The notes under the pieces: model-generated
The model's input: only the letters and a program-made list of their open reading frames with translations
Told to the model about the DNA's origin: nothing
The model's database searches: none
Assembly: GCA_022482625.1 (NCBI GenBank)
Contig: JAKVOU010000001.1
Span: 620,001-684,000 of the forward strand
Length of the DNA: 64,000 nt
Reading direction: 5' to 3'
Source of the DNA: Spirochaetia bacterium
GTDB taxonomy: Bacteria; Spirochaetota; Spirochaetia; Sphaerochaetales; Sphaerochaetaceae
In this document: positions 1 through 64,000 of the stretch, piece by piece
How the letters are laid out: each line of letters begins with the position of its first letter
Numbering within the stretch: position 1 is the stretch's first letter
Program-made: the position numbers and the translations under genes

Positions 1-1915
1 CATAGAATATTACGCCACCCGCAGGTCCAGTACTACCGATCGTATAAACAGCTTGCTTCATATATTCTCCGCTTGTTGCAACCGCAGAATTTGCCATGCC
101 ACTCTTCACCGCCATGGCCTTTATTGTAGTCGTAGCACTCAGGGGAATGCTTCCTCCCGACGTAATATGGCTGCTGCTTGTCGTCGGTGTAGTACCATCT
201 GTCGTGTAGTAGATGGTTGCACCACTGGTACTCGTCATTGTCACTGTCTGGCTATCGGTAAAGGTCGTTCCTCCTGCAGGACTGAAAGTCGGTGTCGTTA
301 CTGTTGAAACTGTAACTGCCTTACTTGCCACTCCAGAACTGGCAAAGTTGTCCTTCACTGCAATGGCCTTGACCGTCTTGCCGGAAGTCAGAGTAAAACT
401 TGTCCCTATTGTACTCGATGCAGTCGGAGTACTCCCGTCTGTCGTATAGTGGATAGTTGCTCCGCTGGTCCCACAGCTGATGCTTACCTTCTGCCCGCCT
501 GTGGTTGCGCTCTGGGAAATGACAGGCGTCGCTGCCTGCAGGGTATAGGTGTTGACTACAACAGCAGAGTTCACTTCCCCGCTTGCTTCATTGAATGCCG
601 TGATCGTTGTTCCTGTGCTGGTGATGCTGATGCCTGACGAGTAGGTCTGGTAGCTTCCGCTTCCTACCTTGTAGCGTATGGTATCGCCAGTCAGTGTCAG
701 CGTAAATGTATTGCTGTAGGTTCCGGTGGTCTTGCTGAAGTCTGGTCCTGTGGCAACGCTGTAGGCCTGTGTCCCTGTGGCAGACCTGACCATCCCGTCC
801 TTTTCTGCATAGGCCTCCACCTTGAGCTCCTTGCCCTGCGTCACCGGGATACTTGTCCCTGTCGTCCAGCTTCCATAGCTTGCACTGCCTACCGCATACC
901 GGTAATGGATGGTTGCTCCGCTAGTCTTGCAGCTGATGGCAACATCTTGCGAATCTCCTGAACGCAGGCTGAAGGTCGGTGTCGCTACAGCAGAGACCGT
1001 GATGGCCTGGCTGGTCTCCTCTGAGTCCAGCAGGTCTGCCTTCACGGCAACTGCCTCTACCGTCTTGCTCTCTGCCAAGGTGAACGGAGCTGTATAGCTC
1101 TCTCTCGTACTGCTGGTGGCAGGGTCAGTCCCATCTGTCGTGTAGTAGATTGCCGCTTCTGCTGTATCGGTTGCTATGGTCACCTGCTTGCCGCCGGTAA
1201 CATCACCTGTGCTTATCGTCGGTTGTGCTGCCTTGGAAAAGTCAGCGTCCTCGAAGCTGATCGTCCCGCTCGACTCCAGCCCCGTGAACACGTTCACCAT
1301 GTCCATCCCTGAGAAAGTGAGCTGTGTACCAGAGGGATTGGTAAACCTCACCCCTACCAGGTAGTCGCCTGCAGCGGCAGTGCCGCTCACTGCCACACTG
1401 CTTCCGCTTGCTGTCCCTTCATACCAGCTGTCCCCGAGGCTTGCCTCAACCTTGGTAAAGGTCGATGACAGGTCTTCCGGCCAGCTTATCCCTATGCTAT
1501 AGGTCCCGGTGTCACTTGTAAGGTAATGCAGGGTGAAGCTGATGGAGCTCGTCTTCCCTGAGTTGACTGCGACTCCGGTTGCATCAGCCTGTTCGGTGAT
1601 CACCGTCCCGTCGCTGTTCATCCCTTCCACATGGAAGTCCCAGGTGCCTACGGGAATGCTGGAAACCGTATTCTTTTCACCGAGGACCAAGGTCTGCTTG
1701 GAAAGCGTCTTGCTGCTGTTCGTCTCTTCCCCCCAGAAGGACACCTGGGTGACCTTGGCACTGTTTCCGGGAGTTATTGACTTGGCGTGCTCCATCTGCA
1801 GAGAGACTTCCCCCACCTGCAGGTCAGGTTGATCACAGGAAACCAGCAAACAGATTACCAACAACAGTAAGGACAACTTGCAGAAAAATTTCAGTATGTT
1901 CTGCATTTTTTTCAT
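1..1915 (-). CDS. Lipoprotein with chitobiase-C-terminal-like repeats (3' end outside window)
   Basis: The reading frame is open from the ATG to the window edge, so the protein has at least 638 residues and its C-terminus is missing. The N-terminus is a lipoprotein signal: Lys-Lys, a hydrophobic Leu/Val/Ile stretch, then a lipobox ending LVSC followed by Asp-Gln. After about 280 residues there are repeated modules with the signature ATIYYTTDGTTPT, recurring about every 90-110 residues in intact or decayed form. This matches the Ig/Fn3-like CHB_HEX_C module found as linkers in secreted and surface proteins. The last visible residues end in a GPAGGVIFY-like stretch. The product is probably a surface-exposed lipoprotein; adhesion or glycan binding is only inference. 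A GGAG motif eight bases upstream supports the start; a second in-frame ATG lies three codons in. No partner gene is adjacent. Confidence 0.75.
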   Translation of the reverse strand, partial: MKKMQNILKFFCKLSLLLLVICLLVSCDQPDLQVGEVSLQMEHAKSITPGNSAKVTQVSFWGEETNSSKTLSKQTLVLGEKNTVSSIPVGTWDFHVEGMNSDGTVITEQADATGVAVNSGKTSSISFTLHYLTSDTGTYSIGISWPEDLSSTFTKVEASLGDSWYEGTASGSSVAVSGTAAAGDYLVGVRFTNPSGTQLTFSGMDMVNVFTGLESSGTISFEDADFSKAAQPTISTGDVTGGKQVTIATDTAEAAIYYTTDGTDPATSSTRESYTAPFTLAESKTVEAVAVKADLLDSEETSQAITVSAVATPTFSLRSGDSQDVAISCKTSGATIHYRYAVGSASYGSWTTGTSIPVTQGKELKVEAYAEKDGMVRSATGTQAYSVATGPDFSKTTGTYSNTFTLTLTGDTIRYKVGSGSYQTYSSGISITSTGTTITAFNEASGEVNSAVVVNTYTLQAATPVISQSATTGGQKVSISCGTSGATIHYTTDGSTPTASSTIGTSFTLTSGKTVKAIAVKDNFASSGVASKAVTVSTVTTPTFSPAGGTTFTDSQTVTMTSTSGATIYYTTDGTTPTTSSSHITSGGSIPLSATTTIKAMAVKSGMANSAVATSGEYMKQAVYTIGSTGPAGGVIFY

Positions 1916-2333
1916 AGGATATGCTCCGACCTGGGCACAACACAAGAAGTTTCATGTGGTCGGATTGAAAACAATGAGACCGTATACTGTGATACCGTAT
2001 GTCCAGCTATTAAGTTCAGTATTATGTCATAACTTTCATTATTTACAATAGACAACTTACATAAAATGTAAAGAAAAGCACAAACTCATTAAATTCTCTT
2101 TCAAAAATTATTTTGATGGATCTTATATTTTCTTGAGTATACTTAGGCTATTACAGGAATAATAGATAGTCATGCGTTAAATAGCTCCTTGTAACTAAAG
2201 TCATAAGGAAACGCAAGCCTTCCTGATTTTAGGAAGGCTTGCATCTATCATGAAAATATTTCAGCCAGCAGTACTATTCTGACTGTAGTTGAACTTGGTA
2301 CTCTCTAGCCAAGTATACCATCAAATTTCTTTC
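1916..2333. other. AT-rich intergenic region
   Basis: This gap separates the lipoprotein gene from the molybdoenzyme genes, both on the minus strand. The half nearest the lipoprotein is AT-rich and must contain its promoter. A weak minus-strand candidate is TTGTAA, 16 bases, CATAAT around 2030-2057, but I do not trust it enough to list it separately. The other half holds the hairpin listed next. No coding sequence is recognisable. Confidence 0.5.
2213..2242 (-). terminator. Hairpin downstream of the xdh genes
   Basis: A perfect 12-base inverted repeat (arm GCAAGCCTTCCT) with a six-base loop lies about 90 bases past the molybdopterin-subunit stop codon. There is no long T run on either side, so it may be a weak intrinsic terminator or an mRNA 3'-end stabiliser. 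Confidence 0.55.
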
Positions 2334-4661
2334 CTATGCACCTATCACAGGACTACCGCCGGCATCTGACGATCTCAGTCTCTCGATCTCCGCCAATACA
2401 TGCTCGGCAGTTGCAGGGTGTCTAAGAAATACTTTCTTTCCCGGCGCCGTAGCAGCAACGGCATCACGCAGTGCATTGAATACTGAAATACCGTAGAGGA
2501 ACGGAGGTTCTCCGATGCCCTTATTGCCGAGAACACCGCAGATCTTGTCATCAGTAGGTATAAGATCTACGGTAAAATCAGTCGGGAAGTCGGTAATCAA
2601 AGGAACTTTGTATTTTGCAAAAGAATCAGCCAACTGGACACCCGAGGTACTGACAGGAAGATCCTCCATGGTCACATATCCAAGTCCTTGGATAAAACCA
2701 CCGACAACCTGTCCTCGGTCAATATCATAGTCAATCAGGTTGCCACCCTCATGCCGTATATGTACCAAGTCAACCGTATAGGTACCGGTAAGTACGTCGA
2801 TAGTCACCCCGGAAAGAGCAACACCATTGGTAAAATATGAAAAGGGCGTACCTTTTCCCGTCTTTTTGTCATACTGCAACCCCGGCGTAGCAAAATGAGC
2901 CTGGGCACCGAGCCGATACCTATGGAAATAGCAGTAGGATACCAGTTTCTCAAACGGATATTTCTTCTGGCTTGCCCGTATGTCAAAGGCCATATCGTCT
3001 TCTATCCTGACATATTGGAGAGCCGGAGGAAGACCGAAATCATCCTCAAACATATGGGAAGCGGCTTCCTTGAGAGACGCGAGGATAGTAAGGGCAGCTT
3101 TCCTTGCTGCAGCTCCGTTGATATCAGTCCCGGTTGACGCTGCCGTTGAAGTTACAGTTCCTACCCGATGTGTATTGGTCGATTCATTGTGTACCCGTGA
3201 CACAGAAACACCAAGTGTCCTTGCAACGATTTCCTCGACTTTCGTATACAGCCCCTGGCCCATTTCGATACCACCGTGCGATACAGAAATCGACCCATCA
3301 GTAAAGATATTGATAAGGGCATTCCCTTGGTTAAGGAAAGTTGCAGTAAATCCTATGCCATACTTGATGGGTACGATACCAAGCCCTTTCTTTGAAAAGT
3401 GATGCGACGCATTATATGCTGCCTTTTCTTTGCACAGACGTATGTAATCTGCACTTTTCAAAAGCTGGGCATGGATCTCGGGTACCCTGACCTCTTCCAT
3501 GATCATGCCATAAGGAGATTTTTGTCCTTCTTCCAGAAAATTGACTTCCTGTATTTCACTTACATCCTTGCCTAGTTCACCGGCAATCCGGAAGATAATC
3601 TCTTCCATGACCAATGTCGCCTGAGGAGCTCCGAATCCCCTGAAAGCAGTATTGGGAGGAAGGTTGGTACGGCAACCGGTACCGGTGATCTTGGCATTCG
3701 GAAGGTAATAGGCATTGCATATGGCAAATACTGCTCTTTCCACAATCGCCAGACTAAGATCCTCATAGTAGCCACCGTTTGCATAAAGTTCCACTTGGAA
3801 AGAAGTAATCTTCCCCCTATCATCAAATCCTACATGGTAATAGGAAAGGTATGGATGACGTTTCCCTGTAATCCGTATATCCTCATTCCTTTCAAGGACC
3901 AGGCAGCAGGGATGGTGTGTCAGATAAAGTCCCAACGCCGCAAGTGCAGCCCATACGGTGCCACCCTTTTCCTTGCCTCCGAATGCCCCGCCTATGCGAT
4001 AGACATCGACTTCCACCTGGGATTCTTCCAATCCAAGGGCAAGTGCAGTGACTTGCTGGGCATCAGAAATACTCTGGGTACTGCACTGGATGACAATATT
4101 CCGTCCATAGGTATCATAACTTGCAAAAGCCCTTTGGGTCTCGAGATAGGCATGTTCCTGCCCTCCTGAGACAAAGTTGCCTTCAATCCTGTGCTTCGCT
4201 GTTTTGTATGCCTGGGTGACGTCTCCACAATTGATGATCAAAGGTTTTGTATAGAATGACTTTTTATTTATGGCATCTTCAATGGTCACGATACCGCAGC
4301 CATCGTCTTCAGTGTTGACCTTGCATAGCCGTGCAGCCTTCCTTGCCGCCATCTGAGTACGGGCAATGACAAATCCGACCGGTTGTCCAAGGTAGCGGAC
4401 ATTCTTGTCAGCAAGCAGGGGCTCTTCCTTACGATTCGCAGATCCATGACCGTTCACTCCAGGGATATCGGCAGCAACGACACCTCTGATGAAACCGTCA
4501 ACCTGCTTACACGCAGAAAAATCGACCGAGATCAGCTTGCCGGATACAATCGGAGAGGTCACAAGACAGCAATGCCAGTAAGACCTGAAACAATCAGCTT
4601 CACCGTCAAACGACATGGTTCCTTTTACAAGTTCCTTCAGGTTTTCCATTCTTTTGTTCAT
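2334..4661 (-). CDS. xdhB: Xanthine dehydrogenase family, molybdenum cofactor-binding subunit
   Basis: This is the large catalytic subunit of a molybdenum hydroxylase, most likely hydroxylating a purine such as xanthine. Family landmarks appear in order: an N-terminal a/b-hammerhead region with YLGQPVGFV, a GGQEHAYLE motif, the GGAFGGKE cofactor loop, FRGFGAPQ, EMGQGLYTK, and GIGEPP near the C-terminus carrying the expected active-site Glu. At about 775 residues it has the usual length of a separate Mo subunit. The ATG two bases beyond the upstream stop, behind GAGAGG, was chosen; a start ten codons earlier would overlap the upstream gene. It forms an operon with the FeS/FAD subunit. Substrate specificity cannot be read from sequence alone. 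The symbol follows Rhodobacter usage; other organisms use xdhA for this subunit. No cofactor-insertion gene is nearby. Confidence 0.85.
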   Translation of the reverse strand: MNKRMENLKELVKGTMSFDGEADCFRSYWHCCLVTSPIVSGKLISVDFSACKQVDGFIRGVVAADIPGVNGHGSANRKEEPLLADKNVRYLGQPVGFVIARTQMAARKAARLCKVNTEDDGCGIVTIEDAINKKSFYTKPLIINCGDVTQAYKTAKHRIEGNFVSGGQEHAYLETQRAFASYDTYGRNIVIQCSTQSISDAQQVTALALGLEESQVEVDVYRIGGAFGGKEKGGTVWAALAALGLYLTHHPCCLVLERNEDIRITGKRHPYLSYYHVGFDDRGKITSFQVELYANGGYYEDLSLAIVERAVFAICNAYYLPNAKITGTGCRTNLPPNTAFRGFGAPQATLVMEEIIFRIAGELGKDVSEIQEVNFLEEGQKSPYGMIMEEVRVPEIHAQLLKSADYIRLCKEKAAYNASHHFSKKGLGIVPIKYGIGFTATFLNQGNALINIFTDGSISVSHGGIEMGQGLYTKVEEIVARTLGVSVSRVHNESTNTHRVGTVTSTAASTGTDINGAAARKAALTILASLKEAASHMFEDDFGLPPALQYVRIEDDMAFDIRASQKKYPFEKLVSYCYFHRYRLGAQAHFATPGLQYDKKTGKGTPFSYFTNGVALSGVTIDVLTGTYTVDLVHIRHEGGNLIDYDIDRGQVVGGFIQGLGYVTMEDLPVSTSGVQLADSFAKYKVPLITDFPTDFTVDLIPTDDKICGVLGNKGIGEPPFLYGISVFNALRDAVAATAPGKKVFLRHPATAEHVLAEIERLRSSDAGGSPVIGA

Positions 4662-4662
4662 T

Positions 4663-6081
4663 TCAGTCAACCTCTCTGATTGCAAGTACATGCTTGATGA
4701 TGTGGTTCCTGATCAACTGGCTTCGATAGGTAGCGCTGCCCCGGACATCGCTCAAAGGGGCAAACGACGAGGCAACGGAAGCCGCCTTGGCAGCAAGTTC
4801 CTTTTCATCCATCGATGCCGGGATATCCCCCAGCCTGACCAGGCGGACTGTCTTGTCGACCCCTCCGAAGGCAATCTCAAGGCTTTGTATGTTCCCCTCG
4901 GCATCCGCTGTATACGAAACGGCAGAATTGACACTTGCAATATCAACAGCCTTTCTTTTTGATGTCTTCTCAAATCTGTAGGATTTCTCCAATGCTGAAT
5001 CAGGTATGGATATCCCCCACACAATCTCATCCTTTGCAAGGGCCATCTTCTTATAATCAAGATAGAATTCCCTGATGGCAACGCTGCGCTCTCCGGCAGG
5101 TCCTCTCACCAGCAGCCGGGCATCATAGCAGAAAAGCATCACCACAGAATCCGCAATGGGAGACGCGTTGCAGATGTTCCCGGCCAAGGTCGCGAAGTTG
5201 CGGATCCCCCTATGGGCCATCATGCCCAGCATATTGCACAAGGGTGCCAGCTCCCTGGAGGCAATTTCATTCCCTGCAATCTGAGACAGGGGCTCTGAGG
5301 CCCCGATCACGATGCAGCCCTTCCCATGGCTGATGCCGAGCATCTCCCTGACCCTGGAAACGTCTATCACCCTCGGAGGAAAAGCATCTGTCGCATGCGC
5401 CCTGACCGACAGGTCCGTGGAACCGCTGACGATGACAGCATCAGGGAACTCCTTCCGCATGCCGTCCAGCTGTCCGAAGTCAAGCGGCATCAGGTAGTCT
5501 CCGGCCTGCAGCCCCTGCGGCAACTTGGAAAGCTCCGGTTCTATGGCACGCAGCTTCGCTGGGACGACGTCCGCCTGCGGATGGGCCTTGAGGGAATCAG
5601 CCACCAGCCTGGCTGTTTCCATGATTCCCTCATATCCGGTACAACGGCAGATGTTCCCTTCCAGTGCAAGCACCAGTTCTTCATAGGTAGGAGTCCCTTC
5701 TTCGGCAGCAAGCGAAAACATGCTCATGATGAATCCCGGTGAGCAGAAGCCGCACTGCAGCCCATGCTTTTCCAACATGGCTTCCTGGATCAGGTTCAGT
5801 TCCCCATTCTCGCCGCCTATCCCCTCGACTGTAATGAGGGAAGTCCCCTGCAGCTTGCCTACGGGCATAAGGCAGGAATTCATCGACCTGTAGCTGACCT
5901 TGCCCTGACAGGCCGACGCGAGGGTAACGGTACAGGCCCCGCAGTCCCCTTCCCCACAGCCTTCCTTGGTGCCGGTCAGCCACAGGTCCTCCCGCAGGAA
6001 ATCAAGGACGCGCATGGACGGATCCAATTCCCTTTCAATAAGTTCGCCGTTGAGAAAAAAAGAAATCTTTACTTTCTGCAT
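4663..6081 (-). CDS. xdhA: Xanthine dehydrogenase family, fused 2Fe-2S and FAD subunit
   Basis: This is the electron-transfer subunit of the molybdoenzyme encoded next to it. Residues 1-75 form a plant-type 2Fe-2S ferredoxin domain with the cluster motif CGEGDCGACTV. Residues 80-160 are the helical second 2Fe-2S domain, with CGFCSPG and ICRCTGY. From about residue 185 to the end is a CO-dehydrogenase-flavoprotein-like FAD domain, including AGNICNASPIAD. At 472 residues the FeS and FAD modules are fused in one chain, as in two-subunit xanthine dehydrogenases rather than three-subunit CO-dehydrogenase-type enzymes. It is the first gene of the operon, with one base between its stop and the next start. 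A weak AAGGGA lies 11 bases before the ATG. About 700 bases without a recognisable gene precede it. Confidence 0.87.
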   Translation of the reverse strand: MQKVKISFFLNGELIERELDPSMRVLDFLREDLWLTGTKEGCGEGDCGACTVTLASACQGKVSYRSMNSCLMPVGKLQGTSLITVEGIGGENGELNLIQEAMLEKHGLQCGFCSPGFIMSMFSLAAEEGTPTYEELVLALEGNICRCTGYEGIMETARLVADSLKAHPQADVVPAKLRAIEPELSKLPQGLQAGDYLMPLDFGQLDGMRKEFPDAVIVSGSTDLSVRAHATDAFPPRVIDVSRVREMLGISHGKGCIVIGASEPLSQIAGNEIASRELAPLCNMLGMMAHRGIRNFATLAGNICNASPIADSVVMLFCYDARLLVRGPAGERSVAIREFYLDYKKMALAKDEIVWGISIPDSALEKSYRFEKTSKRKAVDIASVNSAVSYTADAEGNIQSLEIAFGGVDKTVRLVRLGDIPASMDEKELAAKAASVASSFAPLSDVRGSATYRSQLIRNHIIKHVLAIREVD

Positions 6082-6777
6082 GTTCTTAAAATCCCTTATA
6101 CATAGGTTGCTTGTGCAACTGATTCATCTTTACCTTTCTTGTAGCAAAGAAAACAAATATCTTCATAAATTTCTTCAGCCCTCGAGCAACATCATTGCTT
6201 CCGATTCTCATAAAGGCCGATACCTGTCCTTCCAAAACATATTCCTTTTATCAGGGTGGAACCCTATTGCTTAGTTTTACAGGATAGGAAAAATTTTCTA
6301 TCTATGCAACGACACTTTGTAAAATTTTAGCTGAAAATCAAAAATGGAACATATTCATTTGCCTTTGCCGTAATAAGATACATTCTGTAAATACCATATA
6401 AGCGGCATATAGATATAGAAATATTTATAATGAATATTTATTTGCAATATCTGGCAACAATAGTTGAATATCAAAATATTTTTACAAGCATATACAGACT
6501 GAAATACTTGAACGGAGTTCTTTCCTCTTATGTTTGCTATATAGAAAACGGCAAGAGCCCTGCCGTTCCCATAGGAATTGCAGGCAGGCCGCCAACAGCG
6601 CAAACAGTTGCAGGACAATTATAAGTTCATCAACCTAGAATTCAATTTCTTAAAAGGTGTAACAAGCCTTTTGAAAAATACAATTAATCCCTATAAATAT
6701 TTATTTACAAGAGAATAATATACAACAAAACTACTTTCATTGAATGATAAAAATAGAGCAGATAGTACGTGGCAGGA
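6082..6777. other. Long intergenic region without a recognisable gene
   Basis: The stretch is AT-rich and lies between the xdh operon start and the 3' end of the LysM/LytM gene. Short open frames exist on both strands (for example 87 codons at 6355-6618, minus strand), but they lack ribosome sites and resemble no protein I know. The part near 6082-6300 probably carries the xdh promoter and leader. I looked for a riboswitch-like fold and found nothing convincing. Confidence 0.4.
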
Positions 6778-7947
6778 TCACTTTGAAAAGAAATTCATCG
6801 GATCAAGAGAAAAACCGTTCTGATAGATGGCAAAATAAAGCGATGGCTTCTTCAGATTTCCGCCACCGGTTGTACCACAGGTTCCGATTGCCTGCCCGGC
6901 ATCCAGATGGGCCCCGATTGTAGTACTGACTTCGTCGAGATGCCCATAGACCGTTTCATAACCACCTTCGTGTGTCACCTTGACGTATCTGCCTAGGCCA
7001 TCATCCTGAAAACCGATATCTGCAACGCTGCCTTCGGCACTGGCATGCACATCCTTGCCCTCCATCATGAGGCCCTCCAGGTTGGGAGTATCCCCGTTGG
7101 GATTGTCCTTCAGATACTGACCGTACATGGCAGTTATCTTTCCGTCACAGGGACGGATGAATGTCGATGCCGGCCGTGCATATGAAGCGGCAGAAGAATT
7201 TTCATCCACATCAGGAATAAACAGTTTCTGCCCGACTTTGATGTTTTCTGATGTCAATGCATTGAGTTCCATCAAAGTTTCCCATCCGAGATTAGGACTA
7301 TACCGCTTCGCAATGGTAGAAAGCATATCACCGCTCTGCACGACGTAATAATGTCCATCCCTGTCGGGTATGGAAAGGATATCCCCGGCTTTGATCGCAT
7401 TGACATTTGCAATGGAATTGACGCTGATAAGTGTCTGGATCTTCAGATCATATAACGTCGCAATATCCTGCAAGGTTTGGTTTTCCTGTACCACATGCTG
7501 ATGGAACTGGACAGCAAGGGAATCGGCTTTATCTTGCTTCATTGTAGAAATATCACGTGCAGTAGTAGACGAATCCTGCTTTGCTGTCACCGTAGGAGCC
7601 GAAGCATCGCCAGCGGCAAGTGCCGTAGAATCGGAAGGAACTGTATCGGCTACAGGCTGTACGACCGTCGTACCTACAGTTACAGGTGCCGAAGACAAAT
7701 CGGCAGAGGAGGATGGCTGGACTACCTGCTGAGGAGTCTCTTGTACGGTAGCCTTGTCAGAAGAAGCCGGAGCAGGCGCAATGAAGACACCATAGACAAA
7801 CAGGCTACCAAGGACAACAAGCACACACAGGAAAATGACCAGCAGATGGGTGTTGGTCCCGTGTTTGTGTTCATTCTTCCGTTTTCCCCTTCCGTAGTCA
7901 TCGGGGGGAGTGCCGTCCATGTTAAATATTTCCCTGCTATCTCTCAT
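6778..7947 (-). CDS. Membrane-anchored LysM protein with degenerate LytM (M23) domain
   Basis: This is a 389-residue envelope protein. Residues 1-33 are charged and cytoplasmic, 34-56 form one membrane helix, and 57-145 are a Ser/Thr/Ala/Val-rich linker. Two LysM peptidoglycan-binding modules lie at about 149-195 and 199-246, and a LytM/M23 fold at about 264-385. The peptidase residues are not conserved. The usual HxGxD metal motif is replaced by EGLMMEGKD, and the C-terminal HxH by SLYF at 369-372; only the His of YGH (336) remains. By analogy with EnvC and NlpD, it is more likely a non-catalytic activator of an amidase or a structural wall anchor than an endopeptidase. It is transcribed divergently from the class B PBP with only 41 bases between the start codons, which suggests a shared role at the septum or wall. 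The start is uncertain; an ATG ten codons later is also possible. Confidence 0.8.
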   Translation of the reverse strand: MRDSREIFNMDGTPPDDYGRGKRKNEHKHGTNTHLLVIFLCVLVVLGSLFVYGVFIAPAPASSDKATVQETPQQVVQPSSSADLSSAPVTVGTTVVQPVADTVPSDSTALAAGDASAPTVTAKQDSSTTARDISTMKQDKADSLAVQFHQHVVQENQTLQDIATLYDLKIQTLISVNSIANVNAIKAGDILSIPDRDGHYYVVQSGDMLSTIAKRYSPNLGWETLMELNALTSENIKVGQKLFIPDVDENSSAASYARPASTFIRPCDGKITAMYGQYLKDNPNGDTPNLEGLMMEGKDVHASAEGSVADIGFQDDGLGRYVKVTHEGGYETVYGHLDEVSTTIGAHLDAGQAIGTCGTTGGGNLKKPSLYFAIYQNGFSLDPMNFFSK

Positions 7948-7950
7948 ATA

Positions 7951-7979
7951 TCGACAATACCCTGTCTCTAGTGTACAAT
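7951..7979 (+). promoter_or_regulatory. Promoter of the class B PBP gene, giving a near-leaderless mRNA
   Basis: TCGACA, a 17-base spacer and TACAAT read towards the PBP gene. The -10 box ends nine bases before the ATG, so transcription should begin within a few bases of the start codon, and there is no Shine-Dalgarno sequence. The first bases overlap the 5' region of the divergent LysM gene. Confidence 0.6.
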
Positions 7980-7988
7980 ATAAAAGCT

Positions 7989-9650
7989 ATGGATTCTACT
8001 AAAAAAACAAGAAATTTTCTCATCTTGCTAGCAATCATTGCCATTCTTTTCCTATTGGTACTGATCCGTGTAGGAAACATAGACCATACCTTTGCAGCAA
8101 AACGGACAAGTTATGATGATCCTGAGGTTGCAAGCCAAGTGACAAGAGGTGCTATCCTTGACAGAAATGGCAGGATATTGGCAATAGAAAATACGTATAC
8201 CAGCTGCAGTTTCAGATTGGATGCCATAACAGACCTGCCCGCAGCGGCTGCTTTTGCGGCTCCATACCTGGATATGAAGTCTTCCGAAATCATCGAGGCA
8301 TGCAAGGGCCATACATACCAGGCTATGGTCAAACGACGGATAGACAAGAAAAAGGAAGAAGCCTTCCGTGCCGCCATACAAGCCCAGAAATACACGGGAA
8401 AAATAAAACTGGAGACTTTTACCGGCAGAGATTATCCCTACACATTCCATGCTGCACAGCTGCTTGGTTTCATCGGTCAGGACGGTACAGGGTTGGCAGG
8501 ATTGGAACATTCACTTGATTCCCAGCTTTCACCGCTCCCTGGGCTTGACGAAAAAGTTACCAGAGGTACCGACGTAACCTTGACATTGGACATGGACATA
8601 CAATATCTCAGCGACTTGGAAGTCCAGAAAATAGGAAACAAGTTCAAGCCGGAAAGTGCCTTGGCTATCGTCATGGATGCAAAGACAGGAGACCTGCTGG
8701 CAGTCACCAGCTACCCTTGGTTCGATCCCAACGATATTTCGGATTCAACTGATGATGAACGACAGGAAAAGGCGTTTTCCATGCTGTATGAACCAGGATC
8801 GGTCTTCAAGGTCTTTTCCTTTTCCGCAATCATGGACATCGGGGAAGCAGACCTGGCTACGCCTTTTGAATGTACCGGGAGCTACACCTTCACAAACCGT
8901 GGACAGACGGCCACCGTCAACTGTGTACACGCACATGGAACCGTTACACCGACGACGATGATTGCCAAAAGCTGCAATGGAGCAATTTCCTGCTGGGCGC
9001 TGCAGACGGATGACCGACCTTTCTACGACAAGTTATGCAGTTTCGGTTTCAATGCCAAGCAGGACCTGCCTGTAACAGGTATTGCACGTTCGAGAATTGC
9101 GGATCCGTCCACATGGTCTTTCCGTTCCAAACCTACCATTTCCTTCGGCCAGGAAATGGACACTACGGCACTCAACATTGTTTCAGCAGCAACGGCACTT
9201 GCCAACGGCGGTTATCTGCTTTCTCCGCATCTGATACTGGAAAAACAAGCAGGAGACCTGTATCCGGGAAAGGGAAAGATCCTGGAAACACGGCAGGTAC
9301 AAAAGAGCAAGGAACCCATCATCAGCAAGAAGACAGCTGATTTTGTCCTCGGTGCAATGGTTGAAGCAACCAAAGAAGGCGGAACTGCCATAGCCTGTGC
9401 AGTCGATGGCCTCAAGGTAGCAGCAAAGACAGGCACTGCCCAGCTGTTCAACGAAAAGACACATAGTTACATCAATAGCAGGACAATGGCATCGACTCTG
9501 GCAATCGTACCAGAAGATGACCCGAAATATATCATCTACATAGCAGCAAAAGCACCAAGCCAAGGTTCGATATGGGGCAGCAATATTGCAGCCCCTGCCG
9601 TCGGGAATCTGATCAGAGGCCTGGTCGCACAGGGAAAGCTCCTCAGATGA
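7989..9650 (+). CDS. ftsI: Class B penicillin-binding protein (FtsI/PBP2-type transpeptidase)
   Basis: This is a D,D-transpeptidase that cross-links peptidoglycan. One N-terminal membrane helix (about residues 10-27) is followed by a dimerisation/pedestal domain beginning with RGAILDRNGRILA (about 53-65), then the transpeptidase domain. All three active-site motifs are intact: SxxK as S271-V-F-K274 in EPGSVFK, SxN as S328-C-N330, and KTG at 480-482. At 553 residues it is a normal-sized class B enzyme without PASTA domains. FtsI normally sits between ftsL and murE/murF. Here that position is empty, and this gene lies at the far end of the cluster on the opposite strand, overlapping the 3' end of the PfkB gene by eight bases. 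FtsI is preferred over the elongation enzyme PBP2 because of this neighbourhood; the motifs alone do not decide it. A GTG six codons upstream is the alternative start, but it would lie within the predicted promoter. Confidence 0.85.
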   Translation: MDSTKKTRNFLILLAIIAILFLLVLIRVGNIDHTFAAKRTSYDDPEVASQVTRGAILDRNGRILAIENTYTSCSFRLDAITDLPAAAAFAAPYLDMKSSEIIEACKGHTYQAMVKRRIDKKKEEAFRAAIQAQKYTGKIKLETFTGRDYPYTFHAAQLLGFIGQDGTGLAGLEHSLDSQLSPLPGLDEKVTRGTDVTLTLDMDIQYLSDLEVQKIGNKFKPESALAIVMDAKTGDLLAVTSYPWFDPNDISDSTDDERQEKAFSMLYEPGSVFKVFSFSAIMDIGEADLATPFECTGSYTFTNRGQTATVNCVHAHGTVTPTTMIAKSCNGAISCWALQTDDRPFYDKLCSFGFNAKQDLPVTGIARSRIADPSTWSFRSKPTISFGQEMDTTALNIVSAATALANGGYLLSPHLILEKQAGDLYPGKGKILETRQVQKSKEPIISKKTADFVLGAMVEATKEGGTAIACAVDGLKVAAKTGTAQLFNEKTHSYINSRTMASTLAIVPEDDPKYIIYIAAKAPSQGSIWGSNIAAPAVGNLIRGLVAQGKLLR

Positions 9651-10557
9651 TGGAACCGGGAGCAAAGGTCTGTGCCACCTTGCTGCCGACAGACAGTGCA
9701 GACGCACAGGCATCAGGGAACGATACTCCCCCAAGCAATGCAAGGCAGAGCCCAGAGCAGACGCCGTCCCCACATCCGATGGTATTCACCACACGGTCTA
9801 CCGGAGGGACCTGCAACGTATAAGGCTGCTCTCCGTCGAAGCACAAGGCCGGCCATCTGCCGTGGGTCAGCAATATCCGGGCTTTTGCCATCCTGCCCAC
9901 TTCAACCATCTTCTGTTTGGCAAGTTCCACGGTCCTGCTACCCTCATGCCCTTCTGTCACGGTACAGTCAGGCAAGAACGTAGAAACAAACTCACTGAGA
10001 TTCGGCTTGACGACAAGGCCTTCTACTTCAAGGCAACGTCTCAGGTCTTCGCCTCTGACATCAAGCACCACCGTCTTACCCAAGTCCCTTGCTTCCCTGC
10101 AGAAATCCCTGTAAAGAAAATCTGAATATCCGGCACATCTGCTACCGGTAATGATAAGCGCATCACTTTCTGCAATCCTCTGCCCGAACAGTTTTCTGAG
10201 TCCTTCCTCAGTACCGGATGGCACAGCCGTTCCCTCTTCCACCAGTTCAGTTGCCATGCCATCATGAAGGACCGTCGTACAACAGCGGACAGGAACCTGT
10301 GCATCGACACTACAAAGCGTAAAGCCTGCTTCGTGGCATAAATTTGCATGTAATTCGGCTTCTTCACCGCCCTGATGACTCAAAAGCACGGCTTCGGCAC
10401 CCAGCTGTGTCAGTATCCTGGCACAATCAGCACCTTTTCCACCCACAGAAAGCAACGACCGTTTGCTTCTGTTGACTTCTCCGGCTTTGAAATCCTCAAA
10501 ATACAGCGTTCTCTGAAGCGTCGGATTAAGACAGACAACAAGGATTTTATTTTGCAT
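9643..10557 (-). CDS. PfkB-family sugar kinase (1-phosphofructokinase/tagatose-6-phosphate kinase type)
   Basis: This is a 304-residue ribokinase-family kinase that should phosphorylate a sugar phosphate with ATP. The start LVVCLNPTLQRTLYF is typical of the LacC/FruK branch, where CLNPxxD is usual. GGKGADCARIL corresponds to the GGKGxN substrate motif, with Asp in place of Asn. GCGDGVCSGL near residue 270 is the GxGD motif with the catalytic Asp. The start codon lies inside the 3' end of the FlhF-like gene, behind GGAGAAGG, so translation is probably coupled. It is the last gene of the long division operon. Its 3' end overlaps the convergent PBP gene, with no terminator between them. No phosphotransferase or aldolase gene is nearby, so the substrate is not inferable. 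Confidence 0.8.
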   Translation of the reverse strand: MQNKILVVCLNPTLQRTLYFEDFKAGEVNRSKRSLLSVGGKGADCARILTQLGAEAVLLSHQGGEEAELHANLCHEAGFTLCSVDAQVPVRCCTTVLHDGMATELVEEGTAVPSGTEEGLRKLFGQRIAESDALIITGSRCAGYSDFLYRDFCREARDLGKTVVLDVRGEDLRRCLEVEGLVVKPNLSEFVSTFLPDCTVTEGHEGSRTVELAKQKMVEVGRMAKARILLTHGRWPALCFDGEQPYTLQVPPVDRVVNTIGCGDGVCSGLCLALLGGVSFPDACASALSVGSKVAQTFAPGSII

Positions 10558-11590
10558 CACCTTCTCCTGCAACCAGCGATGTCCCATTCTCCCACATGGA
10601 CTTGAAATCCAAAGAGAATCCTGTAAGCAGGCTCATGATATAGGCACCGCTTGCCTGCTGCAGGTCTCCTGTGATATTTGGCCCATTGCTGAGGAACAGC
10701 AAAGGAAGCCCTGTCCCGTGGCAAAAAGAAAGCACGTTTCCGAATGTAGCAGTCTGGTCACACATTGTCACTACAGCACTCTTGAACTCATATGCTGAAA
10801 ACTTTGCGTAGTCGCTTTCCAGCTGTCGCAGCTTATGCCTGGCATCGATGCAATAGAAGTGCCCGACCTTGGCCAAGGGAAGATGAGCAAGCATAGCATC
10901 TGCAAGCTCATCGTCGATACCCCTTTGGTCGACAAGCACCAGGTCATATTCGTCAAAGCAGTCCTTTGCCAATTTGTCAAAAGCAATGAGATCTGCTGCA
11001 TGGAATACATGCATTGCAGGCAGATGCTTTTCTTCAGCAAGTGTACCGGCACTACCCAATGTCAGGAAAGCGACCTTCCTTTTTGAAAGGTCAATGACAT
11101 CCTCCGAATAGAGTGCTGCCAGTTTCAGCAAGGCAAGTGTCTTACCGACACCTACCGGTCCATGCAAGACAAAGAATTTCGGAGGATGAAGCATGTCATC
11201 ACGGTCGATGCCGGCCGAATCTACCAACCGGTTGACCAACCGCAGTTCCATCTCCGTCAGATCCTTGGCATCTGCCCATACGAGATTGCCGATCACTTCT
11301 CTTGTCAGCTCCTCAGAAAAATCATTGGACAGCAAGGTCCGCCGCATATCCTTGACGACCTCGCTGGGCGCTTCTATCGACTTCGGCGGCTGAGCTTTGG
11401 CTTTTGCCACCTGCTCTGCCTCAGGCCCCTTTTCCTTGACCAGATAGCATTGGATGCTACATCCTCCCCTTCGACGGAACGAAGGGGCAAGTGTCGTCCT
11501 GGTATGAATCCTGACAGCACTGCCGAATTTCTGCCTGGCAAGTTTCACCGCCTCGTCATAATCCTTTCCTACGAATGTCAGGAATTCCAT
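10547..11590 (-). CDS. FlhF-like SRP-family GTPase, degenerate
   Basis: The N-terminal segment EFLTFVGKDYDEAVKLAR is typical of FlhF, which places the flagellar apparatus at the cell pole. A variable linker follows, then an NG-domain. The P-loop GPVGVGKT (144-151) is intact. The second Walker region is altered to VDQRG (220-224) instead of DTAGR, and the guanine-specificity motif TKLD has become TMCD (275-278). The ending resembles the LPxxYxTxGQxVPxDL region of FlhF in the form LPLLFLSNGPNITGDL. At 347 residues it is near the usual FlhF length. It follows hslU by nine bases and overlaps pfkB, with no flhA, fleN or flagellar gene in view. In Bacillus, hslVU-codY leads into the flagellar operon that ends near flhF, so this could be what remains after loss of that block. 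GTP binding may be weak or lost. MinD- or SRP-like alternatives fit the N-terminus less well. Confidence 0.72.
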   Translation of the reverse strand: MEFLTFVGKDYDEAVKLARQKFGSAVRIHTRTTLAPSFRRRGGCSIQCYLVKEKGPEAEQVAKAKAQPPKSIEAPSEVVKDMRRTLLSNDFSEELTREVIGNLVWADAKDLTEMELRLVNRLVDSAGIDRDDMLHPPKFFVLHGPVGVGKTLALLKLAALYSEDVIDLSKRKVAFLTLGSAGTLAEEKHLPAMHVFHAADLIAFDKLAKDCFDEYDLVLVDQRGIDDELADAMLAHLPLAKVGHFYCIDARHKLRQLESDYAKFSAYEFKSAVVTMCDQTATFGNVLSFCHGTGLPLLFLSNGPNITGDLQQASGAYIMSLLTGFSLDFKSMWENGTSLVAGEGDAK

Positions 11591-11599
11591 ACCGAGCTC

Positions 11600-12949
11600 C
11601 TACAGGATGAACCGGGAAAGATCCTGGTCCTCGACTACATCGCCAAGCCGGCGGTCAACATAATCAGATGTTATCGTAATTGTCTGTCCTGTCAGTTCAT
11701 CCGCACTGAAACTCAGCTCCTCAAGCAGCTTCTCCATGATCGTATATAAACGTCTGGCTCCGATGTTCTCATTGGCAGTATTTACCTGATGTGCAATCTC
11801 GCTGATCCTGCTGATGGCATCATCACGGAAAACAATATCCACGCCCTCAGTCTTGAGCAGTTCATGGTATTGCATGGTAATTGCATTCTTCGGCTCAACC
11901 AGGATTCTCTTGAAATCATCAACAGTAAGATCATCCAGTTCCACACGGAGAGGGAAACGTCCTTGGAGTTCAGGTATGAGATCGCTGGGCTTTGAGACAT
12001 GGAAAGCACCGCTTGCGATGAAAAGGATGTGGGTCGTGTCAATGACACCCCACTTGGTGTTTACCTTGGTTCCTTCGACGATGGGCAGAATATCACGCTG
12101 GACACCTTCACGGGAAACATCCTGTCCTCCGCTGCGTTGTCCCTCTGCATTGGCTATCTTATCTATCTCATCAATGAAGATGATGCCCATCTGCTCGACA
12201 CGTTCCTTTGCCTCGTCCTTGGCCTTGTCAGGGTCGACAAGTTTGTCAAGTTCTTCCTCTCTGAGCAGTTCCCTGGCCCTTTTGATGGAACAGACACGCT
12301 TCTGGGGCTGACGGAGCATGGAAGAAATAGAATTCATTGCATTCTGTATATCTTCCATATTTCCACCGCCGAACATCTCGACACCGAGAGAAGAACCGGA
12401 AGAAGTGACATTGAGTTCGACTTCCTTATCTTCAAAGGCACCCTCATGGAGCATTTTCCTGAATTTCTCCCTGGTTGTCGTCTTGTCCTCTTCAAGGGCA
12501 CCCTGTGAAGCATCCAGCTTCGGCAAAAGCAAATCAAGAAGCCGTTCTTCGACCAATGCATCCACTTTGTCAGCATTGTTTTCACTTGCTTCTTTCTTTA
12601 CCATCTGCAAGGAAACCCCCATCAAATCCCTTACCATAGATTCCACATCGCGCCCGACATAGCCCACCTCAGTAAACTTGGTAGCTTCGACCTTGATGAA
12701 CGGGGCACCGCTGAGCTGGCTTATCCGTCTGGCCAATTCAGTCTTTCCACATCCTGTAGGACCGATGAGTATCATGTTCTTGGGAGATACTTCATCCCTG
12801 ATCTCAGGAGGAAGCCTCTTACGTCTGGTGCGGTTCCTGATAGCAACAGCAATCGTACGCTTTGCTTTTTCCTGTCCGATTATATACTTGTCCAACTCAG
12901 CCACAATCTGTGACGGTTTCATTTCATCCAAATTCTGCAATTGTTTCAT
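11600..12949 (-). CDS. hslU: HslU, ATPase subunit of the HslVU protease
   Basis: This AAA+ unfoldase feeds substrates to the HslV chamber. At 449 residues it has the family length. The start MKPSQIVAELDKYIIGQ is characteristic; Walker A is GPTGCGKT (63-70). The pore motif GYVGRDV follows shortly after. The I-domain occupies roughly 110-230, and Walker B is IIFIDEIDK. The last residues, DLSRFIL, match the HslU tail that inserts into HslV. The ATG behind AGGAAAG was chosen; longer forms without an SD would extend into hslV. It is transcribed between hslV (43-base gap) and the FlhF-like gene (nine-base gap). Frame and motifs are undamaged. Confidence 0.96.
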   Translation of the reverse strand: MKQLQNLDEMKPSQIVAELDKYIIGQEKAKRTIAVAIRNRTRRKRLPPEIRDEVSPKNMILIGPTGCGKTELARRISQLSGAPFIKVEATKFTEVGYVGRDVESMVRDLMGVSLQMVKKEASENNADKVDALVEERLLDLLLPKLDASQGALEEDKTTTREKFRKMLHEGAFEDKEVELNVTSSGSSLGVEMFGGGNMEDIQNAMNSISSMLRQPQKRVCSIKRARELLREEELDKLVDPDKAKDEAKERVEQMGIIFIDEIDKIANAEGQRSGGQDVSREGVQRDILPIVEGTKVNTKWGVIDTTHILFIASGAFHVSKPSDLIPELQGRFPLRVELDDLTVDDFKRILVEPKNAITMQYHELLKTEGVDIVFRDDAISRISEIAHQVNTANENIGARRLYTIMEKLLEELSFSADELTGQTITITSDYVDRRLGDVVEDQDLSRFIL

Positions 12950-12992
12950 TCTTGCTTTCCTATAATAAAGGGAACCGTAGCCACGTTCCCTA

Positions 12993-13568
12993 CTAATTTT
13001 TCTTTGTAGCATCCATAAAGGTTTCAGGTTCACCTGGAACCTCAACCAAAATCTTGTCATCGGTATAGATGCACAGGGACGATGCAATCTTGACGCTTCT
13101 GTAGGCAATCTCACGTGCATCCATATCCACTTTTGCATCAATATATGCCAGAGCTGCAGAAAGCGCAAAGTTTCCGCCGCTTCCGATAGCCATTACATTG
13201 TATTCCGGTTCAACGACATCACCGACGCCGGTAAGCAGGAGAATCTTGTCATTGTTCGCCACGATCATCTGTGCATCAAGCTGCCTCAGTTGCTGGTCAG
13301 CTCTCCATAGCTTTGCCATTTCCACTGCCGACCGTACCAAGTCGCCGGAATATTTCTTCAGTTTCTGTTCAAAGTGCTCAAAAAGGGTAAAGGCATCAGC
13401 CGTTCCACCGGCAAAACCGGTAACGACCTGTCCGTCATAAAGCTGACGGACCTTCCGTGCATTTCCCTTTAGAATAGTGTTTCCGGCAGTTACCTGTCCG
13501 TCACCGGCCAATGCAACCTTACCGTCTTTCTTCACTGCTACGATTGTAGTTCCTCTGTATTGTTCCAT
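12993..13568 (-). CDS. hslV: HslV, peptidase subunit of the HslVU protease
   Basis: This proteasome-like N-terminal nucleophile hydrolase has 191 residues. The mature protein should begin at the Thr pair in RGTTIVAVKKDGKVALAGDG after removal of a six-residue leader; the first Thr is the nucleophile. Further family landmarks are the VTGFAGGTADAFTL stretch and AIGSGGNFALSAALA. The start codon overlaps the xerC stop in a TAATG arrangement, indicating translational coupling. It works with HslU, encoded next, in the cytoplasm to degrade misfolded and regulatory proteins. The xerC-hslV-hslU order is the classic codVWX arrangement. Confidence 0.96.
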   Translation of the reverse strand: MEQYRGTTIVAVKKDGKVALAGDGQVTAGNTILKGNARKVRQLYDGQVVTGFAGGTADAFTLFEHFEQKLKKYSGDLVRSAVEMAKLWRADQQLRQLDAQMIVANNDKILLLTGVGDVVEPEYNVMAIGSGGNFALSAALAYIDAKVDMDAREIAYRSVKIASSLCIYTDDKILVEVPGEPETFMDATKKN

Positions 13569-14479
13569 TATGTTTCCCTTCCATGAGGATGACTGTCCAA
13601 ATAGACTTCCCTCATTTTTTTCTGTGAGACATGCGTATAAATCTGTGTTGTCGAAAGCGACACATGCCCCAACAGTTCCTGGACAACCCTTATGGATGCC
13701 CCGTTGTCAAGCAAATGGGTAGCATAGGTATGCCGCAGGACATGCGGCGTAAATCTCTTCTGCCAGCCAAAAGCAAGACGCTGTGCTTCAAAAATACTCT
13801 CAACAGTTGAAATCGACAACCTTTTTCCTTTGTCTGATACAAAGAAAATGTCCAGATCCGACTTTCCCTTGATCCCCTTGAGTCTTTGCAGGACACTTCT
13901 CTGGGAAAGGTAGTACCGGGCAAGTTCCCTGCAATGGTCCGTCAGGTAAACTTTTCTCTGCTTGCTTCCTTTTCCCATGACAAGGAAACCATCGGCTTCC
14001 AGGTCAACATCCCGTACGTTGAGAGGCAGCAATTCCCCTATCCTGCAACCGGTGTCGTAGAGCATCGTAAACAGCAGTACGTTCCTTAATTTCGGGAAGG
14101 TATCTGTCGGCTGACTGAGCAGACGATGTACTTCCTCGACAGTAAGGACCGTCGGAAGCGGTCGTCCTGTCCCCCTGGTTGATACTGAAGAAAACGGATT
14201 ATGTTCCGTATAGCCATGTTTGCGGCAATAGGTAAAGAACCCTCGCAGACAACTGATTTTTCTGGCTATGCTCCGTTTTGACAGATGTTGTCCCTCCAGC
14301 AGTCCAAGATACAGTATGGCATCCCCGTCAGCAACGGCAGCAATATCAATCTGCTTATCAGCCAGAAAAGCCAAGAACTGTCTGATATCATTCCCATAGG
14401 CTTCCAGCGTATTAGGACTACGTGAGCCGACAGCTTTCAGCACATCAAGATATTCTCCAAGCAATCCATACCCATCCAT
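13568..14479 (-). CDS. xerC: Tyrosine recombinase XerC
   Basis: This 303-residue site-specific recombinase has an N-terminal SAM-like core-binding domain (about 1-95) and a C-terminal catalytic domain. The catalytic set is visible: Arg in TGCRIGELL, Lys in GKGSKQRKV, HVLRH, GHVSLST, and the nucleophile Tyr in IYTHVS. With the second Xer protein of this operon it should resolve chromosome dimers at dif during division. Position, not sequence, favours calling it XerC, because it directly precedes hslVU as codV does in Bacillus. The dprA stop lies 32 bases upstream. No dif site was recognised in the window. Confidence 0.92.
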   Translation of the reverse strand: MDGYGLLGEYLDVLKAVGSRSPNTLEAYGNDIRQFLAFLADKQIDIAAVADGDAILYLGLLEGQHLSKRSIARKISCLRGFFTYCRKHGYTEHNPFSSVSTRGTGRPLPTVLTVEEVHRLLSQPTDTFPKLRNVLLFTMLYDTGCRIGELLPLNVRDVDLEADGFLVMGKGSKQRKVYLTDHCRELARYYLSQRSVLQRLKGIKGKSDLDIFFVSDKGKRLSISTVESIFEAQRLAFGWQKRFTPHVLRHTYATHLLDNGASIRVVQELLGHVSLSTTQIYTHVSQKKMREVYLDSHPHGRET

Positions 14480-14511
14480 GATTTTTCCATTCTATCATTG
14501 CATAAGGACTC

Positions 14512-15324
14512 TCACAAGCCAGAAGGGCATGTCTCTTTCATCGGTAAACCTTGCAATCTTGCCAAGTCCTCATAGCCATGTACCATAATTGCACCATCAT
14601 CAAACAACTGCTTGGATCCTCTGCAGAACATCCGTCCGTCGACCCCACACTGATGGACATAGCATTCAATGCCAGAATCCAAGGCTTCCTGCACACAGGA
14701 CAGGGATCCGCTTCGCTGCGATGCCTGCAGCACGACAAGACAGGATGCCAAGCCGACCAACAACGTAGCCCCGTTTCTCCTTGCCCCCGGCTGGGAGTTC
14801 CCCATCCAAGGTTCCATGCACGATACCGTAGCAACACCAGATCGATGTCTGCAATGGTCCAATCCACAACCGGCGACCCTGACAGGCACCGTGCCCCCTG
14901 CAGCAATACCGGCAAGCATCCGGGAACCGCAGGTCCCTTCTCCTGTCAGTACTACCGAAATTCCATTGAAAGAAAGGGCCCGTGAGAAACCATAGGCACA
15001 GCAAAGTACGTCATCATAGGCAGTATCACTGCACGTCAAGGCAACAGCCATACCGCAGGTTGACGGAAACGGAGCGTCAGATGTAAGCCGATACGGAGGA
15101 TGTGCAAGCCTGTAGAGACCTTCAGGATATCCATCCTCTCCGCAGAAAGCTACCCTGTAATTCCTAAAGCTGTCCAACCGTGCAGAAATATCGGGAAATG
15201 ATCGGTGGGAGACTATCAATGACTCGATTTCAGCAACACAGAGATCCTGTTTCTCAAATACAGGCTTCAGCTGTTCCTGTTCAAAAGGAAGCAACGACAA
15301 CAGCAGTTTTCTTTCCCTATCCAT
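14512..15324 (-). CDS. dprA: Divergent DprA/Smf-family protein
   Basis: DprA loads RecA on incoming single-stranded DNA and shares a Rossmann-like fold. Here the identification rests on the order dprA-xerC-hslV and on a weak fold signature: ALSFNGISVVLTGEG, VRVAGCGLDHCRHR where canonical proteins have a VLGxGLDxxYP stretch, and SRRNGA/LLVGLA...VVLQASQRSGSL matching the RNRIIAGLS...VVEAxxxSGSL region. Several invariant residues are replaced: the GSR motif is displaced, and RNRII has become RNGAT. The protein is short at 270 residues, and Cys-rich compared with its neighbours. It may be a functionally drifting DprA in a non-competent lineage. The topA gene that often follows dprA in spirochaetes is absent. 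Confidence 0.68.
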   Translation of the reverse strand: MDRERKLLLSLLPFEQEQLKPVFEKQDLCVAEIESLIVSHRSFPDISARLDSFRNYRVAFCGEDGYPEGLYRLAHPPYRLTSDAPFPSTCGMAVALTCSDTAYDDVLCCAYGFSRALSFNGISVVLTGEGTCGSRMLAGIAAGGTVPVRVAGCGLDHCRHRSGVATVSCMEPWMGNSQPGARRNGATLLVGLASCLVVLQASQRSGSLSCVQEALDSGIECYVHQCGVDGRMFCRGSKQLFDDGAIMVHGYEDLARLQGLPMKETCPSGL

Positions 15325-15360
15325 GTCCTGTTATACAAAAAAGACAGGAAAACGGTTGTG

Positions 15361-16119
15361 TCAGACCAGGAAACTGAAAATGAGTTTCAAAAGCAACAGT
15401 GCCATTACGATCAGCATGATCGGCTTGACAATTGCAACACCTTTCCTGATTGCCATGCCAGCACCCAGATATGAACCGGCAATCTGGCATGCAGCACAGG
15501 GGATTGCAATAAGATAATCAATGTTGCCATTGAGGATGAATGTTGCCAAAGCCGCAACGTTGCTGGCCAAGTTGACAATCTTTGTCGTACCGCAGGAAGT
15601 GACGATATCAAGTCCGATCAAGGCAGAAAAAAGGAAAGTAAGGAAAACACCGGTTCCAGGTCCGAAAAAACCGTCATAGAATCCGATGAGCAGGCAGGCT
15701 ATGCAGCATATGAAGTAAGTAAGCGGACCATCTGCCATCCGTCTCTTTGCAACCCCGAAGTCCTTTTTCAACAGCGTAAAGGCTGCTATGACAGGGACCA
15801 GCACCACCATCAGATACCGCAGGAACGTATCTGAAGCCTGGAGTGCCACATGGGCTCCGACAGCGGAACCGACAAGGCTGAAGATGACAGCGAAGGTTCC
15901 CAATTTCATCTCAACTTGTCCGGCTCTGATATAACGTATCGCAGCCACCGTCGTACCGCTGGTAGAGGCAAACTTGTTGTTTCCCAATGCCAGATGAGGC
16001 GGCATTCCCAATGCCATGTAGGAAGTAAGGGAAATCAAGCCGCCGCCGCCTGCAATTGAATCAACGAAACCGGCAAGGAAAATAAGAGGACATAATATGA
16101 TAAGCATCTTCGGATCCAT
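15361..16119 (-). CDS. TauE/SafE (TSUP) family membrane permease
   Basis: This is a 252-residue integral membrane protein with about eight hydrophobic segments. The Gly-rich N-terminal AGFVDSIAGGGGLISL and the second half-repeat with GFYDGFFGPGTGVFLTF are hallmarks of the sulfite exporter TauE/SafE family, which moves small organic or sulfur anions. The substrate is not evident. The gene is fully embedded in the division operon: its ATG directly follows the xerD stop (TGAATG), and dprA follows after 36 bases. Nothing in its neighbourhood concerns sulfur metabolism, so the placement looks like transcriptional hitch-hiking. Confidence 0.85.
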   Translation of the reverse strand: MDPKMLIILCPLIFLAGFVDSIAGGGGLISLTSYMALGMPPHLALGNNKFASTSGTTVAAIRYIRAGQVEMKLGTFAVIFSLVGSAVGAHVALQASDTFLRYLMVVLVPVIAAFTLLKKDFGVAKRRMADGPLTYFICCIACLLIGFYDGFFGPGTGVFLTFLFSALIGLDIVTSCGTTKIVNLASNVAALATFILNGNIDYLIAIPCAACQIAGSYLGAGMAIRKGVAIVKPIMLIVMALLLLKLIFSFLV

Positions 16120-17046
16120 TCACTCGTGCTCCCGTACAGGCTTATCAGATGCAAGGTCCTTGTGATATCTGGCATACGCCTGTTTCCTGTCAGTATCATC
16201 GACGTGAGTATATATCTGCGTCGTCTGGATGTCACTATGGCCAAGCAGTTCCTGGACGACCCGAAGGTCAGCCCCGCCTTGCAGCAGGTGAGTTGCAAAG
16301 CAATGCCGGAGCGTATGGACATGCAGGAATGGAAGATCAGCCTGAAGTGCATACATTTCCAATCTCTTGCTTACAGCCTGACGTGTCAGTCCTGTTCCCC
16401 GCCTGCCAAGGAATACAAGCGGGTTCTTTTTCCCTCCGGTCAGCAGGGGACGGGATTCAGCGAAATACAAATCCATATATTTCTGGGCTACTTCACCTAC
16501 CGGTATCGTCCGCATCTTCCTGCCTTTGCCTACTATGGTAACGGCGTTCTTCTGATAATCAGGCAATCGCAATGAGATAGCCTCGCTTATCCGCAGTCCA
16601 CAGCTATAAATAAGCTCAAACAAGGCCCTGTCCCTGATAGAAAGGGAATCTGTAAGGGGAATCACGGCAAACAGATGGTCTATTTCTTCTTTTGAGGCAA
16701 CTTCAGGAAGTTTCCGGTGTACTTTGATGGCATCGAGCAATTCAAGGGGATTATCAGTGCGATATCTATGGGAAACCAGGAAACCTGCAAAACTTCGCAA
16801 GGCAGACATATCCTTTGCCTTGGTCCGGTCACAGAGCTGTCGCTGGTTGTCGCAACTGACCATGTAGCCTTCCACATCCCTTGATGCAAAATCATCGACA
16901 TCTTTTCCGATTGAGACTAGATAAGCAAGGAACGTAGAGACTTCCCGCAGATAGTCAGCGACGGTCACGTCAAGCAACCGCCGCTGATATGCCAGATAAT
17001 CACGATAGTCTTCGAGGATCTGGTCCCGATAGATAGAGAGAGGCAT
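16120..17046 (-). CDS. xerD: Tyrosine recombinase, XerD-like
   Basis: This 308-residue recombinase has the same architecture as XerC: a core-binding domain (about 1-100), then a catalytic domain with Arg in [10 protein letters not shown], Lys in [22 protein letters not shown] and the nucleophile Tyr in IYTHVD. It is the probable partner of the recombinase encoded 1.6 kb downstream in dif recombination. The XerD call is by elimination and by the [18 protein letters not shown] wording; XerC versus XerD cannot be settled by eye. Its ATG abuts the ftsZ stop (TAAATG), which ties its translation to ftsZ. Confidence 0.85.
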
Positions 17047-18297
17047 TTATTTCTTGTCCACCTTCTGGTACCGCAGTACAGCCGGTATATTGTAGTCATC
17101 CTGCTCACCGCCATTTGCCTGGGCACCGATACGCTGCTGCAGATCCTGCCAACGATTGACTGTTATTGTCTCGACTCCCGACGGAGCTTTCTTTTCTCCA
17201 TCTTCACCAGTTTCCTTTTCTTTCTTTTCAGCGCTTTCATCCGAAGTAGTCTCGACCCCCTTCTTGGTCTTCTCCGCCGTAGCCGAAGGGAACAGATGTT
17301 CTCCTACGCTCTCTGGTCCGGCTTCAAAGCCAGTGGCAACAACCGTTACCTTGACTTTGTCTCCAAGTTCAGAATTGAAGGACTGTCCTGCAATGATCAA
17401 GGCATCTTCAGCACATTTCTCGGTAATCAGTTCCACTACATCCTGATATTCCTGGATTGTCAGGGAGTCAGAACCGGCAAGATTGACCAAGACGCTCTTT
17501 GCTCCCTGGATGGAAGCATTTGCAAGCAACGGATTGGAAATGGCCTGGCGGGCAGCGTCGACGGCACGGTTGGCACCTTCCCCGAAGCCGATGCCCATAA
17601 GGGCATCTCCCTTGCCTTTCATTACCGTCCGCACATCGGCAAAGTCGATGTTGATTTCACCGGGTTCGGTAATAAGTTCCGAAATACCCTGCACGCCCAT
17701 ATACAGCACTTCATCAGCCATCAGGAAAGCCTGTTTGATCGGTGTATTGTTCTCCACTACATTGAGCAGATATTGGTTGGGTATGATAATCAACGTGTCT
17801 ACCTGGGCACGGAGCTTCTCTATGCCCTGCTCGGCAAGCTGCATTTTCTTCTTGCCCTCAAATGCAAAGGGAGTAGTGACGACGCCGACCGTCAGTGCAT
17901 TGGCACTCTTGGCAACCTCAGCGACTACAGGAGCCGCTCCGGTCCCAGTTCCGCCGCCCATGCCGGCAGTGACAAAGACCATGTCACAGTTCTCGACTTC
18001 TGCACGAATATCCTCTTTGCTTTCGATGGCAGCTTTTTCGCCTATCTCAGGAATGCCGCCGGCTCCCAGCCCTTCGGTCAGAGCCTTTCCCAATGTCAGA
18101 CGTGTCTGTGCATTGGATCGTTGCAGTGCCTGCATATCGGTATTCATTGCGACAAAGTTCACCTTCTTCAATCCACTGGCTATCATACGGTTGACCGCAT
18201 TGCCACCGGCTCCGCCTACTCCGATGACCTTGATGGTAGTCTCAACCGCCTGCTCGCCGGATATCATATCCTGCACTTCAAACATTCCTACATCCAT
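17047..18297 (-). CDS. ftsZ: Cell division protein FtsZ
   Basis: This tubulin-like GTPase forms the Z ring. It has 416 residues: an N-terminal GTPase domain with [11 protein letters not shown] and the tubulin signature [11 protein letters not shown], the T7 loop region with [11 protein letters not shown], and a charged Lys/Glu-rich linker at roughly 335-385. It ends in a conserved C-terminal peptide, [10 protein letters not shown], which binds FtsA. All nucleotide-binding motifs are intact. AAGGAA lies upstream of the chosen ATG. It follows ftsA by 23 bases and is itself followed immediately by xerD, linking ring formation and dimer resolution in one mRNA. Confidence 0.97.
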
Positions 18298-18320
18298 AGC
18301 TACTCATTTCCTTATCATAG

Positions 18321-19559
18321 TCAAAATATCGATCTGAAAAAGTTCGAGACCTTCCGTACCACACCGCCATCTTTCTTGCCCTTCCTCCGTGGAACATCGG
18401 AAGAGGATTCCAGATGCTTTTTGGTATTGCTTTTCAAAAGCCCCAGGACAGTCGTGTACTGAGGGCTGATATAATTCCTGTCAAGACCACCGATGGCTTC
18501 AGGGAATCCTACCCTGCAAGGCATCCTGAAGATTTCCGTAGCAAGATCGGCAATACCGGACATCATGGCACCGCCGCCGACAAGGACGACGCCGCCGCCG
18601 ATATTCCCTAGGTCAGGGACACTGCGCAACTTGTTCTGCAACCGGGAAAATATCTCAGCCATACGGGCTTCGATGATCTTCGACAGTTCCCGCTTCGGCA
18701 ATCTGATCGCAGGCAAATTGCCCGCCTGGGGAATGAGGACCATTTCATCACTGGAAACCGAGGGAACGTAACAATGCCCATACTCAAGCTTCAGTTGCTC
18801 TGCAATGGCCTTCGTCTTGCCCAAGATCTGTGCAATGTCCTCAGTTACGGATTCCCCTCCAAGGTTTACTCCTCCGGTATACATGGGAGTACCGCCACTG
18901 TAGACGATCATGTCTGTGGTACCGGCACCGATGTTGATCAGGATAGTACCCATCTCCTTGTCTTCCGAAGACAAAGTTACATCCGCATCGGCAAGGCTCT
19001 GCAGCGTCGTCCGAAGTACATCCAGGCCAAGACGCTGCACACATTTCCTATGAGTCTGGCAAAGCACTGAACTGGCAGTTACCACAAGGACCTTCGTCTC
19101 AAGTCGATGGCCGAGCATGTCGATGGGGTCTTTGATACCACTCCTCCCATCTATCTTGAAATCCTGTACCAGAGAATGGATGATCTCACGGTCACTGGGC
19201 AATGCAAAGGCCCGTGCGACTTCCATACTTCTGAATACATCTTCTTTTTTGATTTCCTGATCAGGGTCACTGATGCTGACGACACCCTGGCTCATGATTC
19301 CCTGTACGGATTCTCCGCCGACTCCGATTATGACATCGTTGATCTCAGTCCCTGCAAGCATCTGGGCTTCATTTATAACGCTGTTGATTGATCTGACGGC
19401 ACTTTCTATGTTGATGATCGTCCCATGCAGGACACCTTCGCTGGCTCTTTCGCAGATGCTGTCTACCATCAGCTGGTCATCCCTACCGACCGATCCAATG
19501 ACGCACCTGACCGTCTCAGACCCGATATCCAGCCCCATCATCATCTTTTCTCCAGCCAA
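18321..19559 (-). CDS. ftsA: Cell division protein FtsA
   Basis: This actin-like protein tethers FtsZ to the membrane and recruits late divisome proteins. It has 412 residues. Visible motifs include GLDIGSETVRCVIG (phosphate 1), NIGAGTTDMIVYSGG (phosphate 2) and GGVVLVGGGAMMSGI (adenosine). A Lys/Arg-rich tail ends in a short amphipathic membrane helix, VVRKVSNFFRSIF. The start given is a TTG seven bases after GGAGGG and one base past the ftsQ stop. An ATG five codons later, behind GGAG, is an equally plausible start and would shorten the protein slightly. It lies between ftsQ and ftsZ. Confidence 0.95.
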   Translation of the reverse strand: MAGEKMMMGLDIGSETVRCVIGSVGRDDQLMVDSICERASEGVLHGTIINIESAVRSINSVINEAQMLAGTEINDVIIGVGGESVQGIMSQGVVSISDPDQEIKKEDVFRSMEVARAFALPSDREIIHSLVQDFKIDGRSGIKDPIDMLGHRLETKVLVVTASSVLCQTHRKCVQRLGLDVLRTTLQSLADADVTLSSEDKEMGTILINIGAGTTDMIVYSGGTPMYTGGVNLGGESVTEDIAQILGKTKAIAEQLKLEYGHCYVPSVSSDEMVLIPQAGNLPAIRLPKRELSKIIEARMAEIFSRLQNKLRSVPDLGNIGGGVVLVGGGAMMSGIADLATEIFRMPCRVGFPEAIGGLDRNYISPQYTTVLGLLKSNTKKHLESSSDVPRRKGKKDGGVVRKVSNFFRSIF

Positions 19560-19560
19560 C

Positions 19561-20313
19561 TTAGCACCCTCCCAATTTGCCGCTTCTTACTACAAGGGCA
19601 TCATGGTATATATATATTTCCCTGTCATGCTTCCCGTTCTGCAAGCCAAGTCCAAGGATTCTTCGGACAGCCTTTTCCAGATTCGGTAGGTCAGCTTCCT
19701 GACGAATGGATATTTGTGTAAAACCATCAGCCAGGGTCAAAGTATACAAAGCAGACCCATAGTTGATATTATTATCGCATTTCAGGCTGCATATCAAGTA
19801 AGAAGTTTCATTTATCCTCATAACCATACGTATTGCCTCTTCAAGACCAGACATTCTATCCCCTGTATCCAAAAGCTTTGCAAATGTCGGAGTAAGGACA
19901 ACTTCAAGACCCAGGCCAGCGGCATACCTTCCATCGCCTTTGCCGATACGTACGATTCCTTCTCCGTTCATGACACCCCAGACCGTTCCATCGGTAACAA
20001 GGTGAGCAAATACAGGCTGCTTTTCAAGCACGATCCTCAGCACATTGCCACTGAAAGTACTACCGGCAACCATTGCAACGAAAGGACTGTCCGCAAACCG
20101 GCTGATATTTCCTTCCAGCAACTGTAGGGGATAACTGTGTCTTCCAAGATGATTTGCCTCATCAATCAGGCTCACGGGCAAAGCAGTATCCTGCTTACCT
20201 TGCCATGATATCTCGACTGTCTTGATCTGGAAGGGAGGAAAGAAAAACAGAAAACAGAGCAGGATAGCCAATGCTATCAGCAGGACAAGAGCCAACAGGA
20301 TACTTTTTTTCAT
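19561..20313 (-). CDS. ftsQ: FtsQ/DivIB-like division protein
   Basis: This bitopic divisome protein has 250 residues: a Lys-Lys start, one membrane helix at about 5-27, then a POTRA-like segment starting FQIKTVEISW, and a beta-rich extracytoplasmic domain. Sequence conservation is low, as usual for FtsQ. The identification is strong because of its place between ftsW and ftsA and its topology. LRIVLEKQPVFA resembles the FtsQ motif in which beta strands precede an aromatic/basic patch. The ATG overlaps the ftsW stop by four bases. It bridges FtsL/FtsB and the septal synthase FtsW-FtsI. Confidence 0.85.
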   Translation of the reverse strand: MKKSILLALVLLIALAILLCFLFFFPPFQIKTVEISWQGKQDTALPVSLIDEANHLGRHSYPLQLLEGNISRFADSPFVAMVAGSTFSGNVLRIVLEKQPVFAHLVTDGTVWGVMNGEGIVRIGKGDGRYAAGLGLEVVLTPTFAKLLDTGDRMSGLEEAIRMVMRINETSYLICSLKCDNNINYGSALYTLTLADGFTQISIRQEADLPNLEKAVRRILGLGLQNGKHDREIYIYHDALVVRSGKLGGC

Positions 20314-21458
20314 AAGGCACCTTCTGTTTCCCGCAACCCCTTGAGGATGAACGAAGATTCAAAGATGACGATAAGCAGGTTGGTACCGCCTTGGCTGAAA
20401 AAAGGAAGCGGAATTCCCGTAGGTGGCAGAAGGCCCGTGCAGACCATCAGGTTGACCAGTGCCTGGAACACGACCATCAGGGTTACTCCCAGAAGAAAGC
20501 GGGAAAAAAACAAATTCTCATTGTCAGCTTCCCGGCTTGAGGCCTTGAGACCGAAGTAAGCATAGCAAAGGAACAAGAAGCAGACAAACGCTATCCCGAT
20601 CAAACCAGTTTCTTCACCTATGTTGGAAATGATGAAATCATTGTGGACCTCAGGCAATCTTCCCAGCTTATATATTCCCTGTCCTATCCCCTTGCCAAGC
20701 AAGCCTCCCGAGCCGATTGCTTTCAGGGAATTGGACATCTGATAGTTTATACCCTGATGGTCAAGAGAAGGAAAAAGAAATGAAACGACTCGAAGCAACC
20801 TGTATTTTTCTGATAACAGAAGTCCTGCTGCCGGTACAGGAAGAAAGACAAGTACTGACAGCAGCCTCTTCCATGAAACACCTATCATGATACAGAGCAA
20901 CAGATTGACTGCCAGATACAGCACGGAGGTAGAATAATCCCGTTGCATGAGGATAAGGACTGAAAAAGACAAGACGACAAACAGAGCCAGATAGTCTTTT
21001 ACCCATTTCTCCAGAGACAATTCCATCAGTGCAGGAATAAAACAGATGGTTGCAAGCTTCACGACTTCCGAAGGCTGGAAACTAGGAATCGGTCCCAGGC
21101 TTATCCAACGCCGCGCTCCCAGGCTTTCGACTCCGAAATGTGTAAAAAGCGTCAGGAACATCAGCAGATACGCACAGCCCACAAGGGGAAAAGCCGATAG
21201 TTTCGCAATCTTTTCAAAAGGCAGCGGCTGCATGATCAGTCCGAGGACAAGGCCTGCCAAGGCAAAGATTGCCTGTTTCTTGAAGAAATATGCAGCAGGA
21301 AGCCCTTTTGAAACTGCGAAGAAACTGCTTGCACTGTACAGTGAGGCAAGCCCTGTACCAATCAGCAGGATTGCAAGACACAGGAAACGGAACCAGTCAT
21401 CCTGTCCCAGGGGCAGCCGGTCGTCCTGCTGCCGGATTCCTTCGTCCAGAATTTCCAT
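20310..21458 (-). CDS. ftsW: FtsW, SEDS-family peptidoglycan glycosyltransferase
   Basis: This 382-residue polytopic membrane protein of the FtsW/RodA/SpoVE family polymerises lipid II at the septum together with a class B PBP. Family hallmarks are GLILGLIMQ, the SLGARRWISLGPIPSFQPSEVVKL loop region carrying the conserved RW and QPSE, and the C-terminal LPFFSQGGTNL stretch. The FtsW call follows from its position between mraY and ftsQ. AAGG of the ribosome site overlaps the mraY stop. Its cognate transpeptidase is probably the FtsI-like protein encoded about 11 kb away. Confidence 0.94.
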   Translation of the reverse strand: MEILDEGIRQQDDRLPLGQDDWFRFLCLAILLIGTGLASLYSASSFFAVSKGLPAAYFFKKQAIFALAGLVLGLIMQPLPFEKIAKLSAFPLVGCAYLLMFLTLFTHFGVESLGARRWISLGPIPSFQPSEVVKLATICFIPALMELSLEKWVKDYLALFVVLSFSVLILMQRDYSTSVLYLAVNLLLCIMIGVSWKRLLSVLVFLPVPAAGLLLSEKYRLLRVVSFLFPSLDHQGINYQMSNSLKAIGSGGLLGKGIGQGIYKLGRLPEVHNDFIISNIGEETGLIGIAFVCFLFLCYAYFGLKASSREADNENLFFSRFLLGVTLMVVFQALVNLMVCTGLLPPTGIPLPFFSQGGTNLLIVIFESSFILKGLRETEGAL

Positions 21459-21466
21459 GGCAATCC

Positions 21467-22423
21467 TTAGATCAGACAGAGATAGACCAGCAGTGCAACG
21501 ATGGAAAACAACGTACTGTACATGGTGAATCTCCGTACGATCGTATCTTCGTCCTGCCCCATTTTCTGATACATGTGATGTACCGGTGCAATCGAAAACA
21601 CCTTTCTGTGGAACAAGCGAATTGCAATGATCTGGACCAATGAAGAAAAGAGTTCAATGGAAAACATCAATGTGGCAACAAGGAAGAAAGGTACGACATT
21701 GAATATGACAGAAAGGACAAAAAGCATTGCCCCCAGTCCCATGGATCCGCAGTCTCCCATGAAGCAACGTGCAGGATAATGGTTGAAAACCAAAAAAGCC
21801 AAGCAGGCAACGAATACTGCCAACAGCAGCAGAAGCAGCTGCTTCATCTGGGGAACCATAAGCATGGCCAGAAAAAAGAATGCCAATATGGGAAACATCA
21901 GGTTTACAGCCAACCCATCCAATCCATCGCTGATATTGAATGCATTGACAAAGTAGACCAACAGAAAAACAAGTACGGCTGTCTGCAGCCATGGAATTGC
22001 ATCCAACCAGGCAAAACCTGTATGCAGCAGGCCTTTTGTTCCGCCGAAGGCAACCAGGACAAAGGCACAGGCAAACTGAAGCAACAGCTTCTTCTTCGGT
22101 GAAATACCATCGCCGTTTACCGTCTTTGTCTTCAATACATCATCAAGGAATCCAAGCAGGGAAAAAAGGACAAGGGCAAGCAAGGCAAATTGGATCTCCG
22201 GCGTAAGCCCGATGAACAGGAAAACAGGAGCAAGGATACCTGCCAGCATGGCTACGCCACCGATGTTCGGTGTACCTTGCTTTTCCTCCTGTTCATCCAT
22301 GAGTTCCGGCTTGATATGCGCAACCAATACCCCGCCTTTCCGTATCAACAGATCACAGACGATATACGTAATGAAGAATGACATGAGAGCCATGAGCATG
22401 ATCTGCAATGCAAGGTTGATCAT
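21467..22423 (-). CDS. mraY: MraY, phospho-MurNAc-pentapeptide transferase
   Basis: This enzyme transfers phospho-MurNAc-pentapeptide to undecaprenyl phosphate to make lipid I. The 318-residue polytopic protein carries the Mg-binding Asp motif NAFNISDGLDGLAV, the catalytic FMGDCGSMGLGA and the His-rich PVHHMYQKMG, all in the expected order. It is slightly shorter than the E. coli enzyme. Its start overlaps the murF stop by four bases (ATGA). The next step, MurG, is not encoded in the window. Confidence 0.95.
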   Translation of the reverse strand: MINLALQIMLMALMSFFITYIVCDLLIRKGGVLVAHIKPELMDEQEEKQGTPNIGGVAMLAGILAPVFLFIGLTPEIQFALLALVLFSLLGFLDDVLKTKTVNGDGISPKKKLLLQFACAFVLVAFGGTKGLLHTGFAWLDAIPWLQTAVLVFLLVYFVNAFNISDGLDGLAVNLMFPILAFFFLAMLMVPQMKQLLLLLLAVFVACLAFLVFNHYPARCFMGDCGSMGLGAMLFVLSVIFNVVPFFLVATLMFSIELFSSLVQIIAIRLFHRKVFSIAPVHHMYQKMGQDEDTIVRRFTMYSTLFSIVALLVYLCLI

Positions 22424-23790
22424 ACGGCCCCCTTCAGCAATGGAATCAGCCTTTCCATTTCCATGACCCGGGAACCCTTGAGAAGGAAAAGGTCACCGCA
22501 ATGCATATCGGCTTCTACGGCATAGCTCAGCTTCCCGAAATCATCACTGAAAAACAGTTTTCCAGGATATCTGCTTTCCTTCAGGAATGCATAGGCTGCT
22601 TCCATATTGCTTCCGAACAGGAAAATCGTATCCAAACCAAGGGAAGCAAGCAGCCTGCCTATTTTCCTATGTGCCGGTTTTGAATACTTGCCCAGTTCCG
22701 TCATGGAACCAAGCACAGCTTTTTTCCGGCCTCCCCACTTCAGGTTGCCCAGATATCCAAGGATACCGGCAGTCGATGAAGGAGAAGCATTGTAGCAATC
22801 CTCAATTACCGTTATCGGTCCCGCAGAGACTGTTCCTCTGCCTGGAAGAGGATGGAAAAAGCGCAGGCCATCACACAGCTGTTCATCAGAGATACCCATA
22901 TCACGGGCAACTGCTACGGCAGCGGAAACATCTTCCATCTGATATGGTGCAATCAAAGGCAACCTGACTTTTTCCTTGCCGAAGCTAAGTGAACAGCCAT
23001 CCAGTCCAAGATAGGTCACATCAAGGTCATCCTTGCTGAAGGATTTCAACCTGACGGGAGACCGATGCTGCAGCAATGGCCTGAGGTTGCAGTCACGGCT
23101 TACGTAGCCGGCAATTAAGTCAGCATGATATATCTTGCTTTTCTCTTTTGCTATGTTGCGTTGGCTTCCCAGCTTGCCGGCATGGGCATAGCTGATGTTC
23201 GTCACTATTGCATAAGACGGCGGCAACATCGAAAGATGGCGGTCCATCTCTCCCTTGTGGTCAACAGCCATTTCGAATACACCATAATCGGTAGAGGAAT
23301 CAACCTGAAGCAAAGACAATGGCAACCCTATTTCACTGTTGAGGTTCCCTGGCGTCATGGCTACGTTGCCCTTGGCAGAAAGAATTGCAGCCAAAGCCTG
23401 TTTTGTCGTACTTTTTCCACATGAGCCGGTAATACCCACATAGGTGATATCAGGAAACTGGGCTATGTATGCGGCAGACAGGGTCTGCAACGTCCTGAGC
23501 GTATCATCACAGACAAGGACACCGGCATTCCATTTATTTGCCAGCTCACAGGCATAGGCAATGTGCTCACCATCGACAAGCAAGGCAGAAGCGCCCTTTG
23601 CAAGAGCTTCGTCAAGGAACAGATGCCCATTGACCCTGCTGCCCCGCAAGGCAACGAACAGCTTGTCCTGCAGGTCAACTCTGGTATCGATGCCGATTCC
23701 CAGAATTTTTTTCGAACATTGCCGGACTACTCTTGCACCACTGAAATTAGCTATGGAATAAATACCGTATCTATAGGAAGCAAATCCCAT
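22420..23790 (-). CDS. murF: MurF, UDP-MurNAc-tripeptide D-Ala-D-Ala ligase
   Basis: This cytoplasmic Mur ligase adds D-Ala-D-Ala to the peptidoglycan precursor using ATP. It has 456 residues in three domains: an N-terminal UDP-binding domain with DTRVDLQDKLFVALRG, a central ATPase with GITGSCGKSTTK, and a C-terminal domain after roughly residue 320. VIEDCYNASPSS is the usual MurF version of the DxYNANP motif. It sits directly after ftsL; ftsI and murE, which normally separate them, are missing from this cluster. GTGAGG precedes the ATG. Confidence 0.94.
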   Translation of the reverse strand: MGFASYRYGIYSIANFSGARVVRQCSKKILGIGIDTRVDLQDKLFVALRGSRVNGHLFLDEALAKGASALLVDGEHIAYACELANKWNAGVLVCDDTLRTLQTLSAAYIAQFPDITYVGITGSCGKSTTKQALAAILSAKGNVAMTPGNLNSEIGLPLSLLQVDSSTDYGVFEMAVDHKGEMDRHLSMLPPSYAIVTNISYAHAGKLGSQRNIAKEKSKIYHADLIAGYVSRDCNLRPLLQHRSPVRLKSFSKDDLDVTYLGLDGCSLSFGKEKVRLPLIAPYQMEDVSAAVAVARDMGISDEQLCDGLRFFHPLPGRGTVSAGPITVIEDCYNASPSSTAGILGYLGNLKWGGRKKAVLGSMTELGKYSKPAHRKIGRLLASLGLDTIFLFGSNMEAAYAFLKESRYPGKLFFSDDFGKLSYAVEADMHCGDLFLLKGSRVMEMERLIPLLKGAV

Positions 23791-23799
23791 GGAATATCC

Positions 23800-24114
23800 T
23801 CACTTCCTTTCATCTATCCTCGTCAGGACGAGGTTCATGTCCATGGCCTTGCCATAGAGAGATTCAGGAGTCATCAAGGTAGCAACAGAACTCAGATGGC
23901 TCCGATACTGTTCTTCCATATCGGAGGTTGCCCTTTCCACATCACCCATTTTCTGGTCAAGGGTATCATAGATACTGCTCTGCCATACGGCAGCAAATAT
24001 GGCAGCGAAACCCGCGGCAATGGAAATGAGCGTCCTAGGCCTGCTGTAGGTATGCTGATGCATCCTGCTGTCTTTCTCATTCCGCTCTTCTAGCTCTGTG
24101 TTTCTTTCAATCAT
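23800..24114 (-). CDS. ftsL: FtsL-like small division protein
   Basis: This 104-residue bitopic protein has a charged N-terminal tail of about 28 residues, one membrane helix at roughly 29-46, and a coiled-coil-like segment (about 50-75) rich in Asp/Glu/Met/Arg. It ends in MTPESLYGKAMDMNLV, which resembles the FtsL wording around P-x-R-I/L-x-x-x-A. The sequence alone would be weak. The location between rsmH and murF and the topology make FtsL the natural call. Its ATG overlaps the rsmH stop by four bases. It would form the FtsQ-FtsL-FtsB bridge; no ftsB candidate is in the window. Confidence 0.82.
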   Translation of the reverse strand: MIERNTELEERNEKDSRMHQHTYSRPRTLISIAAGFAAIFAAVWQSSIYDTLDQKMGDVERATSDMEEQYRSHLSSVATLMTPESLYGKAMDMNLVLTRIDERK

Positions 24115-25052
24115 TCCTGCCCTCCTTCCGGATCAGTTTTCCCTGTGACCCGTAGCTTCTCGATTACCCTTAGTTTTGCACTTCTGCTGGGAGGATTCAG
24201 TTCTGTTTCCTCGTCATCGGGCACCAGAGGTTTCTTCGTCAGTATCTTTACCCTCGGCTCCACTGTACTGTCCGTCTGTCCGGCCAGCTCCCTGAATGAC
24301 CATTTGACAATCCTATCCTCCAATGAATGGAAGCTGATGACTGCCAGCCGTCCACCGGGTTGCAAGGCATCCACGGCCATGCGAATTGCCGGTCCGATCC
24401 TGTCCAGTTCCTTGTTGACGGCAATTCTCAACGCCTGGAAAGTACGGGTAGCAGGATGGATCCTGCCATACCGGTATCCCCGAGGGGCACTTTGGAAAAT
24501 GACTTGTTCCAGTTCATCACTGGTAACGAACGGCTGTTTTGCACGTTGTTCGACAATTGCCCTGGCAAATCGACGGGAATACCTTTCTTCTCCATATTGG
24601 TAAATCAAGTCGGCCAAACTGTCTTCATCCAACGTATTTACCAAATCGGCAGCACTCATGGGAAGGCTTTTGTCCAGTCGCATGTCCAAGGCTTCATGTG
24701 CCTTGAAACTGAAACCTCGTTCGGATTCTTCATAATGGAAGCTGCTGATCCCCAAGTCAAAAAGTACGAGATCCAGCAAAGGTCCATGATATTGCTTGAA
24801 AAAGTCGTCAAACCAAGTATGCACAGGAACAAACCGATTGCCGTAGGGCTGCATCCTGCAGATTGCCTTTTTCTGTATTTCTACATCACAGTCCAAGCCG
24901 AACACCGTCAGCTGGTCATAGGCATCCAACATCATCTGGGTATGTCCACCCTCGCCGCAAGTGCAATCCACCATATAGGCAAGCCTGTCCCTAGGTGGGA
25001 TAAGCAGGCTGAAGACTTCTTTCTTCATGACCGGATAATGGACATATTCCAT
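24111..25052 (-). CDS. rsmH: RsmH (MraW), 16S rRNA m4C1402 methyltransferase
   Basis: This SAM-dependent methyltransferase modifies C1402 of 16S rRNA at the decoding site. It has 313 residues. The start EYVHYPVMKKEVFSLL, the SAM motif DCTCGEGGHTQMML, DLVLFDLGISSFHYEESERGFSF, and the C-terminal GGRLAVISFHSLEDRIVK are all diagnostic. AGAGGA precedes the ATG. It is separated from mraZ by 13 bases and overlaps ftsL by four. The mraZ-rsmH-ftsL order is the normal opening of a dcw cluster. Confidence 0.96.
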   Translation of the reverse strand: MEYVHYPVMKKEVFSLLIPPRDRLAYMVDCTCGEGGHTQMMLDAYDQLTVFGLDCDVEIQKKAICRMQPYGNRFVPVHTWFDDFFKQYHGPLLDLVLFDLGISSFHYEESERGFSFKAHEALDMRLDKSLPMSAADLVNTLDEDSLADLIYQYGEERYSRRFARAIVEQRAKQPFVTSDELEQVIFQSAPRGYRYGRIHPATRTFQALRIAVNKELDRIGPAIRMAVDALQPGGRLAVISFHSLEDRIVKWSFRELAGQTDSTVEPRVKILTKKPLVPDDEETELNPPSRSAKLRVIEKLRVTGKTDPEGGQE

Positions 25053-25065
25053 AAGATATTCCTCT

Positions 25066-25518
25066 TTACATCAGTTCACTATAGATACCCAGGTCATTTG
25101 CAGCCGGGGCAACATCATCTCGTACGTCAAGCATCCATTTCTCATATTCATTCGAATTCCAGATCTCAAACCATGGCCGGAATTTAATCAGCAGGGCTTC
25201 TTCCTTTATTACGATACCGGCAAATTTCCTCAACGTTGCAGGAATGGCAATCCTACCGCTCTTGTCCATCGATATTTCCTGGGCAGGAGCAACCAGACGC
25301 CGCAGCAGAATCGTATTTTCCTTGTTCATCTGATGCTCAGCTGTTCCGAGGATCCTTTCATGAAGCTTTTCGAACTTTTCCCTGTCGAGAAGCCACAGGC
25401 ATTTGTCAATCCCCAAAGTAAGCACAAAGGTCTTGCCTTCCAATTCCGATCGCTTTTGAATCGGAACCAGAAACCTACCCTTGTCATCGATGGTGTTGGC
25501 GTATGTACCTGTATCCAT
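25066..25518 (-). CDS. mraZ: MraZ, DNA-binding regulator of the dcw cluster
   Basis: This 150-residue protein has two SpoVT/AbrB-like halves. The first half carries DDKGRFLVPIQKR and the second MDKSGRIAIPATLRKF, matching the DxxGRxxxP pattern repeated in all MraZ proteins. MraZ forms ring oligomers and represses its own operon by binding tandem short repeats upstream. Candidate boxes are present just ahead of this gene. The ATG was chosen because GAGGGAG lies immediately upstream and MraZ proteins begin close to this point; the longer open frame extends through the promoter and is not real. First gene of the 17-gene unit. Confidence 0.94.
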   Translation of the reverse strand: MDTGTYANTIDDKGRFLVPIQKRSELEGKTFVLTLGIDKCLWLLDREKFEKLHERILGTAEHQMNKENTILLRRLVAPAQEISMDKSGRIAIPATLRKFAGIVIKEEALLIKFRPWFEIWNSNEYEKWMLDVRDDVAPAANDLGIYSELM

Positions 25519-25522
25519 ATCT

Positions 25523-25555
25523 CCCTCTTCTACCATAATTTTCCATATAAATCCA
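25523..25555 (-). promoter_or_regulatory. Candidate MraZ operator: TGG boxes with 10-bp phasing
   Basis: On the minus strand the trinucleotide TGG occurs three times exactly ten bases apart (plus-strand cca at 25533, 25543 and 25553), followed by GGG at the next ten-base step. The first box is TGTGGA and the next two are TATGGA and TATGGT. E. coli MraZ binds TGGGN boxes separated by five bases, the same ten-base period. The repeats lie in the 5' UTR between the -10 box and the ribosome site. Confidence 0.6.
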
Positions 25556-25568
25556 CAGTTATACACAA

Positions 25569-25597
25569 ATCCTAAGACAAAGTTCACATATTGGCAA
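25569..25597 (-). promoter_or_regulatory. Promoter of the mraZ-pfkB operon
   Basis: TTGCCA, a 17-base spacer and TAGGAT lie about 50 bases upstream of the mraZ start, upstream of the candidate MraZ boxes. This is the only good sigma-70-like promoter found for the next 16 kb of minus-strand genes. Confidence 0.6.
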
Positions 25598-25757
25598 GTA
25601 TTTTCTTGTAGAGACCGATAATTTACAGAATTTTTAGATATTATAACTAAACATATAATAAGTTTATCGATGCTTATGAGAATTCCAACAAAACATTGGC
25701 TGGAAAAAATGAAAGAAAGACAATACAGGTATCCTACAGGATCAAAATCTTCTGCAT

Positions 25758-25786
25758 AAAAAAAAACTGCATCAGGACGATGCAGC
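25758..25786 (-). terminator. Intrinsic terminator after the GH57/DUF4912 operon
   Basis: CTGCATC, a five-base loop and GATGCAG are followed on the minus strand by a run of nine T. It lies about 25 bases past the GH57 branching-enzyme stop and separates that operon from mraZ. Confidence 0.85.
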
Positions 25787-25812
25787 TCCATTACAACCTA
25801 GCCTTCAGCCGG

Positions 25813-27420
25813 TCATATCAGTTTCTCAAAAAGTTCCTGGTTGAATATATTATAGTTGATTGACGGGAATATGTTGTCTCTGTCTTCACACTTTACCAAC
25901 CATTCCGTATTGACGGCATTCTTGCACATGTTTTCATACACCAGATTGAAATTCTGCAGATGATCCTCAAGTTGGTTCTTTGCAAAATCAATATTATTAT
26001 GGTTATAGAACAGATAAGCCCAGTCACTGCTCATGGCAAGCAACAGCTCCCGCGTCGCCTGGTCAAGGAACCTCTTCTTCAGGCTCTGCTGGGAAGGGAA
26101 CCTATCCGCAAGTTCTATCATCCGTTCAATTCCCTTGTGGATATGCCGATACGCCCATGCATAGGAACCATCCAGCCAGACCTGCGCAAAACCACCTGCA
26201 CCCCAAGATGAGAATGCTGGTCGGATTTTCTGAAGCCGAGGCTCCAAGGCAAGTTCCTGGCTAGGAGTCGTCAGTTCCACCGGAGAATCCATCTGACAGG
26301 ATTTCGTAAGGAACGTTTCAAGCCAGTCAATACCTTCGAACCACCAATGCCCGAACAGTTCCGCATCAAAACAAAGAGTAATCAAGGGATCTTTTCCATC
26401 CAGATTCGGACGAACCCGCCTCCCCTTCATCATCAGGTTATACAGGAAGTTGGAAGCATGTTCTTCTACTTTTGCCTTTGCCTTGGCAGGATCATAGAAG
26501 ACCTTGTCCGCACCTTTCCCTGTAATCGCCCAATATTTGAAACCGGTAAACACCCTCACATCAGGCTCATGGATGAATGGCCGGATATAATCAAGGTCAA
26601 GGTCATAGCCGATATCCCTGTAGAATTCCCGATAGGCAGGGTCACTGGGATAGCCTTCATCGGACCAGACAAGACTGGTCAGCTGGTAGTCCCTGGGGAA
26701 TACCGCAATGTCATTTTCACTATATACAGGCCTGAACACCCCTGTATCACATCTGTCCGGTGAAAAAAGAATCGATTGGCTGGCAGCTGGGAAATATCTG
26801 ATCCCATGTCTGCTAAGCAATTTGTCAAGGCCCGGATAATATCCGCATTCCGGCAACCAGAATCCCTGTGGTTTCTGTCCGAACGCCTCATGGAATGTCT
26901 GGATACCAAGCATGATCTGCGCATTTACGGCAATCGGATACTCCTGATACAGGGGAAGAAAAGCATTGGTTGCTGCAGAAGTAATCAACTCAAGATAACC
27001 GCTCAGCATCAGGTCCTTGAAACCAGTCAGGATGTTCCTGTCGTATAGCTTGTCAAAATCTTCCAGGTTCTGTCTGATGTTTTCCAAATAATATTGAGCC
27101 ATCTGCAGGGCCTGTGGCTGCTGCTTGGAACAACGTTCAACTTCCAGTTCCCCCAACTGTCTGTGAAGTTCAAGATATCCTATGAACCGTTCCTGCAGGA
27201 GAGTATCCTGAAGCATGGTAATCAGTGTCGGAGAAAGACAGATCGTAAGCCGATAGTTTACGCCTTTGCTCCGTAAGGAATTCAGCATCCTCAGCAATGG
27301 AAGGTAACTTTCATTGATCGATTCAAAAAGCCAATCCTCTTCAAGGAACCTCTTGTATTCCGGATGCCTTACAAAAGGCATATGGGCATGCAATATCAAA
27401 TTGACATTGTTCTTTGGCAT
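25813..27420 (-). CDS. GH57 family 1,4-alpha-glucan branching enzyme (DUF1957 type)
   Basis: This is probably a cytoplasmic glycogen-branching enzyme of the archaeal/thermophile GH57 type rather than GH13 GlgB. It has 535 residues. The N-terminal NLILHAHMPFVRH is the first conserved GH57 segment, the nucleophile is Glu191 in WLPECGY, and the acid/base is Asp352 in CFDAELFGHWWFEG. The C-terminal third is helical and includes SSWGAGGFAQVWLDG, typical of DUF1957 branching enzymes. It overlaps the upstream DUF4912 gene by one base (TGATG), so they are translated together. A divergent GH57 gene lies just beyond. Substrate specificity (branching versus 4-alpha-glucanotransferase) is inferred from overall form. 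Confidence 0.82.
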   Translation of the reverse strand: MPKNNVNLILHAHMPFVRHPEYKRFLEEDWLFESINESYLPLLRMLNSLRSKGVNYRLTICLSPTLITMLQDTLLQERFIGYLELHRQLGELEVERCSKQQPQALQMAQYYLENIRQNLEDFDKLYDRNILTGFKDLMLSGYLELITSAATNAFLPLYQEYPIAVNAQIMLGIQTFHEAFGQKPQGFWLPECGYYPGLDKLLSRHGIRYFPAASQSILFSPDRCDTGVFRPVYSENDIAVFPRDYQLTSLVWSDEGYPSDPAYREFYRDIGYDLDLDYIRPFIHEPDVRVFTGFKYWAITGKGADKVFYDPAKAKAKVEEHASNFLYNLMMKGRRVRPNLDGKDPLITLCFDAELFGHWWFEGIDWLETFLTKSCQMDSPVELTTPSQELALEPRLQKIRPAFSSWGAGGFAQVWLDGSYAWAYRHIHKGIERMIELADRFPSQQSLKKRFLDQATRELLLAMSSDWAYLFYNHNNIDFAKNQLEDHLQNFNLVYENMCKNAVNTEWLVKCEDRDNIFPSINYNIFNQELFEKLI

Positions 27421-28157
27421 CAGTCCGTTTCTCCTTGGGAGAGCATCTTGAAAAGAGGCTCGACCACAACCGTATCCTTGAATTTACCGCTTTTTGTCAC
27501 AATAGATGAAAACAACCCATTGAACAACATGGGATTGTCCGCCAATTCATCAAGATGCCTATACCAATATGGCATATCGACTTTCACTCCCATGCTCTGT
27601 GCCAAGGCAATCATCCTTCCCTTGCTGTTCCGGCAACATAGGGCAACCTGGTAGGCACAGCCCAGCTGGGGCAGGTTGACATACCATGTCGTATCCGTCT
27701 TGTCTACTTCTACTTCAAAGATTGAATTCCTCTCTGTTTCACAATCCGTTGCCGTCACACGGAGAAAAAAATGTTCTTGGTAGGTAGCATCCAATTCAAG
27801 GAGCCGGTTCATCGTCCGGGGAGCAACAGACCAATATACATATGCCCATTGGGGATCCCGAAGCATGATATGTATCGATGTTTCCTTGTATAATTCCGGC
27901 AGTTCGCTCACGCCGGGCATCTTTTGATTTTCTCCATGACCGGGACAATCGGAAAGGGCACTGATGTAGCGTTGTCCTCCATGGAGGGAAACCGCACCTG
28001 TATGCCGCTGAAAACCTGCTTCCGAAGTTTCCAAGAGTTCAAGCAAGGAATCGGTCAGCTCGTTCCTGTTCATCGAATCGACATCTTCCAGCCCTTCTTG
28101 CTGAGCCAGATTCCTCAATTCAACCAGAGACAAAGAATCAATGTCCGCCAGTATCAT
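27420..28157 (-). CDS. DUF4912 domain protein
   Basis: This 245-residue protein has no known biochemical role. Residues 1-45 form a SAP/Rho-N-like helical motif (SLVELRNLAQQEGLED). The stretch from about 90 to 200 is the DUF4912 domain, with the characteristic IHIMLRDPQWAYVYWSV and later PYWYRHLD. DUF4912 proteins are often encoded just before a GH57 branching enzyme, as here. This suggests a part in alpha-glucan metabolism, perhaps glucan binding or enzyme regulation. The stop overlaps the branching-enzyme start by one base. Its own start lies about 170 bases from the divergent GH57 gene, leaving a compact shared promoter region. Confidence 0.75.
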   Translation of the reverse strand: MILADIDSLSLVELRNLAQQEGLEDVDSMNRNELTDSLLELLETSEAGFQRHTGAVSLHGGQRYISALSDCPGHGENQKMPGVSELPELYKETSIHIMLRDPQWAYVYWSVAPRTMNRLLELDATYQEHFFLRVTATDCETERNSIFEVEVDKTDTTWYVNLPQLGCAYQVALCCRNSKGRMIALAQSMGVKVDMPYWYRHLDELADNPMLFNGLFSSIVTKSGKFKDTVVVEPLFKMLSQGETD

Positions 28158-28295
28158 GCAATAAACCCCTTTCTAATGATAACGGATTCAATGTTAAGGG
28201 AAAGGCTGGTTTTGGTCAACCATACAGACAAGGATGCAAAAGGCCCTATTGCGGCAACATCTGCAACAAAATGCAAATATTGCAAGAAAAGAGTA

Positions 28296-28324
28296 GTGAT
28301 ACTCAGCTTTGTTTCTGGTATCAT
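28296..28324 (+). promoter_or_regulatory. Possible promoter immediately before the second GH57 gene
   Basis: GTGATA, 17 bases, TATCAT, with an extended TGG ahead of the -10 box. The -10 box ends six bases before the chosen ATG and no Shine-Dalgarno sequence is present, so the message could be leaderless. The -35 match is only four of six. Confidence 0.35.
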
Positions 28325-28330
28325 GCAATC

Positions 28331-30655
28331 ATGGAACCCATAGAAAAAACAGCTCTGATCCTTCATGGTCATTTTTATCAGCCGCCTCGGGAAAATCCTC
28401 TGACAGGGATCATCCCCAAGCAGCCTTCGGCAAAACCGTTTCCTGATTGGAATGAACATATCTTCAGTCAGTGTTATGCAGCCAATACGAATTCCCGCTA
28501 TCTTGACGGAAACGGAAGAATCCTTTCGATCACCAATAACTTTGAATATATATCATATAATTTCGGCCCGACGCTTCTTACATGGATAAAGGCAAACCAT
28601 CCCGGTACCTACGAAAAGATCATCGAAGCAGACAGATCCAGCATACTTCGGCTGGGTCACGGCAATGCAATGGCCCAAGGATTCAACCATACGATCCTAC
28701 CGCTGGACAGCCCAAGGGCAGCCAGACACCAGATCCTTTGGGGGCTTGAGGATTTTTCCTCACGTTTCGGACGGGAAGCAGAAGGCATGTGGTTGCCAGA
28801 AGCTGCAATCAATCCGGATATCATAGACCTGCTTGTAGCATCAGGGATCAAGTTCGTCATCCTTTCTCCATGGCAATGCAAAAGCATAGAGACCGAACCA
28901 GGCAAGATGGTGGACCTGGAAGGAAAACCAGCTCCCTATGACAAGCCGTATATCCTGACAGGAACGAAAGGAAACACCATCAGTGCCTTCTTCTATAATC
29001 CGCAATTGGCTGACGGCATCAGCTTCGGACATCTGCTTCGGGATGCAGACAACCTCTATCAGACCCTTGAAACCATCAAGCAGCAGGACGGACCGGCGCT
29101 CATCCATACGGCGACGGACGGAGAAATCTATGGACATCATGAACCGTTCGGAGATATGGCATTGGCTGCTTTGATCAGAAAAGTAAACGAAAGAGAAGAT
29201 TTCACCTTCACCAATTACGCTACATTCCTCGAAGGACATCCTGCAGTCCTGCATGCCCAGCTGCACCCAGGGGAAGAAAACAAAGGTACAAGCTGGTCAT
29301 GCTCCCATGGAGTCAGCAGGTGGTACAAGGACTGCGGATGCCATACAGGAGGCGAAGAAGGATGGAACCAGAAGTGGCGTACGCCACTTCGTGATGCACT
29401 GCAGCATAATGCCGACAGGCTGGTAACAATCTTTGATACCCGCGTGGGAGAAATATTCGATGGGCAGCTGCCTCCGGACCGACTGCTTGACCTTTATGGT
29501 GAAGTTGCCGGCCAGGCACTTTCGATGGAAGATTTTCTCAGCGGGCTTGCGACAGATTATCCTCAGGCACAGGACAACAGGGCTGAGCTGGCGTCCTTGC
29601 TGGAAGGAATAAAGAACAAGCACTTCTCATTCACATCCTGCGGATGGTTCTTCAATGACCTTGCAGGTCTTGAACCCAAACAGAACATTGCCTATGCGCT
29701 CTATGCGATCAGCCTGTTCCAGCGTTTCAGCCAGACAAGCCTCCTTTCGCCCTTCCTCAGGGAACTGAAGCAGGCAAAATGCAACAGGAAGATTGACGGA
29801 GACGGCATGGTGATTGCACAGGAAGAACTGAATGCGCTTCCCGGAGAAGTCGAAGCAACTTTGTTTTTTATCCTGAACCGACGGATTGCGGAACCACAGT
29901 TCATCACGGCCACCTATGGCAGGTTCAAGTTGCTCAGCTACAGCTATGGTGATGATTTCCCTGAACTGGAGCTCTATGATACCATTTCCTTACGTGATTT
30001 CAACATATCGACCATCATCGGCGAGGGAGAAGAATATTCAAGCTTTGAATTCTATATTGCTGTCAAAGACAAGGCTGACAACCATGTCATGCGCTATTCT
30101 GTGAATAATTCCAATATTCCCCCGAGGATGCTGGACCAGGCCTATACATGGATCGAGCATTCACTGAGCATTGTAGGCGACGATGAGCTTATGCAGATTG
30201 CCCGTGACATAGATCACTATTCGATGCTCTCAAAGAATTCCAAGTACCTGCCGATGGCAACGCTGTTCATAGAGAACATCGGTACTTGCCTGAGAGCATT
30301 GAGAAGCCTTTTCATCACCCCCAATACCCTTCCTTGGGATAAAAAGGAAGAAAGCATACACCAACTCATCGGGTTCATCAAGAAACAGGGACGACGCAGT
30401 GAAATCGAAACAATCAACGGCATATTTACCGAAGAAATAAACCGGCTGGCACTGCAGGTCCAGGAAAATGGACTTGACAAAAGCAATGTCACCTACCTCA
30501 TCGGCTTCCTTGCGTTGACCAAGAATGAACAGCTGGACATCGACATGAAGAATCTCCAGAACAGCTGCTACCCATTTGTCACCGGTAAGAATCCTCTTCC
30601 AGATGAATGCAAGGATGATTTTGCCCAACTGAAGACATTGCTTGATTTTGCATAG
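28331..30655 (+). CDS. GH57 alpha-amylase/glucanotransferase family protein with DUF3536-like C-terminus
   Basis: This is a 774-residue glycoside hydrolase of family 57, cytoplasmic (no signal peptide). The N-terminal ALILHGHFYQPPREN is the family's first conserved region, HGNAMAQGFNHTILPL follows, the nucleophile is Glu157 in WLPEAA, and the acid/base is probably Asp263 in TATDGEIYGHH. The region after about residue 430 resembles the DUF3536 extension. The length fits this GH57 subgroup, which is usually called alpha-amylase/alpha-mannosidase without firm biochemistry. The chosen ATG places the first conserved motif close to the N-terminus; an upstream in-frame ATG 60 bases earlier also lacks a ribosome site. 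It is divergent from the DUF4912/GH57 operon and convergent with recN. Confidence 0.8.
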   Translation: MEPIEKTALILHGHFYQPPRENPLTGIIPKQPSAKPFPDWNEHIFSQCYAANTNSRYLDGNGRILSITNNFEYISYNFGPTLLTWIKANHPGTYEKIIEADRSSILRLGHGNAMAQGFNHTILPLDSPRAARHQILWGLEDFSSRFGREAEGMWLPEAAINPDIIDLLVASGIKFVILSPWQCKSIETEPGKMVDLEGKPAPYDKPYILTGTKGNTISAFFYNPQLADGISFGHLLRDADNLYQTLETIKQQDGPALIHTATDGEIYGHHEPFGDMALAALIRKVNEREDFTFTNYATFLEGHPAVLHAQLHPGEENKGTSWSCSHGVSRWYKDCGCHTGGEEGWNQKWRTPLRDALQHNADRLVTIFDTRVGEIFDGQLPPDRLLDLYGEVAGQALSMEDFLSGLATDYPQAQDNRAELASLLEGIKNKHFSFTSCGWFFNDLAGLEPKQNIAYALYAISLFQRFSQTSLLSPFLRELKQAKCNRKIDGDGMVIAQEELNALPGEVEATLFFILNRRIAEPQFITATYGRFKLLSYSYGDDFPELELYDTISLRDFNISTIIGEGEEYSSFEFYIAVKDKADNHVMRYSVNNSNIPPRMLDQAYTWIEHSLSIVGDDELMQIARDIDHYSMLSKNSKYLPMATLFIENIGTCLRALRSLFITPNTLPWDKKEESIHQLIGFIKKQGRRSEIETINGIFTEEINRLALQVQENGLDKSNVTYLIGFLALTKNEQLDIDMKNLQNSCYPFVTGKNPLPDECKDDFAQLKTLLDFA

Positions 30656-30668
30656 GATGCAGGAACAG

Positions 30669-30720
30669 ATATCGGACAGATGGCATTTTGCCATAAGAAA
30701 CTGTCCGATATTTATATTTT
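30669..30720. terminator. Bidirectional terminator between GH57 and recN
   Basis: An 11-base perfect stem (ATATCGGACAG with its complement) encloses a second small stem, ATGGC/GCCAT. It is followed by a T-rich stretch on the plus side and lies between two convergent genes. Confidence 0.7.
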
Positions 30721-30802
30721 CAATATAATAAAGAAACAATTACAATATAATTATATAATAAAAACACTTATAAACATGCAGTTAAATACTATATAATCGA
30801 TA

Positions 30803-32458
30803 TCAGTCAAGCAACTCCTTTGCATGCTCAAGCGATACTTTGCTGTTTGAATCACCTGAAAGCATCCTGGCTATTTCCTTTATCCGGGCTTCACCGGTCA
30901 CCGGTACGACAAGGGAATAACTCATGCTGTCGCGGACTTCCTTGTGCACGACAAGCTGACTGTCAGCCTTGCTGGCTATCGAAGCAAGATGTGTAATTGC
31001 CAAAATCTGGGAAGAAAGGGAAAGATGTTTGAGTTCCTTTGCAACATTTGAGGCAACGACACCTCCTATCCCAGCATCGACTTCATCGAACCAGAGGGTT
31101 GCAACGGGATCTTTCTCCCGTAGCGTCGCCTTTATCGCAAGCATTACCCTGGAAAGTTCGCCACCGCTGGCGATTTCAGCCAAAGGCCGTATCTCGAGTC
31201 CCGGATTCGCGCAGAACATGAAGCTGACTCTTTCACTTCCCTTGTCATACATCCCGCAAGGTTCAAGCTGTATCGAAAGAACGGCATGGGGCATACCAAG
31301 ACCATGGAGTACTGAAACAATTTCCTTGCCTAGGGCAAGGGAACCCCTTTTTCTTTTTTCAGAAAGCTTGCGCCCTGCTTCGGCGCAGGCGGATGTCGAA
31401 GATGCAATTCTTTTGTCCAAGTCTGCAAGATCCGTCTCACCGCTCGTCAGGGAATCCACTTTTGACCTTGTTTCATCACGAAAGGACAGTACCTGTGACA
31501 ATGTAGGTCCATACTTTCTCATCAATCGTTGCAATTGGGCCAGCCGGGACTGCATATCATCGAGTTCTTCCTGGCTGTAGGTCATATGGGTCAGATAATC
31601 CCTGAGACTTTCATAGATATCCTCACACTCAATCTGCACGCTGCTGAGCCGGGTTGCATAGCTGGAAAGCCCACTATCATGTCCGGCAGCCTTCTCAAGG
31701 CAATCCGAGCCTTGTCCAAGCTCACTGAGGATACCGCCACCTTCATAGGACCGGAGCAACTCGACCGTCTGCTGCAGGTTGTCATGTATGTTCTCAAACT
31801 GACTCGACCGATGGATTGCATCGGCAAGCTGTTCATCCTCACCTTCCTTAGGCGCAATGCGATCAATTTCCTGAAGGGCAAAACCAAGATAATCTTCTTC
31901 CTTCTTGCCTTCTGCCATCAACCTGATCTTTTCTTCACGTTCCGCCACAAGCCGGGAATGCTCCGTAAAGCAGGCCTGATAGGCAGACAGCTCTTTCCCA
32001 TCATCCGCATAGCTGTCAACAAGCTGGAGCTGTTTCTCTTCCTTCAGCAGGGACTGATGGGCATGTTGGGCAGATATATCGACCAGATGCGAGGTAATCT
32101 GCAGCAGATCACTCCGGTTCACCGGGGTATTGTTGATATAGCTCAATGTCCGCCCGTTTGATTTCAGGACACGGCGAATGATCAACTGGTCATCCTCAGC
32201 AGGCAAATTGAGAGACTGGAGCAATTGGTTGACACTTGACTGTTGCTCAAGGACAAACAATCCGCAGACACTTGCACTTTCACAGCCGACACGGATCGAT
32301 GAGACATCGCCCTTGCTGCCAAGCAGCAGGGAAACAGCTGAGAGCATGATGGACTTTCCTGCTCCTGTCTCTCCCGTTATGGCCGTAAAGCCCTTGACAA
32401 ATTCTATATGTGCATCTTCAATCAATGCATAGTCATGTATGTCCAAGGTCTCAAGCAT
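30803..32458 (-). CDS. recN: DNA repair protein RecN
   Basis: This SMC-like ATPase of double-strand break repair has 551 residues. The N-terminal ETLDIHDYALIEDAHIEF and Walker A GETGAGKSIM begin the head. A long central coiled coil spans roughly 150-370, and the C-terminal half-head holds the signature IASGGELSRVMLAIK and Walker B WFDEVDAGIGG. The length matches the family. Its start overlaps the nadK stop by eight bases; nadK-recN adjacency is common in bacteria. It is the last gene of the degT-nadK-recN operon. Frame and motifs are intact. Confidence 0.95.
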   Translation of the reverse strand: MLETLDIHDYALIEDAHIEFVKGFTAITGETGAGKSIMLSAVSLLLGSKGDVSSIRVGCESASVCGLFVLEQQSSVNQLLQSLNLPAEDDQLIIRRVLKSNGRTLSYINNTPVNRSDLLQITSHLVDISAQHAHQSLLKEEKQLQLVDSYADDGKELSAYQACFTEHSRLVAEREEKIRLMAEGKKEEDYLGFALQEIDRIAPKEGEDEQLADAIHRSSQFENIHDNLQQTVELLRSYEGGGILSELGQGSDCLEKAAGHDSGLSSYATRLSSVQIECEDIYESLRDYLTHMTYSQEELDDMQSRLAQLQRLMRKYGPTLSQVLSFRDETRSKVDSLTSGETDLADLDKRIASSTSACAEAGRKLSEKRKRGSLALGKEIVSVLHGLGMPHAVLSIQLEPCGMYDKGSERVSFMFCANPGLEIRPLAEIASGGELSRVMLAIKATLREKDPVATLWFDEVDAGIGGVVASNVAKELKHLSLSSQILAITHLASIASKADSQLVVHKEVRDSMSYSLVVPVTGEARIKEIARMLSGDSNSKVSLEHAKELLD

Positions 32459-33320
32459 GGGTTATTCCTCCTCCCGACCAATGCAGCTTGTCCCTGATGA
32501 TATCAAAGCCTGTACGTTTAGCCGGAGTAATAAGCAGGGCCTTGCTCCGGGATTTTTCAATTTCAATCTCATCACCTTCTTCCAAATTGAAATTGACCTG
32601 TCCATCCAATGATACCATCAAGTCCGTACGTTGGTTGGAAAGGACGTTGACACAGACGCTGGAATCGCCGGAAACGACCAGCGGCCGGTTGGAAAGGGTA
32701 AACGGACAGATTGGCGTGATGATCAAAGCTGAAAGGTTCACATCGACAATCGGTCCACCAGCAGCAAGGTTATAGCCAGTGCTTCCTGTCGGCGTAGCAA
32801 CTATCATCCCATCAGCACGGAAGGAACCTATGCAGGTATCGTCTACGCACATACCAAGGCTCACTACCTTGGTAATGCCATAGGAACCGACAGCGACTTC
32901 ATTGAGAGCCGTACCATTGAAAATGGTCTTTCCCTCCCTCACGACATTGGCTTTTATCGTAAGCCTGCGATGGATTGCGTAGCCGGTATCGTTGCCTTCA
33001 AGGTAGCTGTCAAGCACTGGTCGCCATTCTGATGCAGAAATTTCTGTTATATAGCCGAAGGTCCCGATGTTGACTGCCATTATCGGAATACCAAGATCCT
33101 GCAGGTACCTTACGCAATATAGGACGGTACCGTCTCCTCCAAGGGAAATGACCAGATCGGTCTGGCTAGGGCATTCAAGGACTTCATAGCCTTCGAAAGT
33201 CTTGAATACCATGCACGGGATCGAAATAGAGTGCAGGTAAACAGAAATCTCCTGTGCCACAGCCTTGACCTGTTCTTTTTTCCAATTGGCGACAATTACG
33301 ATATATCTGGGTTTTTTCAA
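32451..33320 (-). CDS. nadK: NAD kinase
   Basis: This enzyme phosphorylates NAD to NADP in the cytoplasm. It has 289 residues with the family motifs in order: LGGDGTVLYCVRYL (GGDGT catalytic loop), NIGTFGYITEIS, ALNEVAVGSYG (NE/D motif), and FRADGMIVATPTGSTGYNLAAGGPIV. The length is typical. It lies ten bases after the DegT-like gene and overlaps recN by eight bases. Confidence 0.95.
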   Translation of the reverse strand: MKKPRYIVIVANWKKEQVKAVAQEISVYLHSISIPCMVFKTFEGYEVLECPSQTDLVISLGGDGTVLYCVRYLQDLGIPIMAVNIGTFGYITEISASEWRPVLDSYLEGNDTGYAIHRRLTIKANVVREGKTIFNGTALNEVAVGSYGITKVVSLGMCVDDTCIGSFRADGMIVATPTGSTGYNLAAGGPIVDVNLSALIITPICPFTLSNRPLVVSGDSSVCVNVLSNQRTDLMVSLDGQVNFNLEEGDEIEIEKSRSKALLITPAKRTGFDIIRDKLHWSGGGITHA

Positions 33321-33330
33321 TATGCACTCC

Positions 33331-34368
33331 TTACGGCAAATGAGAAATCACTTTTATCAGTGTATCAACTTCGCTTCCTTTCAGAAATGGATAAAGGGGA
33401 AAAGATACAGCACGGAGAAGCGCAGGCATTGCCTGAGGGAAAAGGGCATGCTTATCCTTTACCGCCGCTCCCAGTGATTTGTCAAACATTTTTCTGCAGG
33501 AAACATGATATTTCTCTGCAAATTTGATTACATCCTCGCTTTTGGAATCCAAGACAACGGGAAAATTCCAACCATTGGTATCAAAATCAAGGCTCCCGTT
33601 GCCAAACGGTTTATGGTCAGTTTTCAAAAGTGCATCATGAAACAGCCGATAAAGTTCCCTTCTGCGTTCCAGCTGTGCATCAAGGGTAGACAGCTGTACG
33701 ATACCTAACGCCGCATTCATATCAGGAAGCTCTTCCCAAGGTTCGGTGCCACAAAACCAATCATGGATCGGTTTTTTCCAGCTTTCTTCCTTATAGAGAA
33801 TTGCGGCCCCTCCTCCGCAGGAAAGTATGTGCTGCTCTTCAAATGCACAGATGACTATGTCACCGATGCTCCCAGCTGTAAGCCCATCATAGGAAGAAGC
33901 AAGACTCTCCCTAATATCCTCAATGACAGGAATCCCAAGGCTATGGTAGCTTTCCTCGGAAGGAATCTGAGAATATGGCTCATCAACCAATAATACGGCA
34001 TCATTTTCCTTGGAAAGTGCATCCAAGGCACTTGAAGTTGACAGGCAGCCATTTTCCCGGTTGATATCACAGAGTACCAATTTTGCACCCAACCGTCTTG
34101 CGGCAATACCGTATACAGCAGGGGAAAGGACAGAAGTCAAGATGGCAGATCCTTCATGGACCCCACAGACTGACAGTGCAGCCAGCAACGCCTGGAAATA
34201 ACTCCGCAGTGCCATACCACCCTTCATGTCCAAGCGGGTACATAGCAGGGATAAAAATTCCTTTTTCCTTTCTCCTGGACCTATCCGTTCATCGACCATG
34301 GTCTGCAGGACTGCCTGCATATCTTTGCGCCGTAACGTAGGCTTTACAAATTGGATTAACTGTGCCAC
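33331..34368 (-). CDS. DegT/DnrJ/EryC1-fold protein lacking the PLP lysine
   Basis: This is a 345-residue fold-type I, aminotransferase-like protein of the DegT family. The fold shows in GIPVIEDIRESLASSYDG, which contains the Asp that contacts the PLP ring nitrogen, and in the segment VICAFEEQHILSCGGGAAIL. In canonical members this segment reads SF..tK.l..gEGG and carries the lysine that forms the internal aldimine; here that position is His. A Lys-to-His exchange is known in the dehydratase ColD, but the neighbourhood here has no sugar-nucleotide genes. The function is therefore open. A GTG start six bases after AGAGG was preferred to the TTG five codons upstream. TATACT at 34385-34390 is a probable -10 box. 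First gene of the nadK-recN operon. Confidence 0.7.
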   Translation of the reverse strand: MAQLIQFVKPTLRRKDMQAVLQTMVDERIGPGERKKEFLSLLCTRLDMKGGMALRSYFQALLAALSVCGVHEGSAILTSVLSPAVYGIAARRLGAKLVLCDINRENGCLSTSSALDALSKENDAVLLVDEPYSQIPSEESYHSLGIPVIEDIRESLASSYDGLTAGSIGDIVICAFEEQHILSCGGGAAILYKEESWKKPIHDWFCGTEPWEELPDMNAALGIVQLSTLDAQLERRRELYRLFHDALLKTDHKPFGNGSLDFDTNGWNFPVVLDSKSEDVIKFAEKYHVSCRKMFDKSLGAAVKDKHALFPQAMPALLRAVSFPLYPFLKGSEVDTLIKVISHLP

Positions 34369-34457
34369 ATCATACCTCTGCAATAGTATATGCGATTTTA
34401 TTCATTTTTTCCATTAGATTCTGCAGCGATACTGCCGATAGGTATACCCGAAAGGGC

Positions 34458-34480
34458 AAAAAAAAAGACCCGAAGGGCCA
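34458..34480 (-). terminator. Terminator of the rRNA operon
   Basis: On the minus strand GGCCC, a three-base UUC loop and GGGTC are followed by nine T, about 20 bases after the 5S gene. It is also close to the DegT promoter region. Confidence 0.8.
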
Positions 34481-34499
34481 TGGAAGGGAAAAAGAAAGG

Positions 34500-34613
<114 letters not shown>

Positions 34614-34687
34614 CGGCCAACGCCCAGGGGCACCAGGAGAGTCCCTGGTACACCCGGCCTTGGCCCTGCGGGGGACCGCAACGACAA

Positions 34688-37638
<2,951 letters not shown>

Positions 37639-37691
37639 TTGTCCTTGCTGTCCCTTCGCTCTAAACTTCATAACAAAGATCATCATCCCAC

Positions 37692-37765
37692 TGGAGGCAG
37701 GGGGACTCGAACCCCCGACCCTCGGCTTGCAAAGCCGATGCTCTAGCCAGCTGAGCCATGCCCCC
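37692..37765 (-). tRNA. tRNA-Ala (TGC)
   Basis: A complete cloverleaf lies in the 16S-23S spacer: acceptor GGGGGCA with TGCCTCC, D arm GCTCAGCTGGCTAGAGC, anticodon loop TTTGCAA giving TGC, T loop GTTCGAGTC, discriminator A. CCA is not encoded. A single Ala tRNA in the spacer is a common arrangement. Confidence 0.96.
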
Positions 37766-37886
37766 GGCTCTGCCTCAGGGAAGACGGGAAACGGAAGGAA
37801 GCCCCGGGGGACCCCCTGGAAAAGGACCACCATGCATTCCGGGGCACGCCGCCTGTGAGCGGGGCGCGCCCCATGCCTTTCTTTGC

Positions 37887-39433
<1,547 letters not shown>

Positions 39434-39438
39434 ATATC

Positions 39439-39587
39439 GCGCGGGCCGAAGCCCGCGCTGCTCGATATCATTTCCGGCGTCCTCTCCTGCCGCTCCAAGA
39501 ACTCACGACCGACTTCTTCAATCTGTCTGTTCTCTCATCCTTGAATTGACTCGGGAGCCCCCCCCGGCCGGGCACATGCCCGGCCGG
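39439..39587 (-). other. Leader hairpins of the rRNA operon
   Basis: Two strong GC-rich hairpins lie between the promoter and the 16S gene: one with arms CGCGGGC/GCCCGCG at about 39439-39458, and one with ten-base arms CCGGCCGGGC at 39564-39587 around an ACAT loop. They probably serve in pre-rRNA processing or folding. The rest of the leader to the promoter shows nothing else recognisable. Confidence 0.55.
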
Positions 39588-39699
39588 TCGGCTTCCTTCC
39601 ATTTCTCGTCTCCCCTTCGCTCTTCTTCTAAAAAAGACCTGCAGTCCCCGGGTCTCCCCGGCATCCTGCCCTCAGGCGCTCCTCTCGAAGCGCTCGGTC

Positions 39700-39728
39700 A
39701 ACATAGCAGATTTGCTTTTCCTAGTCAA
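39700..39728 (-). promoter_or_regulatory. rRNA operon promoter
   Basis: TTGACT, a 17-base spacer and TATGTT on the minus strand, about 270 bases before the 16S gene. The region upstream is A/T-rich (AAAAATGC and T runs), as expected for an UP element. Confidence 0.8.
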
Positions 39729-39803
39729 GGGAAAAAGCATTTTTAGATACTTTTTTTCTGATAATGTTTTGTAAAATTTACTGCCGGTAGGCAAGGAATT
39801 CTT

Positions 39804-42770
39804 CTATATGTCCTTCCACTCAGTAATTTCGCCGGTAATGTTTACTCGTACACTTGAGATATAGTTTCGGGCATCATCAATATACCGAGAAGTAATCTTC
39901 TGGTATTTCTTCTCGCCGCTTTCGGCAATGACATAGAAATAGCTGGTATAAAGTGAACTTGAGGAAAGTTTCTCGACAAGGAAATCCAACGAAAGTTCTT
40001 TCAGCATGCGTTCCCTTTCCTCTTCAGGAAAGCAAGAATTGAAGCGGGCATTATGGCTGTCATAATCGAACGTATCCCCATAATGCGAATTGTCTAAGTC
40101 ATTCTTGCTGCTCAGGACAGTAAGGGTACGGGCACTGACATCTATATAGGCAAAGAATTCCACATTCAGGTTGATCAGCCAGTTCTTTATTTTCTTCTCA
40201 AGATATGCACGGTTTTCATCAGTTCCTATGAAATATGCTTCCAGTTCATCATTTGCACCATTGCGCATCAGGTAAGTCTTGAAACCGACGACCTTGTATT
40301 GGCCTTCCTTCGTCTTCAACTTGTAATGGCTTGTCAGCGTACGGGCACCTTCCTTGGACACCGCCCGCATCTGCTCCAAGTCAAGTACAGGATACCCATC
40401 GTCCAATTCATACGGAATCAGCTCGTCCAAGAATGTACGGACCGAAGTGATTGCCGGCAATTCATAATCACCATCGTCACAAACAGTGGAAATCGTATCC
40501 CGATCCAGATTGAAATGATAGGCAATGCAAGCCTCGGCCAACAACACGTCAAGGTTGTCCTTGACGCTCTTGTAACGGTCCTCTTCCTCCATCCGCTGCT
40601 GTACATCTTCCAAAGTAATGACAGCATCGATGTTCTCCCCCCGTCTGTACACCAACGATGTCAGCATGCACTTGTTCCACCGGGCCGAACCATCATCCAT
40701 ATGGCGCTGGAAGACAAACTGTTCCGACGTACTTCCTGCTCTCATGCGGGAAATTGCAGCATCAAGCAATTGCCTGTCTTCAGTTTTCTCGAAAAGTTCG
40801 TCACAGAAATTTTCCCTTGGGTATTCATCCGCACCATGATAAAAGGAATCGGTAGAAAAGACATAGTAATAATAGGAAATGCCATATTGCTCCAAGGCAA
40901 CCACATACCGATGTTCGAGATCCTTGAATTCCTTGAGGTCATCAATCATGGCAAGTATATTCCCATTGCCATCGAGCTGACTGAAACGTACGCGAACCCA
41001 ACCCGTCTGAAATGCCATCATCATCAAGGAAACATGGATATCACAGGTAACATCATTTCCATCTGCCATGATTTCTTCATAAGCACTGCAAAGCCGCAGG
41101 AGATCCTTTTCCGAGCAAGGCAATTTCTTGGTAAAGTCACGCAGACTTATATTTTCTTTCAGCCCGAGCTGTTCCACCAGGTTTATGTCAGGATGGGCCA
41201 TCCCTGTATTGGTATCTATCACCACATAATGCAACTCTGCATGGAGCAGGACACGATGCATCAGGCTTCTGAGGGATTTCTCCTTGTCCAGCAGCTTTTG
41301 AAGCTCTGTCACATCATTGCACGTCAGAATATAGGTATTGTCATCATAGGAAATCTGAACCTGCAGCCATTGCCCTTCAATGGTCTGCAACACATCATAG
41401 TATCTTCCCCTCTTTTCAAGGATACTGCAGATGTATTTTCCAAGATTCCGTCCATCAGGTCCGTTAAAAAGTGTAAAGAAAGCCCCCTGCTGTACCAGGT
41501 CTATGATATCTTCCCGACTTTTTCTAAGGAGGCTACATAGCAATGTAGAAACAATAAGCGGTTCCCGCTTTCTCCCTTTCCCATTGTTCCGTACCACAAG
41601 CAACGCTTGGCTTTCCTCAGAAAGGATAATATCCTGAAGTGCAACTTTCTTTTTCAACTTCTTCAAGGAAGACCGTTTTTTCCATAAAATCAGCAGGCAG
41701 CAGACCACACCGACGACAAGACCCAATATCAAGACGAAATACAGCCACCACGGTCCATTTTCGGCTTCAGGGGATTTAGAAGAAAAAAAAGTCTGAAGCA
41801 CAAAGGCATTTGCCGGTAATTTCGAAAGATCACCATTATGGGCAACAAGCTCAGTCATATTGATGATCGGATAGCTTGAGATGGAACCCAGCCTCAGCTT
41901 TGCAGGTTGTGCACCTTCCAGTATCTTGGTAACCAGTTTTGCAACGGCAAGACCAAGTTTTTCAGGAGCTATGACGATGCCACCGGCCAATCTGTAGTTG
42001 ACTCCGATTCCCAATGTTGAAAACACAGGGGCGCTGACCGCATCACAGATGACATCAATGGCCCTCTCCAACGAAAAATGTTGAGTTGCAGTACTCAGCA
42101 TGCCCCCATAGAAAAAAATGGTATGTTTCTGATCATATGAAGCAAGTTTCTTCTTCAGGGCATTCGTATCATATGCATCACTGTTGATGGTCACCAGCTT
42201 CAAGGCAAGGAAACCCTTCTGAGGCAGTATGAATTGCTTGGCGATGCCTTGGCTGGACAGAGTTCCGTCACATACCGCCACAGCCATATCTGCTGTCGGA
42301 AAGAATCGGGTAGCTATATCGAGTATGGAAGAAACACGCAGATCATCGGCATATCCGACATAATCAGGTTTCTTGTTTGCCTTTGCCGCAAGTTCATTGT
42401 CCTTTACGCCAAAGAAGACAACCGGTGTATCAGGAAAGAAAACCTGCTTGTATTTCAAGAAAAAGCTCAGGGCATCGTCACCGGCAACGCAAAGACATGC
42501 ATACTGTTTTCCAGCCGCCGTTTCCTCCCCAAGCAGTTTATACAGCCGTGATGTAGCCTGGGCTTCCCCTAGATTGAGACTATCCATCCATAGCAAATCA
42601 AAATCATTGGAATGATAACCAGCTTCAAAACCAGACAACTGCCGTGTCATTTCCACGTCATCAAACGAGTGAGACCCTACGAAAAGCACGGGAGCCTCAG
42701 CCATCAGACACATGCTGGAGTTAATCAGGAAAAAAACAAAAACAAAGAACTTTTGTATTATCCTACACAT
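39804..42770 (-). CDS. Membrane sensor protein with periplasmic ABC-substrate-binding-like domain and PAS-like domains, no output domain seen
   Basis: This protein has 988 residues. Residues 1-24 are a signal peptide. About 25-335 resemble the type 1 periplasmic fold found in sensor proteins that carry an ABC_sub_bind domain (PVVFFGVKDNE, FSTLGIGVNYRLAGGIVIAPEKLG). Residues 341-362 are a membrane helix, followed by a basic and coiled stretch. The remaining 600 residues look like consecutive PAS-type modules, including GQWLQVQISYDDNTYILTCN. I find no histidine-kinase H-box or ATPase, no GGDEF or EAL motif, no HTH and no methyl-accepting region. Perhaps it acts through a partner protein, or the output domain has diverged beyond recognition. 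GGGGG seven bases before the ATG and a good promoter support the start. It stands alone next to the rRNA operon. Confidence 0.7.
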   Translation of the reverse strand: MCRIIQKFFVFVFFLINSSMCLMAEAPVLFVGSHSFDDVEMTRQLSGFEAGYHSNDFDLLWMDSLNLGEAQATSRLYKLLGEETAAGKQYACLCVAGDDALSFFLKYKQVFFPDTPVVFFGVKDNELAAKANKKPDYVGYADDLRVSSILDIATRFFPTADMAVAVCDGTLSSQGIAKQFILPQKGFLALKLVTINSDAYDTNALKKKLASYDQKHTIFFYGGMLSTATQHFSLERAIDVICDAVSAPVFSTLGIGVNYRLAGGIVIAPEKLGLAVAKLVTKILEGAQPAKLRLGSISSYPIINMTELVAHNGDLSKLPANAFVLQTFFSSKSPEAENGPWWLYFVLILGLVVGVVCCLLILWKKRSSLKKLKKKVALQDIILSEESQALLVVRNNGKGRKREPLIVSTLLCSLLRKSREDIIDLVQQGAFFTLFNGPDGRNLGKYICSILEKRGRYYDVLQTIEGQWLQVQISYDDNTYILTCNDVTELQKLLDKEKSLRSLMHRVLLHAELHYVVIDTNTGMAHPDINLVEQLGLKENISLRDFTKKLPCSEKDLLRLCSAYEEIMADGNDVTCDIHVSLMMMAFQTGWVRVRFSQLDGNGNILAMIDDLKEFKDLEHRYVVALEQYGISYYYYVFSTDSFYHGADEYPRENFCDELFEKTEDRQLLDAAISRMRAGSTSEQFVFQRHMDDGSARWNKCMLTSLVYRRGENIDAVITLEDVQQRMEEEDRYKSVKDNLDVLLAEACIAYHFNLDRDTISTVCDDGDYELPAITSVRTFLDELIPYELDDGYPVLDLEQMRAVSKEGARTLTSHYKLKTKEGQYKVVGFKTYLMRNGANDELEAYFIGTDENRAYLEKKIKNWLINLNVEFFAYIDVSARTLTVLSSKNDLDNSHYGDTFDYDSHNARFNSCFPEEERERMLKELSLDFLVEKLSSSSLYTSYFYVIAESGEKKYQKITSRYIDDARNYISSVRVNITGEITEWKDI

Positions 42771-42804
42771 ATGTCATCCCCCGATTTACGACACCCTTAG
42801 TAAC

Positions 42805-42833
42805 TGTATACTATGTTTTCCTCCCAATTGCAA
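42805..42833 (-). promoter_or_regulatory. Promoter of the sensor gene
   Basis: TTGCAA, a 17-base spacer and TATACA on the minus strand, about 35 bases before the ribosome site of the sensor gene. Confidence 0.6.
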
Positions 42834-43046
42834 CAAAAACATATGCAATCGTCATAAGGAAATCAACTTAGTGATAGTAAAAGTTACTGTTTGCAAAGTC
42901 ATGACATAGATGAACTATCTTCTTATGCTAATATCATTTTCCACAACAAAAATGACCATGCATCAGTTATTTTTGGTAACAAAACAGTAGGTCAATAGTA
43001 ATCAAAATCAAGCCAGGAACAACTTGACCCCTTTTTCTTTCAAGAC

Positions 43047-43430
43047 TCACCATCCCAAAAAGGACTTGTCTGCATAGGACTTATTAAAGTTATCTTTTGG
43101 TAGGACTCCCGCCATGGAAAGTTCACTCTCGTGCAATTATCCACCAAGGACAAGTACCATTGCAGTTTCATTATCGGCCAAAGTCTGGGCAACTTTCAGG
43201 GAATGGGTAATTACCGTCAGATCCTTTTTCTTCAGCAGGCTTTTTGCAAGTTCAGGGCAAGTCGTACCATTGTCAATGAACAATATGTTACCATCCTTAA
43301 TCAATCAGTCTTGGCAATCCTGGCAATTTCATCATGCACATGCAGGTTATTGTAGGAAACGTGAGAAATGACGGCCTTGGCCTGCGCATCAACGATTTTC
43401 CTCAGCCACCTGATGACAACTTTCTGCCGT
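43047..43430 (-). pseudogene. DeoR-family transcriptional regulator remnant
   Basis: Translation of the minus strand gives most of the DeoR effector domain in two frames. One frame carries KAVISHVSYNNLHVHDEIAR, then stops. The next frame continues with KDGNILFIDNGTTCPELAKS, then LTVITHSLKVAQTLADNE, VLVLGG, an in-frame TAA, and SMAGVLPKDNFNKSYADKSF. The order D/S-GTT, TxSL, GG and F-x-S/G is that of the sugar-phosphate-binding domain of GlpR/FruR-type DeoR proteins. At least one frameshift and two stops are present, and the HTH half is not recognisable. The gene is dead. A regulated sugar operon once nearby is an inference; none is visible now. Confidence 0.75.
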
Positions 43431-43498
43431 TTCCCTTTTCGCTGAACATAGAATCTTCAACTTCTACAATGATTCTCAAACATTTTTTTGCAAAGTGG

Positions 43499-43527
43499 TT
43501 GACGCACATTTACAGTTCTGCTATATT
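43499..43527 (+). promoter_or_regulatory. Promoter of the tRNA-Lys/tRNA-Glu unit
   Basis: TTGACG, a 17-base spacer and TATATT, ending 14 bases before the tRNA-Lys gene. Confidence 0.75.
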
Positions 43528-43541
43528 CCAAGTCGTTGCGT

Positions 43542-43614
43542 GGGCCGCTAGCTCAGCTGGTAGAGCAACGCCCTTTTAAGGCGTGGGTCACTGGTTCGAA
43601 CCCAGTGCGGCTCA
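43542..43614 (+). tRNA. tRNA-Lys (TTT)
   Basis: The cloverleaf has acceptor GGGCCGC/GCGGCTC, D arm GCTCAGCTGGTAGAGC, anticodon loop CTTTTAA giving TTT, and T arm CTGGTTCGAACCCAG. The discriminator is A. CCA is not encoded. Confidence 0.96.
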
Positions 43615-43642
43615 ATGCTTTTAGGGCAAAGAGAAGAATCGT

Positions 43643-43714
43643 GTCTCCTTCGTCTAACGGTTAGGACTCAAGGTTTTCATCCTTGCAATATGGGTTCGAT
43701 TCCCGTAGGAGATG
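43643..43714 (+). tRNA. tRNA-Glu (TTC)
   Basis: The cloverleaf has acceptor GTCTCCT/AGGAGAT, D arm GTCTAACGGTTAGGAC, anticodon stem CAAGG/CCTTG with loop TTTTCAT giving TTC, T arm TGGGTTCGATTCCCG, and discriminator G. It follows tRNA-Lys by 28 bases and is probably cotranscribed. CCA is not encoded. Confidence 0.95.
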
Positions 43715-43719
43715 ATTAC

Positions 43720-43752
43720 AGGACGCTGCAAGTTTGCCAGCGTCCTGTTTTT
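43720..43752 (+). terminator. Terminator of the tRNA-Lys/Glu unit
   Basis: AGGACGCTG and CAGCGTCCT form a nine-base perfect stem around a nine-base loop, followed by GTTTTT. It starts six bases after tRNA-Glu. Confidence 0.9.
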
Positions 43753-43796
43753 CATAAAGCAGATTCTACCCTTTTCCCCAACGATATCGGTTATGC

Positions 43797-45374
43797 TTAC
43801 AGGTCAAGTCCGAATTCATGGAAGAACTGACGTTTTACGGCATCCTTCCCGCTTACATATAGTTTTCCATCATCTTCTACACAAAGCATCTGATCCAGGA
43901 AAAGTTCAAGTTGCCCATTATGGGCTCCACCACCCATCAGTCCATAGTTTTTCCAGTTTATCCCCGACGCATGTTCAAGCTTCCTGAATGTTGCCAGATA
44001 ACGCAATGCAAGGAAAATTCCCATAAACCTGGCAGACCGCTCCTGCGTTTCACCAGGTTCCAGAAAGGCCACCTCAAGGAAAAGGTCCAGTTCATTCCTG
44101 TCATGGAACTGCACGGCAGAAAGATAGCCGTTGACGCCATGTCCTTCCAACATGACCAATTCATCGCTCCATGTTATAAAACCAGCAAGAAGCAGCTTCT
44201 TGTCGTCAATAGCAACATCAACAAGTTTACCTTTGTCATCGAATGTCAGATCAAGCAGCATCTCAAGCTTCTCCAGGTCAGCAATTTCATCTTTTGTATA
44301 GCCTTGGAAAAGATAGTCATAAGCCTCATCTTCCTCTTCTGTAGCCTTTGCCGACAGTATGTCATCACCCAAACAATGGTTATCGAAGGAAAAGGCGAAA
44401 TAAGTGGAATAGTCTTCAGTGGTCATCGTTTCTACGATACCCACAGATTCCGTTCCCAAAGGATATCCGCTGACTTTTGATTTGATATCTTTTCTCAAAG
44501 ATTCAGGAATCTTACCTCTCTTCCCTATCAGGGTATAAGGGATCCCCAATTCAGCAAGAAGTTGCCTGGTCTGCGTATCAGCAAGTTGTTCGTCCAGGCA
44601 CAGACAAACCAATCCATAATTTTTTTCCGAAGAAGCATCAAGCACCTGCCTGACACCATCGATGCCAGTATCAGTAAGGAAATAAGTAAGCGGTATATTG
44701 CCGTCACTGTCATACATTACCCAGAAGAGGCCCTCAGTGCCATCTTTTCCGTAACCAGCAGAAACCAACAGGTATGGGTGCCCGTCTGCACCGTTGCAGG
44801 AAGACAACCAATTTGCAATGGACTGGTCCATATCATTGCCGCAGATACCGCTGCCGACCAGCTGAGTCCCTCCCTGCTGTTTTGACAACCACGTGTAAAA
44901 GGAAGGTTCCTCATCGTCTGCGGCAACTATGAGAAACTGACAGAAGGCAACAATCCACCCAAAGCAATCATTCCTTGGAAAATATTCCTTGAGATTGCCA
45001 AAGAACCCAGGGTCCTTCTTCAGCACCTGCCAAATGAAGTATCTGCTACCGAAAGGATATACCCGATGGTCAACCATCAGAGAATAGAACTGTTCGTCAT
45101 CTGCACCCTTCAGTCCTTCGCCACCAGGGATGCAGGAAACATCCCAATCGCCGGGAAAAAGCAAGCTTTCAAAGAAAGAATCTCCCATCGAACCAAGTTC
45201 AGCAAAAGGAATGAACAGTTTTCCGGCAACCGTACCAAGCGGACGAAACATCTTCCCGTCTTTGCCGTTCTCTTTTTTCCCTGGGATATACATGCCGGCA
45301 AGCTTGGTCCCGTCCCGGAATTCCATGCACGCTACGGGCTTCATATCCTGTTGCTCTTCAAAAGGGTTCTTCAT
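43797..45374 (-). CDS. Uncharacterised acidic protein, probably derived from an IS1634/IS4-type transposase
   Basis: This is an intact 525-residue open frame with no signal peptide or membrane segment and an acidic composition. By eye its segment order follows IS1634-type transposases. YPFGSRYFIWQVLKK...LKEYFPRND matches the YGASYFF...FPD region, and FYTWLSKQ the conserved Trp segment. LFWVMYDSDGNIPLTYF matches the GxPxxY region and CLDEQLADTQTRQLLAELGI the D-R-G-F segment. ARFMGIFLALRYLATFRK matches the terminal FxxFLALxY helix. The catalytic set is not complete: the first Asp (normally YDTTS) is absent, and the Glu context is altered. There are no inverted repeats at its ends. I infer a long-diverged, possibly domesticated protein. 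If this reading is wrong it is simply a protein I do not recognise. AAGGAG lies just upstream of the start. Confidence 0.55.
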   Translation of the reverse strand: MKNPFEEQQDMKPVACMEFRDGTKLAGMYIPGKKENGKDGKMFRPLGTVAGKLFIPFAELGSMGDSFFESLLFPGDWDVSCIPGGEGLKGADDEQFYSLMVDHRVYPFGSRYFIWQVLKKDPGFFGNLKEYFPRNDCFGWIVAFCQFLIVAADDEEPSFYTWLSKQQGGTQLVGSGICGNDMDQSIANWLSSCNGADGHPYLLVSAGYGKDGTEGLFWVMYDSDGNIPLTYFLTDTGIDGVRQVLDASSEKNYGLVCLCLDEQLADTQTRQLLAELGIPYTLIGKRGKIPESLRKDIKSKVSGYPLGTESVGIVETMTTEDYSTYFAFSFDNHCLGDDILSAKATEEEDEAYDYLFQGYTKDEIADLEKLEMLLDLTFDDKGKLVDVAIDDKKLLLAGFITWSDELVMLEGHGVNGYLSAVQFHDRNELDLFLEVAFLEPGETQERSARFMGIFLALRYLATFRKLEHASGINWKNYGLMGGGAHNGQLELFLDQMLCVEDDGKLYVSGKDAVKRQFFHEFGLDL

Positions 45375-45441
45375 AGGATTCTCCTTGCTGGAAAGGCTAC
45401 CCTAACCTTACTTTTTTTGCAACTGTCGAATTAAACCTACA

Positions 45442-45600
45442 ATGACACAGCCTTTGATATGTACTAAGTGTGGCAAAGTTCCATTTTCAAAACAGGAATC
45501 ACATTGCAAACTTTGCAGATTATGCTATAGTGTAGAAGTGTCAAAAAAGTACATCCGTAGAGGCAGGCCATCTTGCTTGCCCTCTGAGCCGGATAAATGA
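45442..45600 (+). CDS. Small Cys-rich, probably zinc-binding protein
   Basis: This is a 52-residue open frame, too short for ordinary gene calling, with a clear metal-site pattern: CTKCGK, 11 residues, then CKLCRLC, a basic tail (KKYIRRGRP) and one more Cys. This is the layout of a zinc ribbon. No ribosome site is evident, and its expression is therefore uncertain. It sits between divergent genes, 70 bases before the next plus-strand gene, and could open that operon. Function unknown; nucleic-acid binding is possible because of the basic tail. Confidence 0.5.
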   Translation: MTQPLICTKCGKVPFSKQESHCKLCRLCYSVEVSKKYIRRGRPSCLPSEPDK

Positions 45601-45670
45601 GGATCCGTAGGATCTCAACACCATAACAGGAGGAAAGCAGGGCTTTCGACATGCCTGAGCAGAACTTTCG

Positions 45671-46255
45671 ATGACAACAGCACAGATTTATCAGATGATT
45701 GAAGAAGAAATGTATGAAATGCACAAGGAAAGGCCAAGGGTATCCTATGATGTTTTCCTTTCCAGTTGGTTTGTAGCCCACTGCATTGACAATGTGACAG
45801 ACTACCCCTTGGAAAAGCTTCGTTTTGTCTGCCCTATGAAATTTTTCACTACCATGCTCCATTGTGAAAGTGAAAAGCATATCATCCTGCTGGCAACGTA
45901 TTTCTTACCTGCAAACTATACCATTCCTGATCAAGTCATCAAGGATTTCGTCAGCTATCCTACGGATGTATTCCATGAAAAACATCCGAAGATGAGCCAA
46001 AATGCATTGTTCGACAAGGCATTGCATGATAAGGATTACCACATCTCCCTGACGCTTGTCACGACAAGCAACCAACCGTTGGAAGGTCGGTCATGGGCCA
46101 TGCTCAATGAATTCAACAAGAATCTTGATACTTCATATCTCTGTAGGATAACAGCAAGGTATCTTGATTTGGAAAATATCAAGACATTCTACACCTATGC
46201 CCAAGACATTGATGCCTATGCCCAGGCCTTGGAAACAGAAATGGAGAATGAATGA
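45671..46255 (+). CDS. Uncharacterised protein cotranscribed with an aldehyde dehydrogenase
   Basis: This 194-residue soluble protein belongs to no family I recognise. It is rich in aromatic residues and His/Cys/Met, without obvious metal motif, signal or membrane segment. Its frame has an upstream stop, so the ATG given or a later one must be used. No SD lies before this ATG, but a seven-codon open frame (MPEQNFR) ends in a TGA overlapping it (ATGA), and AGGG lies eight bases before that leader's ATG. Translation may therefore be coupled to the leader. Its stop overlaps the next gene's start by four bases, so it probably functions with the dehydrogenase. Confidence 0.65.
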   Translation: MTTAQIYQMIEEEMYEMHKERPRVSYDVFLSSWFVAHCIDNVTDYPLEKLRFVCPMKFFTTMLHCESEKHIILLATYFLPANYTIPDQVIKDFVSYPTDVFHEKHPKMSQNALFDKALHDKDYHISLTLVTTSNQPLEGRSWAMLNEFNKNLDTSYLCRITARYLDLENIKTFYTYAQDIDAYAQALETEMENE

Positions 46256-47619
46256 CCGACATGTACGACCTGAACCGGATGCGTGCGTATTTTGCCGAGG
46301 GAAATACATTCCCTTATGAAGTAAGAAAAAGAAATCTTGAGAAATTGTTTTCCCTTACCGAAACCTATGAGGATAGGTTGGCACAGGCTTTGTACCAAGA
46401 TCTTGGAAAAAGCAAGGAAGAAAGCTACATGAGCGAGATTTCTGTCGTCCGCGGCGAGATCAAAGACTGCATGAAACACCTGAAGGGTTGGATGAAACCC
46501 AAGAAAGTTTCCAGTCCCCTTACGGTTTTTCCTGCAAAAAGCAGGACCGTAACCCAGCCGCGGGGACTGTGCCTGATCATGAGTCCATGGAATTACCCTC
46601 TCCTGCTTTCACTCTCACCGCTTACTTATGCCCTGTGCGCAGGAAACGTTGCCGTACTCAAGCCGTCCCGGTACAGTACCAACACCAGTACAATACTCAG
46701 ACAGATGCTCAGTGAGAATTTTTCCAGCGACATTGTCCAAGTAGTCGAAGGTGGGCATGAGGCAAACCAAGCTTTGCTTGAAGAAGAATGGGATCTGATC
46801 TTCTTTACAGGTTCGAAGACTGTAGGGAAACTGGTCATGTCAAAAGCCAGTGAACATCTGACGCCCGTGGTATTGGAACTGGGAGGGAAAAGCCCTGCAT
46901 ACATCGATGCCAGTGCCAATCTGGACATAGCGGCAAAGAGACTGGCATGGGGCAAGTTCCTCAACGCAGGACAGACCTGTGTGGCCCCTGACTATGTACT
47001 TATCCAAAAACAGGTATTCCTGCCCTTCCTTGCCTTGCTCAAGAAACACATACAGGAAATGTATACGCCAAGCCCCATTTATAACAAAGATTATCCGAAG
47101 ATAATAAACCCGAAGCATTTTGACCGTCTCGTCTCATTGCTCAGGATGGGACAGCTTAACCTCGGAGGGCAGTATGATCCCACGACTAGGAAAATTGCAC
47201 CGACTGTGCTGGTCAATCCGGAACTTGACTCGCCTCTTATGCAGGATGAAATATTCGGACCTATCCTGCCGGTGCTGAAAGTCGATGATTTCGCCCAGGC
47301 CATGGCTTTCATTGAAAAGAAGCCAACGCCTCTGGCCTTCTACCTTTTCTCAAAAGATAACGGGCAGATAAAACTGATGGAACAGAGACTCAGGTTCGGT
47401 GGCGGGTGCATCAATGACTGCATCTTGCATCTGGCAAATCAGAATATTCCTTTCGGAGGAGTCGGACAAAGCGGCATGGGCAATTACCATGGACAATACG
47501 GCTATCTCACATTCAGCCATCAGAAGGCAATACTTGAAAAAGGTTACCATATTGATATAGCCTTGCGTTATCCACCATATGAAGGAAAAATGAAACAGTT
47601 CAAGCGCTTGCTACCATAA
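46252..47619 (+). CDS. Aldehyde dehydrogenase family protein (class 3/fatty-aldehyde type)
   Basis: This enzyme oxidises an aldehyde to its acid with NAD(P). It has 455 residues, the short form typical of class 3 and YwdH/CalB-like enzymes. The catalytic Cys lies in NAGQTCVAPDY and the general base Glu in VLELGGKSPA. Cofactor-binding landmarks are PWNYPLLLSLSPL and FFTGSKTVGK. The C-terminus contains FGGVGQSGMGNYHG as in fatty-aldehyde dehydrogenases. There is no C-terminal membrane anchor. It is translationally coupled to the unknown 194-residue protein. The substrate cannot be inferred from context. Confidence 0.9.
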   Translation: MTDMYDLNRMRAYFAEGNTFPYEVRKRNLEKLFSLTETYEDRLAQALYQDLGKSKEESYMSEISVVRGEIKDCMKHLKGWMKPKKVSSPLTVFPAKSRTVTQPRGLCLIMSPWNYPLLLSLSPLTYALCAGNVAVLKPSRYSTNTSTILRQMLSENFSSDIVQVVEGGHEANQALLEEEWDLIFFTGSKTVGKLVMSKASEHLTPVVLELGGKSPAYIDASANLDIAAKRLAWGKFLNAGQTCVAPDYVLIQKQVFLPFLALLKKHIQEMYTPSPIYNKDYPKIINPKHFDRLVSLLRMGQLNLGGQYDPTTRKIAPTVLVNPELDSPLMQDEIFGPILPVLKVDDFAQAMAFIEKKPTPLAFYLFSKDNGQIKLMEQRLRFGGGCINDCILHLANQNIPFGGVGQSGMGNYHGQYGYLTFSHQKAILEKGYHIDIALRYPPYEGKMKQFKRLLP

Positions 47620-47742
47620 TTTCATGCCAACTAGCCTCAAATATTATGTGATAATTTCTTCTACGGACAATCTTCTGTAAAAAGCAGGAAGATCCTTTAT
47701 CTGTCATTGCAACCTAGAAAATTTATTGGTACGATAAGGGAC

Positions 47743-49017
47743 ATGCAAAGGAAAAACACACTTTTTCACTTGACGTGGTGTATCAGAGGAGTTGCACTGG
47801 GCTTGATCATTGGCCCTATAATTACGTTACTGACAGATTTGGTCCTTTTTGGCACAAATCTGAGGATTGCACACCCTTGGCTTCTGTTGACCATTCCGAT
47901 TGTTGCAGTACTGGAACAGCTGATACGGTCCCGTAGCGGAGAAAAAGTCGAAAACAGTGCTGCCCAGATCATCAATCTCATAAATGAGACATTCAATCCG
48001 ATAGAAGAAAAGAAAGAATCAAATACCACTTTCCTTGATGACAGAGGCTTGCCGCCCGTAATCCTTGCACCGATACTGCTCGTCAATACATTTCTTACCC
48101 ATATATGCGGAGCGTCAGGAGGCAAGGAAGGTGCAGGCGTACAGATCGGTTCCGCGGTTTCTGCAATGGCAGCAAAGGCAGAAAGTCGGGTATTCCATAC
48201 ACGCTATGACCCGCGACTGAGGGAAGCATACCTGATCTGCGGTGCAGGAGGAGCCTTTGCAGCGTTGTTTTCCGCACCTCTTTCAGGTTGCCTGTTCGGT
48301 ATGTTTTTTGCAAATCCCAGGGTAAACAGAAATGACACATTCCTGCCTTGCCTGGCTACATCGATGTCTTCTGCACTCAGCAGCCAAGCTCTGGGCATAC
48401 CAAAGATAGCAGTGGTTACACCAGGACTCATGCAATTCTCCACGGCCATTACTCTGAAAGTAGTACTGGTAGGCGTCATCTTCGGCCTCATCGGACGTTT
48501 CTTCTGTTTTTTTACCCATGAACTTCGGGAATACTTCAGGAAGATCAGCAAGACAAAGACACATTCTGAGTTCTACGCAAGCATTTTGCTGGTTGTCCTG
48601 ACGGGTATCTTCTATCTCATAAACCATGATTTTGACTACAACGGACTTTCCACCCCACTGATTGAAACCGCTGGAGAGGGAGAAACCCCGCTTATGGCTC
48701 CTATATATAAGTTGGTTTTGACTGCAGTTACAGTTGCAGCAGGTTTCACAGGAGGCCAGATTGTTCCCTTGCTTGTCATCGGTGCAACTTTTGGCTCCAC
48801 CTTTGCAAATTTGCTTGACATGCCGGCTGCCTGTATGGCAATGTTCGGAGCGATGGGGCTATTGAGCAGCGGCAGCAAACTGCCTATGGTCTGCTTCCTG
48901 CTAGGATTGGAAATGTTTGGTACAGCAAATTTTGTATATCTATTTGCGGTAACGGTAATTGCCTTTTCCGTATCCGGAAACAGAAGAATATTTGAGTCTC
49001 AGATAGCACCGGTCTAG
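47743..49017 (+). CDS. ClC-family chloride channel/antiporter
   Basis: This polytopic membrane protein of about 424 residues has the ClC architecture. The ion-pathway motif SGGKEGAGVQIG corresponds to the canonical G(K/R)EGP and keeps the gating Glu, but Ala replaces Pro. GAGGAFAALFSAPLSG and GFTGGQIVPLLVIGA are the other family loops. It has no CBS domains. Chloride/proton exchange is likely, while fluoride-specific CLC-F is less likely given the G(K/R)EG pattern. The start is uncertain: a TTG 12 codons upstream is possible, but the ATG given is closer to AAGGG. It follows the aldehyde dehydrogenase by about 120 bases. Confidence 0.82.
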   Translation: MQRKNTLFHLTWCIRGVALGLIIGPIITLLTDLVLFGTNLRIAHPWLLLTIPIVAVLEQLIRSRSGEKVENSAAQIINLINETFNPIEEKKESNTTFLDDRGLPPVILAPILLVNTFLTHICGASGGKEGAGVQIGSAVSAMAAKAESRVFHTRYDPRLREAYLICGAGGAFAALFSAPLSGCLFGMFFANPRVNRNDTFLPCLATSMSSALSSQALGIPKIAVVTPGLMQFSTAITLKVVLVGVIFGLIGRFFCFFTHELREYFRKISKTKTHSEFYASILLVVLTGIFYLINHDFDYNGLSTPLIETAGEGETPLMAPIYKLVLTAVTVAAGFTGGQIVPLLVIGATFGSTFANLLDMPAACMAMFGAMGLLSSGSKLPMVCFLLGLEMFGTANFVYLFAVTVIAFSVSGNRRIFESQIAPV

Positions 49018-49091
49018 GAGCAAAATGATTATTGATTAACTGATTACTGTATGTTATTATCTTTTACCCGGTTACAAGGACGGAATAATAT

Positions 49092-51123
49092 ATGAACGCA
49101 AAGACAACAAGAAACATAGGGATCATGGCCCATATAGATGCAGGTAAGACAACTACGACTGAACGGATTCTCTACTACACAGGAGAGAATCATCAAATAG
49201 GAGAAGTCGACAACGGAAATGCCACGATGGACTGGATGGAACAGGAACAGGACCGCGGTATAACAATCGTCAGTGCAGCCACGACCTGCAGATGGAAAGA
49301 TCATCAGATCAACATCATCGATACCCCCGGTCATGTTGACTTCACTGCTGAGGTCGAACGGTCATTGAGGGTCCTTGACGGAGCCATTACCGTCCTCTGT
49401 GCCGTCGGAGGAGTCGAGCCACAGACAGAAACCGTATGGCGTCAGGCAGACAATTACAAAGTTCCACGTATTGCTTTTATCAACAAGATGGACAGACTGG
49501 GAGCTAATTTCTACAATGTTCTCGATGAACTGAAGGAAAAACTTGGAGCACACCCGGTTCCTTTGTACATTCCCGTAGGCAGTGAAAGTGATTTCAAAGG
49601 AATCATTGACCTCCTTTCCATGGAAATGCTTACTTTTGATCCCACTGACCTAGGTGCTACAGTCTCAAAGCATCCGATTCCGGCCGACATGCAGCAACTT
49701 GCAGCAACATGGAGAGAATCTCTCATCGATGCAAGTTCAACCTATGATGAAAAGATTATGGATTTCTTCTTTGCTGAAAAAGAAATCCCCTCAGAACTTA
49801 TCAAGCAGGCAATGAGAATCGGTACACTGAAAAGGGAATTGCTGCCGGTATTCGTCGGATCATCCCTCAAGGATATCGGAGTCCAACCATTGCTTGATGG
49901 GGTTGTGGACTATCTTCCGAGTCCTGATGAAATTACGACAGTCTACGGTACCGATCCCAAGAAAGGTACGAAGATACAGATACTCCATGATGAAAACGCA
50001 CCAGCCCTCGCTTTGGTGTTCAAGATTCAGGTAGACAGGGAAGCAGGCCCACTCTCTTATGTGCGGGTCTATAGGGGCAAACTCAAGAAAGGTACCATGA
50101 TCTTCAATGTCACGAAGAAGAAAAAGGAAAGGCTCGGCAGAATTCTCAGGGCACATGCAGACCGGTTCGAAGACCTCAATGAACTCGAGGCCGGTGATAT
50201 CGGGGTCATCGTAGGTTTCAAACATGCTCAGACAGGTGATACATTGGCAAGTGAAGGGAACCAGATACTCTTGGAAGAAATCCACTTCCCCACTCCCGTA
50301 ATCTCCGTTGCCATCGAGCCGAATTCACAAAGTGACAGTGACAAACTCAAGGCTGCACTCGCCCAGCTTTCGATGGAAGACCCTACCTTTACCTACAAGG
50401 ACAATGAAGAGACAGGGACAACTGGTCATCAGCGGCATGGGTGAACTTCATCTTGATGTTCTTGTCACCAGGCTGACAAAAGAAATGAAAATCGCCGCAC
50501 ATGTAGGCAAGCCGCAGGTCACCTACCGAGAATCAATCACCTCAGCAGTTTCAGGAAGCTACAAGTTCAGCAAGCAGATTGCCGGCAAGAGCAATGAAGC
50601 AGTCATAGGACTTTCAATTGAACGGCTTCCACAGGGAAGCGATAACCAGATTATATTCAGTGCACCGACCAGGGGAATCCCAGAGGACATCATTGCTGCC
50701 ATCAGACGAGGCATAGAAGGTGCCCTGCAAGGAGGTATCAAATTCGGTTATGAAGTATGTGAAATCAAAGTAGATGTCACTCAGATTACCTACAACGAGC
50801 TTACTGCCAGTGACTTTGCCTTTGAAGCCTGTGCTGCAATGTGCTTTGACCAGACTTGCAAGGAAGCTGGCCCCATACTTATGGAACCGATCATGAAGCT
50901 GCAGGTCATCGTACCGAACCAGTTCGTCGGAGAAGTCATCGGAAGCCTTACCATGAGAGGCGGTATCGTCAGCAGCATGGAATCACGACCGAATGCAGAC
51001 CAGATCAATGCCGAAGCACCGCTGTCGGTCATGTTCGGCTACTCGACCGTCCTGCGTTCTGCTACCCAAGGACGAGGCAGTTTCTCAATGGAATTCGACC
51101 ACTATGCGGAAAAACAACGATAG
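49092..51123 (+). pseudogene. fusA: Elongation factor G (spirochaete EF-G2-like), interrupted by a +1 frameshift
   Basis: The first 440 codons encode an excellent EF-G: P-loop [22 protein letters not shown] (switch I/G2), DTPGHVDFT (G3) and NKMDRLG (G4), then domain II. After NEETG the frame runs into a stop at 50442-50444. The neighbouring frame continues without loss as [15 protein letters not shown] to the end of domain V. Removing one G from the GGG near 50417 restores a 676-residue EF-G of normal length. Its wording ([16 protein letters not shown]) recalls the Borrelia second EF-G, which in published work acts in ribosome recycling rather than translocation. A good ribosome site (ACGGAA) precedes the ATG. 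It may be a recent pseudogene or a single-base sequence error. Programmed shifting is unlikely. Confidence 0.85.
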
Positions 51124-51180
51124 AAAAATCAATACGAGTTGTAATCTATGCCACACAGTCATCTGCTTTTGTGCCAAGCC

Positions 51181-51511
51181 TTATATTTGCAAAAGCAGTG
51201 ATAGCTTGTCTTTTACCTCACGGAGCACAGTCTGGGAAACTTTTGCTCGAAGAGAAGCGTTTCTGGCTTGCCAGTCCAGACAGCGGACTTGATCTGCCAG
51301 AACGATTCCCGTCATACTTCCGAAGGCAGGAATGGAAACCTCAAATGGATATCCCTTCTTTTGGTTTGTGATTGGACAAATGAGTGCTAAACCTATCCGA
51401 TTATATATCATTGGGTGTCAGCACACGCCCTCTTTGTTCATGTCCAGCCCGAGGAGTAAAATCCAGCCATACGATATCGCCCTCTTCGGGAATATAGGCT
51501 TCGCTTACCAT
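51181..51511 (-). pseudogene. mazF: MazF-type toxin gene, frameshifted
   Basis: The N-terminal frame reads VSEAYIPEEGDIVWLDFTPR then GHEQRGRVLTPNDI and stops. The next frame continues YNRIGLALICPITNQKKGYP and VLADQVRCLDWQARNA. Together these are the MazF/PemK endoribonuclease core. About four residues are missing between RGR and VLTP compared with the usual RGRRPALVLTP, and one base is missing in the TATATA stretch. Both changes imply loss of toxin function. The start codon overlaps the mazE end, the usual mazEF arrangement. Confidence 0.8.
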
Positions 51512-51749
51512 TGCTCTTTGCCCGTTTCTTTGCCAAAGAAATCCTCAGCATGCATACTGTCAGGAGTAATTTGATCAAGTAGCTCTTGAAGTTTCTCCTG
51601 TCGTTTTTTTTGCACTGGTACAATTTTTATTCCATCTTCAATTTGTAATAGTTCCACAATGGAATCGATATCCAGACCTAAGTTATGCGCAAAAGTTGCA
51701 GGAATCCGAATACCAATACTATTGCCCCATTTTTTACTGCTACTTTCAT
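51505..51749 (-). pseudogene. mazE: MazE-type antitoxin gene with probable A-tract frameshift
   Basis: The open frame encodes an AbrB-fold antitoxin: KKWGNSIGIRIPATFAHNLG, then an acidic C-terminal toxin-binding tail. The natural start is the ATG six bases after GGGAG, which begins MKVAV, the standard opening of MazE. That frame is out of phase with KKWGNS by one base, at a run of six A where seven are expected. Without this correction the frame must begin at an upstream TTG. Either the antitoxin is disabled along with its toxin, or the A-run was miscounted. Confidence 0.7.
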
Positions 51750-51762
51750 TTTTTACTCCCAA

Positions 51763-52259
51763 TAACCTAAAGCATTATGCTATCATCTGAAATATAGTAT
51801 AGCGAATGATCATTTAGATTATTTTTATTTCCCAAAGCGTTCCAGTAGTTGCAAAGAGTGTCTCGCAACTAACCACGATGTCTCCTTACTTTAATAGTAT
51901 AAACAATAGTTTAAACAAATTTAAGTATTTTCAGTAGCTTCCCCACAGTCACGATGTACACAAAAAAACAACTGTTCCATCAGAAGCAGATTGCCTGCGC
52001 ATATTTCAAATCTACCAAAATACACAAAATAAAAAAAGACTACAGATAGTCTTATATACAAACAACGATATCAAAAGATTACAGCCTTTATGAAGAGAAG
52101 ACTGTTGCTATAATTACAGAAAGAAAAAATTTTTGAACACATGGTTTTTACCTCACGCTTTCATTGCATACGCATGGTTTTTGTATTTCCAGACATATAG
52201 AATCAACGTTTCACTTACGAGAACGGCAACCAGCAAGGCGATACTTGCTGATAAATAAT
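51763..52259. other. AT-rich intergenic region with one doubtful small frame
   Basis: No recognisable gene lies here. At 52153-52266 on the minus strand there is a 37-codon frame with a hydrophobic core (SASIALLVAVLVSETLILYV) resembling a one-helix membrane peptide. It has no ribosome site and overlaps the promoter of the next gene, so it is not listed as a gene. The rest is A/T-rich without repeats. Confidence 0.4.
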
Positions 52260-52288
52260 TTGACATATGTACTTGTGGGGCGTACCAT
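52260..52288 (+). promoter_or_regulatory. Promoter of the EF-G-like gene
   Basis: TTGACA, a 17-base spacer and TACCAT, ending 50 bases before the start codon. Confidence 0.65.
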
Positions 52289-52338
52289 ACTCCTATACGC
52301 AACAGGCGTTTATGCGTAAGCAAGCCAAAGGAGGAACA

Positions 52339-54420
52339 ATGAGCGTTACAAGTACAGACCTAAGGAATGTAGCCATCGTGGGCCACAATGGGACTGGAAA
52401 GACCTCTTTGATGGAACAAATGCTGTTCTCTGCAAAGGTAATTTCCAAGCCCCAGACAATCGAAAGCGGTAAGACAACCAGCGATTACACAGATGAAGAG
52501 ATCAGCAAACAGATTTCTATCCATACCAGTCTGGCAAACCTTGACTGGAACGGGAAATGCCTCAACATCCTGGACACTCCCGGATATGCAGGGTTCATCG
52601 GTGAAGCTATCTGTGGCTTCCGTTCCTGCGAAGCTTCGCTTATGATAGTGGATGCATGCGAAGGAGCTCAGATCGAGACAATCAAGCTCTGGAGACGCCT
52701 AGACAACAGAAATAAACCACGGGCCGTGTTCATCAACAAGATGGACAAGGAACGTGCTGACTATACAGCAGTATTGGAAGACCTGAGAGCACATTTCAAG
52801 GCAACTTTCGTACCGACTTTCATTCCTATGGGTGAAGGTGAAAATTTTGAAGGGATCATCAACCTCATCGAAGACAAGGCATATTTCGTCGGTAAGGATG
52901 GAATTGAAACAGAGGGACCGATTCCTGCAACCTATAAAGATCATGAAGCAAAATACAGAGATCAGCTCATTGAATTTGCAGCTGAAGGTGCAGATGATCT
53001 CATTGAGAAGTACTTTGAAAACAACACCTTGGCTCCTGATGACATCCGAAGAGGCCTGAGGGAAGGACTTGCCGCAAACAAGGTCGTACCGGTATTCTGC
53101 GGTTCCACATTGAAAGGAAGCGGTATCATCAGCCTGCTCAATTTTATCCAGCATAATTTTCCTTCTCCCGTCGGACATCTGGAATGGATTACTGACAAGG
53201 ATGGGAATCCCAAAGATATGCCTATCAGTGAGGATGGGGCACCAAGCGCTTATGTCTTCAAGACTACGATTGATCAGTTCAGTGGAAAACTGAGCTATGT
53301 GAAAGCCGTGACTGGCATGCTTGCAACTGATACAGAATTGACAAATCCGACCTTGGGCAAAAAGGAGCGGATAGGCAAGCTCTACAGGGCAATAGGGAAA
53401 AAGCTCATCGAAACCGATGGCCTTTCGGCCGGAGATATCGGTATCATTGCAAAAAGCAACATCACATGTACAAATTGTAGCCTGCTTGCTGATCCTGCAA
53501 CACAGGATTTCACTTTCAGGCCTCTGTCACTTCCCTATCCGATTTACGCTCTTGCCATCAGTACCGATGACAAGAAAAGTGAAGACAAATTGAATGATGC
53601 CTTGCACAGACAGAGTGAAGAAGATCTGACCTTCAAGACAGGCTACAATGAAGAAACCAAGGAAAGTGTCATCATGGGCATGGGAGATGTCCACCTGCAG
53701 ATGATATTGGACAAGATCTGTACAAAACAAAAGATTGTCGTACATACCAAGCTTCCGAAAGTCGCGTATCGGGAAACCATTACGAAAAAGAGCGGTATCA
53801 TCGAGTATGCACACAAGAAGCAAAGCGGTGGACATGGCCAGTATGGTAAGGTAGTCATTGAAATTGCCCCGATCGAACGAGGCAAGCAATATGAGTTCAT
53901 CAATGCCATAAAAGGCGGTTCTGTATCAAAGGGTTATATACCAGGTATCGAAAAAGGATTGCACGACAAGATGTCAGAAGGATATCTTGCAGGTTATCCA
54001 TTGGTAGATATCGGCATTACGCTGCTCGATGGCAAGGAGCATCCTGTTGATTCTTCGGAAATGGCATTCAGACTAGCAGCAAAAGGAGCCATGGAGCTTG
54101 CCCTTGCAAAGTCTGGTGTGGTATTGCTGGAACCGTTCATGAAACTTGCGGTCTATATCGAAAACCAGTATCTGGGAGATATTCTTTCAGACCTTTCAAG
54201 TAAACGTGGACGGGTAACCGGTCAGGAAGAATTCGGACAACTTGTACAGGTCAATGCCGAAGTTCCCCAGTCTGCATTGCTCAACTATGCCATCGACTTG
54301 AAGAGTATTACCAGTGGTACCGGTAGCTTTGAAGTCGAATTTTCCCATTACGAGCCACTCAAGGGAAGAGATGCTGACCTAGTCATCCAAGCAGCAAAAG
54401 ATGCAAAAGAAGCAGAATGA
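52339..54420 (+). CDS. EF-G-like translation GTPase (divergent paralogue)
   Basis: This intact 693-residue EF-G superfamily protein has all five domains in recognisable form. The G domain differs from standard EF-G: the P-loop is GHNGTGKTSL instead of AHxDxGKTT, G3 is DTPGYAGF, and G4 is NKMDKER. The second half carries MGMGDVHLQMIL where EF-G has SGMGELHL, then HKKQSGGHGQYGKVVIE (domain IV entry) and GPLxxxP-type C-terminal strands. This branch corresponds to the additional, non-canonical EF-G proteins found in spirochaetes and Thermus, whose role (translocation, recycling or stress) is unsettled. AAAGGAGG five bases before the ATG fixes the start; a longer frame runs into the promoter. It is 1.2 kb from the frameshifted EF-G gene. 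Confidence 0.85.
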   Translation: MSVTSTDLRNVAIVGHNGTGKTSLMEQMLFSAKVISKPQTIESGKTTSDYTDEEISKQISIHTSLANLDWNGKCLNILDTPGYAGFIGEAICGFRSCEASLMIVDACEGAQIETIKLWRRLDNRNKPRAVFINKMDKERADYTAVLEDLRAHFKATFVPTFIPMGEGENFEGIINLIEDKAYFVGKDGIETEGPIPATYKDHEAKYRDQLIEFAAEGADDLIEKYFENNTLAPDDIRRGLREGLAANKVVPVFCGSTLKGSGIISLLNFIQHNFPSPVGHLEWITDKDGNPKDMPISEDGAPSAYVFKTTIDQFSGKLSYVKAVTGMLATDTELTNPTLGKKERIGKLYRAIGKKLIETDGLSAGDIGIIAKSNITCTNCSLLADPATQDFTFRPLSLPYPIYALAISTDDKKSEDKLNDALHRQSEEDLTFKTGYNEETKESVIMGMGDVHLQMILDKICTKQKIVVHTKLPKVAYRETITKKSGIIEYAHKKQSGGHGQYGKVVIEIAPIERGKQYEFINAIKGGSVSKGYIPGIEKGLHDKMSEGYLAGYPLVDIGITLLDGKEHPVDSSEMAFRLAAKGAMELALAKSGVVLLEPFMKLAVYIENQYLGDILSDLSSKRGRVTGQEEFGQLVQVNAEVPQSALLNYAIDLKSITSGTGSFEVEFSHYEPLKGRDADLVIQAAKDAKEAE

Positions 54421-54458
54421 CAGTAAGCAGGTAAGCTTTTCCTGGTAAATCAACACAT

Positions 54459-54493
54459 GGGGTTATTGCAAAAGTCAATTTTGTAATAACTCC
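54459..54493 (+). repeat. 35-bp palindromic repeat, copy 1 (also a terminator)
   Basis: This near-perfect hairpin (arm GGGGTTATTGCAAAA, then TTTTGTAATAACTCC) is followed by eight T, so it can end transcription of the EF-G-like gene. About 29 of 35 bases match the second copy at 55102-55136 read on the other strand. Confidence 0.7.
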
Positions 54494-54737
54494 TTTTTTT
54501 TGCATTGTGCTAATAAGATTAACACGACCATGAGACTTGATCTCTTGCTTCGCTTTTCATCAGAAATATCCATTTCTCTGGATAAAAAGACGACATTGAA
54601 TTCTTTGTTGTCCTTATGCAAATTCTAAAACAAATTGATTAGCCAATTAAAAATCAAAATTCTAGCGGCATTTCCACATAGCCATTGGATGACAGAAAAT
54701 ACGTTCAAGGTCCTTGCAATACGTGACAACGCAGCAT

Positions 54738-55000
54738 CTAGTTAATTTCAATTTTCAGGTTATCTTTCATGCCACCGGCATCTTGGTATTCATAGACAAA
54801 CGAATCCAGTGTGTGATAGTCTTTGACTTCGAACTATAAGCATAACCAGATGACTCCATAAATTTTGCAATATGCCCTGTTGCTTTCTTCCGTTCGGCAA
54901 GCATTTCGTCTTTTTGCAGGTTTTCTGTAAAATCCAAGTCAATAGCAACAGACAGACGTGGCAAATCAAAGATAGCCAAGTTGATTGCCGTACCACAATA
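54738..55000 (-). pseudogene. AbiEii-family nucleotidyltransferase remnant
   Basis: Minus-strand translation gives GTAINLAIFDLPRLSVAIDL, then DFTEN and SSGYAYSSKSKTI. After a frameshift in a CACACA run it continues HTLDSFVYEYQDAGG and MKDNLKIEIN followed by a stop. The G-T-x-L and S-x-D-I/L-D pattern, and the KSK...SxxxxYxN stretch, are those of AbiEii/type IV TA toxins (DUF1814). The true N-terminus and the C-terminal half are missing, and no AbiEi partner is found. It is bounded by two copies of a palindromic repeat. Confidence 0.7.
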
Positions 55001-55101
55001 AAATGATTCTATGCAATTTTAAATATCGTACAAATCTAATTATACCAGTAACAGAAAGATGCTGATTTACTGATGACCTTGACAATTTTATTACAGGAAA
55101 A

Positions 55102-55136
55102 GGGACTATTACAAAATTGGCTTTTTCAACAACTCC
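55102..55136 (-). repeat. 35-bp palindromic repeat, copy 2
   Basis: This is an imperfect palindrome: minus strand GGAGTTGTTGAAAAAG, then CCAATTTTGTAATAGTCCC. It is nearly identical to the copy at 54459-54493 in the opposite orientation. The two copies flank the AbiEii remnant. Confidence 0.65.
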
Positions 55137-55206
55137 GTTATATTGCCTCTTGTTTTTCAATTTGCTATCATTTTTACGACTTTCAGATGATGAGGAGTAG
55201 CCTCTT

Positions 55207-57042
55207 ATGTATGATTGGAAGGAAAAGATTGATTCACAAGTATCTGGGACATATGTAGTTCCGCTCTATCCGAAGACAGGTACTCCTGTTACCATCCGCT
55301 TGCAGATTGCAAAGAAGTAAGAAACGTTTTGTTATTCACCGACTTCGATGGAGAAACTGAAAGATTTACCTGCGAGAATCATGGCACGATGGCAGAAACC
55401 ATTGTCCCGATGAAAGGGAAAGAAGCATTTTATTATTTTTCCCTCCAGGCAGAGCATCGATGTTGGTATTTCAGCAAGCTCGGACTTACGGAGGCATTAC
55501 CCTCACAGAGGGATTTTTTCTGTCTGAAGGCAGATCTCCAACCGGCTGCATGGGTAGCAGAGGCAACTTGCTATCAGATTTTTCCAGACCGTTTCAGAGA
55601 TGGTAATCCCGCCCTTGATCCGAAAGGACGGTGCCTACACCTTTGACGGGGCACAGGTCCGGCACAAATCATTTTCTGAGGCACCGCTTCCTTTCGACAA
55701 AGCAAGATGTCTTGATTTTTATGGAGGAGACCTACAAGGGATCATCGACAGTATACCCTACTTCAAAGAGCTGGGCATTACCTGCCTGTATCTCAACCCG
55801 ATCGGAGACAGCCGGACTACCCACCGATATGACTGCTGTGACTTTTTTCACGTCGATCCAAAACTCGGTGGCGATGAAATGTTTGAAAAACTGGTCAAGG
55901 AACTTCATAAGAACGGTATAAGGATCATCATAGATATTTCAATCAACCATACCGGAACAGAGAATCTCTGGTTCAAGAAAGCACTTGCAGACAAGAACTG
56001 TGAAGAGGCTTCCTTTTACTACTTTGATGAAAACGGTAAACCGTCCTATTGGGAAGGTGTTCCTACGCTTCCACAACTCAATTATGGTTCAGAAAAACTA
56101 AGACAGCTGATTTACAAAGACAAGGACAGTGTCCTCAGGAAATTCCTAAAAGAACCGTATTGCCAGAATGGCTGGAGATTTGACGTAGCCAATGTAGTCG
56201 GCAGGCATGGCAGTGATCAATTCTGCAAGGAAATATGGAAGGAAGTCCATAAGGCAGTAAAGGAAGAAAATTCCCAAGCCTACATGGTCGGTGAATGCTG
56301 GGTCGATGCTACAGCTTACCTTCAAGGTGACATGTGGGATGCAACGATGAACTATGTCGGTTGCAGCAGACCATTGAGAAGATGGATGGGAGAGATTGAC
56401 CGCTTCCAGATGGAAGGTTGGGGTACCGACCCTGGCAGTACCATCCCCTATTCAGGGACAGACCTTCGGACAGCACTTCAGTCCCAGTTGGAAAGTCTGC
56501 CCACCCAAATGTGTTTTCTTCAGATGAACCTTTTCGATTCCCATGATACACCGAGACTTCATACCAATACCGAGACAATGGACAAGAAACTTTATGCAGG
56601 AATAGTCATGTTGACTTATCTGCTTCCAGGGATGCCAAGCATCTACTATGGAGATGAAATCCAACTTGCAGGAGATGTCCATAGCGTAGAAGCCTGGCGT
56701 TATCCGATGGAGTGGGACAGAAGCAAATGGGATATGGATATCCACCATCTTTATTGTGTTCTCGGAAAACTTCGCAGAGACTGGGCAGAGGTATTAGGGA
56801 ACGGTTCATTTGCTTTCTTGGCTGCAGACAGCAAGACAATGGTCTTTGCCCGTTACACGACAAACCAAGCACTTATTCTTATCCTCAACAGGGGCAAGGC
56901 AAGGTCCTTTTCCTTCAGGACCTGCCAGCTGAACGGGAAAAAAACAGCTGTACTGATGGGAAGCGGCAGCGCAGAAGCAGTGCCGGATGCCATTCTTTGT
57001 CATCTGGAAGAAAGAGAAAGCCTGTTGCTTGCCCTTACTTAG
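55207..57042 (+). pseudogene. GH13 cyclomaltodextrinase/neopullulanase-type enzyme with two frameshifts
   Basis: This gene would encode about 611 residues, the usual length of a GH13_20 maltogenic enzyme acting on maltodextrins in the cytoplasm. The N-terminal starch-binding-like domain begins at the ATG nine bases after GAGGAG. All catalytic regions are present: DISINHTG, GWRFDVANVV (nucleophile Asp), MVGECWVDA (acid/base Glu) and FDSHDTPR. Two single-base disruptions interrupt the frame. One base is missing near 55318, between QIAKK and VRNVLLF. One extra G lies near 55629, between FRDGNPALDPK and DGAYTFDG. The long 3' frame alone lacks the N-domain. It may be a young pseudogene, or the sequence has two errors. 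No transporter or regulator is adjacent. Confidence 0.85.
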
Positions 57043-57126
57043 ATTGACATTACCATTAGGATTGCTTTCTTGCTCTCAAGGTTGCAGAAGATTTTCAACT
57101 CGACGACTATTTTCTTTATCTTTATA

Positions 57127-57177
57127 AAGGTATCTGTTGTGATTCTTTCATCGCAACAAATACCTTCTGCTTTTTCA
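57127..57177. terminator. Hairpin between the GH13 gene and the outer-membrane cluster
   Basis: AAGGTAT-TGTTG and CAACA-ATACCTT form an interrupted stem of about 13 pairs, followed by CTGCTTTTTC on the plus strand. It lies between convergent genes and could serve both. Confidence 0.6.
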
Positions 57178-57347
57178 AAACTTCAGGAAAAACCTTGAAG
57201 GGCTAATTTCCATCGAGAAAATGCATCAAATCTATCTATAGAAAACATTGAAAAGGAAAATGATTTCATGCACTGTAGCGACGTTACTGAACAGACATTT
57301 TGACCAACAACATCACTACAAACGTTTTTCTTATCCCTGTCTGATTA

Positions 57348-59117
57348 CTAAAGTCCGACAGAACAGCCGACTGTCAGCTGCATATCCAAAGCATTTGAAC
57401 CAGATATGTTACCCTTGTTTATGGTATAGACGACATCAGTCTGTGCAAAAACTTTCATGAACTTCAGGAAATAACGGCTACCGCTGAAACCAAGGTCAAA
57501 CATATTGATAACAGCATTTCGATCTTCTGGATCGGTCACGCCAATAGTTTCATAATCATCATCAGCAAATGATCCGGACCACGAGGTTGTCGGAGTAGAC
57601 AGATTTGCAATATCATCACCTGCTCCACCAGCCCATTTTGTATACTGGTCAAAGACTCCATGGAGCATATACATGAAGTTAATATCTGTCTCCCATTTAC
57701 CAAGTTTCCGAGCACTGAGGTTCAGGTTGCCGACAATGGCATCTCCACCATAGGGATAACCAAGGAAGGTGTTTTCATAGACTGCGGACCTGTTGGATGC
57801 CGATTCTCTAAAAGCCACGACATAGCTGATACCATAATCAAAGTCACTTTGGCTGGTACCATATCTCAGGTAAAGCAGAGGATCAGTATAGGCAAACTCA
57901 ACGTTTGCCTTGAGGATGACCCCATCGTCCTTGACCTTGTAATAGGTTGCTCCGGCCAAGTAGCCAAGAGCAGGCGGAAGATAACCATCTTCACCAGCTT
58001 CATCTTCACCCGGCAACACAAACTCATCGACCACAACCTGACCATAGAAATTCAAATTCTTCAGCAAGGTAGTATCCATTTCAAATCCCAAGAGAGAATT
58101 TGCATTGGCTCTGATATAATAGTCATGGAAAATAGCAGCCGGACTGATATACCTAGGATCAATATTCCCGTTTGCATCTTGGAACATAATTGTCTCATTC
58201 AAGGCAAAACCAAGCTTGTCATGGAACATCCGCCATTCAAGCCTATGTCCCATGAACATGTAGAGGCCATCGGAAGCATCTTCGGCTTCAAGTCCTGTAG
58301 TTGGGTTAGTGTCACCATCATCCATATAATCCTCTGGATAAGGATAGAAAGCAGTCAGGAAGGTATACTTGTAGTTGCTACCGAATGCCGTTGCCTTTGC
58401 AAAAGTCTGATACGGCAGATTGTCACCCAGCACCAGATTACCGGTCGTACCTGCACCCCACTTGAGCCTGTCACGGCCTATTTGGAGGTTCCAATAATTT
58501 CCACCAAGGGAAATAAAGGCTCGGTTGGGACCCATGATGCTGATATCACCGACGGTACCCTGTTGCCCAATGCCAGGGATGTTGGTACTGTACTGCTGGT
58601 CTCCCCAAACAGAACCATCAGCAAAGTTGGTATTGAGGCCGAAGGGATATGCCACGCCTATATACAGATTTCTGAACAGCCAGAGACCTGCAGTTGCATC
58701 TGCAAACGGAGCGGGAGTTCCTTCTTTCCAATCACCCTGCAGATCGTAATCGGTCGGATTGGTCTGCGCGTACGCTTCCGCTGTCGCCTCCCCTGAAACT
58801 TCCAATGCAACAGCAGGAAGCGACACAAGCGGATTAAGGTCAAGGGCGTCTTCAATGTGCTTGTAAAGTACTTTCTGTCCCTTGGTAAGTGAATTCTTAT
58901 TGATCTTTGAAAGCATCAAAGCCAACTCAGCATCGCTATATGGAGCTGTCTGTGACGGCAAGGACATACCCTGCGTTACATACAGCGCATCCATGGCATC
59001 GATGAGATTACTGTCAAGTGAACGTATCTTCTGCATATTCTGCCCTGCGTTCAGGCTCATAAGGCAAGATGCAGCACCAATCACTACCAAACAAATATTT
59101 CTTTTCATATTATGCAT
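57348..59117 (-). CDS. Outer-membrane beta-barrel protein, Wzi-like paralogue 1
   Basis: This 589-residue secreted protein has a cleavable signal (KRNICLVVIGAASCLMSLNA). An N-terminal helical region follows at about 25-100, with SLPSQTAPYSDAELALML, shared with its neighbour as a Q/P-S-S-x-A-P-Y-S-x-A-E-L segment. The rest consists of alternating aromatic beta strands. The motif NYWNLQIGRDRLKWGAGTTG, then GNLVLGDNLPYQTF, resembles the GR..xWGpG..GxLxLxdN signature of Wzi-type capsule-assembly barrels. The protein ends in aromatic/hydrophobic strands (LDMQLTVGCSVGL) as barrel proteins do. An acidic loop (DYMDDGDTNPTT) matches the acidic loops of its two paralogues. AGGAGG lies six bases before the ATG. 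It follows the second paralogue by 11 bases in one operon. Ligand or polysaccharide function is not shown. Confidence 0.75.
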   Translation of the reverse strand: MHNMKRNICLVVIGAASCLMSLNAGQNMQKIRSLDSNLIDAMDALYVTQGMSLPSQTAPYSDAELALMLSKINKNSLTKGQKVLYKHIEDALDLNPLVSLPAVALEVSGEATAEAYAQTNPTDYDLQGDWKEGTPAPFADATAGLWLFRNLYIGVAYPFGLNTNFADGSVWGDQQYSTNIPGIGQQGTVGDISIMGPNRAFISLGGNYWNLQIGRDRLKWGAGTTGNLVLGDNLPYQTFAKATAFGSNYKYTFLTAFYPYPEDYMDDGDTNPTTGLEAEDASDGLYMFMGHRLEWRMFHDKLGFALNETIMFQDANGNIDPRYISPAAIFHDYYIRANANSLLGFEMDTTLLKNLNFYGQVVVDEFVLPGEDEAGEDGYLPPALGYLAGATYYKVKDDGVILKANVEFAYTDPLLYLRYGTSQSDFDYGISYVVAFRESASNRSAVYENTFLGYPYGGDAIVGNLNLSARKLGKWETDINFMYMLHGVFDQYTKWAGGAGDDIANLSTPTTSWSGSFADDDYETIGVTDPEDRNAVINMFDLGFSGSRYFLKFMKVFAQTDVVYTINKGNISGSNALDMQLTVGCSVGL

Positions 59118-59128
59118 GTACATCCTCC

Positions 59129-60979
59129 TTAGAAAGCAAGCTTCACGCTGACATTAAGCTGAAGATCAGAAGCCGTCACCCCGCTGACATTCCTGAAATT
59201 TATGCAGTAAAGATAATCTGCTTCCGTAAGTACTGAAAGTCCTTTGAAAAGGGTGCATTCACCTCCGAGAGATGCAATGAGTGTCTGTGAAATTGCATTG
59301 CGTGATGAAGGAGCACTGTATCCTCGGTCTGTGGCTTCTCCATCAGTAAGCTGAGAAGCTGCACTATGTGAAGAAGTCAGAAAAACCTGGCTGGCATCTG
59401 CTGTATAGCAGGTGTAGGCATCATAGGTGCCGTGCAGCATATACATCATGCTTGCGTTGAGCTTCCATGAATCAAGTCCAAGAAGTTGGGCCCCGATCTT
59501 GCCGACAAAGGCATCGTTGCCCCATTTATACCCAAGGAACTTGCTGTCATATATAGTATCATTGGAAATAAGGAAAAATCTGGAAGCTGCAACAAATCCG
59601 ATACCTACATCCCCTTTGCTTTGAGATTCACCGGTGGTACTGGCCAAGTACAGATATGGATTTGTGTATGCAGCCTCAGCGTACAGCTTAAGTACCTTCA
59701 GGCCTCCCAAAGCCTTGATATGTTTCGCGCCAAGGATAAGTCCATAAGCCATCGTTTCATCTGAAGTAAGACTGTCGAGAGCTCCTTCAAAGTAAATCGT
59801 CCAACGGGGTTTCACCGTGTAGTCCATGCTCAATGTCAGCATAGGATTGAACTTACCGTCATCAGAAGTATATGAATCGTAGATACCCTCGATGACATCG
59901 GTACCTCCGCTGGAGAGATACATGAAAGTCGGTGCAAAAGCAATGCCAAGCTTCCCTAGCTGGGTTTCAAGCCTGACACCACCATGGACAAGGACTCCTC
60001 TTATCTCATCACTCTGGCTGTCACCTTCATAAGGTACGTCATCGTCAGCACTGACGCTTTCATCATCGGAAATGTAAGCATTGGGATCAGTATAATAAGA
60101 GTTGACTATGACCAGCTTGGACCTGCCGTCGAACCATGAGAACTTGAGTAAATTCTCAAATGGCATAGTTGCACCCCAGTCAAGGCTACCGCTTTCCCCG
60201 TTGCCCCATCTCATACTGTCTCTTCCAAGTTCCAGATTCCAGTTGCTGCCACCGGCAGTCAGAAAAGCCCGGTAAGGGATATTGAAATCAATGTCATCCA
60301 TAACTGCCGGAGCAAGAAGCGGAATATTGGTCGAGTATGTTACAGAGGCAAATTTGTCTCCAGGAAGATCACCAAGATTCTCGGTATTTCCTAACGTAAA
60401 CTCGCTGTACCCATAGAAATTGTTGCCAGCCCAAGTCTCAAGAGACAGTTTGAAAGGTTTTTCCCGTTCACGGTACGGTCTTTGCCAATACATACTGCCA
60501 CTGAACTGATCGGTATTGGAATTATAGTACCCCTCAGCAGCAATGTCACCACTAAAATCATAGCTGACACCTTTGCCTTTCCCTTTCGGGACGGCACCAT
60601 TGATAAGGTTGACAAGCTTATCATATAGAGCCAGTTCATGGGCATTCATCTTCGACCTGTCAAGCCGCTTCAGCATTGCCTTCAGTTCTGCATAGCTGTA
60701 AGGAGCAGCAGAAGATGGCAAAGGCTTTGACTGCGAAAGATATAAGGCTGTTATTGCTTCATATATCTGATTATCAGAAATATTGGTAAGTTTCTGAAGA
60801 TTTTCGGATGTTCCACGTTCTTCAGACAGGGCACTGATATCTACCCCTTTTTCATCCTTTACTGTAAGTGATGAGTGTAAATCCGATTGTGTCAAGCCGG
60901 TAGCAAAAACCGAGGACATCACGAGTACCAGCAAAGCTGAAACAATGGGAACTTTGATCCTCAATAACATAACAGACAT
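59129..60979 (-). CDS. Outer-membrane beta-barrel protein, Wzi-like paralogue 2
   Basis: This 616-residue paralogue of the next gene has a signal peptide (IVSALLVLVMSSVFA). An extra N-terminal segment is followed by the shared PLPSSAAPYSYAELKAMLKR. The barrel motif reads NWNLELGRDSMRWGNGESGS, then LDWGATMPFENLLKF, parallel to the neighbour. FLGYKWGNDAF aligns with FLGYPYGGDAI, and LNASMMYMLHGTYDAYT with INFMYMLHGVFDQYT. The acidic loop at the equivalent position is SDDESVSADDD. The last strand is LQLNVSVKLAF. AGGAGG four bases before the ATG. The paralogue pair arose by tandem duplication; surface transport, adhesion or capsule roles are all possible. Confidence 0.75.
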   Translation of the reverse strand: MSVMLLRIKVPIVSALLVLVMSSVFATGLTQSDLHSSLTVKDEKGVDISALSEERGTSENLQKLTNISDNQIYEAITALYLSQSKPLPSSAAPYSYAELKAMLKRLDRSKMNAHELALYDKLVNLINGAVPKGKGKGVSYDFSGDIAAEGYYNSNTDQFSGSMYWQRPYREREKPFKLSLETWAGNNFYGYSEFTLGNTENLGDLPGDKFASVTYSTNIPLLAPAVMDDIDFNIPYRAFLTAGGSNWNLELGRDSMRWGNGESGSLDWGATMPFENLLKFSWFDGRSKLVIVNSYYTDPNAYISDDESVSADDDVPYEGDSQSDEIRGVLVHGGVRLETQLGKLGIAFAPTFMYLSSGGTDVIEGIYDSYTSDDGKFNPMLTLSMDYTVKPRWTIYFEGALDSLTSDETMAYGLILGAKHIKALGGLKVLKLYAEAAYTNPYLYLASTTGESQSKGDVGIGFVAASRFFLISNDTIYDSKFLGYKWGNDAFVGKIGAQLLGLDSWKLNASMMYMLHGTYDAYTCYTADASQVFLTSSHSAASQLTDGEATDRGYSAPSSRNAISQTLIASLGGECTLFKGLSVLTEADYLYCINFRNVSGVTASDLQLNVSVKLAF

Positions 60980-61428
60980 GTACCTCCTGCATAATCATCT
61001 TACATACTCTGACCGACAGCAATGTGAGAATTTTTGAGCAAAAAACATTTCATGCAGCATACTGCATGAAAATCCTAGCATTGCCAGGTCATAAATACAC
61101 ACATAATACATAAACAACTGTTTCATTCTTTAGGATACAGAGAATAATTGCAATGCAGTCAGAATTGAATAAAGCAAAAAAACTTATCAAGACGAAAAAC
61201 ATTTTATATCGATATACCAGTCACCCATTCATTTTTGCAACTTGAACAGCAACAAATCAAAAGATTCTTCAATTGTCAATCCGGCAGTATCAGCATGGAA
61301 TACTACTTTATTTCCCTCTCTGGAATATAACACCAGAAAATCCAAAACAGATTTCCAGTCTAGCAGATTTACGTATTATTCCTCTCAACCTGAATCAGGC
61401 AACAACTTCTTTGAAAGCTGACATCTCT
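60980..61428. other. Intergenic region between OM paralogues 2 and 3
   Basis: Nearly 450 A/T-rich bases hold the terminator described below and, nearest 60980, presumably the promoter of paralogues 2 and 1. I see no open frame with a ribosome site and no repeat other than the hairpin. Confidence 0.4.
61040..61072 (-). terminator. Hairpin terminator candidate
   Basis: TTTCATGCAG, a four-base loop and CTGCATGAAA are followed by TGTTTTTT on the minus strand. It lies 360 bases past the paralogue-3 stop and just ahead of the promoter region of paralogue 2. Confidence 0.6.
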
Positions 61429-62324
61429 CTACAAAGAAATTGTAGTACCAACTGTCAGTTGCAAGTCATCCTCCCAGTCGCTGAAAACATCTGAGTCTGC
61501 ATCATAATGAACCCGTTGTATATAACTGGTTTCACCATAGCATTTCCAACTTGTCATCCATTTGGGTACAGGAAGCTGTATGCTTCCGTTCAACGTGGCA
61601 GTCAGGCTGGCATCAATAGAGCCGCCCTTGAACAGTTGTGTCCCGTACTTCACTATCTCGTCATCATTATCATACCTATACATACTGACCGGGCCATGCA
61701 AAGCCAATGTCGTAGCAAATTCCGTTTCCCATTTCTCGGGAACACGGTAGGTGTTATCCCATTTGACTACCACTGCGTCACCGCCATAGGGAAATCCGAT
61801 GTAGTCAAATTTTTGCAGTTGCCAGTAATGAAGTGAAGCATAGCGGGTGGCCATCAGGAAATCTACTTTATCACGCAGATAGAGACACGGAAGAGTCATT
61901 GCTCCTTCAAGGGAAGTGGTCAATACTCCACTTCCAAGGATGCGTGCATAGTCAAATCCGACAAGTGCTCCCCATGCAGTAGATTCAGCATCGGCATCTT
62001 CATTCGGAGCTACAGCCTGATCCAGGACAAACTGCCCATAGATATTCCATCCAGGCAAGAAAGTATAGCTTAATTCTACATGTGCAATAGCATTGAATTT
62101 ACTGCGTGAATTCAAGTTGTGATAAATAAAGGATGGATTGAACACCTGTGGATCAAAGCTCGTATCCTTATACATGACATCTTCACTGACAGCAAAAGTA
62201 ATTTTGTCCCATGGACGGAACTCCAACCGATGAGCCATTAAAACACGGAAGTATTCGTCATCATAATTATCATCGTCTTCATCGTCTTCGTCATCTTCAT
62301 CGTCATCACTGGCTTTACTTTTTC
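61429..62324 (-). pseudogene. Outer-membrane beta-barrel paralogue 3, C-terminal part (split by ISL3 element)
   Basis: This is the 3' portion of a third Wzi-like barrel gene: FRVLMAHRLEFRPWDKITFA aligns with the MGHRLEWRMFHDKLGFA segment of paralogue 1, FPYGGDAVV with FLGYPYGGDAIV, and the end is the strand LQLTVGTTISL. It begins inside an acidic run of Asp/Glu codons directly at the insertion point. Excision of the element would join it in frame to the 5' portion at 63836-64000. An in-frame TTG at the element edge could in theory start a truncated product, but this would lack signal and N-domain. Confidence 0.85.
62317..62324. repeat. Target-site duplication, left copy
   Basis: ACTTTTTC lies directly outside the left inverted repeat of the ISL3 element. 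It is identical to 63836-63843. Eight bases is the usual duplication for this family. Confidence 0.93.
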
Positions 62325-62352
62325 GGCTCAATCACTTTTCTTGTGTGATTTT
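62325..62352 (+). repeat. ISL3 left inverted repeat
   Basis: It begins GGCTCAATCA and matches the right end at about 20 of 28 positions; the first ten bases are perfect. Confidence 0.85.
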
Positions 62353-62454
62353 AAATTAACATTTACTAAATAGTGTTTTCTAAAAGGTTGTAAAAAAAGG
62401 GCAACATCTTTATGTTGTAGTTACCACACATTAAACATAAGAGAGTTGCCCTAA

Positions 62455-63828
62455 ATGAAATATATCAAATTACCATCAAGATTGGTAGGCTTTAACAATC
62501 AAACTACGGAAATCGTAAATACAGTATCAAATAAAGAGATGTATCTTCTTCATGGGACTCTAAAAAAAGATAAAAAGCCTTGTATTTGTCCTTATTGTCA
62601 TAAGAAAATGCATGTTAATAATAAATATGAAGTCAATTTAAAGCATCTTTGTTTCGGAAGCAGATTAAGTACTATTAGATTTTCTAAGATTCGATATAGA
62701 TGCCCTGAATGCAGCTATACACAGATGCAGGAAGTCCCTTTCCAAGCAAAAGGGCACAGGATTAGTTGTGAGCTCTGCCAATACACTAGAGATCTATTAG
62801 CTTATGGCTTTACCAATAAAGAAATAGCAGAACTTACTGGCCTTGGAAAGAATACTGTTAAAGATATTGATTTACAACGATTGAAAGAAAAATATACTAT
62901 AGATGATAAAACTCTCATCAAACCAGAAAGGCAAGCAAGGTTCCTTGGAATCGATGAATTTAAGCTACATAATGGTCATAAATATGCGGTAGTAATTATT
63001 GATATGGAAACAGGTCATATCCTCTGGTTAGCGCATGGCAAGAAGAAAGCAACTGTATATGCATTTATAGACCATGTAGGTCTTGATTGGATGGATGGAG
63101 TTGAAGCTATAGCATGCGACATGAACAGTGACTTTGAAGAAGCTTTTGAGCATCGTTGCCCTCATATACAACCTATATTCGATTTCTTTCATATTAAAAA
63201 AAATTTGAATGATAAAGTTGTAGGAGAAGTTAGAAAGGATGAATTTCGAAGGTTAATTGCAGAGGGAGATAACAAGGCTGCAGCTTCTCTTAAGAAGAGC
63301 AGATATATTCTTACATCTTCTGTGCAAACTCTTCAAAAGAAAGACAAAGAAGCAGAAGATGGGAAAGTAATATCAAAAGGCAGCACGCTCTTTCATAAAG
63401 GAGAAGTTGTTAGAAAATCTGGTTATGTTGATAGATACGAAGAATTAATTAAACAAAACAAACTTCTCTTTACTCTAGATATAATTAAAGAAAAGCTCTC
63501 AGATGCATATAAGATGACAGATGAAGCTAAAATGGCAAACGAAATATCTGAGATTATGGATATTTGTAGCAATACCAAAAATAAACATTTTCTTTGGTTT
63601 TATCGGCTTCTAGATAATCACTTTGAAGGTATAATAGCTCATGCTACATATAATATATCTGCAGGTAAGATAGAAGGAATTAACAACAAAATTAAGACGG
63701 CCAGGCGCAAGGCTTTTGGCTATTCTGATGATGAATATTTCTTTCTAAAGCTCTTTGATGCAAGTAGGAAAAGTTATGTGAGAAATCAAGTGTCACATAA
63801 AATCCTTAAAAACCCACAAACTTTATGA
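62455..63828 (+). CDS. ISL3-family transposase
   Basis: This DDE transposase has 457 residues. Residues 43-48 and 83-86 form the N-terminal Cys pairs (CICPYC, CPEC) of the ISL3 zinc finger. A helix-turn-helix follows near 112-140 (YGFTNKEIAELTGLGKNTVK). The DDE core starts with Asp167 in FLGIDEFKL and has the second Asp at 222 in IACDMN. The Glu lies in GKIEGINNKIK near the C-terminus, followed by the basic stretch with ARRKAFGY that ends ISL3 proteins. All three catalytic residues are present. The ATG lies 102 bases inside the left repeat. Confidence 0.95.
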   Translation: MKYIKLPSRLVGFNNQTTEIVNTVSNKEMYLLHGTLKKDKKPCICPYCHKKMHVNNKYEVNLKHLCFGSRLSTIRFSKIRYRCPECSYTQMQEVPFQAKGHRISCELCQYTRDLLAYGFTNKEIAELTGLGKNTVKDIDLQRLKEKYTIDDKTLIKPERQARFLGIDEFKLHNGHKYAVVIIDMETGHILWLAHGKKKATVYAFIDHVGLDWMDGVEAIACDMNSDFEEAFEHRCPHIQPIFDFFHIKKNLNDKVVGEVRKDEFRRLIAEGDNKAAASLKKSRYILTSSVQTLQKKDKEAEDGKVISKGSTLFHKGEVVRKSGYVDRYEELIKQNKLLFTLDIIKEKLSDAYKMTDEAKMANEISEIMDICSNTKNKHFLWFYRLLDNHFEGIIAHATYNISAGKIEGINNKIKTARRKAFGYSDDEYFFLKLFDASRKSYVRNQVSHKILKNPQTL

Positions 63829-63835
63829 TTGAGCC
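63808..63835 (-). repeat. ISL3 right inverted repeat
   Basis: On the minus strand it begins GGCTCAATCATAAAG. The transposase stop lies within it, seven bases from the outer end. Confidence 0.85.
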
Positions 63836-64000
63836 ACTTTTTCTTTCATTCAGATAAGAATTGTCAAAAAATACACCGAGGGCCTCATATTTGAAATATC
63901 GGGTAAAGACAGTAAATCTTGCATAATCATGGTAGTCAACATGATTGTCTATAATGAAATTCCCGATATGGGAATTGCCCCAGTTGATCCGGTCCCTGCT
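63836..64000 (-). pseudogene. Outer-membrane beta-barrel paralogue 3, upstream part (5' end outside window)
   Basis: The minus strand encodes RDRINWGNSHIGNF, the same motif as GRDRLKWG in paralogue 1 and GRDSMRWG in paralogue 2, and continues to GVFFDNSYLNERKS at the insertion point. The first eight bases are the right copy of the target duplication (ACTTTTTC). The frame is open across the whole visible part. The signal peptide and N-domain lie beyond the window. Confidence 0.88.

Follow-up and report, generated by a model that had tools for sequence, protein, structure and literature searches.

Introduction

In eukaryotes the domestication of transposases is well documented, and the literature that we found on the subject describes mainly eukaryotic cases. 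Among bacterial transposases, the Tn5 inhibitor (Inh) is a form that inhibits and does not transpose; the active transposase gene itself produces it, as a version shortened at the N-terminus. The TldR proteins, regulators derived from TnpB, are bacterial transposon proteins that have lost catalysis and been kept for another role (PMC13418256). In the IS4 groups and the emerging families, including IS1634, the catalytic DDE triad is described as perfectly conserved, and a long spacer between the second Asp and the Glu is a feature of IS1634 (PMC2266710). A C-terminal motif resembling QxxLF allows IS1634 transposases to bind the beta sliding clamp (PMC4549789).

Here we describe a gene in a 64,000-nucleotide stretch of a Spirochaetia genome (the window) whose product, P0001, is probably a catalytically dead descendant of an IS1634-family transposase that has been kept as a gene.

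Results

The gene lies between a tRNA pair and a conserved gene, with the following features.

43541..43615, plus strand: tRNA-Lys, flanking marker
43642..43715, plus strand: tRNA-Glu, synteny marker, convergent with the P0001 ORF
43797..45374, minus strand: intact ORF of P0001, IS1634-transposase descendant, 525 aa, with the ATG start at the 45374 end
45381..45386, minus strand: Shine-Dalgarno sequence AAGGAG, 6 nt upstream of the P0001 ATG, a strong ribosome-binding site
45671..46255, plus strand: conserved 194-aa gene, function unassigned, flanking marker with 77-79% identity in congeners

P0001 is read toward the tRNA-Lys/tRNA-Glu pair and away from the 194-aa gene. The first-pass annotation had called the gene intact along its whole length; all 525 codons are indeed open, and the strand is now assigned as minus. 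Its codon bias (0.087) falls inside the range of the neighboring genes (0.068-0.111), and its GC3 of 0.48 is close to theirs (0.47-0.54), compared to 0.78 for L031, one of the genome's insertion sequences. The annotation had also described the neighboring accessory genes as decaying. This description fits a broken DeoR C-terminal domain and a split EF-G-like gene, but the 194-aa, aldehyde dehydrogenase and ClC genes are intact. The DeoR-family remnant, at ~43138-43295 on the minus strand, covers 51 aa of the C-terminal sensor domain (Pfam E 2.6e-14) before it runs into a stop, and more pieces surround it. The EF-G-like gene (49092-51123, plus strand, 4 kb from P0001) is spread over two overlapping frames, 49092-50444 and 50308-51123, and its domain III is interrupted mid-way by a frameshift or an assembly error. 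A 988-aa protein encoded at 39804-42770 on the minus strand has a signal-like hydrophobic N-terminal start and no Pfam match at E 0.001; judged by eye, its N-terminal part resembles a substrate-binding sensor domain.

Standard family libraries do not recognize P0001. Searches against Pfam, NCBIfam, PHROGs, PADLOC (defense systems) and PDB sequences gave no credible match, and the NCBIfam model for IS1634 (NF033559) did not match even at E 10. The genome itself is rich in insertion sequences, with ~30 matches to DDE_Tnp_1. When P0001 was compared one-to-one with the DDE families of the genome, only the L028/L031 family aligned along it (332-335 columns, P 0.003); none of the families L013, L016, L025, L026, L032, L033, L035 and L036, compared singly, was collinear with it over the full length. 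NF033559 identifies L031 as an IS1634 transposase, with a score of 176.8 against a cut-off of 100. The profile of the nearest branch consisted of this multicopy IS1634 element of the same genome and its relatives, and hhalign matched P0001 to it over 321 columns with an E-value of 2.4e-5 and a score of 47.5, compared to 25.8 for the best of 60 shuffles. Scores against broader IS1634 profiles were 33-38, with shuffles reaching at most 23.4 and 39 unrelated ORFs of the window at most 22.0. A gapped MAFFT alignment of P0001 with IS1634 proteins is collinear from end to end, including the C-terminal EFGLDL/EFGLEI. Segments with IS1634 counterparts are LFIP...LFPxxWDxS in the N-terminal part, then LKEYFP, the NIPLTYF and LxLDE of the core, and later GFITWSD, the FLALRYL helix and the C-terminal FHEFGLDL. 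The segment order of IS1634 transposases is thus retained, as had been proposed at first reading. Identity over aligned columns is 13-18% to IS1634 proteins (18% to L031), and a search for homologues that combine a full triad with flanking repeats returned none beyond these ordinary IS1634 elements. The descent of P0001 from an IS1634-family transposase, on the branch of the L031 element, is well supported by these sequence comparisons.

The L028-L031 element of the window's genome is a multicopy IS1634 element of ~1.95 kb with the ends ATCAGAGTTTTGCAATRCAGGTTTAGTA. L031 has four intact copies, and two copies of the L028-L031 element lie almost head to tail at G000:C1:2460357-2464088.

The catalytic region of P0001 departs strongly from the family, as the alignments show at three positions.

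44772..44815, minus strand: expected region of the first catalytic Asp (DxTSxS in IS1634), with no Asp at the equivalent P0001 position
44592..44594, minus strand: D261, aligned with the second catalytic Asp; the RG that follows this Asp is EQ in P0001
44091..44093, minus strand: E428, aligned with the catalytic Glu of RDxxEKxF; the Tyr and Lys of the motif are lost

The DxTS position of IS1634 falls in the first core strand, and none of three alignments places an Asp of P0001 at it. A frameshift hiding the motif was sought in the other reading frames of P0001 and was not found. D261 and E428 are aligned with the second and third residues of the triad and the first Asp is absent, in agreement with the first-pass annotation. 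We scored as conserved every column with at least 85% conservation across 26 IS1634 proteins, 29 in all. P0001 keeps 11 of these 29, compared to 24-29 of 29-32 for each of the 26 proteins when left out in turn. The 11 are mainly glycine, proline, aromatic and hydrophobic positions, together with D261, D425 and E428.

The fold of P0001 was examined by structure prediction, as had been suggested beforehand.

44520..44774, minus strand: predicted RNase H-like core, P0001 residues 201-285 (strand-strand-strand-helix-strand-helix-strand)

A model from the single sequence has a mean pLDDT of 34.9, too poor to be trusted alone; in it the secondary structure of residues 201-300 follows the RNase H order, and the top Foldseek matches are retroviral integrases (low confidence). 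A second model, made from an alignment with 14 IS1634 rows, reached a mean pLDDT of 50.7 and a pTM of 0.52, with core blocks mostly at ~60-81. Its best match is the Tn5 (IS50) transposase (1muh; Foldseek E 4.6e-4, Z 11.8, 281 residues), and the Tn5 transposase inhibitor (1b7e) stands lower among the matches with a Z of 8.0; among transposases, no structures match better than these two. The model is weak, and because its alignment is made of IS1634 rows part of the Tn5 match comes from that input; it was weighed together with the single-sequence model. An RNase H core with a Tn5-like arrangement is supported by prediction.

Both the acidic composition and the lack of terminal repeats noticed at first reading were confirmed. 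P0001 has a pI of 4.51, with 84 D+E against 47 K+R. Nine of the ten IS1634 proteins tested have a pI of 6.6-9.2 and one of 5.0, and the basic tail of L031 is missing from P0001. No inverted repeats better than those of shuffled sequence surround the gene, and the 21-bp end of L031, the closest IS1634 element in the genome, is absent from the window with up to three mismatches allowed. Being present in a single copy and having no recognizable ends, P0001 is immobile by its features. In sum, P0001 shares with IS1634 transposases a collinear arrangement from the N-terminal region to the C-terminal EFGL motif, the (predicted) RNase H core and the long spacer between the second Asp and the Glu (166 residues in P0001, 189 in L031). 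Unlike them it lacks the first Asp and DxTS, has DEQ in place of DRG, has lost most of the Glu-region motif, and is an acidic, single-copy protein without terminal repeats or basic tail.

In two other species of the genus (G001 and G003) ~820 bp separate the tRNA-Glu from the 194-aa gene, and the interval holds an asparaginase-like ORF in place of P0001. Among the genomes searched, P0001 is thus lineage-specific at this position. IS1634 elements duplicate 5-6 bp of their target; around P0001 there are no ends to mark the boundary of such a duplication, and the two congeners offer an occupied site, not an empty one, for comparison. The gene is absent from three same-genus species (G001-G003). 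Credible homologues were found in none of 139 same-family, 393 phylum and 395 class genomes, and plasmid, phage and viral collections gave no match, nor did genome contigs searched with exact 8-residue patterns, which would overlook the majority of distant relatives. Weak matches turned up in genomes of the family and the phylum (E 5e-4 to 0.23), either in unrelated proteins (sugar kinases, a helicase, a GlgC-like protein and an AAA ATPase) or in untraced frames, and we regarded them as chance. The asparaginase-like ORF of the congeners, of ~165 aa (L126 159-656; G001:C5:91170-91664), occurs in 15 of the 41 genomes that were searched; a search of the genome that contains the window did not find it.

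One further motif of P0001 recalls the clamp binding of IS1634 transposases.

43899..43913, minus strand: QLELF, residues 488-492, which matches the beta sliding clamp-binding consensus QLxLF (PMC4549789)

A Q-x-x-hydrophobic-hydrophobic motif close to the C-terminus is found in most of the 26 comparison IS1634 proteins. P0001 shares with the described clamp binding (PMC4549789) a C-terminal motif of the QxxLF type, in its full consensus form and as the only QLxLF among the 27 proteins, but this putative motif falls within a predicted helix and lies further upstream than the usual one, whose Gln is missing from P0001. The occurrence of QLELF in the last 60 residues has a P of 0.0017 by shuffles, in a test chosen post hoc.

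Discussion

We consider it probable that P0001 is a catalytically dead descendant of an IS1634 transposase that has been kept as a gene. Both its expression and its catalytic deadness are predictions from the sequence. Of the original proposal of a domesticated transposase, the IS1634 descent, the loss of the first Asp and the absence of element ends stand; selection for a new host role, which we infer, is likely, and the gene is absent from three congeners. P0001 keeps the N-terminal region, the predicted RNase H core, the long insertion and the C-terminal helices of its IS1634 ancestor. It no longer has the first of the metal-binding Asp residues, the element ends, the basic tail or most of the other residues conserved in the catalytic region. 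The protein is therefore expected to have the fold of a transposase and neither to cut DNA nor to move, and with its cutting machinery partly lost and its DNA ends lost it is probably kept for another job. About 4.1% of the substitutions that the gene could undergo would introduce a stop, which implies that it would be intact after 0.1 neutral substitutions per site with a probability of ~0.0015 (substitutions only, indels not counted). The gene also seems to have persisted for long enough to take on the composition of its host, and the loss of catalytic columns, the retention of fold positions and this composition together suggest a long life outside transposition. Much of the divergence from IS1634 proteins may predate immobility, having arisen while the ancestor was still mobile.

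A less likely reading, but one to be taken seriously, is that P0001 is the transposase of a very divergent, uncatalogued IS1634-type element from which the ends and the first Asp disappeared fairly recently; the gene would have acquired no stop yet and have no host role. The abundance of insertion sequences in the genome (30 DDE_Tnp_1 matches), the further broken genes near P0001 and the persistence of D261 and E428 in their aligned places would all fit such a relic. So would the absence of an orthologue in congeners; since none was found in the genomes searched, the gene may be short-lived, and the motif losses could have arisen quickly after recent inactivation. The pattern of loss argues against this, as it extends beyond one motif to the majority of the conserved catalytic columns, while fold glycines, aromatics and hydrophobic residues are kept. 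The composition is host-like in comparison with the GC-rich copies of L031, no recognizable end is found on either side, and there is no closer relative in the family, phylum or class genomes searched.

It is very unlikely that P0001 is an orphan protein with a chance resemblance to transposases: empty searches of curated libraries and a pairwise identity of just 13-18% over aligned columns would suit an orphan, but the profile match lies far beyond the null distributions, all segments occur in the correct order, and the RNase H topology is predicted even without an alignment. Least likely of all is that P0001 is still active as a transposase, with unusual ends and with another residue, such as D197 shortly before predicted strand 1, as its first metal ligand, since in spite of the retained D261 and E428 the protein is acidic, lacks the basic tail of L031 and is encoded in a single copy without terminal repeats, in a family where the triad is described as perfectly conserved (PMC2266710).

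If P0001 is a dead transposase kept as a gene, it may work by binding a partner, for example the beta sliding clamp via QLELF or other transposase chains, and so act as a non-cutting competitor or regulator, a mechanism that we propose with low confidence. Our leading guess, held at that same low level and drawn from the motif, is a clamp-binding, non-cutting competitor of transposases. Another low-confidence guess, made by analogy, is an inhibitor that mixes with transposase chains as Tn5 Inh does; heteromer formation between P0001 and L031 is doubtful given their 18% aligned identity. P0001 also differs from Tn5 Inh in being full-length, lacking the first Asp and standing alone without an element. 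Many insertion sequences of this genome may need the same clamp contact as QLELF would make. That the dead protein is a host factor which occupies the clamp via QLELF and limits these many elements is, in this specific form, unlikely; if true, it would be the DDE-transposase counterpart of the nuclease-dead TnpB regulators. P0001 resembles TldR as a bacterial transposon protein that has lost catalysis and, we infer, is kept for another role. The TldR proteins belong to another family and fold, are RNA-guided and have a demonstrated function (PMC13418256), whereas any function of P0001 is a proposed one.

Standard family libraries can miss descendants such as P0001 completely, and bacterial transposase descendants may therefore be under-counted. 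A bacterial DDE transposase of full length, deprived of its catalytic site but with an open frame and a host-like character, would offer a clean way to ask whether such proteins acquire roles in the host.
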